Shown: piece by piece, positions 1 through 31,638 of the stretch
How positions within the stretch are numbered: position 1 is the first letter of the stretch
Layout: each line of letters opens with the position of its first letter
IMG/VR virus record: IMGVR_UViG_3300005613_000269
Location: 1 to 31,638 of that record
Direction: 5' to 3' (one strand)
DNA: 31,638 nt
Origin: a virus
Translations under genes and position numbers: made by a program
The notes under the pieces: model-generated
Databases searched by the model: none
The model's input: only the letters and a program-made list of their open reading frames with translations
What the model was told of the DNA's origin: nothing

Positions 1-664
1 CATCATCTAAAGCCATTTGAATTGCTTCTATCTGCTCCGGCAATATGCCTGCTGTCTTTTCTTCTTCAGCTTCTTCATATTTAGTTTGTAGCTCTGGTTC
101 TAGATTTATTGTCTTTTTATTGCCATTCTCTTTGATGTTAAGGTCTAGAGAAATTTCGCCTTCTACATAGCAATTGCCGATTATATCCGAAAATAATTGT
201 CTGGCTAACCGGCTCAACGCCCGAGCAAATAACATATCCCTTGGAAAGTTAATCCAAGGCGTATTTGCTCTAACTAAACCGGCTCTTTTTGCTTCTTCAA
301 TCGAAAAACTCTCTGTCCAACAATCGCCAGTATCAGATCTTTTGCCATGCAAGATACAAAGTTGGTCATTGCTTTTAGTGTCTTTTGTTATGCTATGCTT
401 TCTTGATCGAATTAAAGAACTCATCATGCGAGCAGACATTTCTACTTTTCCCCTGACATAATAAAGCCCCCCGCCTAATGCAAGCCTAGGATCTACGCCT
501 AAACTTTTTGCTGTCTCGACTACTGCAAATATGCCCTCCGCTCCCATTTTTTGATAGTGAGGTGTTTTCATTAGCAAATTACACAGCTCATGCGTGTTTT
601 TAAGCTCTGCTATCATACTATTTTGATCGCTTGCTACTATCTCTTTTTTATCGTCTTGTTTCAT
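1..664 (-). CDS. recT: RecT-family single-strand annealing protein (C-terminus cut by window edge)
   Basis: The minus-strand frame is open from 664 to the left edge (221 residues seen) and continues outside the window. RecT proteins anneal complementary single strands during phage recombination. The pattern LALGGGLYYVRGKVEMSARM near residue 60, SIEEAKRAGL near residue 122 and FPRDMLFARALSRLARQLF near residue 140 match the RecT core (one-word knowledge of the 'KxxLSA..M' and 'AKRAGL...P..MLFARA.SR' signature). Two in-frame ATGs lie at 670 and 664. The AGGAG upstream is only about 2 bases from the first but 8 from the second, so 664 is preferred, matching the spacing of the neighbouring genes. 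It is the last visible gene of a minus-strand early operon (1694 to 1). A paired exonuclease, if present, would lie outside the window. Confidence 0.82.
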   Translation of the reverse strand, partial: MKQDDKKEIVASDQNSMIAELKNTHELCNLLMKTPHYQKMGAEGIFAVVETAKSLGVDPRLALGGGLYYVRGKVEMSARMMSSLIRSRKHSITKDTKSNDQLCILHGKRSDTGDCWTESFSIEEAKRAGLVRANTPWINFPRDMLFARALSRLARQLFSDIIGNCYVEGEISLDLNIKENGNKKTINLEPELQTKYEEAEEEKTAGILPEQIEAIQMALDD

Positions 665-684
665 CTTCATCACTCCTTTTAAGT

Positions 685-888
685 TTAATAATCCATTTTA
701 GAACATATCCAATTATACCCGTTTGGATATAGTCTTTCTTCTAAATATTCCTTAGCTTCCTTTTCAGCTCCTTGCTTACACTCGTCTATAAAATCATCTT
801 TGCACATTTCAATAGTATCTACATCACTAGGATTAACGCCTGAGAAATACTCAAGGAACAAATCATCGAAAAAGTCTTGGTTAATCAT
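685..888 (-). CDS. Small acidic hypothetical protein
   Basis: A 67-residue acidic protein (many Asp and Glu) with no motif I recognise. Its ATG at 888 overlaps the end of the upstream gene by 8 bases, which suggests translational coupling in the same minus-strand early operon as RecT. A GGAAAGG-like ribosome site lies upstream inside the preceding gene. Its place directly before the RecT gene fits a recombination accessory or a small early host-takeover protein, but this is only context. No membrane segment or signal peptide is seen. Confidence 0.6.
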   Translation of the reverse strand: MINQDFFDDLFLEYFSGVNPSDVDTIEMCKDDFIDECKQGAEKEAKEYLEERLYPNGYNWICSKMDY

Positions 889-1138
889 TGAGAATACCTT
901 TCCTTTTTAAAAACTTTCTAAGTAAATATTCTGCTGCCTCTACCCTGCCTAAAATTTGCCCTTTATTCGTAATGTCCTTATCCCATTTATTCAAAATCCA
1001 CTCTAAGGATTCTTGAGCACTTATTATTTCATATATGCTTAATTCTTCTTCATGCTTCTTGCTAAAATATTCATATTCTTCATCTGCACATTTTTTTTTG
1101 CCTTCTTCAATTCTTAAATCTTCTTTGCTTTTTGTCAT
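881..1138 (-). CDS. Small charged helical hypothetical protein
   Basis: An 85-residue, Lys/Glu-rich protein likely to be largely helical. It starts at ATG 1138, eight bases after a clear AGGAG (minus strand). It lies between the 171-residue early gene and the 67-residue gene and overlaps the latter by 8 bases, so the three genes and RecT form one transcription unit. I recognise no domain. The stretch EAAEYLLRKFLKRKG near the C-terminus looks like an amphipathic helix. Function unknown. Confidence 0.6.
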   Translation of the reverse strand: MTKSKEDLRIEEGKKKCADEEYEYFSKKHEEELSIYEIISAQESLEWILNKWDKDITNKGQILGRVEAAEYLLRKFLKRKGILND

Positions 1139-1178
1139 TGCTTACACTCCTTTTTAAAAGGGGGTTGCCCCCCTTGGT

Positions 1179-1694
1179 TTATAAATCTATTTTTGATGCT
1201 CTATTCTCTACCGCTTGGCAAATCTGCTGTTTTATCTTAAATTGTTCCGCTTGATGTTTTGCCTCTTCTTTCTCGCTCCTTTGTGGCTTTGCTTCAATCG
1301 TTACTGTTATATGCTTCCTTACCTCTTTAGCTCCCATAAACCACTTTATTTTTCTTATCTGGTATTCGTTTAAGTGTTCTTTGTGTTTCTCGTGTAACTC
1401 TTTTAAATCGTAATCATCACTATTATAGCTATGTATTTTTTCAACTTTAACATGGTTATTTTCGTCTAAATACATAAATACAATATCCGAATAAGTACCC
1501 TTTTTAGGATTACACCAGCAACCAGTTTTAGGGTTTTTGGTTTGAATACAAAACCTTTGCCCGCCATTACTTTTATCATTGGTTTCTATCCAATATCTTT
1601 GTTCAGTTTTTAGTCTAAATCCCCAAGGGTAGCCACTTACTAAATAACTGTTTTCTTCACTATCATAACCGTATAAATATGTTTTATTTTCCAT
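1179..1694 (-). CDS. Early phage hypothetical protein upstream of recT
   Basis: A 171-residue protein. The frame can be opened from a GTG at 1703, but the ATG at 1694 sits 8 bases behind AAAAGGAGTG, the spacing used by the neighbouring genes, so 1694 is chosen. The N-terminal half contains YGYDSEENSYLV, GFRLKTEQRYWIE, GQRFCIQTKNPKTG and GTYSDI, a pattern I recall from conserved uncharacterised phage proteins in recombination modules, without an assigned function. The C-terminal 40 residues are rich in Lys, Glu and Gln and probably helical. It is the first gene of the minus-strand early operon and is read from the 1695-1912 control region. Confidence 0.65.
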   Translation of the reverse strand: MENKTYLYGYDSEENSYLVSGYPWGFRLKTEQRYWIETNDKSNGGQRFCIQTKNPKTGCWCNPKKGTYSDIVFMYLDENNHVKVEKIHSYNSDDYDLKELHEKHKEHLNEYQIRKIKWFMGAKEVRKHITVTIEAKPQRSEKEEAKHQAEQFKIKQQICQAVENRASKIDL

Positions 1695-1912
1695 CTCTAA
1701 CACTCCTTTTAAAAATTTATTGACTGTTTAATTTGCAATCGTTAGGATTGTATACCAAGTATGATAATTTATACAAGAAAAAAAATACAATGTATGCAAA
1801 ATAAAGTTAAGATAAATTGTAAGTTATTTAAATATAATGGTTTATATATGAAAAATTGGAAGCTTGAAAATGTATACACAAGCTACTTTTTACAAAACAA
1901 ATAAAAAACATC
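1695..1912. promoter_or_regulatory. Divergent early control region with TTGTATA operator-like half-sites
   Basis: This 218-base AT-rich gap separates the minus-strand recT operon from the plus-strand Cro-like gene. TTGTATA (1748-1754) and its exact reverse complement TATACAA (1770-1776) form a 29-base dyad. TACAATGTA at 1786-1794 and the palindrome TGTATACA at 1871-1878 are related, and another TATACAA lies at 2168-2174. Promoter-like hexamers are present on both strands, for example TTGACT (1722) 17 bases before TAGGAT on plus. The layout resembles an immunity or early switch region of a temperate phage. That the adjacent helix-turn-helix protein binds these sites is inference. Confidence 0.5.
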
Positions 1913-2119
1913 ATGAAAAAAAACAAATTTTCCGAAAGATTAAATGTTTTCCTGAAAAACAATAAGATTAAAAAGTACAAGTTTTGCGAATCTCTTGGCA
2001 TTACTAGGGATTGTTTATATAAGTATGAAACTGATCAGAGAGTATTACCTCGAGTAGTAAAAAAAGCGATCATGCAAGAAACAAACAACATAATAACATT
2101 TGACGAGGTTGAGCAATGA
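1913..2119 (+). CDS. Cro/CI-like helix-turn-helix regulator
   Basis: A 68-residue basic protein. Residues about 20-45 (KYKFCESLGITRDCLYKYET) fit a Cro/CI-type helix-turn-helix: first helix, 'LGIT' turn, then a recognition helix ending in a Tyr-rich segment. The length suits a Cro-like repressor without a separate oligomerisation domain. It faces the recT operon across a region with repeated TTGTATA half-sites, which are its plausible operators. No Shine-Dalgarno sequence is visible before the ATG (AAAAAACATC), so translation may be weak or leaderless. It could also be an activator of the plus-strand genes. Confidence 0.7.
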   Translation: MKKNKFSERLNVFLKNNKIKKYKFCESLGITRDCLYKYETDQRVLPRVVKKAIMQETNNIITFDEVEQ

Positions 2120-2188
2120 ACGGGCAAACTATTTAAAATAAATACTTTACACTAAAAACAATGTGCATATACAAACAAAAGGTAAAAA

Positions 2189-2434
2189 ATGAAAAACAAA
2201 GAGCAAAAATACTATTATGTAGGTAGGTTCTTCAATGACAAGAAATTATTTGAAGAGTGGGTTGAAGAGTATAACACTAGCAAAGTTAACCCCGTTAGCT
2301 TGTCAATTGCCTTGGAGTGGCTTTCCGATCATATTAAGGGCAATAGACATTTAATCAGAAAAGACTTAACTAACAATGAGCTAAACAGTATTATAGCTCA
2401 AATGTTCGAACTATTCATTAAGCAGGTTGAATAA
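2189..2434 (+). CDS. Hypothetical protein next to the control region
   Basis: An 81-residue protein preceded by AAAGGTAAAAA. It ends at 2434, and the convergent helix-turn-helix gene ends at 2435, so the two stop codons touch. No domain is recognised. The sequence has aromatic residues early (KYYYVGRFFNDKKLFEEW) and a helical C-terminal half. A TTTACA...TATACA promoter-like pair with 16-base spacing lies at 2149-2173 and includes a TATACAA half-site, so it may be under the same control as the Cro-like gene. Confidence 0.55.
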   Translation: MKNKEQKYYYVGRFFNDKKLFEEWVEEYNTSKVNPVSLSIALEWLSDHIKGNRHLIRKDLTNNELNSIIAQMFELFIKQVE

Positions 2435-2848
2435 TCAAATCTCATTATCTACTTTCACGCCCCAGTAATCCTTTCCTATCTGCTCAACTTCTTCTTTTTT
2501 TAGTATGTATTGAGTACCTACTTTTTCATATGATATTTTGTTTTTTCTGATGAGATAGTACAAATGGTTTTTCGGGACATTAGCATAGTTAGAAGCGTCT
2601 TCAACTCTATAATTTCCCTTCTTAGCGTTAAACACTCTCTTTCTATCAACTAAGGTAGCGTATTTACGCTTATATTTGCTTTTTAAGTACCTTTTTATAG
2701 CCTTTTTAGGTATTAGCCAACAATCATGCTTCTTGCTCTTAAAACCGTTTAATCTACCCTTCTTAAGCAGGAAATAGACGCCTTGCCTTGATACATTAAG
2801 GATTTCCTTAGCATCTCTTACCGGTATAAGTTTATCTTTCTTGCTCAT
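2435..2848 (-). CDS. Tandem helix-turn-helix DNA-binding protein (excisionase/HTH_17-like)
   Basis: A 137-residue, strongly basic protein with two copies of an excisionase-like winged helix-turn-helix. Copy one is at about residues 7-55 (IPVRDAKEILNVSRQGVYFL, then WLIPKKAI). Copy two is at about 77-125 (VEDASNYANVPKNHLYYLIR, then YILKKEEV). Each has a two-helix DNA-reading unit followed by a short wing, typical of single-domain proteins of about 60 residues, so this looks like a duplicated domain. AGGAGG stands 7 bases before the ATG. It diverges from the 2935 operon across 86 bases and probably regulates that operon, itself, or acts in directionality; this is inference. Confidence 0.72.
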   Translation of the reverse strand: MSKKDKLIPVRDAKEILNVSRQGVYFLLKKGRLNGFKSKKHDCWLIPKKAIKRYLKSKYKRKYATLVDRKRVFNAKKGNYRVEDASNYANVPKNHLYYLIRKNKISYEKVGTQYILKKEEVEQIGKDYWGVKVDNEI

Positions 2849-2934
2849 TAGCTAACCTCCTTTTGCAAAAAATAAGATAACACTTGCCAGAAAATAAGTG
2901 AAAGTAAAATATAAACTTTACGGGAGGGTATATT
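2849..2934. promoter_or_regulatory. Divergent spacer between tandem-HTH gene and structural operon
   Basis: This 86-base AT-rich spacer separates divergent start codons, so it must hold ribosome sites and probably promoters for both. It contains an inverted repeat CACTT...AAGTG at about 2880-2899 and GGGAGG before the plus-strand ATG. The tandem-HTH protein could bind the repeat. No strong sigma-70 pair can be chosen by eye. Confidence 0.35.
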
Positions 2935-3225
2935 ATGAGTAAAGAAAAAGCCAAGAAAAAACAGTATAGACAAATTAAGTCTATTGACGAAGTTTTAAAA
3001 CTTATTGCTACCAAGGGCAAGATTGTTTACTGGATAGACGAAGAAATGGAAAAAGAAGCCATTGAAAATATTAATGGTTTGTACTCTAAGTTTAGTTCAG
3101 TTAGTACTTGCGATAGGGAAAATATAATAGTTTTACGAAAAGATCATAATGGCAATGACTGGAATCAAATCAATGAAATTGATCTATACAAGCTATATCA
3201 TGGAATTTGGCTGGTTAAAAAATGA
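2935..3225 (+). CDS. Hypothetical protein, first gene of the structural operon
   Basis: A 96-residue protein with a good ribosome site (GGGAGG, 7 bases before ATG 2935). The N-terminus is Lys-rich (SKEKAKKKQYRQIK), followed by a mixed alpha/beta region (IATKGKIVYWIDEEMEKEAI and NIIVLRK). I do not recognise the family. It overlaps the DUF1064 gene by 4 bases (ATGA), so the two are coupled. It opens the long plus-strand transcription unit leading into the packaging genes. Confidence 0.6.
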   Translation: MSKEKAKKKQYRQIKSIDEVLKLIATKGKIVYWIDEEMEKEAIENINGLYSKFSSVSTCDRENIIVLRKDHNGNDWNQINEIDLYKLYHGIWLVKK

Positions 3226-3533
3226 TCTATCCAAGGCATAAGTTCAAGGCGGTTAAAACCGAAAATGACGGTATAAAGTTCTCAAGTAAGCTAGAATCCC
3301 GCTGGTATTCGATTATCAAAGATATGCAAGAGAACGGCGAAATTCTTTTCTTCTTAAGGCAAGTACCTTTCCATTTAGGAGGTGGTGTTACCTATCGGGC
3401 GGATTTTATGCTTTTCTTTACTGATGGAAGGGTTGAAGTGTGGGAGGCGAAAGGTTACGATACGCCAGAGTGGGTTATTAAAAAGAAGCTAGTAGAAAGC
3501 TTATATCCAATAAAAATAAAGGTGGTTAAATAA
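3222..3533 (+). CDS. DUF1064 family PD-(D/E)XK nuclease-like protein
   Basis: A 103-residue protein with the DUF1064 layout: an N-terminal basic segment (YPRHKFKAVKTENDGIKFSS), KLESRWY as an early acidic helix, then YRADFMLFF and VEVWEAKGY. The last two correspond to the D and ExK of the PD-(D/E)XK fold: Glu about residue 20, Asp about 61 and the E-A-K about 74-76. Family members are phage proteins predicted to be nucleases, perhaps junction-resolving or DNA-processing enzymes during replication or packaging. It overlaps both neighbours (ATGA and TAATG). Activity is inferred from motif only. Confidence 0.75.
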   Translation: MIYPRHKFKAVKTENDGIKFSSKLESRWYSIIKDMQENGEILFFLRQVPFHLGGGVTYRADFMLFFTDGRVEVWEAKGYDTPEWVIKKKLVESLYPIKIKVVK

Positions 3534-3739
3534 TGTTATCCCGTGACAATCCCTTTAAAGACAATAATAAAGATGAGGACTTACTTTTCTATGACGAGGA
3601 AATCTTCTTAAAGACAAACCTAATAAATACTATCTGCTCAATGTATAGCTTTTACGAGACTTGTTCAAGGGCGGAAGAGGTTATTACTAAGATCATTAAT
3701 GAAGGAAAGAAGATTTACTTAGAAAGCGAAGAAGCATGA
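3533..3739 (+). CDS. Small acidic hypothetical protein
   Basis: A 68-residue acidic protein beginning on a TAATG overlap with the DUF1064 gene and ending on an ATGA overlap with the next. The N-terminal third is rich in Asp and Asn, and the rest looks helical. No domain recognised. The tight coupling on both sides supports it being translated. Confidence 0.6.
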   Translation: MLSRDNPFKDNNKDEDLLFYDEEIFLKTNLINTICSMYSFYETCSRAEEVITKIINEGKKIYLESEEA

Positions 3740-3897
3740 AGAAGGAAAAAACAATAAAAGTTAGAACTGGCACGATCAATTTAAATCCTAATATTCCTTT
3801 AAATGAACCAATAGAAACCTTTGAAGATATAGAAATGCCAATTTCAAAATATATTAAATGGGTTGCTGAAGAGGCAAGAAGAAAACTTAAAGAGTGA
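3736..3897 (+). CDS. Small hypothetical protein (53 aa)
   Basis: A short frame starting with ATG at 3736 that overlaps the preceding stop codon (ATGA) and ends in TGA at 3895-3897. It has a beta-like front half (KTIKVRTGTINL) and a charged C-terminal helix (KYIKWVAEEARRKLKE). The next gene begins just after, in an AGAGTGAGCATG context that recurs at other gene starts here. The family is unknown. Confidence 0.5.
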   Translation: MKKEKTIKVRTGTINLNPNIPLNEPIETFEDIEMPISKYIKWVAEEARRKLKE

Positions 3898-3899
3898 GC

Positions 3900-4058
3900 A
3901 TGGCTAAATACATTATCTTTATTCTTAAACTGCTTTTAATATCTGCTGTTTTATTGCTTGCTTATTTTGGATTAGTCTATCGGTTTAATCACCCAGAAAA
4001 AACAGAGACAGAGTTATTCATAGATCTTTTTAAAGGAAAATATTTTAACGAGGATTAA
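3900..4058 (+). CDS. Small single-pass membrane protein (52 aa)
   Basis: A short frame from ATG 3900 to TAA 4056-4058. Residues about 4-25 (YIIFILKLLLISAVLLLAYF) form one strongly hydrophobic membrane segment, followed by a charged tail with no recognised motif. It lies between two small coupled genes just before the terminase module. Small one-span proteins at this place are sometimes holin-like or superinfection-exclusion proteins, but nothing here decides it. Confidence 0.5.
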   Translation: MAKYIIFILKLLLISAVLLLAYFGLVYRFNHPEKTETELFIDLFKGKYFNED

Positions 4059-4071
4059 AGAAGGAGTGAGC

Positions 4072-4317
4072 ATGAAAAAAAAATTAAGACTATGGTTTAA
4101 AGATATAATCTATGAAGTGATAAGAGATTTCTGTAAATCTGTACCATTAATCATTTCTAATAGACCGCCAAACATTGAAGATACCTACGAAAAGGGTACT
4201 ATTTGGCAAGACCATAGAAAAGAAAAAGTCTATGTATGTGAAAAGTTAAAGGCTTACTGGAAATTGACAAGTAAAACCTTACCCAATAGTGTAAAGAAAA
4301 AACTTTACAAGAGGTAA
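4072..4317 (+). CDS. Hypothetical protein (81 aa)
   Basis: ATG 4072 stands behind AAGGAGTGAGC, so it is preferred to an in-frame GTG six bases upstream. The protein is basic. Its middle contains PPNIEDTYEKGTIWQDHRKE and VYVCEKLKAYWKL, which could form a small beta-rich domain. The phrase 'GTIWQD...KVYVC' resembles short phage fibre or adsorption modules, but I would not name it. The small terminase gene follows after one base. Confidence 0.55.
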   Translation: MKKKLRLWFKDIIYEVIRDFCKSVPLIISNRPPNIEDTYEKGTIWQDHRKEKVYVCEKLKAYWKLTSKTLPNSVKKKLYKR

Positions 4318-4318
4318 A

Positions 4319-4738
4319 ATGGTGGCTGTTTTAGGAAATCAAAACGCTAAGAAACTAAAAAGTATCGAGATAAAACAAAAGGTTTACAAGGATTATTGCG
4401 ACCATATTGCTCAAGGGTGGCCGAGAAAAGCTTGGTACTATGAAAAGGATGGATTATCTGTTTGTTACAAGACAATGGAAAACTATTTAAAGGTAGACCC
4501 GGACTTTCCCCCTTCACAGAAAACAATCGCTGAGGCTAAGGCACTTAGGAAATATATTGAGTGGGGTAGGGCAATGATGTTAGGACAGGTTGAAAAGTCA
4601 CAACCTGTTTTATTTCAGATACTTATGAGAAATATGTTCGGGTGGGATAAAGATAAGGAAAGCAAAACCGAAAGTAAAGGTATGTTTAATGACTGGTATA
4701 ACAAAGAAATCAATAAGAACAAGAAGAAAAAGAAGTAA
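4319..4738 (+). CDS. terS: Terminase small subunit
   Basis: A 139-residue protein with the architecture of phage terminase small subunits. An N-terminal helix-turn-helix reads YCDHIAQGWPRKAWYY...SVCYKTMENYL (residues about 23-60). A central helical oligomerisation region follows (KTIAEAKALRKYIEWGRAMM), then LFQILMRNMFGWDKDKES, the common 'F.mkN.fGW.dk' end motif. It binds phage DNA and loads the large subunit. It sits 225 bases before the large subunit, as expected. The C-terminus is very Lys-rich. Confidence 0.8.
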   Translation: MVAVLGNQNAKKLKSIEIKQKVYKDYCDHIAQGWPRKAWYYEKDGLSVCYKTMENYLKVDPDFPPSQKTIAEAKALRKYIEWGRAMMLGQVEKSQPVLFQILMRNMFGWDKDKESKTESKGMFNDWYNKEINKNKKKKK

Positions 4739-4746
4739 CGTAAACT

Positions 4747-4959
4747 GTGAATAAAGAACAAATAGAATTTATAGAAGATCTACAAGACAGGATAATTTCG
4801 ATTGAAGAAAAGCTTCCTGATTTTGCGACATGGTCTTTTTTGCATGAATCTTTAAAAAACCAGTTTAATTATACAGCCTTGATAGATAGAAGGGCAAAAG
4901 ATCAAGGTAAGAGAATCAGAAAGCTAGGAAAGGAAATAAAGGAAAGAAAGGGCAAGTAA
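4747..4959 (+). CDS. Small coiled-coil protein between terminase subunits
   Basis: A 70-residue protein starting at GTG 4747, with no strong ribosome site. It is mostly charged helix (QIEFIEDLQDRIISIEEKL and KDQGKRIRKLGKEIKE), so a coiled coil is likely. Lying between the two terminase genes, it could be a packaging accessory, but I know no family for it. The ATG of the large terminase follows three bases after its stop. Confidence 0.5.
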   Translation: MNKEQIEFIEDLQDRIISIEEKLPDFATWSFLHESLKNQFNYTALIDRRAKDQGKRIRKLGKEIKERKGK

Positions 4960-4962
4960 TCC

Positions 4963-6210
4963 ATGTTCGAGCTTTCGGAAAAACAGCAAGAAGTCTTAAA
5001 CGCTGAAAACAAAAGGCTAAACTTCTTAATCGGCTCTGTTCGTTCTGGAAAGACTTTTGTTAGCCTGCTTAAGTGGCTTAAATATGTTCAGCATGAGACT
5101 GATGATAACTTAATCATGGTTGGTAGGACAGCTTCAACTATCAAGCGTAATATTGTAGATGAGATTTGCAGAATTATAGGTTCTGAAGCTAAATATTACA
5201 TAGGCAAAGGGGAATTACATCTATGGGATAAGACAATTTACCTAATTCCTGCTAATGATGAAAGAGCAGAAGGTAAAATAAGGGGAATGACTTGCGGAGG
5301 AGCATATATTGATGAAGCTTCCTTAATGCCCGAATCCTTCTTTAAAATGCTGTTATCTCGTATAACCAAAGATACAGCAAAGCTTATAGCCACTACTAAC
5401 CCTGATACGCCCTTCCATTATTTAAAAAAAGAATATATAGATAATAAAGAGTTAGATATTAATGTTTTCGACTTTAAATTAGATGATAACCCTTCTTTAT
5501 CTAAGTCATTTAAAGACAATCTTAAAAAAGAATATACGGGTTTATGGTACAAGCGATTTATTTTAGGGGAATGGTGTTTAGCGGAAGGTACTATTTATGA
5601 CTTCTTTGACGAACGAATTCATGTTATGGACTTTCCTCCTGATAATCCTCGTTATTATGTGGTGGGAGTAGATTACGGGACTACAAACCCATGTGGTTTT
5701 GGTTTATTTGGATATAATCCAGATACTTTTCCTAATATTTGGATGGAAGAAGAATATTATTGGAATTCTCGTGAAAAGATGAGGCAAAAGACTGATAGCG
5801 AGTACGCCGAGGATTTAAAGAAATTTATAGCTGGAAAGAATGTTAAAGCGATCATTGTTGATCCTAGTGCAGCAAGTTTTAAGGCAGAGTGCATTAAGCA
5901 GGGTATTCAGAATATTGTAGATGCTGATAATGATGTTTTGAATGGCATTAGATTTTCTAGCAAGATGATGAGCAATGGAACTTTTAAGGTATGTAAGAAG
6001 TGCCAGAATATGATTAAAGAGATGTACACTTATGTCTGGGATGATAAGAGTATTAGGCTTGGAGAGGACAGACCGCTAAAGCAGAATGATCATATGAGCG
6101 ATTTGACACGCTATGTTCTATATACTTACTTCAAACCAATGTATGATGGAACATATTCTATGAGCCTAGACGATTATAGGAATTGGAAAGCTGAACAGGG
6201 GTGGCAATGA
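4963..6210 (+). CDS. terL: Terminase large subunit (ATPase and nuclease)
   Basis: A 415-residue packaging motor. Walker A is GSVRSGKT (24-31), Walker B AYIDE (114-118) and the coupling motif ATTNP (143-147). The RNase H-like nuclease domain begins at VGVDYGT (Asp 237), with further acidic residues at IIVDPS (Asp 300) and HMSDLTRYVLY (Asp 380). Length and order are normal for the family, and all key residues are present. It translocates DNA into the prohead through the portal and cuts concatemers. The start ATG follows AAAGGGCAAG. Its stop overlaps the next gene. Confidence 0.95.
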   Translation: MFELSEKQQEVLNAENKRLNFLIGSVRSGKTFVSLLKWLKYVQHETDDNLIMVGRTASTIKRNIVDEICRIIGSEAKYYIGKGELHLWDKTIYLIPANDERAEGKIRGMTCGGAYIDEASLMPESFFKMLLSRITKDTAKLIATTNPDTPFHYLKKEYIDNKELDINVFDFKLDDNPSLSKSFKDNLKKEYTGLWYKRFILGEWCLAEGTIYDFFDERIHVMDFPPDNPRYYVVGVDYGTTNPCGFGLFGYNPDTFPNIWMEEEYYWNSREKMRQKTDSEYAEDLKKFIAGKNVKAIIVDPSAASFKAECIKQGIQNIVDADNDVLNGIRFSSKMMSNGTFKVCKKCQNMIKEMYTYVWDDKSIRLGEDRPLKQNDHMSDLTRYVLYTYFKPMYDGTYSMSLDDYRNWKAEQGWQ

Positions 6211-6410
6211 TGGAATGGATTAAATGCTCTGAAAAGCTTCCTCCAGATTGTAAGTTAGTATTAGCAGTTGTTAAGCAGAGTTTTAAAGAACTTCAAGATT
6301 ATGCTTTAATATACCATGATGAAAATGATTGGTGCGATCGTTATGGGAACTATTTTTTCAATAAAGAGGTTGTTTGCTGGCAACCATTACCGGAACAGCC
6401 TAAGGAGTGA
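6207..6410 (+). CDS. DUF551 family protein, copy 1
   Basis: A 67-residue protein with the DUF551 pattern: MEWIKCSEKLPPD at the start, then a strand-rich middle, ending in VCWQPLPEQPKE. DUF551 proteins are small, common in phages and of unknown function. ATG 6207 overlaps the terminase stop by 4 bases and has AGGGG 6 bases upstream; ATG 6210 would give the more typical 'MEWI' start. It is the first of three DUF551 traces in a row (6413 is intact, 6829 is a remnant). Confidence 0.78.
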   Translation: MMEWIKCSEKLPPDCKLVLAVVKQSFKELQDYALIYHDENDWCDRYGNYFFNKEVVCWQPLPEQPKE

Positions 6411-6412
6411 GC

Positions 6413-6682
6413 ATGGAGTGGGTAAGCATTGAGAATAGATTTCCAACTAAAGAAGAGATTTTAAAAAATAAAGGATTTTTTTTAACTTATTCTGATGTAT
6501 GGGAAAATCCGACAGAAAATAAATTCTTTATTGAGGGCGAGTTTGATGAATGGGATTGTGATGGAAACCATTCCAAAAGAAAAATGAGTAATATGTGGGG
6601 TTGGGAAGATGATGAAGGAACACATTTTATTCCTGAGAATATTGTAACCCACTGGATGCCGCTTCCGCCTTGTCCTAAATAA
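6413..6682 (+). CDS. DUF551 family protein, copy 2
   Basis: An 89-residue DUF551 protein beginning MEWVSIENRFPTKEE and ending IVTHWMPLPPCPK, the family's signature start and finish. ATG 6413 directly follows AAGGAGTGAGC, so the GTG six bases upstream is rejected. It lies in tandem with copy 1, two bases after its stop. The two share only the family signature, so the duplication is old or they arrived separately. Function unknown. Confidence 0.78.
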   Translation: MEWVSIENRFPTKEEILKNKGFFLTYSDVWENPTENKFFIEGEFDEWDCDGNHSKRKMSNMWGWEDDEGTHFIPENIVTHWMPLPPCPK

Positions 6683-6700
6683 ATAATTAGGATATCCTAA

Positions 6701-6823
6701 TTGAATGGTGTTATAAAAACAAAAACTGAATGGTCTCGTATTTATAAAGTTCCTTATACATCATTTAGGATAATTCTCGGGAATCCTCGGTATTTTAATG
6801 CCGAGAGAATGTCACTCGTTTAA
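6701..6823 (+). pseudogene. Remnant resembling the C-terminal HTH of an HNH homing endonuclease
   Basis: A 40-codon frame without a good start. It reads NGVIKTKTEWSRIYKVPYTS and then, inside the 44-base repeat, ILGNPRYFNAERMS. 'K(S/T)xxEWSRxYxVPYxS(F/L)' resembles the DNA-binding tail of phage HNH homing endonucleases, where a helix-turn-helix follows the nuclease. The nuclease part is absent, so this would be a dead fragment. It is short and the match is from memory of the motif, so confidence is modest. Confidence 0.35.
6763..6806. repeat. 44-base inverted repeat, solo copy of palindromic element
   Basis: These 44 bases are the exact reverse complement of 22233-22276, checked base by base. 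The core is a hairpin CTCGG...CCGAG with a 10-base AT-rich centre. The next 8 bases (to 6814) instead match, in reverse complement, the left end of the 22 kb element (21963-21978). This copy therefore looks like the two ends of that element joined, without the roughly 250-base middle. It lies in a patch of gene remnants. Confidence 0.85.
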
Positions 6824-6828
6824 TTAAA

Positions 6829-6867
6829 AAAAATGGTTGGCCTTTGCCCGAACCGCCAAAGGAGTGA
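6829..6867 (+). pseudogene. Orphan C-terminal end of a third DUF551 gene
   Basis: The frame ending at TGA 6865-6867 reads NGWPLPEPPKE, which is the typical last segment of a DUF551 protein (compare WQPLPEQPKE and HWMPLPPCPK of the two genes upstream). There is no matching front half, and the sequence before it is the inverted repeat and endonuclease-like remnant. An insertion or deletion event therefore destroyed a third DUF551 copy. It still supplies the GGAG ribosome site for the gene at 6870. Confidence 0.65.
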
Positions 6868-6869
6868 GT

Positions 6870-7160
6870 ATGCAAATAACAATTTTAAACTATGAGCCTA
6901 ATGAGAGAAATTTAAGACAAGGATTTGTCGATATTCGCATTATACATGATGCTAACCGTTCTGAAATCTTCCGAGGGCTAGGCTATTTCGTTAAAGGTGA
7001 TAGGAGTTGGATTAGCCTTCAAAATGTAAATAGAGACGGAAAGTGGCTACCGACTTATGAGAGAACTCCTGCTTTAAGAAAAGAAATCTTTGTAAAAGCT
7101 TTGGAAGCCTTAGATCAATATATGATGGGTATACGACCTTCTGCTTTTGATTCTGAATAA
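6870..7160 (+). CDS. Hypothetical protein before the portal gene
   Basis: A 96-residue protein starting at ATG 6870, 5 bases after GGAG. An upstream TTG at 6837 would lengthen it, but those codons overlap the DUF551 remnant in another frame and make no sensible protein. It has a beta-rich front (MQITILNYEP), then QGFVDIRIIHDANRSEIFRG, and ends in a helix with LEALDQYMMG. It resembles small conserved phage proteins near portal genes with no known function. A short non-coding gap with a 16-base motif follows. Confidence 0.6.
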   Translation: MQITILNYEPNERNLRQGFVDIRIIHDANRSEIFRGLGYFVKGDRSWISLQNVNRDGKWLPTYERTPALRKEIFVKALEALDQYMMGIRPSAFDSE

Positions 7161-7174
7161 CCTTTATCCCTCCT

Positions 7175-7190
7175 AGTCAAATATTTACTT
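7175..7190. promoter_or_regulatory. Intergenic 16-base motif, copy 1 (before portal)
   Basis: AGTCAAATATTTACTT, the first of five copies of AGTNAAATAWTTACTT found only in gaps before structural modules (others at 10776, 11633, 16044 and 28641). Here CCATGTATAGG follows, a partly conserved second block, and a TATAAT lies at 7215-7220 before the portal ATG. It may be a promoter element or an operator; the sequence cannot tell which. Confidence 0.55.
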
Positions 7191-7231
7191 ACCATGTATA
7201 GGTGAAAGAAAACCTATAATCGGTAAAATCA

Positions 7232-9283
7232 ATGACCGCAACAGCCTACGAAACCTCTCGCCAATTAGATAAAAACTTTTATGTAGATGACACTAATCGA
7301 GATACTTATATCAAACAGCGAATGGATGAGAGTTATAATCAATTTATCTCTCAAACGCAGGCTTTCTGGAATGAGGCTAGAATAGACCAGCGATTTTTAG
7401 CCGGCGATCAAAGTCTCTGGAATGAAATCTATACTGATATTCCAGCCACAAGTCGTAAGCAATTTAATTTTAATAAGATTAGACGTATTGTAAATATGAT
7501 TGGTGGTCACCAGCGCAAACACCGCAAAGCTACCAATATCCAACCAATAGAAGGAGCAGATGAAGAAACTGCTAACCAATTTTCTGACGTTATTGCATGG
7601 GCATACCAGCGAGATAATGTATATAATACGATCTCAGATGCTTTCGAACACGGAAGTCTTACAACTGGCCTTTCTTTACTTGGCGTGTGGCTTGATAATA
7701 CTTTCGATCCTGCATCTGGCGATCTAAAAGTCAATCATTATGCTTATAACAGCTACATGATGGACACCTTCTTTAGAAAGCAGGATTTATCAGACTGTTC
7801 TTTTATTTGGACTAGAAAATGGTTTACTAAAGAAGAATGTATGCTACTTTTGCCGGAAAGGTCGAAAGAAATAGAGGACATGAAGATACCGAGATATGGC
7901 AACAAAGACCAGAAATTCTACTTTATGCCGGAAAATTACAACTTTACAACCAGAAATCTATTGCCCTATGACGAATACTGGTACATGGACACTAGAAAGC
8001 AGAAACTTTTAATTGATACTCAGACCGGCGAGGTAATGGAATGGACATCAGAGGACAAAGAAAGACTGGATTTATTTTTAGCAACTTATCCAACAATAAA
8101 AGTAAAGAATGTAACTATACCGACTGTAAAACTAGCTATTTCTATTAATGGAAAGGTAATGTATGACGGAAAAAATCCTCTTGGTATTGATCGCTACCCC
8201 TTTGTGCCTGTTCTTGGCTACTGGGATCCTGATAACGTTTATTTTTCAGGGAGACTGCAAGGCGTGGTACGTGGGCTTAGGGATGCTCAATTTTTGTATA
8301 ACCGTCGTAAAGTTATTGAGCTTGATATTCTTGAAAGCCAGATAAATTCTGGAATGAAGGTTATGGAAGGTTCGTTGGTAGATAATAATGACGTTCTTAA
8401 AAGCGGACAGGGGCAACCTATTTTTATTAAGCAGACAGCTCCTTTAGGAATGGAGAGTGTTCAGCAATTACAGTCACCGCAGATACCGCCGACTACAATT
8501 CAATTATCTGAGATTTTGAGTAAAGAGATACAGGAAATTAGCGGTGTGAACGAAGAACTGCTAGGTTCAGCAGATGATGATAAAGCAGGTATTTTGAGTA
8601 TGTTGAGGCAGGGTGCTGGTCTTGTGACCTTGCAGCGATTATTTGACCAATTAGACCTATCACAGAAGATTCTTGGTGAGATTTCAATGGAGATTATCCA
8701 GAAGAATTTTACTTATGGCAAGATACAGAGAATTTTGGGCAAAGAACCGACCGATCAGTTTCAGAATAAAGCTTTCCAAAAATATGACTGTGTAATAGCT
8801 GAAGGGTTGTTAACAGATACTCAGCAAAAGCTTGAATTCCTGCAATATAGCAATTTAACACAAATGGGATTGCCGATACCTCCTGACATCTTAATTGACA
8901 AAGCACCGGTTCAAGGCAAGAAAGAGCTGAAAGAGGCTGTAATGAAACAGTTCGAGCAGCAACAGCAACAGCAACAAAGAACAGCCGAACTAGAAAACCA
9001 GATGGTTGAGGCTAATATTTGGGAGAAAAAAGGACTGGGAGCTGAAAGGTTTAGCCGAATTGAAGAAAACAAAATGTTGGCTGAAGAGCGCAGGGCAGAA
9101 GCGATAAAAGACTTAAATCTGGCTACTTATCACGAAGTAGAAGCTGCCAAATCTTTAGATGAAATTGATTTAAATAACTTACAAAAATTAATAGAAATAG
9201 TACAAACATTAAAGGGGCAAAAAGAAGGAGAGATGGAAACGTCTAAATCTAAAGAAACTGTATCTCAAGGAGCGAATGTCTAA
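7232..9283 (+). CDS. Portal protein (P22-like podovirus type)
   Basis: A 683-residue protein in the portal position, after terminase and before scaffold and capsid. The dodecameric portal forms the DNA gate at one capsid vertex. The N-terminal region (QRFLAGDQSLW; FNFNKIRRIVNMIGGHQRKH, near 90; EHGSLTTGLSLLGVWLD near 145) follows the P22-like portal pattern I know from environmental podoviruses. YPFVPVLGYWD and GVVRGLRDAQFLYN near 335 form the core. The C-terminal part is a long helix with a glutamine run at about residues 573-580 encoded by CAG/CAA repeats. Size is close to other P22-like portals. The ribosome site is weak. Confidence 0.85.
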   Translation: MTATAYETSRQLDKNFYVDDTNRDTYIKQRMDESYNQFISQTQAFWNEARIDQRFLAGDQSLWNEIYTDIPATSRKQFNFNKIRRIVNMIGGHQRKHRKATNIQPIEGADEETANQFSDVIAWAYQRDNVYNTISDAFEHGSLTTGLSLLGVWLDNTFDPASGDLKVNHYAYNSYMMDTFFRKQDLSDCSFIWTRKWFTKEECMLLLPERSKEIEDMKIPRYGNKDQKFYFMPENYNFTTRNLLPYDEYWYMDTRKQKLLIDTQTGEVMEWTSEDKERLDLFLATYPTIKVKNVTIPTVKLAISINGKVMYDGKNPLGIDRYPFVPVLGYWDPDNVYFSGRLQGVVRGLRDAQFLYNRRKVIELDILESQINSGMKVMEGSLVDNNDVLKSGQGQPIFIKQTAPLGMESVQQLQSPQIPPTTIQLSEILSKEIQEISGVNEELLGSADDDKAGILSMLRQGAGLVTLQRLFDQLDLSQKILGEISMEIIQKNFTYGKIQRILGKEPTDQFQNKAFQKYDCVIAEGLLTDTQQKLEFLQYSNLTQMGLPIPPDILIDKAPVQGKKELKEAVMKQFEQQQQQQQRTAELENQMVEANIWEKKGLGAERFSRIEENKMLAEERRAEAIKDLNLATYHEVEAAKSLDEIDLNNLQKLIEIVQTLKGQKEGEMETSKSKETVSQGANV

Positions 9284-9518
9284 TAAAAAAGTTAAATATT
9301 TAACTTTCTTAATTATGTTAATAAGTAGTTTATATTTATTAAGTGGTTGTAAATGGAAACATACTTTTAAAAATAGTGGATCTTATCAAGAAATAATAAT
9401 TTTAAGTCCTAATGGTCGTAAAGAAGATCGTTTAAGGATAGAAAGAAAGTTGACTGAAAAAGATAAGAAAAGAATAGAAAAGGTTTTAGAAAAAGACAGA
9501 CAAAGGCATTTAAAATGA
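9276..9518 (+). CDS. Small lipoprotein with charged helical tail
   Basis: An 80-residue protein overlapping the portal stop by 8 bases. It has a Lys-rich start, a hydrophobic segment (YLTFLIMLISSLYLL) and the lipobox LSGC at about residues 22-25, so signal peptidase II processing and membrane anchoring are expected. The mature part ends in a charged helix (ERKLTEKDKKRIEKVLEKDR). Two adjacent small lipoproteins resemble spanin or envelope-associated proteins, but no partner transmembrane spanin is obvious. Function is inferred only as envelope-anchored. Confidence 0.65.
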   Translation: MSNKKVKYLTFLIMLISSLYLLSGCKWKHTFKNSGSYQEIIILSPNGRKEDRLRIERKLTEKDKKRIEKVLEKDRQRHLK

Positions 9519-9736
9519 GAAAAATTATTGAAACGCTTCTACTATTAGGAGCAAGTTTTTTAGTTACAAGTTGTGGGGTAATTAAGAAAACAGAAAACCC
9601 GACAGCAAATAGTGTGGTAGAAGTTATTAAAGAATCCTATCCACAAGACAATATCGTAGAGGAAATGGTTGAGGCTAAGATACAGAGCGTTACAGGTCTA
9701 GACATAGACCTTAGTCCTTCTAGTCCGGAGAAATGA
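9515..9736 (+). CDS. Second small lipoprotein
   Basis: A 73-residue protein overlapping the previous gene by 4 bases. The signal segment ETLLLLGASFLVTSC ends in a lipobox (VTSC, Cys at about residue 20), giving a mature lipoprotein of about 54 residues with an acidic tail. A terminator-like hairpin follows at 9793-9824, so this is probably the last gene of the terminase-portal unit. An outer-membrane spanin role (Rz1-like) is possible given size and lipobox, but proline content is low for that family. Confidence 0.65.
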   Translation: MRKIIETLLLLGASFLVTSCGVIKKTENPTANSVVEVIKESYPQDNIVEEMVEAKIQSVTGLDIDLSPSSPEK

Positions 9737-9792
9737 CTGACAGATATTACAAATGTGACCAAGTGGTCGCTATATATAACAGTGGAAGAAGA

Positions 9793-9824
9793 TGCACTAA
9801 TAGTTAGTGCAACCATTATTTTTT
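9793..9824 (+). terminator. Rho-independent terminator after the lipoprotein genes
   Basis: TGCACTAA (9793-9800), a 3-base loop, then the exact complement TTAGTGCA (9804-9811) form an 8-bp stem. A T-rich tail ending in TTTTTT follows at 9819-9824. The stem is AT-rich with only moderate strength. It separates the lipoproteins from the next ribosome site (AGAGGAG). Confidence 0.6.
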
Positions 9825-9838
9825 AGAGGAGATAAAAT

Positions 9839-10048
9839 ATGACCAAGATAATCTACGAATTTGATTCGGTGGAAGACGACGGTTCCATACAGATCCATCA
9901 AAACGCAACAATAATGTACATGGCTCTTTGCGATTTAAGAGATCTAGCTCGCTCCATTTACAAAGGTTGGGAAGAGTATGATGAAGATAAAGTACTAGAT
10001 CGTTTAAATGATATTATTTATGAATCTAAAATAGATGAGGTACGATGA
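9839..10048 (+). CDS. Small acidic hypothetical protein
   Basis: A 69-residue acidic protein with a strong ribosome site (AGAGGAG, 8 bases before ATG). It has a beta-hairpin-like start (KIIYEFDSVEDDGSIQIHQN) and a helical end. The pattern 'DxxEDxxxIxIHxNA...MYMALCDLRDLARSIYK' recalls small phage proteins found beside portal genes, with no known function. Its stop overlaps the next gene. Confidence 0.6.
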   Translation: MTKIIYEFDSVEDDGSIQIHQNATIMYMALCDLRDLARSIYKGWEEYDEDKVLDRLNDIIYESKIDEVR

Positions 10049-10173
10049 AAAAGAAAAAATGTCCAGGTGGAAAAATTAGATCAGGTGGAAAAGGAAAAGG
10101 ACTGGGGATAGGTAAAGGTAAAGGTCCAATAGGAAAACCTTCAAAAAATAGAAAGGGCGGAAGGGGTAGATAA
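10045..10173 (+). CDS. Tiny Gly/Lys-rich basic peptide (42 aa)
   Basis: A frame from ATG 10045, overlapping the preceding stop (ATGA), to TAA 10171-10173, which overlaps the next ATG (TAATG). The peptide is almost all Gly, Lys, Arg and Pro with repeats such as GKGKGLGIGKGKGP and ends in RKGGRGR. Translation is supported by exact coupling on both sides. Such peptides can bind nucleic acid; packing with the phage DNA is possible but unproven. Confidence 0.5.
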   Translation: MKKKKCPGGKIRSGGKGKGLGIGKGKGPIGKPSKNRKGGRGR

Positions 10174-10442
10174 TGAAGAAGTTATTAATTAAACTTTGCT
10201 GGTGGTTGATAGTTATATTTTTATGGTTATCAAATCAAATAGGTAAGTTATTAAACAAATTAGGTGCTAAAAAGATCAAATTGAATAAAAAAAGGAAAAA
10301 GAAAATGCCTCTCAAAAAGGGTAAAAGTAAAAAAATTATATCTTCTAATATAAGAGAAATGCGAAAGACTGGACATCCGCAAAAACAAGCTGTAGCTGCT
10401 GCTCTAAGTACCGCTAGAAAATCAAAGAAGAGAAAGAAATGA
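10173..10442 (+). CDS. Membrane segment fused to DUF6496-like basic domain
   Basis: An 89-residue protein. Residues about 5-24 (LIKLCWWLIVIFLWLSNQIG) form one membrane segment. From about residue 45 the segment MPLKKGKSKKIISSNIREMR and GHPQKQAVAAALSTARK is the DUF6496 pattern (small basic phage proteins found near portal or capsid genes). DUF6496 proteins I know usually begin at that internal Met, so the hydrophobic front may be an added piece, or the internal ATG at 10305 (preceded by GGAAAAAG) may be a second start. Coupled to both neighbours. Function unknown. Confidence 0.6.
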   Translation: MKKLLIKLCWWLIVIFLWLSNQIGKLLNKLGAKKIKLNKKRKKKMPLKKGKSKKIISSNIREMRKTGHPQKQAVAAALSTARKSKKRKK

Positions 10443-10582
10443 AACCAGCAAAAACAATGCCAAATCCTAATAAAGGCATAAAAACTTCAAAAACTTCAAA
10501 ATATAAAAGAAGCCCTAGCAAGATTAAACATTCTCCTGCTAGTGGTAAAAAAGGCAGTTTATATAAGGGTAGATATGTTTAA
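10439..10582 (+). CDS. Tiny basic protein (47 aa)
   Basis: A frame from ATG 10439, overlapping the previous stop (ATGA), to TAA 10580-10582. It is Lys/Ser-rich with short repeats (KTSKTSKYKRSPSKIKHSP) and ends GKKGSLYKGRYV. It overlaps the next start by 8 bases. Composition matches the two basic proteins just upstream, so the cluster may act together or have come from one another. No family known. Confidence 0.45.
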   Translation: MKPAKTMPNPNKGIKTSKTSKYKRSPSKIKHSPASGKKGSLYKGRYV

Positions 10583-10763
10583 ATTTATTGTTTTAAGCGG
10601 TGTAATTTGGCTTACTTTATATTTGACCCCATTTGGAGACATTTTAGAGAAACAAGTCAATTCATTAGCTGTTAAACGTGTAGAGCAGATCAATAAGAAC
10701 TCGGAACATTCTAAAGTTCCTAAACTTCCTAGTACAAAACCTCTTAAGCGTGGTAAGTGGTAA
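10575..10763 (+). CDS. Small single-pass membrane protein (62 aa)
   Basis: ATG 10575 lies 5 bases after AAGGGT and inside the end of the previous gene. A longer GTG start at 10542 would overlap that gene far more, so it is not used. Residues about 3-22 (KFIVLSGVIWLTLYLTPFGD) form one membrane span, followed by a basic, proline-rich tail (KVPKLPSTKPLKRGKW). A cytoplasmic or virion role is open. A TTGACA-containing gap follows, so this closes the small basic gene cluster. Confidence 0.5.
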   Translation: MFKFIVLSGVIWLTLYLTPFGDILEKQVNSLAVKRVEQINKNSEHSKVPKLPSTKPLKRGKW

Positions 10764-10770
10764 TCCCTTC

Positions 10771-10800
10771 TTGACAAGTAAATATTTCACTTAATAGTGT
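10771..10800 (+). promoter_or_regulatory. Promoter-like site overlapping 16-base motif copy 2
   Basis: TTGACA (10771-10776) is a perfect -35 hexamer, with TAGTGT 18 bases downstream as a poor -10. The conserved intergenic motif overlaps it at 10776-10791 and reads AGTGAAATATTTACTT on the minus strand. The overlap of motif and -35 suggests an operator or activator site. The next gene starts at 10841. Confidence 0.5.
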
Positions 10801-10840
10801 TCGGATTGTGGTTAAAACTACAACCCTAGGGGATTTTATT

Positions 10841-11008
10841 ATGAAACCATCAAAAAATCTGTCTGATAAATCATACAGCAAGGAAGCAAAAGCTTTCACA
10901 AATGCTGCTAATGGAACTATGAACTACTTGGAAAAACAAAGTGGTTTTGCTTCCAAAGATGCAGGTAAGCTTAAGAGAGGAGCTTACAAAGAGAACCGCT
11001 ACAAGTAA
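10841..11008 (+). CDS. Small basic hypothetical protein (55 aa)
   Basis: ATG 10841 has AGGGG 8 bases upstream; an earlier in-frame GTG at 10808 lies within the promoter-like gap and is rejected. The 55-residue protein is basic and probably helical (EAKAFTNAANGTMNYLEKQS), ending in KLKRGAYKENRYK. It stands alone between a promoter-like site and a terminator-like hairpin, so it may be a separately expressed virion or early-late protein. No family recognised. Confidence 0.5.
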   Translation: MKPSKNLSDKSYSKEAKAFTNAANGTMNYLEKQSGFASKDAGKLKRGAYKENRYK

Positions 11009-11026
11009 AATGGGCAATTAAATTTT

Positions 11027-11091
11027 CAGGGCGGTTCATTCTTCTTTTACTCTCCTTTTGCCCTTTTCTAGTTTGAACTGTCCCTGTTTTT
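11027..11091 (+). terminator. Long-loop terminator-like hairpin
   Basis: CAGGGCGGTTC (11027-11037) pairs with GAACTG-T-CCCTG (11075-11086) over 11 base pairs, with one G-U pair and one bulged T. TTTTT follows at 11087-11091. The 37-base loop is long for a terminator. A smaller GGGCAA/TTGCCC pairing (11012 and 11058) would compete with it. It could also be a structured leader for the next gene, whose ribosome site lies 5 bases after it. Confidence 0.4.
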
Positions 11092-11108
11092 AGAAAAGGA
11101 GTTAGCAG

Positions 11109-11588
11109 TTGAAAAAAAAGAGTGCTAAAAAAAGGAAGATGTCCACAGTAGCAGATCGACCTACAGTAGGGCAGATGCTTGCCGATACGCAAGAAAGTCA
11201 CCAAAAGCAAGAGATTGAAGTTGGTGAGTTTATCGAAGAAGTCGGTAACAAAGAGGTAATGAAGGAAGTCTGGAGACAGATAGATGCACGCAAAGGCTTA
11301 CCTCAATGGAATCACAAGTTCTATATTTTAGTTTATTTTCATAAAGATCATTTGCTGCATAGGGTTATGCATTGCGAAGTGCAATCACGTCATAGTTTTC
11401 CAGAGATGAATTATGGCTTGACCTGCTTCTCATTTGAACCTAAGACAGATAATTTGCTCTTAGAGTGGGTTTTGCCTAATAAGAGTGCTGTTCCCATGTT
11501 CTTAAAGAATAGAGCCAACACAGACGAGTTCCTTATTCATTGTATTGAGAAGATGCAAAAACTTGAGAATGGCTATCAGAAGGTTTAG
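11109..11588 (+). CDS. Hypothetical virion-module protein
   Basis: A 159-residue protein starting at TTG 11109, 7 bases after AGGAG. The later ATG at 11139 has its purine run directly abutting it, so TTG is preferred. After a Lys-rich start, residues about 45-155 form a mixed alpha/beta domain (WNHKFYILVYFHKDHLLHRV; MNYGLTCFSFEPKTDNLLLEWVLP). I recall similar proteins between portal and scaffold in environmental podoviruses, with no function known to me. Its His-rich middle is notable. A promoter-like gap follows. Confidence 0.6.
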   Translation: MKKKSAKKRKMSTVADRPTVGQMLADTQESHQKQEIEVGEFIEEVGNKEVMKEVWRQIDARKGLPQWNHKFYILVYFHKDHLLHRVMHCEVQSRHSFPEMNYGLTCFSFEPKTDNLLLEWVLPNKSAVPMFLKNRANTDEFLIHCIEKMQKLENGYQKV

Positions 11589-11632
11589 ACACCCCTTATC
11601 AGCTATTGTCAAATAAATTCACCTTAGTTATT

Positions 11633-11676
11633 AGTCAAATAATTACTTGTCCACTATGTACAGGTGGCAGTTTTAT
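11633..11676 (+). promoter_or_regulatory. 16-base motif copy 3 with promoter-like elements (before scaffold and capsid)
   Basis: AGTCAAATAATTACTT (11633-11648) is the motif. Its end overlaps TTGTCC (11647-11652), a weak -35, with TTTTAT 18 bases on as a -10. The second block CTATGTACAGG (11654-11664) resembles CCATGTATAGG before the portal gene. A partial extra motif start (TTGTCAAATAA) lies at 11607-11617. This would drive scaffold and capsid, the most highly made proteins. Confidence 0.5.
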
Positions 11677-11723
11677 TAGCGTAAACAAGCGGCCTCGCTA
11701 AACCGCAAGAAAAAGGATGACTA

Positions 11724-12443
11724 ATGACTGAAGAAGCTAAGACCGTCGTTACTGAACAGGATCTCGGCAATCCTGAAGCCACTAATCAGGAAACAGCCAG
11801 CCAACAGCCCGAATCCAAAGAACCTAAAGAAGGCTCTAAGGAATATAACTTCCGACAACTCGAAAATGAGAAGAAAGAAGCTGAACAAAGGGCTAGAGAG
11901 CAGGAAGCTATGAACAGAGAACTGGTAACTTTGCTTAAACAAGGCAAAGAGCAGCCCTCATCTACGGAAGAGATACTTCCACAGCTAAACCCTGATGATA
12001 TTCCCGAATGGCAGCACGTTGATAAATTTGTCAATCTTAGAGCTGCAAAAATAGCGGAAAAAACTGTCAGAGATATATTAGCTAAACAAGAGAGAGAACG
12101 TCTGCCTACCCTTGTTAAACAGCAACACCCAGACTTTGATGAAGTAGTAACTGCTCAACGCATTAAGAAATTAGAACAGGAAAATCCAGCGTTGGCAGAA
12201 GGTTTGTCGAAATCTAAAGACCCTTATACAGCAACTTATGCATATCTAAAGGCTATCTATGCTACTAAAAAGCAAGATCCTGTAGCTATGGAAGAAGCTG
12301 AAAAGATTCTGGAAAATGCTCAAAAGCCTAATAGCATTAATGCTTTAGGACAACAGAGTGCGCTTAAAAACGCTAACAACTTCCAGAAGAAGTCTAAGGA
12401 ACAGCTTTACAAGGAGATGAGCCATTTCGCCAACTTACTGTGA
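11724..12443 (+). CDS. Capsid scaffolding protein
   Basis: A 239-residue, highly charged and mostly helical protein placed between portal and major capsid, as is usual for phage scaffold. The first 80 residues are rich in Glu, Gln and Lys (coiled-coil-like EKKEAEQRAREQEAMN). The middle contains IPEWQHVDKFVNLRAAKIAE and DPYTATYAYLKAIYATK. The C-terminus is basic and helical (NNFQKKSKEQLYKEMSHFAN), as in scaffolds that bind the coat through a C-terminal helix. No sequence family can be proved by eye; the role rests on composition and position. Confidence 0.7.
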   Translation: MTEEAKTVVTEQDLGNPEATNQETASQQPESKEPKEGSKEYNFRQLENEKKEAEQRAREQEAMNRELVTLLKQGKEQPSSTEEILPQLNPDDIPEWQHVDKFVNLRAAKIAEKTVRDILAKQERERLPTLVKQQHPDFDEVVTAQRIKKLEQENPALAEGLSKSKDPYTATYAYLKAIYATKKQDPVAMEEAEKILENAQKPNSINALGQQSALKNANNFQKKSKEQLYKEMSHFANLL

Positions 12444-12472
12444 TTTTCTAAATCATTAGTAACGAGGTATTA

Positions 12473-15010
12473 ATGACAACTACAACAACAATTTTACCGC
12501 CTCCTGTGGCTCAGGAATTTAGCGAAAAGATGTTAAGCACTCCAATGCCGCATCTTGTGCATAATTTGTTCGCTATTCCAAGGTCGATTAAAGGAAACAA
12601 CGGTAAAACTTTAAGAATGCGCCGATATAATCGGTTGCAGACTGCAACTGTGCCGGTAGATCCATTATTTATGAATCCGCCTGCGCAAACTATGACTGCT
12701 GTAGATATAGACGCTAAAATTTTATGTGGTGTCTTTAAATTGATTCTAATTGACTCGGAGTTCCGACAGGATAACGAGGGGCAAGCGCAAGCAGCCTGAG
12801 AGACTAAACGAATCAAAGTCGAAAGACTAAGCAATAGTCCGACCCTAGGCTATAAACAAAACCTAGGAGAGGGGAATAACAAGACCCTCCGCCTAGAAAT
12901 AGGTCATTAAAGTAACAGAAAGACAATTAATTGGTATTCTACAACAGTAATATTGACTCGGGAAGTGGTCGCCATAAATGAAGACCCCACTTTAAATCAG
13001 GCAGCAGCTCGTTTGGGACAGTCCCTTGACACACTAGGGGACTTTAAATCGAACCTAAATACCTTGGAAAACCTAAAGGCAGCATAGCCCATGGCAACCA
13101 GAAGGAACTAGATTAATAATTACCTTTATGATTGAGCTTATGAACCTCTTTAATAATTTTTTCACGAAGAATGATACGCTTTTTAAAGTCTGTTGTAAAG
13201 ACTTTAGAATGTCTATCTCCTCCATTTGGAAGAATTGTTGCTTGAAATTTTATAAGTTCTTCACAGACAGCTTTTTTATTAAAAAGAAATGGCTTTATCT
13301 TAAAAAGAATTGGATAAAGGGATTTTGCATAGAGTGCCCATGTAGCAGCATGAAGTTTATTTTTCCGTCTTGGAGAAATATATGTAAGACTTCCTCCAAA
13401 TCTTTTTATAAGCCATTCCATCATTTTTATTTTAGTGTTTCCAATTTCAAAGACAGTATTATAAATTTTCTCTCTTTTGTTATTTCTATTGCGAAATCTG
13501 CTAGAAATTCTCAAACATCCTTCGGCATCTATAAGTCCAGCAAGATATATATAATCTTTATCAGTTGGTTTAATAGATTTTTTAGATGTTTTAAGAGAGA
13601 CAATGGCTTCTTTAGTTATAAGTCCATTGTGATGGTTTTCTTGTCTTATTTTAGAAATAAGATCATTTCTTTTTTCTATAATTTTAAAAGCTGGTTTCAG
13701 AAAACAATTAGGTTTAATAACCTTGCAAAAATCTATAAAAAAATCACATTCTTTAGCTTTATTAACAAGAAAAGACTTGATGTTGAAAGCGAGTTTTCCA
13801 GCAGCATTTCCTTTAATTGTCCATATATAAGCTTTTTTCTGATTTTTGTGAGCTTTCTTTGTGCTGATATATCCGCCAAAAGTTTTATTGAAGAAAAAAA
13901 TAACTTCTTTTTTGGTAGAAGAAATTGTTATGGAGCGCTCATAGACAATAATACCGCTTTTTTGAGTGGTAATGTTGCATCTAAAGCAACCATCTCCATC
14001 AACATATCCAGCCAAGTAGATAAAGAAATCTCTTTGTGTTTTCATGAATTATATTATAAAGGGAAACCGAATAAAAGTCTAGGCCTGCAGAGACTAAACG
14101 ATTCGAATGACATATTTGTCATATGCGATAGTCCGAACCACTTCGAAAGATTTGGAGGGAGGAATAACAAGACTCCCCGCCTAGAAATAGGTCATTAAAG
14201 TAACAGATTGTAGAGAAACAGAAGACGAACTGATGCGCAATTTGCTAGTGGCTACAGCCGCTTTTGTGAACTGCACTGGGGGCGTTAACGGTGGGATCGC
14301 CGTTATAAAATCAGACCTAATTGACTCGAAACTCTTACCGGATAATGCCGGAGACAACGAGGCGCAAGCGCAAGCAGCGTGAGAGACTAAAGCGGTCAGA
14401 CACCGAAAGGTGAAGCACTAGTCCGGACTCTATGGAAACATAGAGAGTATGGCAGAAATGACCATACCGCCCGAAAGGGTAGTAACAATTATCAGACAAC
14501 CCTACTGAACCAACAGCAGCCGATTTTGAAGGTGTGGTAACATCACTTTTAACTTCTGATGCCGACTATATTGGCGAAGTTATCGAAGGCGAAAACCGCT
14601 TTGGAACTGGCCCTGTAAGAGACAGCTTCTTTGCAATGGCTAATACTGCAATTATACCTAGATTGCAGGCTGTTGCAGGCTATATCAATAAGGCTCAGTA
14701 CCCATCACAAATGAATATCTTGTCTGCGGAACATGGTTCTGTAAACAACATTCGTTTTGTGTTGAGTTCTCGTGGCTCGATAACAACCAATGCTTCTTTA
14801 CTGGGTGCAAACGTTTACAATATGTTTGTAACAGGACAAGAAGCTTATACAAGCGTACAACTTGATGGTGAGAATGCGAAATTCATTTATAAAGCTCCAG
14901 GAACAGTTAATGATCCTGCTGAATTAAGACATCAAGCGTCTTATCGCTTTTCTCATGCAAGAGCAATTACTAACAACGCTTGGGTAACCAATTTAAGATG
15001 CACAATCTAA
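12473..15010 (+). CDS. Major capsid protein (N4-gp56 family), four exons split by three group I introns
   Basis: The gene is a join of 12473-12715, 12923-13026, 14211-14293 and 14496-15010: 945 coding bases, 314 residues, all phases consistent. The joined protein reads on across each junction as the N4-gp56 capsid family does: VDIDA then TINWYSTTVILT; NEDPTLNQAAARLGQSL then RETEDELMRNLLVAT; CTGGVNG then DNPTEPTAADF, ending NAWVTNLRCTI. Without splicing exon 1 stops at 12797-12799. Junctions were set from reading frame, guide pairings and terminal G, so one or two bases may shift. The third junction is ambiguous by one base. It forms the shell and is made after scaffold. Good ribosome site (GAGG). 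Confidence 0.88.
12716..12922 (+). ncRNA. Group I intron 1 in major capsid gene
   Basis: A 207-base self-splicing intron. The exon end GACGCT (12710-12715) pairs with guide GGTGTC (12728-12733), ending in the expected U-G pair at the 5' splice site. R element GAGAGACTAAACG (12798-12810) and S element AATAGTCCGAC (12833-12843) give the P7 pairing, with an AGTC-GAAA-GACT hairpin (P8 with tetraloop) between. The last base is G (12922), and the 3' exon ACA pairs with TGT just before the guide (P10). It has no open frame of its own. A 31-base stretch near its 3' end (12889-12919) is identical to intron 2. Confidence 0.85.
13113..14045 (-). CDS. LAGLIDADG homing endonuclease, antisense to its intron
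   Basis: A 310-residue basic protein with two LAGLIDADG motifs: YLAGYVDGDG (11-19, acidic Asp 16 and 18) and YLAGLIDAEG (168-176, Asp 173 and Glu 175). It is therefore a single-chain pseudo-dimer with both active-site acids. Such enzymes cut intron-less alleles and cause intron homing. It is encoded on the strand opposite to the capsid gene and intron, so capsid transcripts cannot express it. TAGACT-17 bases-TATAAT (14081-14053, minus) ends 7 bases before the ATG, and no ribosome site is seen, so a leaderless transcript is plausible. No gap or stop: it looks intact. Confidence 0.88.
   Translation of the reverse strand: MKTQRDFFIYLAGYVDGDGCFRCNITTQKSGIIVYERSITISSTKKEVIFFFNKTFGGYISTKKAHKNQKKAYIWTIKGNAAGKLAFNIKSFLVNKAKECDFFIDFCKVIKPNCFLKPAFKIIEKRNDLISKIRQENHHNGLITKEAIVSLKTSKKSIKPTDKDYIYLAGLIDAEGCLRISSRFRNRNNKREKIYNTVFEIGNTKIKMMEWLIKRFGGSLTYISPRRKNKLHAATWALYAKSLYPILFKIKPFLFNKKAVCEELIKFQATILPNGGDRHSKVFTTDFKKRIILREKIIKEVHKLNHKGNY
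14053..14081 (-). promoter_or_regulatory. Promoter-like pair for the antisense endonuclease
   Basis: On the minus strand TAGACT (14081-14076) is 17 bases before a perfect TATAAT (14058-14053). The -35 hexamer matches 4 of 6 consensus bases. The start codon of the endonuclease lies 7 bases further on, which would place the transcript start almost on the ATG. AT-rich sequence can imitate a -10, so this is suggestive only. Confidence 0.45.
14294..14495 (+). ncRNA. Group I intron 3 in major capsid gene
   Basis: A 202-base intron without an open frame. Exon AACGGT (14287-14292) pairs with guide GCCGTT (14299-14304). The R element is GAGAGACTAAAG (14381-14392), S is CTAGTCCGGAC (14418-14428), and between them a CACC-GAAA-GGTG hairpin (P8 with tetraloop). 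It shares CTAATTGACTCG and a 15-base GCGCAAGCGCAAGCA-type block before R with intron 1. The codon GAC at the joint can be split after T 14292 or after G 14293, with the intron ending at A 14494 or G 14495. The terminal-G rule favours 14294-14495. Confidence 0.83.
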
Positions 15011-15019
15011 GGAGGAATT

Positions 15020-15973
15020 ATGACACAAGAAATTAGATACGAAGGAACTCTTGTTTCAACAGGTTCACCTCAATGGATTGATGTACCTTTTGGAATTGAC
15101 GAGTTTCATATTTTTAATACTACTACACTAGCTGGTGGTGCTGGCATTATCGAATCAAGGTGGAATTCCACTATGGCTAATGGTACTGCAAGAACCTTTA
15201 CTTTAGCTGGTGGTACTGTAACTGATAATATCATTACAACTGCTGGATTTACTTATGAGGATTCTAGTATTGTAACTGATGGAGCTTTAGTTGCTGTAGG
15301 AACAGCTATTACTGCTGCAACTCCTGCGGTTGTATCAGATGCTTCTGCTGCTGGAACTGCACCTCTTGTAGGAGACATTGTAAGAATGTTGAATACAACT
15401 GGTATGTTACAGATTGCAGGTATGGAATTTACTGTTACAGCTACAACTCCTGGTGCTAGTTATACCCTAGGGTATTTACCTGCTGCCGGTTTTGCTGCTG
15501 CTGCAACTAATGCTGATTTCCGTATTATTCATACTGATCTATTGAGCTATCCAAGAAAACGCTATATTACTGCGATTACTGCTGCTAATCCGGCTGTAAT
15601 TACATTAAGCGTAACTCATGGATATTCAGTAGGTGAGAAAATCACTATCAGAAATGGTAGAGATCGTGGAGCATATCGCTTTGGTATGTCTCAGATTGAT
15701 GGTTTGACTGCAACAATTACTGCAGTCAATACTGCAACAAACACTATCACTACAGATATTGATTCAAGTGCATTTACTGCATTTGCGTTCCCAACTAGCG
15801 CGGTCGCTGCTGCTGGTGTAACTCACCCTCACATTGTGCCTGCCGGTGAAAATGCAAGTGTATTGAGTGGTGCTTTTTCAAATCCTGAAACAAGAAGAAT
15901 ATATCTTGGTACTGCTATTGATGGTACTGCTGCTGATGTATTTAATTGGGTAGGTATTAGAAACGCTAAGTAA
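15020..15973 (+). CDS. Capsid decoration-like protein with FCCH-like domain
   Basis: A 317-residue, Ala/Thr/Gly-rich beta protein directly after the capsid gene (AGGAGG ribosome site). Residues about 190-255 (AITAANPAVITLSVTHGYSV, then IDGLTATITAV) match a repeated phage domain often labelled E1-FCCH-like. Related copies occur at 16480 and twice in the 955-residue protein. The front part (YEGTLVSTGSPQWIDVPFG) resembles capsid-surface or head proteins seen after N4-gp56-type capsids. A decoration or head-completion role fits position and lack of membrane segments, but is inference. A terminator follows. Confidence 0.6.
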   Translation: MTQEIRYEGTLVSTGSPQWIDVPFGIDEFHIFNTTTLAGGAGIIESRWNSTMANGTARTFTLAGGTVTDNIITTAGFTYEDSSIVTDGALVAVGTAITAATPAVVSDASAAGTAPLVGDIVRMLNTTGMLQIAGMEFTVTATTPGASYTLGYLPAAGFAAAATNADFRIIHTDLLSYPRKRYITAITAANPAVITLSVTHGYSVGEKITIRNGRDRGAYRFGMSQIDGLTATITAVNTATNTITTDIDSSAFTAFAFPTSAVAAAGVTHPHIVPAGENASVLSGAFSNPETRRIYLGTAIDGTAADVFNWVGIRNAK

Positions 15974-16000
15974 AAAATAGTGTTTTTAAGAGTTCATTTA

Positions 16001-16031
16001 GGGGAGGGCTTATCAGCTCTTCCCTTTTTTT
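16001..16031 (+). terminator. Strong rho-independent terminator after the capsid unit
   Basis: GGGGAGGGCT (16001-16010), loop TATC and AGCTCTTCCC (16015-16024) form 10 pairs with two G-U, followed by seven T (16025-16031). It closes the scaffold-capsid-decoration unit just before a new intergenic motif copy. Confidence 0.85.
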
Positions 16032-16043
16032 ATCCTAGTTGGT

Positions 16044-16059
16044 AAGTAAAAATTAGACT
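16044..16059. promoter_or_regulatory. 16-base motif copy 4 (before tail/connector genes)
   Basis: AAGTAAAAATTAGACT on plus, which is AGTCTAATTTTTACTT on minus: two mismatches from the copy before the portal gene. It lies between the terminator at 16001-16031 and the ATG at 16075, where a new promoter would be expected. Confidence 0.45.
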
Positions 16060-16074
16060 TACATAGGAGAATAT

Positions 16075-16449
16075 ATGTCTAGTTATACACAAGAAATCCA
16101 TACCACTCCAAAAAGCTCCTTAAATCCTCAACAGAAGAAAGAAGCTAAGGAAAAGTTGGATAAACTATACAAAGAAGAGAGCAAATTAGTCAAAGGTGTT
16201 TTTAAAAATATTGAAGCTCCTGGTGGAGAAATATCTTTTCCATATAAGAAGTTTCCTCAAGATCCTTTAACGATTTATACGCTGAAAGACGGGGAGACTT
16301 ATGATCTACCATTATGTGTTGCCAAGCATTTGAATAACGACTGTATTGTTAAGCAGCACCATTTTATCACAGATCAGTTTGGCAATAGAACGATAGATAA
16401 GAACAAGGGTGAGCAGCGTTATCAGTTCTTATCAACAGAGTTTATGTAA
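16075..16449 (+). CDS. Hypothetical structural-module protein (124 aa)
   Basis: A 124-residue protein with a clear ribosome site (AGGAG, 6 bases before ATG). The front is a charged helix (QQKKEAKEKLDKLYKEES). From about residue 45 there is a beta-rich domain with GEISFPYKKFPQDPLTIYTL and GETYDLPLCVAKHLNNDC. The second half resembles small conserved phage proteins in which a 'dGe.y.lP..va.hlN..c' motif occurs, found among head-tail genes. Function unknown. It is the first gene after the capsid terminator. Confidence 0.6.
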   Translation: MSSYTQEIHTTPKSSLNPQQKKEAKEKLDKLYKEESKLVKGVFKNIEAPGGEISFPYKKFPQDPLTIYTLKDGETYDLPLCVAKHLNNDCIVKQHHFITDQFGNRTIDKNKGEQRYQFLSTEFM

Positions 16450-16454
16450 AACAA

Positions 16455-16480
16455 GTGAGATAGGTGAGATAGGTGAGATA
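16455..16480 (+). repeat. Triplicated 9-base ribosome-site repeat
   Basis: GTGAGATAG at 16455-16463 and 16464-16472, then GTGAGATAT running into the next start codon (16473-16481). Each unit joint creates AGGTGA, so the repeat doubles the ribosome site of the 16480 gene. It could tune translation by changing unit number. Confidence 0.75.
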
Positions 16481-16830
16481 TGGCTGCAATAGATATATAC
16501 CCACAGATTAATACGATTAATGCAGTAACCAAAGGACTTAATACAGTTTTAACTTTGGCAAGCACAGTTAATTATGTGGAGAATCAATATATAACTATTC
16601 AATGTCCAAGTGTTCATGGAATGCCAGAGATTGATGGAAAAGTTGTAAAAATTATTGGTGTTAATAGTGGAGCATCTCAAATAACAGTAGAATTAAATTC
16701 TAATGATTTTACTAATTTTATAGGTGGAGCACTTACACAAACTGCATTAACTATTCCAGCAGGTGAAATTAACACTTTAGATGCTTCTTATAGGAATAAT
16801 TTATCAAGAGCTGGATATACAGTAGTATAG
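16480..16830 (+). CDS. Small protein made of one FCCH-like domain
   Basis: A 116-residue protein that is nearly one domain: INAVTKGLNTVLTLASTVNY, ITIQCPSVHGMPEIDGKVVK and QITVELNSNDFTNFI. This follows the same order (opening strand, 'eIdG' turn, 'I.v.iNS..F..f' end) as the FCCH-like domains in the 15020 and 18419 proteins. Such domains are common in phage tail and head-decoration proteins, probably as carbohydrate or scaffold modules. It ends in TAG. The 317-residue connector gene follows with GAGGTAAAAC. Confidence 0.6.
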   Translation: MAAIDIYPQINTINAVTKGLNTVLTLASTVNYVENQYITIQCPSVHGMPEIDGKVVKIIGVNSGASQITVELNSNDFTNFIGGALTQTALTIPAGEINTLDASYRNNLSRAGYTVV

Positions 16831-16839
16831 AGGTAAAAC

Positions 16840-17793
16840 ATGGCAGTTACAGGTTCTTTAGGACAGATCAGAACAAAGGTTAGAAAGATTGCAGGTATGC
16901 CTTCTGTTAATCAATTGTCTAATGATGATTTGGACAATTATATTAATGATTTTTACCAGTATGATCTGCCAGAGCATTTAAGGCTTTGGAATCTGCATGG
17001 CAGTTATTCGGTTACTTTAACGCCTCATCAACCTCTTTATATTTTTCCTTTTAATACTTATACAAATTTAGAACCGCCATGTTATGTAGATGGCACTCAA
17101 ATTCCTCTATTCCAATCAACAGAAGCTTTTTTTAAGTATGCACCAAGTCAGCATAATACAAGTACATTATCAACTGGAACTGGTGTTGCAGGGCCTTATA
17201 CTGGTACTTTGACCAATACACCAATAACCAGAGGAACACTTGATATAACTGTAACTGATGTTGGTGGAAATACATTAGTAGCAAATGATTCTATGGGAAT
17301 ATGGCCTGCTGGAACATTAACTGGAAATGTAACAGGTGGTGTTATTAATTATAGCACAGGAGCAATAACTGCTTTAACTTGGAATGCAGTTATTCCTGCC
17401 GGCAATATTATGACAGCACATTATATTAGCTGGCCTGAAGGAAAACCTACTGCTGTTTTATTTGATGCTAATGTTATCGAGTTCTATCCCGTTCCTGATA
17501 TAGCTTACGAATTTGCTTGTGCTGGTTTTGAGAATCCTGATGCTTTAAACCATGAAGATCAACAAGTTCAAGTTAGAGACTGGTGGAGTTTGGTAGCTTA
17601 TGGAACTGCTTTAAAGATTTTTGCTGATAATTTAGATATGGAAAGTTATCAAAAGGCAGACGTTTTTTTTCAAAGGCAAATGCTATTAGTCGAAAGAAGA
17701 ACACTAGTACAAATTAAAAATCAGAGAGTTTCCACTATTTATAATTCAGGAATTTTAGGGGATTCTTATTACAATTCAAACATAGGTAGTTAA
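16840..17793 (+). CDS. Tail adaptor / head-completion protein with inserted beta domain
   Basis: A 317-residue protein. The outer parts look like a helical podovirus adaptor: SLGQIRTKVRKIAGMPSVNQ, then NDDLDNYINDFYQYDLPEHL at the start, and RDWWSLVAYGTALKIFADNL with HEDQQVQVRD near 245. This fits P22 gp4-like or T7 gp11-like adaptors binding below the portal. Residues about 112-195 (PYTGTLTNTPITRGTLDITV...VINYSTGAITALTW) are an inserted beta domain related to two segments in the 955-residue protein. Placement after capsid and before the large tail protein supports a connector role. Confidence 0.68.
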   Translation: MAVTGSLGQIRTKVRKIAGMPSVNQLSNDDLDNYINDFYQYDLPEHLRLWNLHGSYSVTLTPHQPLYIFPFNTYTNLEPPCYVDGTQIPLFQSTEAFFKYAPSQHNTSTLSTGTGVAGPYTGTLTNTPITRGTLDITVTDVGGNTLVANDSMGIWPAGTLTGNVTGGVINYSTGAITALTWNAVIPAGNIMTAHYISWPEGKPTAVLFDANVIEFYPVPDIAYEFACAGFENPDALNHEDQQVQVRDWWSLVAYGTALKIFADNLDMESYQKADVFFQRQMLLVERRTLVQIKNQRVSTIYNSGILGDSYYNSNIGS

Positions 17794-18426
17794 ATGACAT
17801 TTTCAACAAACGTACCTCTTAATACAGAAAGACCTTCTGCTTCGGTAGCAAAATTTCAAAGAAATTGGACTAAAGCTGATACTGATTATGCTGTTAATCA
17901 TGTAGCTTTTACTGCTACTGCAAATAATGGAAGGCATAAACAAGTTCAATTTGACACTTATCATGCTCCTACAGCTCAAGCTGCTGGTCAGTCAGAAATA
18001 TCTCCATTGGATAGAACTGATACTGCAGCTACTGCTAATGCTAATAGAGCTGCCTGTATTTTCAGTAATGAAACCGGTGCTTTTAATCTGCTGCAATGTT
18101 GGGCATGGGTTAGATTTGATGGATCGGCAGCTGGCCCTATTACTCCTGATACTAATATTAGTTATAATGTTTCCACTATTACAAAATTAGCGACAGGAAG
18201 ATGGAGGGTTTCTTTTACAAATGCACTTCCTAATACGAATTATTTGCCAATAGTGAATGGACAAGTAGAATCTGTAAATGGCGGTGGAAACTATGGAATG
18301 TTTGGAGTGGAATCTATTGCTGCTGGAAGTTGCGTTGTAGAATGTGCTTTTCCTACTGCTCCTGGTACTGGAAAAGATAATGCTCTTATGAGTGTTATGG
18401 TAATAGGATTTGGAATAAATGCCTAA
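17794..18426 (+). CDS. Hypothetical tail-module protein, beta-rich
   Basis: A 210-residue protein, Ala/Thr/Asn-rich with no charged helices, likely all beta. Its second half (LLQCWAWVRFDG; TKLATGRWRVSFTNALPNTN; PIVNGQVESVNGGGNYGMFG) has the form of short tail-fibre or collar repeat proteins, where 'G.w.v.f...lp..nY.v.' repeats occur. It starts right after the adaptor stop and overlaps the 955-residue gene by 8 bases, so it is probably part of the same tail machine. No exact family known to me. Confidence 0.55.
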   Translation: MTFSTNVPLNTERPSASVAKFQRNWTKADTDYAVNHVAFTATANNGRHKQVQFDTYHAPTAQAAGQSEISPLDRTDTAATANANRAACIFSNETGAFNLLQCWAWVRFDGSAAGPITPDTNISYNVSTITKLATGRWRVSFTNALPNTNYLPIVNGQVESVNGGGNYGMFGVESIAAGSCVVECAFPTAPGTGKDNALMSVMVIGFGINA

Positions 18427-21286
18427 ATATGCAATTGGCCCATTCGAGACAGGACTTCAAAAGAATGTCAAACCTTGGCTTGATAATAAAGATGCCTTTG
18501 TCGAATTGGAAGATGCATATGTTTTTAGAGGAAGAGTTAAGAAGAAAGAAGGTTATTCTTTTCTAGGTAGATTGCATTTAACACCTACCTTGCCAGAAGC
18601 TAAAGCTAATGCTGGCGTAGGAACTACAACTTATAATGCAATAATAACTAATCCGCCTATTTCTCCTGATACAGTAACAATTACAATAGCTATTGCTGCT
18701 TGGGGTAATTTTGTTTTTACCGATAATGGAAATGGAACTCTTACAGCAACAACTGTTCCTGCTGGTGAGAATTATGGTTGGGGAACTATTAATTATGAGA
18801 CAGGTGCTTTTGTCTTAAATTGGGATACCGCATTACCGGCTGGTGTGCATACTGTCAATATTACTGCTTATCGTTACCTGCCTGTCGTTGCCAATAAAAA
18901 GCTTCCCTGCATGGGATTTACCCATTTAGAAACTACTGTTGTCAATTTTGAAGATCTGATTGCTTTTGATACAGATTATTCTTTTTATTTTACAGGCGGA
19001 CAATTTGAGAATTGTTCTTTCTATAAGATGAATTTAGCTGCTGCTAATCCTGTTCTCTGGACTGGAGCTAACAGCGATTTCTTCTGGAGCAAAAACTATT
19101 ATGAAGTTTTGTGGTCAACTAACAATGTTGTCGGCAATCATGGTAGAGCTTGTACTGCAATTACTCAAGCTGCCTCTGCTGTAATTACTGTTGGTGCTGG
19201 ACACCCTTTTATTGTGCAAGATGTAGTTTTTATTAATGAAGTAGTAGGTATGACTGAAATCAATGGTTTGATTGGTACAGTTACAGCTATTGCTGCTAAT
19301 ACAATTACAGTTAATATTAACTCTGCTGCTTTTGGAGCATATGCTTCTGGTGGTGTTGTCTTTGCTTTAACTAGAACTCTTTCTGGAGATGGAATTAGAT
19401 TCTATGACGGATTCGGTTTAAACCTAGGCTGGCGTAACTTTGCACCACCTTTAACTTTTACCGGAGCTTCTACAGATACATATTTAAAAGCTGCTTTAAT
19501 CTTAGTACCATATAGAGACCACTTGGTTGCCTTAAATACTACAGAGGGTACTTTTACCGGAGCTAATACAGTTTATAGGAACAGAGCTAGATGGTCGCAG
19601 AATGGAACTCCTTTTTATGCTACTGCTTCTACACCGGCTGCTGCAACTTCTAGGAGAGCAGGTTCAGAATGGGCTGATAATATACCTGGTGGTGGTGGAT
19701 ACAATGATGCTCCTACTTCTGAACAAATAGTTTCATGTGCTTTCTTTAAAGATACTTTAGTTGTCTATTTTGAAAGATCAGTCTGGGAACTTAGATATAC
19801 AGGAAATGAAGTTCTGCCATTTGTCTGGTATAAGATTAATTCAGATTTAGGTTGTGAAAGCACTTTCTCACCTATTACTTTTGATGAAGGTGTTTACGCT
19901 ATTGGTGATAAAAGAATTACAGTTTCCAATTCACAAGAAGTACAACCTATAGATATTAAGATACCAGATGAAGTATATGAAATTCAGAATGATACTCAAG
20001 GCCCTAAACGAGTACATGGTATAAGAGACTTTTATCGTAAGTTAGTCTATTGGACAATTCCTACTCAAACTGCCGGAGGTACTTTTCCAGAGAAACTTTT
20101 AATTTTAAATTATGAGGAAAAATGCTGGAGTTATTTCAACGATTCATTTACCTGCTTTGGAAATTATCAGAAATCTACTGACTATACTTGGGCAACGCTG
20201 CCTTACGATTCTTGGGACGAGTGGAATATACCTTGGGGAAGTCCTCAATCTCAAGCTGCTTTTCCTGATATTGTCGGAGGTAATCAGATCGGTAATGTAG
20301 CTATCTTAGGTAAAGAAAGCAATAATGATCCTCTCTTGGATTTAATGACTGCTGCCGGTGTTCCTGCAATTACTAATGCTAATCCTGCTGTTTGCTATCT
20401 ACCAAATCATAATCTGCAAAATTCTACTAATAGCGATTTTGGATTCTATGACGGAGATTATGTTAAGTTTTTCTATGTAAGAGGATTTGCAACTGCTGTT
20501 GCTAATGAAACTGTAGATACTGCTGCTATTGGAGCAACACAATTTGTTGGTTCATTTGGTACAGATTTAATGAATACTGGAACTTGGGTTGGAACAATTC
20601 CTTCTACAATTACAATTACTTGTGGAGCTAATACTTATACAGATCTAGGAAATGGAACATTATATGGTGGTACGGGTAATTCTACAATAGATTATGAAAA
20701 TAGAACATTTGTTATAAACTTTGCTGCTTTGGGTGCTGCTACTCCAGTTACTATTTCTTATTCTTATAATCCCTTAAACTATCGTGTCTTTGGAATTAGA
20801 ACTATAACAACAGATACTTTTTCACTTTATACCATTAGTGATGCAGGTGTCTTTAATCCTTTAGATTTATCTGGGTTTGGAGCTTCTTATACTGGTTCAG
20901 GAAATATTCAAATTGTTAATAACTTTTATATTAAAACAAAAGCTCTATCACCATTTTTAGAACAGGATCAATCTTTTAGATTAAGTTATTTAGATGTTTA
21001 TACAGATGTTAATGACGGAACAATAACCACAGAACTATATGTTGGAGAAGAGCCAGATCCTTCTACTCTTTTAAATCTTTCTTTAGCCAAAACTACTGGT
21101 GAATCATTTAATACAGTTTCTTCACCTAGAGTTTGGAAAAGGTTATTTCCTTCTATTGCATCTAATTTTGTTCAAGTTGGTTTTACTTTTAGTCCTGTTC
21201 AAATGAAAGAAAGAACTAATTATGAAAGCGGATTTGAATTACATACTATGCTATTTGATATAGCACCTTCAGGAAGGATTATCTAA
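18419..21286 (+). CDS. Large tail hub/nozzle-like protein with nested inserted domains
   Basis: A 955-residue protein. The N-terminus (IGPFETGLQKNVKPWLDNKD, then AFVELEDAYVFRGRVKKKEG) and middle (FKDTLVVYFERSVWELRYTG, near 435-455, and STFSPITFDEGVYAIGDKRI) fit the beta-propeller-like tail accessory proteins of podoviruses (P22 gp10-like / T7-nozzle-like). Extra modules: a beta domain at about 65-155 (TINYETGAF), an FCCH-like domain at 244-316, and a second FCCH-like domain from about 641 to 825 interrupted by another TINYETG-type domain at about 720-787. The C-terminal 120 residues are a beta-sandwich. It is coupled to both neighbours. Confidence 0.68.
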   Translation: MPKYAIGPFETGLQKNVKPWLDNKDAFVELEDAYVFRGRVKKKEGYSFLGRLHLTPTLPEAKANAGVGTTTYNAIITNPPISPDTVTITIAIAAWGNFVFTDNGNGTLTATTVPAGENYGWGTINYETGAFVLNWDTALPAGVHTVNITAYRYLPVVANKKLPCMGFTHLETTVVNFEDLIAFDTDYSFYFTGGQFENCSFYKMNLAAANPVLWTGANSDFFWSKNYYEVLWSTNNVVGNHGRACTAITQAASAVITVGAGHPFIVQDVVFINEVVGMTEINGLIGTVTAIAANTITVNINSAAFGAYASGGVVFALTRTLSGDGIRFYDGFGLNLGWRNFAPPLTFTGASTDTYLKAALILVPYRDHLVALNTTEGTFTGANTVYRNRARWSQNGTPFYATASTPAAATSRRAGSEWADNIPGGGGYNDAPTSEQIVSCAFFKDTLVVYFERSVWELRYTGNEVLPFVWYKINSDLGCESTFSPITFDEGVYAIGDKRITVSNSQEVQPIDIKIPDEVYEIQNDTQGPKRVHGIRDFYRKLVYWTIPTQTAGGTFPEKLLILNYEEKCWSYFNDSFTCFGNYQKSTDYTWATLPYDSWDEWNIPWGSPQSQAAFPDIVGGNQIGNVAILGKESNNDPLLDLMTAAGVPAITNANPAVCYLPNHNLQNSTNSDFGFYDGDYVKFFYVRGFATAVANETVDTAAIGATQFVGSFGTDLMNTGTWVGTIPSTITITCGANTYTDLGNGTLYGGTGNSTIDYENRTFVINFAALGAATPVTISYSYNPLNYRVFGIRTITTDTFSLYTISDAGVFNPLDLSGFGASYTGSGNIQIVNNFYIKTKALSPFLEQDQSFRLSYLDVYTDVNDGTITTELYVGEEPDPSTLLNLSLAKTTGESFNTVSSPRVWKRLFPSIASNFVQVGFTFSPVQMKERTNYESGFELHTMLFDIAPSGRII

Positions 21287-21768
21287 TGAGTACAAATTCT
21301 GCTGCAACGCTTGGAAATTATCTTTCTGAACAAATTAATTTTATCAAAGACATTGGGCCAGAGCATAAGAAGTTCTTGGAAGATACTTCTAGAATGATTA
21401 ATCGCAAAGATACAGGGCAATATGATTTAAACGAACATATTATCAATCAACAGTATTCAGTTAGAAATACTCAAAAAGTAGATAATATTTACCGAAAGGT
21501 TATTGCCACAGGAGCTTTAAAAAATGCTGCTGCAACAACTGTCTTACATGGACTTAACGGAGGAGCTGCTGTTCCTGCCACTTGGAGACATGTGAGGATT
21601 TATGGCTGGGCGATTGACCCTGCTACTCCTCTTTGGATACCTTTGCCAAATGGAGGTATTCACGATTGTTCTTTGCAGGTAACTGCAACGCAGGTTATCA
21701 TTACTCCTACAGTAAATTTGGCAGCTTTTACTGAGAGTTACGTTGTGCTTGAATATTGGAAAAGTTGA
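21286..21768 (+). CDS. Hypothetical tail protein at end of the plus-strand unit
   Basis: A 160-residue protein coupled to the previous gene by TAATG. The first 70 residues are helical (GNYLSEQINFIKDIGPEHKK and INQQYSVRNTQKVDNIYRKV). The rest is beta-rich (TTVLHGLNGGAAVPATWRHV; WIPLPNGGIHDCSLQVTATQ), ending SYVVLEYWKS. This helix-stalk plus beta-cap layout resembles small tail or needle-like proteins, but I cannot name it. It is the last gene of the plus-strand structural operon before the broken HNH gene. Confidence 0.6.
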   Translation: MSTNSAATLGNYLSEQINFIKDIGPEHKKFLEDTSRMINRKDTGQYDLNEHIINQQYSVRNTQKVDNIYRKVIATGALKNAAATTVLHGLNGGAAVPATWRHVRIYGWAIDPATPLWIPLPNGGIHDCSLQVTATQVIITPTVNLAAFTESYVVLEYWKS

Positions 21769-21807
21769 CTCTAAATTAATTTTACATTTAATAGTTTACC
21801 ATATAAC

Positions 21808-22779
21808 ATGGTAAACATGCATTGGACAATATTATCTGAAGGAAAATTAAAATCTAATGGACATCGTTCTTTAAGATGTCAATGTATTTGTGGAACTATA
21901 AGAGATGTAGATATTTATTTTTTTAAATATAATTGTTCTAAAAGTTGTGGTTGTTGGCAATGTGACATTCTCTCGGCAATAAATTACCGAGCATCCTAAG
22001 ATGCAAGAGATTCCTTATTCACAGAGAATAGCCAGGAGGAAACGGCTTGGTTTTTGCAAATGTCCTCTTAGAGGACTTTTACGTTTGTTACAACCCATGT
22101 CCTCCGGTCTTACATTCTCTCCAAAGGCTTTAACATTCCGAGTGCCCCTCGGTAGACCTTTAAAGGTAAAAATATTTTAATACAAAAGAATTTTATTTTA
22201 AAGAGAAAAAACAAACATCATATTCTCTTTCATCTCGGCATTAAAATACCGAGGATTCCCGAGAATTATCCTAAATTAATTGATTATGATAATAGAAAGA
22301 GAAAGTTATTAAAGAGAAATATAAAAATAAACGAAAATGATTGTTGGGTTTGGCAAAAAGGAAAGGACAGAGATGGATATGCAATTTGTGGTTATAAAAA
22401 AAAGACCTCAAAAGCACATAGAATTTCTTATTTATTATTTAAAGGTAAAATTCCCAAAGGAAAATTAGTGCTTCATAAATGTGATAATCCAAGTTGTATA
22501 AATCCAAACCATCTTTTTTTAGGAACTGCAAAAGATAATTTTGATGATTGTAGGAATAAAGGAAGAACAGCAACTGGTGATAAAAATGGAATGAGATTGC
22601 ATCCAGAAAAAGTAAATAGAGGTTCAAAACATCCTAGTAGTAAATTAAATGAAAAACAAGTTTTAGAAATACGCAAACTTAAAAATCAGTTTTCACATTT
22701 AGAATTATCTAAGATATTCAATATAAGTAAATCAGTTGTAAAACATATCATTCATAGAAGATCTTGGAAACATATTTAG
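21808..22779 (+). pseudogene. HNH homing endonuclease gene split by a palindromic insertion
   Basis: Two parts of one gene. 21808-21966 encodes a Cys-rich finger (SLRCQCICGTIRDVD and KSCGC), like the front of the intact HNH enzyme at 29900. From 22267, a second part reads NDCWVWQKGKDRDGY, KAHRISYLLFKGKIPKGKLV and LHKCDNPSCINPNHLFLGTA, the HNH core, then a helix-turn-helix tail ending RRSWKHI. The core motif matches the 29900 protein closely. The two parts are out of frame and separated by the element at 21963-22276. The start ATG lies in a 9-bp hairpin (21794-21816) with no ribosome site. ATG 22468 could still make a truncated 103-residue piece. Confidence 0.8.
21963..22276. mobile_element. 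Palindrome-rich insertion, about 314 bases, without a protein gene
   Basis: Bounded by two direct hairpin repeats: CTCGGCAATAAATTACCGAG (21973-21992) and CTCGGCATTAAAATACCGAG (22234-22253). Between them lie GTCCTC-TTA-GAGGAC, then TTTT (about 22063-22080), CCGAG-TGCCC-CTCGG (22138-22152), and a longer pairing of CC(A)GGAGGA (22032) with TCCTCCGG (22100). ACATTCTCT-like strings recur at 21964, 22113 and 22221. The right 44 bases recur inverted at 6763-6806. No transposase is encoded. It could be a non-autonomous hairpin-ended element or a structured RNA; group I signatures were not found. Confidence 0.6.
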
Positions 22780-22937
22780 CCAATTTAGCGTTTTAAAGGT
22801 GTAATTAGAGCCTATTTTTAAAAAACCATAATCTCAGTCAATAACATTATCATTGAGCCAACTATGAGCCTAAAAGAGTGGCAGTTTAGCTCGCTTTTGA
22901 AAAAATAACGAAAACTTGGACGCATATAACCTCCTTG
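22780..22937. other. Convergent gap between HNH remnant and tail cassette
   Basis: This 158-base AT-rich stretch lies between two convergent genes. It contains CTCAGTCAAT...ATTGAG-type imperfect hairpins near 22832-22858, which could stop transcription on either strand. No classical T-run terminator or gene is visible. A phage-type recombination site would be expected on this side if the cassette inverts, but none was recognised. Confidence 0.3.
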
Positions 22938-23504
22938 TTAATTGATTTCTTCTAATTCTCTTTGTTTACGATTTTTATAATGTGGTTTTGAAGTTATTAA
23001 GTCAATTAGGTCGTCTTGATCTTTGGGAAGTTCTGAAACTTCTGGATCGGCAAGAAGTTTAGCTTCATGTTCTTTTTCAAAAGCATTTTTTCGGCAAGCG
23101 ATTTTGTTTTCCATTAGGTTGTATAGGTCTTGTTCGTAATCTGTGTAATAGGCGTTTAAGGCAATTTCTTGCCATTCTTCTATTTGAAAGCCACCAGACC
23201 AGATTTCAGTATCTTTAGCTTGTTTACGTTTAGCTTTGATTAAATCTCCCCATTCCCGATTATATGGCTTAAAACCTTCCATATTCACAATAGCCGGCAA
23301 AAGCTGACTTAAATTAGCCGGAACAGTTTCCGCTTGGGCTTTGAATTTATTGAGCCAATCTTTGAGGATTGTTTTGACAGATTTATTAATCATGCCATTT
23401 AAAGCGTTTTGCGACCATTCTTTTGGTTCTATATCTAAATAATGATCTAAAGCTTTTCTATCTTGATTAGATACTTTAAACCCTTGATTACATATTTGTT
23501 TCAT
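22938..23504 (-). CDS. Hypothetical helical protein, last gene of the tail cassette
   Basis: A 188-residue, charged, helical protein with no low-complexity Ala/Thr bias, unlike its neighbours. Segments such as WSQNALNGMINKSVKTILKD and YDQ-type residues are not known motifs. It follows the two C1q-like genes, where phages often place a fibre-assembly chaperone or a trailing hypothetical protein; a chaperone role is therefore possible but unproven. Ribosome site AAGGAGAA before the ATG. Nothing transcribed from the same strand follows in this window before the converging HNH gene. Confidence 0.5.
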   Translation of the reverse strand: MKQICNQGFKVSNQDRKALDHYLDIEPKEWSQNALNGMINKSVKTILKDWLNKFKAQAETVPANLSQLLPAIVNMEGFKPYNREWGDLIKAKRKQAKDTEIWSGGFQIEEWQEIALNAYYTDYEQDLYNLMENKIACRKNAFEKEHEAKLLADPEVSELPKDQDDLIDLITSKPHYKNRKQRELEEIN

Positions 23505-23513
23505 AAATTCTCC

Positions 23514-24029
23514 TTAAACTATTAGTTTTCCAGAAAAGAAAGTATTTGGTTGTGTAGTTCCTCTACGTATTTGAGCAGTATCTGCTCCTATTCCAGTAGC
23601 AACGATAGTATAATAAGCAGTATCAGCAGCGTCCATATCGGCAATTACATTAGTCTGAAAACTTACTCCACTACAACCTAGGTTATTAATAATATTAACA
23701 TTACAAGATAATGTAGTATAATTTCTATTGGAAGTAACTAATGTTGTAATTAAAGAAGTTGCAGCAGCAGCACTTACAAGGAGAACATGGGCATTGAGAA
23801 AATATCTCCCTGTTACAGGAGCTGTAAAAGAAGTTCCTGAAAAATCATTATTTTGATCATAAACATCAGTAAATCCACTAATAGCGCCTACAGTTGCTAC
23901 AGTTCCATCACCAGTTGCATTACTCTCATCTGCTGTTAGCCATGTTAAAAAACAAGGCTGGCTTGGTGCTGTTACTTCTCTATTTGTTGTTGGTACTATG
24001 TAAGTATTTGCTGCATTTACTGTTGTCAT
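23514..24029 (-). CDS. C1q-like jelly-roll tail protein, copy B
   Basis: A 171-residue protein. An N-terminal 27 residues (MTTVNAANTYIVPTTNREVT...) are shared with copy A. A C1q-like beta-jelly-roll follows: AISGFTDVYDQNNDFSG, then FTAPVTGRYFLNAHV (the characteristic FTAP..GrY), and later NVIADMDAADTAYYTIVATG, ending FFSGKLIV. C1q-like domains trimerise and are used as receptor-binding tips in phages. The repeat of the gene next to it, with an identical start but different core, suggests diversification for host binding. Copy A ends 9 bases upstream. Confidence 0.72.
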   Translation of the reverse strand: MTTVNAANTYIVPTTNREVTAPSQPCFLTWLTADESNATGDGTVATVGAISGFTDVYDQNNDFSGTSFTAPVTGRYFLNAHVLLVSAAAATSLITTLVTSNRNYTTLSCNVNIINNLGCSGVSFQTNVIADMDAADTAYYTIVATGIGADTAQIRRGTTQPNTFFSGKLIV

Positions 24030-24038
24030 TTTAAATCC

Positions 24039-24548
24039 TTAGCAAAGTAAAGACCCTGAAAAAAAAGTCCCGTTTGTTTCTAAATCTACTGTATCGCCGA
24101 CTCCGCCATTAATGTTTAATAAACAAGCAGCAGTATCAGCAGCGTCCATATCAGCAACAAGTGAAGATCCAAAAACTATATCGTTAGTTCCTGCATTAAC
24201 AGCAGCTATAGGACTTACAACTATTCCTAAATAAGTTCTATTAGAAGTAACAATATCAAAAACACATTGGTTCATTCCAACAGCAAAATTATCAGCCTGA
24301 ATACTCATATTTAATAAATATCTTCCAGTTACAGGTGCGGTAAAAGTTCCATTAGTATTAAAGTCAGAGTTTTGATCGTAAATCTCTGTAAAAGCTGTAT
24401 TTGTTCCTACTGTATAAGCAGTACCAGCTCCAGTTACGTTTGAATCTGTCCCACTTAAAAAACCTAAAAAACAAGGTTGGCTTGGTGCTGTTACTTCTCT
24501 ATTTGTTGTCGGGACTATGTAAGTATTTACTGCATTTACTGTTGTCAT
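24039..24548 (-). CDS. C1q-like jelly-roll tail protein, copy A
   Basis: A 169-residue paralogue of copy B. The first 83 bases (24548 back to 24466) differ from copy B's at only four positions, while the cores differ much more. FTEIYDQNSDFNT, GTFTAPVTGRYLLNMSI and SLVADMDAADTAACLLNING carry the C1q-like signature. The protein likely forms trimeric beta-rich tips. AGGAG overlaps the end of the 24556 gene, so it is translated from the same minus-strand message. Receptor role is inferred from fold and cassette position. Confidence 0.72.
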   Translation of the reverse strand: MTTVNAVNTYIVPTTNREVTAPSQPCFLGFLSGTDSNVTGAGTAYTVGTNTAFTEIYDQNSDFNTNGTFTAPVTGRYLLNMSIQADNFAVGMNQCVFDIVTSNRTYLGIVVSPIAAVNAGTNDIVFGSSLVADMDAADTAACLLNINGGVGDTVDLETNGTFFSGSLLC

Positions 24549-24555
24549 AAATCTC

Positions 24556-25707
24556 CTATACTATTGCAGGATTGCCCATCATATCTTCAACTCTAAAAGT
24601 CGTATTAGCTACTATGCAGCGTAGAGTTATGCAGTCACCTAAATTAGTAGCAGTAAGACTTCCTCCAGCACCAGCCGTAGTAGAAAACGCTCCTACGTGA
24701 ACTTGTTGTCCAGCAGCTTGAGTTAATGACCAAAGCCCTAAAATCCCAGTAATTTTCATAACTGTTCCAGCAGCAGCAGTTGCAGGAAGTGAGAAAGCAA
24801 CTCCAGCTCCTCTATTAGCACCATAGGCAGTCTGAACAGCCATTGCTTGAGTAGCACCAGTTGCCTCTACATAAGCCATAGAAGTATTATCTTGCCAAGT
24901 AGGTAAAGCAGCAGCTCCATTGCTAGTTAAGACTTGTCCTGATGTTCCAACTCCTACAACATTTTGTAAATCTCCTGTTGCAGTTGTTCCTCCACATATA
25001 ACTGAATAAGCTGTAAACGTACCAACTCCTGTTCCTCCCTCAGTTACATCTAAGTCATTAGCTAGGGTAATTACTCCAGCAGTTGTCATAGTGAAAAGAT
25101 CAGTACCAGCAGAAGGGCTTGCTCCTGTAGTAATCTTAAATTTGTCGCTATCAGAATTGTCTATACCAATGCTATAAGTTCCAGCTCCTGTGACCAAAAA
25201 GTTAATAAATGGATCGCCACCAGCAGCACCACCACTTGTTGCTTGAAAGAAAGCATTAGAAGCAACACTTGTATTATCAGTATTGGTAACAGAAAGAGTT
25301 CTAGGTGTAGCAGCAGTAGCATTAGAAAATACAAAGTCTCCGGCAAAAGGTGATACCATAGAAATATTTAGAGTATTAGTTCCTGGAATACCATTAGTAG
25401 TAATACCACTATTAGCTAAACCTGTAAGATTTATATTTTCAGCAGCATCTATTCCTACAGCACCACCGGCATTACCAGTTAATGTCTCTAAAGCTCCAGT
25501 ACCAGCAGCTCCGACCCATGAAGCTGTACCTGCTAGTTTTTTAACGAGGGCATACATTTTATTAGTAACGGTATCTATCCATAAATCACCAAGGTCATAA
25601 TTGGCATAATCAGTTGCAAGTGGAGCTCGAGGTACTTTATATATTTGTGGAACGTCCGTTTCTTTTATACCAACATATCCTAGTGGATTACTAGAAGGTA
25701 AACTCAT
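24556..25707 (-). CDS. Tail fibre-like structural protein
   Basis: A 383-residue, Ala/Thr/Gly-rich fibre protein. The start (GYVGIKETDVPQIYKVPRAP, then DLGDLWIDTVTNKMYAL) is an attachment-like head seen in environmental phage fibres. GALETLTGNAGGAVG (about 72-86) is shared with the beta-helix protein 28229-25980. Later LAN-DLDVTEGGTGVGTFTAY and GTSGQVLTSNGAAALPTWQD are repeats common in phage tail fibres. The C-terminal 100 residues form a likely receptor-binding beta domain. It is probably an elongated trimer. No intramolecular chaperone motif is seen. Confidence 0.68.
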   Translation of the reverse strand: MSLPSSNPLGYVGIKETDVPQIYKVPRAPLATDYANYDLGDLWIDTVTNKMYALVKKLAGTASWVGAAGTGALETLTGNAGGAVGIDAAENINLTGLANSGITTNGIPGTNTLNISMVSPFAGDFVFSNATAATPRTLSVTNTDNTSVASNAFFQATSGGAAGGDPFINFLVTGAGTYSIGIDNSDSDKFKITTGASPSAGTDLFTMTTAGVITLANDLDVTEGGTGVGTFTAYSVICGGTTATGDLQNVVGVGTSGQVLTSNGAAALPTWQDNTSMAYVEATGATQAMAVQTAYGANRGAGVAFSLPATAAAGTVMKITGILGLWSLTQAAGQQVHVGAFSTTAGAGGSLTATNLGDCITLRCIVANTTFRVEDMMGNPAIV

Positions 25708-25752
25708 TTTTTTATGTTCCTATTTTTTTTTTTTGTAATATGTAAACCGGCT

Positions 25753-25959
25753 TTACAGAGCGTTAATAGCATCTAATTTAGCCTGTAGTTCTGCTTTTAT
25801 AGCTGTATAAGAATCAATAGTAGCTTGAGCCTTAGCAATCTCTGCTTTTAGATCAGTTACAACTTTTTCTTTTTCACCCAGCTCTTTAATTTCCTGACTT
25901 TCAGGAATAGTAATTGTTTGTTTTACTACTTCGTTTTCTAATGAATAATTTACTGACAT
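25753..25959 (-). CDS. Small coiled-coil protein in the tail cassette
   Basis: A 68-residue protein. The first 25 residues are polar (SVNYSLENEVVKQTITIPES), then a continuous heptad-like helix (KVVTDLKAEIAKAQATIDSY and TAIKAELQAKLDAINAL), typical of a trimeric or dimeric coiled coil. It probably joins or staples fibre subunits. It lies between the fibre and beta-helix genes. AAGGAG is 6 bases before its ATG. A 13-base T-run at about 25722-25735 separates it from the next gene. Confidence 0.6.
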   Translation of the reverse strand: MSVNYSLENEVVKQTITIPESQEIKELGEKEKVVTDLKAEIAKAQATIDSYTAIKAELQAKLDAINAL

Positions 25960-25979
25960 AAAAACTCCTTAATTAATTG

Positions 25980-28229
25980 TTAAACAGCATCCAAAGAAAT
26001 CCAGTACTCTACGCCATTAATAAGTACTTTTAGTTTATGACTTGGTGTAATTGCTCCCGCTTCTACTGCCTGCTCTGTGTATAAAGCTAAAGTAGAAGTA
26101 CTGTCGCTAGTATCAACGGCATAAATCTCTACTCCATCAGTTACCGCACCACTAGGAGCTGTTCCATTAAAAATTGTATGAACAGCAGCAGCAGTTGCAT
26201 CAATTGTGCCTGTACCTATTTTGGTTACACCTTTAGACGAAAGGCTCATCTTTTCAGCAACAGTTCCATCTAAAGCTGTCTGAAAAGACATATAACTGTC
26301 TTGAGTAGCAGCACTCGCTGTAGTCCAATTACCTTCCGTAATAACAGCAATTCTGCCGGCATCGGCAAGAGCAGGAGTTGCAGCATCATATGCCCATTGG
26401 TTGAATAAGATGCCAGAACTAGTTCCTGTCATTGCAGCAGCGTTAGAAATATTAGTAATTTCTAGAAAGTCTTTGTTTGCTGTGACTATGCCTGCGTGTT
26501 CTATGTCTAAAGGAGATGATGGGACAAAAACTGTACCAACAATACCCATTGACTTGATTCCAACATATCCAGAATCGTTTAATGCTATCTTAGCTTGATC
26601 TGATGTACCAAATAATAATGATGATGCTCCTGAATTTAAAATGAAGGCATTATTACGTAAAGGGACATTAGCAACAGCACTACCGGCAGCACCCATTCTA
26701 ATTTCCGCGGTTGAATCAGCATTATCAAAAGCCATTAAACTATAAGAATCAACTCCATTTTGAAGTAAATCTAATAACCATTCGGGATTTGGCTGTGAAA
26801 GACCTACATATCCTTTAGAATTAATAACTACTTTTTCTGAAACAGTCCCATCTAAACAGGTTTGGAAGGACATTTTGGAATCTTGGTTTGCAGCAGTTGA
26901 ATCCCAGTCAGTTTCGGTTATAACTGCAATCCTACCAGCATCTACTACAACAGGTGTCGCAACATTATAATATTTTTGGTTAAACAAGATGCCAGTACCA
27001 GTTCCGTCCATGTCGGCAGCTTGATAAAGATTGGCAATAGTTAGAAAATCAGTAACGTCTTTAGCAGTTCCGACAGCAGCTAGATCTATCATTCCATCTT
27101 GGTTTGAACTAGCCTCTGTAAAGACACCAGTACCGACAATATTAACTCCGTCAGCAGCAATAATATCATCTAGCTGAGAAATCACAGTTGCAGTATTGCC
27201 TACATAGTAAGAACAGCTTGTGCCTCCTGTATCTGTAACATGGATATGATTATAGAAAAATCTAGAAGTTGAAGCAGTATCAGCAGCAAAGAAACCATAA
27301 CCAGTATTTGCGGCTCCTGCTATAACATGAATAGTATTTTCGTAAAATTCATGAGTTGTACCAGTACCTCCAATATATCCTAAACCAATTACATTAGTAG
27401 AATTAGGATCAGTCACAGTAATTTTATTGTTATGTAATTCAAAAACGCCGGTAGTTGCTTGATCAATTCCAACAGCAGTTGCTAGAGCAGTTCCGCTATT
27501 TGTTACAGTTAATTCTTCAACTTTATTAATATGAATTGTTCCACCAGTACCTACTTTGAAAGCACCTTTTAAAGCTGTTGCTCCGCAAGCACCAGTATGG
27601 AAATAATCATGCTCACCTCTAACCACATTAAGAGTTCCGGCACCGGTAATTTCCCCAATAGCAGGTTGGCTAGCAGCTACAATAGCAGTTGCAGAAACCA
27701 TTCTTAATTTACAATCTTTAAAAGTACAATTTCCTGTGCTACCTTGGACTGTGTTAATAGCTGTTGTAGCAGCAGTACACTGAATTGTAAAATTTTGATA
27801 TTGAATATTTGTACGACTATTGAAATCTACTACATTGGCATTAGCCTGCGTAATAATACACTCATTAGGTTTACCACGAGCTATAACAGTAACATTATTA
27901 TTAGCGTGTGTAATTGCTTCAGTATAAGTACCAGGAGAAACCATTACAGTTTGACCAGCAGTAGCAGCAGTTACACCTGCCTGAATTGTTAGTTTAGCGT
28001 TCTCAATATTAAGACCAGAATTAGCATCATTACCATGCTTAGAAATATAAATAATGCCTTGTTGAGCATCTACTTCCATTGTTAGGGTATGAGTAGCAGG
28101 ATCGCCTGTATTGGTTAAACCGACACCACCTAGAGTATTGATATTGCCTACATTATCTGGCCCTACAGCACCACCAGCATTGCCTGTAAGAGTTTCAATC
28201 CCATCAAAATAATCGCCAGCTTGTGACAT
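25980..28229 (-). CDS. Beta-helix tailspike with duplicated C-terminal modules
   Basis: A 749-residue protein. It starts with a fibre linker (IETLTGNAGGAVG), then IIYISKHGNDANSGLNIENA, TIQAGVTAATAGQTVMVSPG and TYTEAITHANNNVTVIA, the opening of a right-handed beta-helix of the pectin-lyase type. Repeating strands follow (FNSRTNIQYQNFTIQCTAA; EFYENTIHVI; FFYNHIHVTD). The C-terminal part has two copies of one module: GILFNQKYYNVATPVVVDAG near 410 and GILFNQWAYDAATPALADAG near 610, each followed by RIAVITE and MSFQT..DGTV.EK. The spike probably binds or degrades surface glycans; catalytic residues cannot be assigned. Confidence 0.78.
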   Translation of the reverse strand: MSQAGDYFDGIETLTGNAGGAVGPDNVGNINTLGGVGLTNTGDPATHTLTMEVDAQQGIIYISKHGNDANSGLNIENAKLTIQAGVTAATAGQTVMVSPGTYTEAITHANNNVTVIARGKPNECIITQANANVVDFNSRTNIQYQNFTIQCTAATTAINTVQGSTGNCTFKDCKLRMVSATAIVAASQPAIGEITGAGTLNVVRGEHDYFHTGACGATALKGAFKVGTGGTIHINKVEELTVTNSGTALATAVGIDQATTGVFELHNNKITVTDPNSTNVIGLGYIGGTGTTHEFYENTIHVIAGAANTGYGFFAADTASTSRFFYNHIHVTDTGGTSCSYYVGNTATVISQLDDIIAADGVNIVGTGVFTEASSNQDGMIDLAAVGTAKDVTDFLTIANLYQAADMDGTGTGILFNQKYYNVATPVVVDAGRIAVITETDWDSTAANQDSKMSFQTCLDGTVSEKVVINSKGYVGLSQPNPEWLLDLLQNGVDSYSLMAFDNADSTAEIRMGAAGSAVANVPLRNNAFILNSGASSLLFGTSDQAKIALNDSGYVGIKSMGIVGTVFVPSSPLDIEHAGIVTANKDFLEITNISNAAAMTGTSSGILFNQWAYDAATPALADAGRIAVITEGNWTTASAATQDSYMSFQTALDGTVAEKMSLSSKGVTKIGTGTIDATAAAVHTIFNGTAPSGAVTDGVEIYAVDTSDSTSTLALYTEQAVEAGAITPSHKLKVLINGVEYWISLDAV

Positions 28230-28239
28230 AGTGTTCTCC

Positions 28240-28572
28240 TTATGCGTGTATGAGGGTTATATAAAGTCCGCCAACAGTAGGAGCAACACCTGCGTGCTTT
28301 GCATACCAATAACCGTTTTGAGGCATAAAGAAGCCATCGTCTCTAACTTTATTAGCCGTTAAATCTAAAAGAATAAATCCCCGATTAGGGAGTAGAAATT
28401 TGTTATTAACACCATCATCTGATAACCAAAGATTTTGGTCTGTATTATTTAGAATATAAACTAAACGAATTGGTTCATCTATTTGTGCTCCGACAGCAGC
28501 ATAAGCAGCTCCAATTGCTCCAAAGGCTAAAGTTCTGACTGTGTCGATTACTGCTCTATTACGATATGACAT
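28240..28572 (-). CDS. Small tail-associated protein, first gene of the minus-strand cassette
   Basis: A 110-residue beta-rich protein: FGAIGAAYAAVGAQIDEPIR, LVYILNNTDQNLWLSDDGVN, FLLPNRGFILLDLTANKVRD and GYWYAKHAGVAPTVGGLYIT. This compact pattern is common in uncharacterised phage proteins lying before tail fibres and could be a baseplate-side adaptor or decoration protein. It is the first gene read leftwards from the divergent 28573-28724 region. No membrane segment. Function is only inferred from position. Confidence 0.6.
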   Translation of the reverse strand: MSYRNRAVIDTVRTLAFGAIGAAYAAVGAQIDEPIRLVYILNNTDQNLWLSDDGVNNKFLLPNRGFILLDLTANKVRDDGFFMPQNGYWYAKHAGVAPTVGGLYITLIHA

Positions 28573-28724
28573 TTTTGAAAACCTCTTGTTGTGGGCAACT
28601 CCTGATTTATACTAGCGATTTTGGCTAGGCCCTATTAAGTAGTAAAATATTTACTTGACTTCACCATGTGTATCTAGTATTTATTTGTAAATAGGAGATA
28701 AGCACTAACCAAAAGGAGATTTTT
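28573..28724. promoter_or_regulatory. Divergent promoter region with 16-base motif copy 5
   Basis: AGTAAAATATTTACTT at 28641-28656 is the fifth copy of the intergenic motif. Its end overlaps TTGACT (28655-28660), followed 17 bases on by TATTTA (28678-28683), a promoter for the plus gene at 28725. The second conserved block CCATGTGTA (28664-28672) is present too. For the minus tail cassette, TATAAA lies at about 28605-28600 on the minus strand. CTAGC...GCTAG (28611-28627) is a small inverted repeat. Confidence 0.55.
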
Positions 28725-28979
28725 ATGCAGCTACATCCAATAAGTACACTTAAAGTAATTGTTTTAAATGACGATAAAACAAGAGGTGTTACACTAGAAT
28801 ATCCCCATGATATGAAAATGGGAGAACTCTTAGACAAAGTAGCTTTTATGAATGATGAAATTAAAAAAGCTTATTTAAAACAATTAGAAAAGGAAAAAGC
28901 TGATGCTGAAAAGAAAGACGATAAAAAAGATAGCAAAATCGAAGAAATGCCAAAAGAAGAACCTAAGCCTAAAAGCTGA
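28725..28979 (+). CDS. Small hypothetical protein with acidic/Lys-rich tail
   Basis: An 84-residue protein with AAGGAG before ATG. Residues 1-45 (TLKVIVLNDDKTRGVTLEYP; KMGELLDKVAFMNDEIKKAY) form a small beta-then-helix domain. The tail is repeated Lys, Glu and Asp (KADAEKKDDKKDSKIEEMPK) and probably disordered. It is transcribed away from the tail cassette. A further open stretch in the +1 frame starts at its stop codon (see the next feature). No family recognised. Confidence 0.55.
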   Translation: MQLHPISTLKVIVLNDDKTRGVTLEYPHDMKMGELLDKVAFMNDEIKKAYLKQLEKEKADAEKKDDKKDSKIEEMPKEEPKPKS

Positions 28980-29076
28980 TGATCTGGATTCAGAGCTTTT
29001 ACAGATTATAGTTCATTCCTATCTTGAAGGATATAAGGAAGGGATTAAGACTAAAGAGGAATTAGGTTACAATTAA
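28978..29076 (+). other. Open +1-frame stretch after the 28725 gene, no start codon
   Basis: From the base after the first letter of the TGA of the previous gene, the +1 frame is open for 32 codons and reads DDLDSELLQIIVHSYLEGYK, then EGIKTKEELGYN, a sensible amphipathic helix. It has no ATG, GTG or TTG start in frame nearby. It could be an extension reached by +1 slippage at AAA-AGC-TGA, a fragment left by a frameshift mutation, or chance. A strong terminator follows at 29083. Confidence 0.3.
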
Positions 29077-29082
29077 GTTTTG

Positions 29083-29112
29083 AGAGCTTCTTGATTAGAA
29101 GCTCTTTTTTTT
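29083..29112 (+). terminator. Strong rho-independent terminator
   Basis: AGAGCTTCT (29083-29091), loop TGATT, and AGAAGCTCT (29097-29105) form a perfect 9-bp stem, followed by an eight-base T-run (29105-29112). It closes the 28725 transcript before the recombinase control region. Confidence 0.9.
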
Positions 29113-29270
29113 CAGTTGTTCGGAAATTCCGTACAACTCACTCCGTGCAGTCTTTAGAGACCCAGATAAATTCTATTAAATAGAAAAAATACCTTCTCTA
29201 GAAGATTAGTAGTCTTTAATTTAGTTTTTAATTAAAATAGTCTTTTTTTTACGAAAGGAGATCAAAAACT
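29113..29270. promoter_or_regulatory. Recombinase upstream region with 25-base dyad
   Basis: This 158-base region lies before the recombinase gene. A 25-base near-palindrome occupies 29114-29138 (AGTTGT...ACAACT, arms broken only at two symmetric positions and the centre). Its length suits a serine-recombinase crossover site or an operator. AGTCTTT recurs at 29149, 29211 and 29240. The ribosome site GAAAGGAG is 8 bases before the recombinase ATG. No second full dyad was found in the window; a partial one lies at 30550-30562. Confidence 0.45.
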
Positions 29271-29834
29271 ATGCTAATCGGCTATGCTAGAATTTCTACT
29301 GAATATCAAAATTTAAATATGCAAATTGATGCTCTTAAAAAACATGGAGTTGATGAAAGACATATTTTTAGGGAAACGATTTCTGCTTGTGCTAGGAAAA
29401 GATCAGAATTAACAAAAGCTATGGCCTTTCTTAAAAAAGGGGATACTTTAGTAGTTTATAAATTAGATAGGCTCGGTAGATCAGTCTCTCATTTAATTGA
29501 AATGATTAATTTTTTAAAAGAAAAAGGGGTTTTATTCTATTCTATCACAGAAAAATTAGAAACTGAAACAGCTACAGGAAAATTGCTCTTTAATATGATG
29601 GCTACTTTAGCAGAGTTTGAGCGTAGTTTAATTCAAGAAAGAGTAAAAGATGGAATGGCAGTAGCTAAAGCAAGAGGTACTAAATTTGGAAGAAAAGAAA
29701 TATTAAATAATGCTCAAAAAGAACATATTAGGGAGTTGTTAAAACAAAAGCGTAGCAAATATGATATTATGAGAATCTTAGGAATTAAATCCCGAAACCC
29801 TATCTATAGGTTGATAAAAGAAGAACAGCTTTAA
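29271..29834 (+). CDS. Serine recombinase, DNA invertase/resolvase type
   Basis: A 187-residue enzyme of the small serine recombinase family. IGYARIS contains the catalytic Ser 9, with Arg 7 nearby. KLDRLGRS (64-71) carries the conserved Asp 66, Arg 67 and Arg 70. MATLAEFERSLIQERVKDGM is the long E-helix, followed by the AKARGTKFGRK linker and a C-terminal helix-turn-helix (about 145-185). Length and order fit Hin, Gin and Tn3-type resolvases, including the KGDTLVVYKLDRLGRS phrase. It lies beside a tail-fibre cassette on the other strand, as phage invertases such as Gin do. All key residues look present. Confidence 0.9.
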   Translation: MLIGYARISTEYQNLNMQIDALKKHGVDERHIFRETISACARKRSELTKAMAFLKKGDTLVVYKLDRLGRSVSHLIEMINFLKEKGVLFYSITEKLETETATGKLLFNMMATLAEFERSLIQERVKDGMAVAKARGTKFGRKEILNNAQKEHIRELLKQKRSKYDIMRILGIKSRNPIYRLIKEEQL

Positions 29835-29847
29835 TTAGGGATAAGGG

Positions 29848-29880
29848 AAGGGAGAGGACAGAATATCCCCTCCCTTTTTT
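29848..29880 (+). terminator. Terminator after the recombinase gene
   Basis: AAGGGAGAGG (29848-29857) pairs with CCCCTCCCTT (29867-29876) with one mismatch, giving a GC-rich stem, followed by TTTTTT (29875-29880). It stops the recombinase message before the convergent HNH gene, which ends at 29900. Confidence 0.75.
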
Positions 29881-29899
29881 GATTAATTGGGATAAGAAA

Positions 29900-30538
29900 T
29901 CAAATATCTTTCCAAGATCTTTTGCGAATAATATCGTAAACCATAGTGGTAGAAATTTTATACTTTTTAGCTATTTGATAACCACTTGTCGTTTTTGATA
30001 ATCTTCTTATTTCTAAAATATCTTTTTTATTTAATTTAGAATTAGGATTTTTTTCACCGACAGACATTCTTCCTTTTTTAATAGCATCTTGTGTATTGTC
30101 TTGGGGTGTTCCTAAAAATAGATGATCTGGGTTTACACATGTAGGATTATCACATTTGTGACATACCATCATTCCTTTCGGTATTTTACCTATAAATTCT
30201 TCATATGAAACACGGTGTGCTCTTTTGTAATATACCAGTCCATACCCATCTTTATCTTTTCCCTTTTGCCAAATCCAACAACCATTTTCTTCTCTTGAAG
30301 AATAATTCAAAATCTTATCTTTAAATGTCTTTTCCGGATAACGTAGACAACCACAACTATTACAACGACCAGATTTTAAATCATCGGTAAATTTAATTTG
30401 AATTGTCTTGTATTTACATGAACATTGAACTTTCCATCTCGTCCTTTCTGTTCCATTTGGTCTTTTACCATTTGGAGCATAATCAATAACTGTTAATCTT
30501 CCAAATTTTTGACCTATTAGATTTTTTTTGCGACACAT
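29900..30538 (-). CDS. HNH homing endonuclease (intact)
   Basis: A 212-residue enzyme. The start ATG 30538 has GGAGG four bases upstream; a longer TTG start at 30571 would run into a hairpin and is not used. Residues 5-64 carry GQKFGRLTVIDY and Cys 39, 41, 59, 62 and 64, a zinc-binding finger. The HNH_3-type core is at about 107-150: RAHRVSYEEFIG, CHKCDNPTCVNPDHLFLGT, with His 127, Asn 136 and His 139. A helix-turn-helix tail (165-212) ends KRSWKDI. It is a freestanding mobile enzyme between the recombinase and a structural gene, and a close relative of the broken copy at 21808-22779. Confidence 0.88.
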   Translation of the reverse strand: MCRKKNLIGQKFGRLTVIDYAPNGKRPNGTERTRWKVQCSCKYKTIQIKFTDDLKSGRCNSCGCLRYPEKTFKDKILNYSSREENGCWIWQKGKDKDGYGLVYYKRAHRVSYEEFIGKIPKGMMVCHKCDNPTCVNPDHLFLGTPQDNTQDAIKKGRMSVGEKNPNSKLNKKDILEIRRLSKTTSGYQIAKKYKISTTMVYDIIRKRSWKDI

Positions 30539-30560
30539 ACAACCTCCGTAGTTGTTCCGA

Positions 30561-30619
30561 AAAGAAAACAAGCTCAGCCAGTCGGAAACTGGTTTTCGGG
30601 GGCGACCCTAGAGCTTGTT
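30561..30619 (-). terminator. Structured terminator/leader between structural gene and HNH gene
   Basis: AACAAGCTC (30567-30575) and GAGCTTGTT (30611-30619) form a perfect 9-bp stem, enclosing a small hairpin CCAGT-CGGAA-ACTGG (30578-30592). On the minus strand the stem is followed by TTCTTTTC. It could end the upstream structural gene's message and also sits in the leader of the HNH gene, which may limit its expression. The enclosed 35-base loop is larger than in a simple terminator. Confidence 0.5.
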
Positions 30620-30643
30620 AAAAATTATACTATTCTATAAGAT

Positions 30644-31638
30644 TTAATACCATGCTTGTAATCCACATTTAATTGACTGAATAGTAATAGCACTAGGTGT
30701 GCCACCTGCCGCAATGAATAAATGGTGAATAAACGGAATCACAACATCAGTAGAATCGAATGTAAAAGCCAATGGAGTAGATGGTGCAGCTCCATTAATG
30801 GTAGCGGTACAAACTCCAGCAGCAGATACGTTGATTCTTAATATTTTAGTCTGTCCATCAGTCCAAGCATCTCCTGAATCCTGATAGTTCCATCCAGCAT
30901 TATTTAAATTACTGCCCAAAACTACTTTATCATCTACAGTTGTATGCCTTAGACCAATAGTATAAGCATCTGTATAATTGGTGTATACTGCATTAGGAGC
31001 TCCTAATTTTCTAAATCCTATCCATAAAGGATCTGAAGATCCACAATCAGCTACTTTTAAGGATACTTCTAAAAAGAAAGCTGCGGAAGTGCCAATTGTA
31101 TAATTATGGCGTGATCTAGTAGTATGACCAAAATAAAATTCAGCTCCTTCTGCATTGGCCAAATCGAGAGAAATTAATAAACCATCATCAGTTAAACGGG
31201 GAAGGATAATAGTTTCTCCACCAGCAGCAATAATAAATTCTTCCATTACAGTACGATCCTGCATATAAAGAATATTATAATCGCCGTTAGCTCCTGTTGG
31301 CGCAGCACCAGTATTTGCTTTAGATTGACCAATAATATCAACGTCAAAGCTTGCAATATTAGTATTAGTTGGATTGCTTGACCTAGTACCCAAATCACCG
31401 GAGAAAGTCATGCCGGTAGTGGCAACTTTCATAGTTGATTGGTTTTGAAAGCGAATATCTGCATTGGTATATGGTTGTCCTGCATATCCTGGAACTGTGT
31501 TATATGCGTCAAAAGCATATAACCAATCAGCAGCAGCATTAGTACCTTGGCAGACACCGAAAGCAGCACGAGCAGCAGTACCACCGCCAGCACCTAATCT
31601 AGTAACAGCCATACCATAGGCAATAGTTTGGAAAGGAG
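30644..31638 (-). CDS. Phage structural protein, 5' end cut by window edge
   Basis: The frame ends at 30644. An ATG occurs at 31612 (322 residues from there), but no ribosome site precedes it, and the same frame stays open to the window edge (QTIAYGMAVTRLGAGGG), so the true start is probably outside. The protein is Ala/Thr/Gly-rich and beta-like: AFDAYNTVPGYAGQPYTNAD, ILYMQDRTVMEEFIIAAGGE, and DADG-free repeats such as GLRHTTVDDKVVLGSNLNNA. The last 150 residues look like a concanavalin-like or fibre beta-sandwich. Composition matches the tail cassette genes. A head or tail fibre role is inferred from composition and neighbourhood. Confidence 0.6.
   Translation of the reverse strand, partial: PFQTIAYGMAVTRLGAGGGTAARAAFGVCQGTNAAADWLYAFDAYNTVPGYAGQPYTNADIRFQNQSTMKVATTGMTFSGDLGTRSSNPTNTNIASFDVDIIGQSKANTGAAPTGANGDYNILYMQDRTVMEEFIIAAGGETIILPRLTDDGLLISLDLANAEGAEFYFGHTTRSRHNYTIGTSAAFFLEVSLKVADCGSSDPLWIGFRKLGAPNAVYTNYTDAYTIGLRHTTVDDKVVLGSNLNNAGWNYQDSGDAWTDGQTKILRINVSAAGVCTATINGAAPSTPLAFTFDSTDVVIPFIHHLFIAAGGTPSAITIQSIKCGLQAWY

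Follow-up and report, generated by a model that had tools for sequence, protein, structure and literature searches.

The window, by which we mean the whole 31,638-nt stretch of viral DNA that was analysed, carries on its plus strand a gene for a major capsid protein that is spread over four exons and lies downstream of terminase and portal genes, the usual place for it. All four are delimited by tblastn comparison with intron-free relatives. Exon 1 (12473..12715, 243 nt) ends in GACGCU and exon 2 (12923..13026, 104 nt) in AGUCCCU. Exon 3 (14211..14293), for which guide pairing was used as well, has 83 nt, or 82 if the cut falls after U14292, and exon 4 (14496..15010) has 515 nt including the stop codon. 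Joined (243 + 104 + 83 + 515), the exons give a 945-nt frame with no internal stop and a product of 314 aa, which matches TIGR04387, the N4-gp56 major capsid protein family, over residues 3-312 (147.2 bits where the cut-off is 60, E=6.9e-43) and phrog_1357, a major head protein (E=1.7e-26). The phrog_1357 match is weaker for single exon fragments (8.6e-11 for exon 4 alone), and the separate fragments and ORFs visible to a gene caller have no Pfam match. A preliminary description of this DNA had proposed a 945-base N4-gp56-type sequence in these four pieces, of which a gene caller would see only fragments; coordinates, sizes and joined protein are as it described.

The exon borders are settled by relatives whose capsid gene is uninterrupted at all three sites (L005, 80% identity, and L006, 69%). 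Their proteins run continuously across VDIDA-TINWY, QSL-RETEDE and GxNG-DNPT, bearing out the earlier impression that the joined protein reads like its family at the junctions. Two further relatives (L007 and L008) have one interruption, exactly at site 2, where an intron of the type found in the window, 214 nt long, has no endonuclease gene. By sequence comparison, the identity of the gene as an N4-gp56-type major capsid gene in four exons is confirmed.

Three compact group I introns

The exons are separated by three inserts on the plus strand. Intron 1 (12716..12922, 207 nt) and intron 3 (14294..14495, 202 nt) contain no ORF, and intron 2 (13027..14210, 1184 nt) houses an endonuclease gene in its P6a loop. 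To compare them with similar elements we used a covariance model, R1, built on 35 aligned introns, none of them from the window, with a P3-P4-P5-P6-P7-P8 structure; these introns were drawn from other viral contigs (by a short core pattern, among the matches listed), plus L007 and L013. The alignment keeps 98.5% of 1077 pair cells, P3/P7 pseudoknot included, and both sides have changed together in 18 pairs (149 cells), something that none of 500 shuffles did as well; when partners are slid by 1-3 columns, pairing falls to 37-47%. The covariance check that had been proposed for the inserts gave strong R1 matches in intron 1 (12736-12845, 96.6 bits, E=3e-21) and intron 3 (14307-14429, 80.1 bits, E=2.8e-17), and a weak one in the 3' half of intron 2 (14063-14139, 18.4 bits, E=0.019), whose score is low because the endonuclease gene splits the core. 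A further R1 match at 10332-10375 (E=0.2) was treated as chance.

Crossing P3 and P7 helices, together with a bulge in P7, are the signature of group I introns, and a U.G pair normally marks their 5' splice site. The R and S elements (P7), P3 and P8 are found in the introns of the window, the P3 and P6/P6a pairings of intron 2 having been read directly from the sequence. Inspection also reveals a guide for each upstream exon: GACGCU (12710-12715) pairs with GGUGUC (12728-12733), AGUCCCU (13020-13026) with GGGGACU (13037-13043), and AACGGU (14287-14292) with GCCGUU (14299-14304). All three pairings close with U.G. The preliminary description had seen group I elements and an exon guide in every gap; the elements and pairings stand, and the part that does not hold fully is junction 3, where the pairing lies 1 nt off frame. 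G is the last base of introns 1 and 2 (12922 and 14210), which have the tail GTAACAGANNG in common. Independent covariance-model matches, covariation in the P3/P7 pseudoknot, the exon guides and homologues free of introns all support reading the three inserts as group I introns that belong to a single compact type, with no P2 seen, a P3-P8 core and three hairpins in the P9 region.

Rfam returned no group I match for the window at gathering score, and none at E<=10. When RF00028 was searched on the record alone, it gave sub-threshold hits of 18.5 bits at intron 3 and 17.2 at intron 2, well short of its cut-off of 50. Rfam also missed introns of the R1 type in 14 other loci. Since clear R1-type introns elsewhere are missed too, its silence turned out to be a matter of model coverage, and the Rfam group I seed is known to lack some subgroups (PMC11878797).

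Could the inserts be something else, that is inteins, group II introns or bypass elements? The missing Rfam match above gathering score is what this idea has in its favour. Inteins are excluded by the stops within the inserts, and group II and bypass readings by the P3/P7 pseudoknot, the guide pairing with its U.G and the terminal G, so that we give them almost no weight. It is also very improbable, if slightly less so, that these exons belong to a decayed or duplicated copy, with the functional capsid gene in another part of the viral genome. Since the record is a fragment and not a whole genome, another copy is conceivable; but all four exons are open, ordered, of full length and in the usual place, the exons stay open too in relatives that share these intron sites, and the 31.6-kb record holds no second or intact capsid copy, an intact copy being one of the findings that the preliminary description had named as refuting it.

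The alternative that deserves most attention concerns junction 3. There the U.G of the guide pairing falls at U14292, one base short of G14293, where the exon has to stop if the frame is to be kept (the other option being an intron that stops at A14494). G14495 is the last base of the intron only with G14293 as the end of the exon; with U14292 in that place the last intron base is A, and the terminal G is displaced by 1 nt with respect to the frame. Same-site introns in five other viruses (L137, L169, L180, L212 and L308) show GGU before the intron, a G at its end and GA(C/T) after it; in the window GAC is preceded by A, and this terminal G is absent. Four causes are conceivable: cleavage displaced by one base, an intron with A as its last base, decay of this copy, or a one-base error in the assembly. 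It could then be that introns 1 and 2 splice while intron 3 is damaged, its U.G and the only nearby 3' G shifting the frame, with no full-length capsid protein made from the gene as written, through decay or an assembly error. We regard this as a serious possibility, though the less probable outcome: intron 3 is otherwise well preserved (80 bits), and exon 4 is intact and stop-free, as expected for a gene in use. Intron 3 may be decayed and junction 3 is unproven, but the mismatch leaves the identity of insert 3 as a group I intron unaffected.

An antisense endonuclease gene in intron 2

The preliminary description read intron 2 correctly as an intron but missed the gene inside it. On the minus strand (13113..14045) lies a gene for a LAGLIDADG homing endonuclease of 310 aa with the motifs LAGYVDGDG and LAGLIDAEG, a PF00961 match (E=1.4e-10) and relatives of I-CreI in the PDB. 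It is antisense to the intron and, by inspection, the P6a loop that it occupies is closed by CUAGA (13108-13112) and UCUAG (14078-14082). A 356-aa ORF that crosses intron 2 on the sense strand was rejected as coding, given the LAGLIDADG match and the codon-position bias on the antisense strand. No close relatives of this endonuclease were found in a search of viral contigs.

The orientation recurs in relatives. Where capsid-gene gaps contain a recognisable LAGLIDADG gene, it is antisense in 30 of 33 and sense in three, one of the latter (L052) possibly lying outside any intron. Among the 30, many are homologous genes that share one site (V95), most such loci having been found with a pattern for that neighbourhood; in the sample independent of that scan, 11 are antisense and one is sense. 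Five sites (about 95, 103, 116, 143 and 213) and at least two loops harbour antisense genes, the loops being P6a and, in L137 and L308, one 3' of a complete core; the loci include L127, L137, L156, L169, L188, L206, L207, L212, L217, L230, L308 and others. Eight relatives' proteins were checked in Pfam, and the seven antisense ones match LAGLIDADG_1 (E from 1e-11 to 2e-3). Between homologous antisense genes, 39-61% of third codon positions differ and 15-27% of second positions, in the antisense frame and in every group, a pattern that points to selection on LAGLIDADG genes in the antisense frame.

Seven nt before the ATG of the window's gene, on the minus strand, a consensus scan finds a promoter-like TAGACT-17-TATAAT (14053..14081) with 10/12 matches, which alone is no evidence of function. 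Several antisense genes have a Shine-Dalgarno-like AAGGA and TATAAT-like boxes upstream, and the promoter score upstream of antisense genes is slightly higher than in shuffled sequence (8.06 vs 7.34). These signals suggest that antisense endonuclease genes have promoters of their own. Our literature search found no report of antisense endonuclease genes in phage introns, which does not prove their absence.

Some other endonuclease genes were observed along the way. The intron at the window's site 3 carries an antisense endonuclease gene in one relative (L308), and three R1-type introns (L093, L146 and L102) hold apparent GIY-YIG or HNH genes in their P8 region; these genes, in contrast to the antisense LAGLIDADG ones, are in sense orientation. 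Outside its introns, the window contains two HNH-endonuclease-like ORFs (22468-22779, plus strand, and 29900-30571, minus strand) with similar C-termini (NHLFLGT...RRSWKHI / RKRSWKDI). It also contains a serine invertase/resolvase-like gene (29271-29834, plus strand; Mpi-type match below cut-off) that stands among the minus-strand genes of 22938-31612 and adjoins large fibre-like genes on the minus strand; this could be an invertible tail-fibre region.

Insertion sites and mini-introns across relatives

A tblastn search with the capsid protein found 28 of 118 loci split or partial, a count that is not a frequency since some loci were chosen by intron pattern. Across relatives the gene has at least 15 distinct insertion sites, at approximate positions (capsid numbering) 5, 8, 26, 30, 50, 68, 78, 81, 95, 97, 103, 116, 117, 126, 136 and 143, and further at 146, 174, 178, 213, 226, 282 and 302. 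In one locus (L098) there are four gaps and, close to the 3' end, another; three others (L188, L225 and L230) have at least three each. These insertions mark the capsid gene, in this phage lineage, as a hot spot where introns have been gained again and again. The contigs with capsid relatives include some binned as Simkaniaceae, Parachlamydiaceae and Methylococcaceae (L307, L308 and L309), a kind of assignment that is unreliable for phage contigs. Among cultured phages, a nucleotide search with intron 1 gave only a 27-base match at chance level. A search with the consensus core of the R1 type reached Roseobacter phage CRP-118, a Manatee Spring phage and Desulfovibrio phage 7757, the first and last of which are cultured phages with this intron type.

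About 35 relatives, among them some 30 loci (L222-L300), have in addition a very short insertion that is missing from the window. It was seen after the FYG codon of the capsid gene in L012, L127, L156, L169 and L207, with a length of 29-39 nt, and a pattern scan gave 39 matches, 34 of them distinct in strict form, of 28-39 nt and with all three values modulo 3. These mini-introns have no core. They carry a terminal G, and their P1, a guide pairing with U.G, is paired in 100% of cells, partly because the pattern fixes it. P10 is paired in 97%; its second pair forms in 33/33, with four different pair types among them, against a shuffled mean of 16. Between the 3' arm and the exon that follows it, 90.9% of cells pair, compared with at most 80.1% in whole-strand shuffles. 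The only thing that the scan required downstream was a short exon motif. In 33 of 34 cases the mini-intron is followed by a 27-nt exon and then by the guide of a full intron; in the remaining one (L011/L012), a 48-nt exon precedes the full intron. A genome contig (L309, near 650-687) shows the same arrangement of mini-intron and full intron. A full intron without a mini-intron exists (L206 and L217), and the reverse was not seen among the mini-intron loci. We infer from this association that mini-introns would be removed by the ribozyme core next to them; possibly they are bypassed by ribosomes instead. If they are spliced by their neighbour's ribozyme, this would be a new way of group I splicing.

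Proposed mechanism and known systems

In the mechanism that we propose, each intron, once transcribed, would fold and bring its own guide into pairing with the last bases of the 5' exon; guanosine would then cut at the U.G pair and the exons would be joined into the 945-nt reading frame. With no endonuclease gene in them, introns 1 and 3 have probably lost the ability to move on their own. Intron 2 would be the mobile one, its antisense endonuclease probably being made from its own minus-strand promoter and cutting intron-free capsid alleles, into which intron 2 would be copied. We are highly confident, from sequence, in the overall picture of a capsid gene with three compact group I introns, of which intron 2 would be the mobile one, in a gene that is a hot spot, splicing being predicted. 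Rather more tentative, and a little short of an even chance in our judgement, is the idea of an unusual system in which antisense LAGLIDADG genes with their own promoters have their expression uncoupled from late capsid transcription, and in which, in the relatives that have one, a covarying mini-intron precedes the full intron, whose ribozyme removes both.

A whole lineage of tailed phages would thus tolerate repeated group I introns in the gene of its major virion protein. Because the compact type goes unreported by Rfam, gene callers see fragments, and surveys based on the capsid gene lose such viruses. The recurrence of antisense LAGLIDADG genes also makes it testable how expression of the endonuclease is separated from that of late genes.

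The preliminary description had called three introns in one virion gene unusual, which now appears less so, with up to four or five insertions in relatives and comparable genes in other phages. Group I introns interrupt the tail tube protein gene of phage Twort, orf142, in three places (Landthaler & Shub 1999, as reported in PMC11878797). The case is like the window in having three of them in one virion gene, but it is another gene in another phage lineage and, according to the same secondary account, splicing and exon skipping are demonstrated in Twort, whereas the window is known from sequence. In the crAss-like Zeta phage OLRF01000054 it is also the major capsid gene that is broken by several introns: it lies in five fragments, and three of the four gaps have domains typical of group I introns (PMC7886860). 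There, however, the introns were recognised by their protein domains, and the frames are co-directed, not antisense. Polymerase and terminase genes of Bastillevirinae have two or three group I introns (PMC11878797), again several per phage gene, but in genes for DNA metabolism and packaging and not in the virion shell. For an endonuclease gene opposite to the intron strand, the parallel is in the nuclear rDNA group I introns of Didymium, whose endonuclease genes are antisense and have separate antisense transcription (PMC9548176); these, however, are introns of eukaryotic rDNA with endonucleases of the His-Cys box family, whereas those studied here are phage introns with LAGLIDADG genes. The intron type itself is shared with the cultured Roseobacter phage CRP-118 (OR420741.1, our locus L310, 2483-2882, 105.6 bits with R1), where in contrast to the window it interrupts the gene for ribonucleotide reductase, whose annotation shows two separate CDS. 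Phage genes with three introns, and a capsid gene in five pieces, are therefore already known; the intron type, the antisense gene, the hot-spot context with at least 15 sites and the 28-39 nt mini-introns of the relatives are new.
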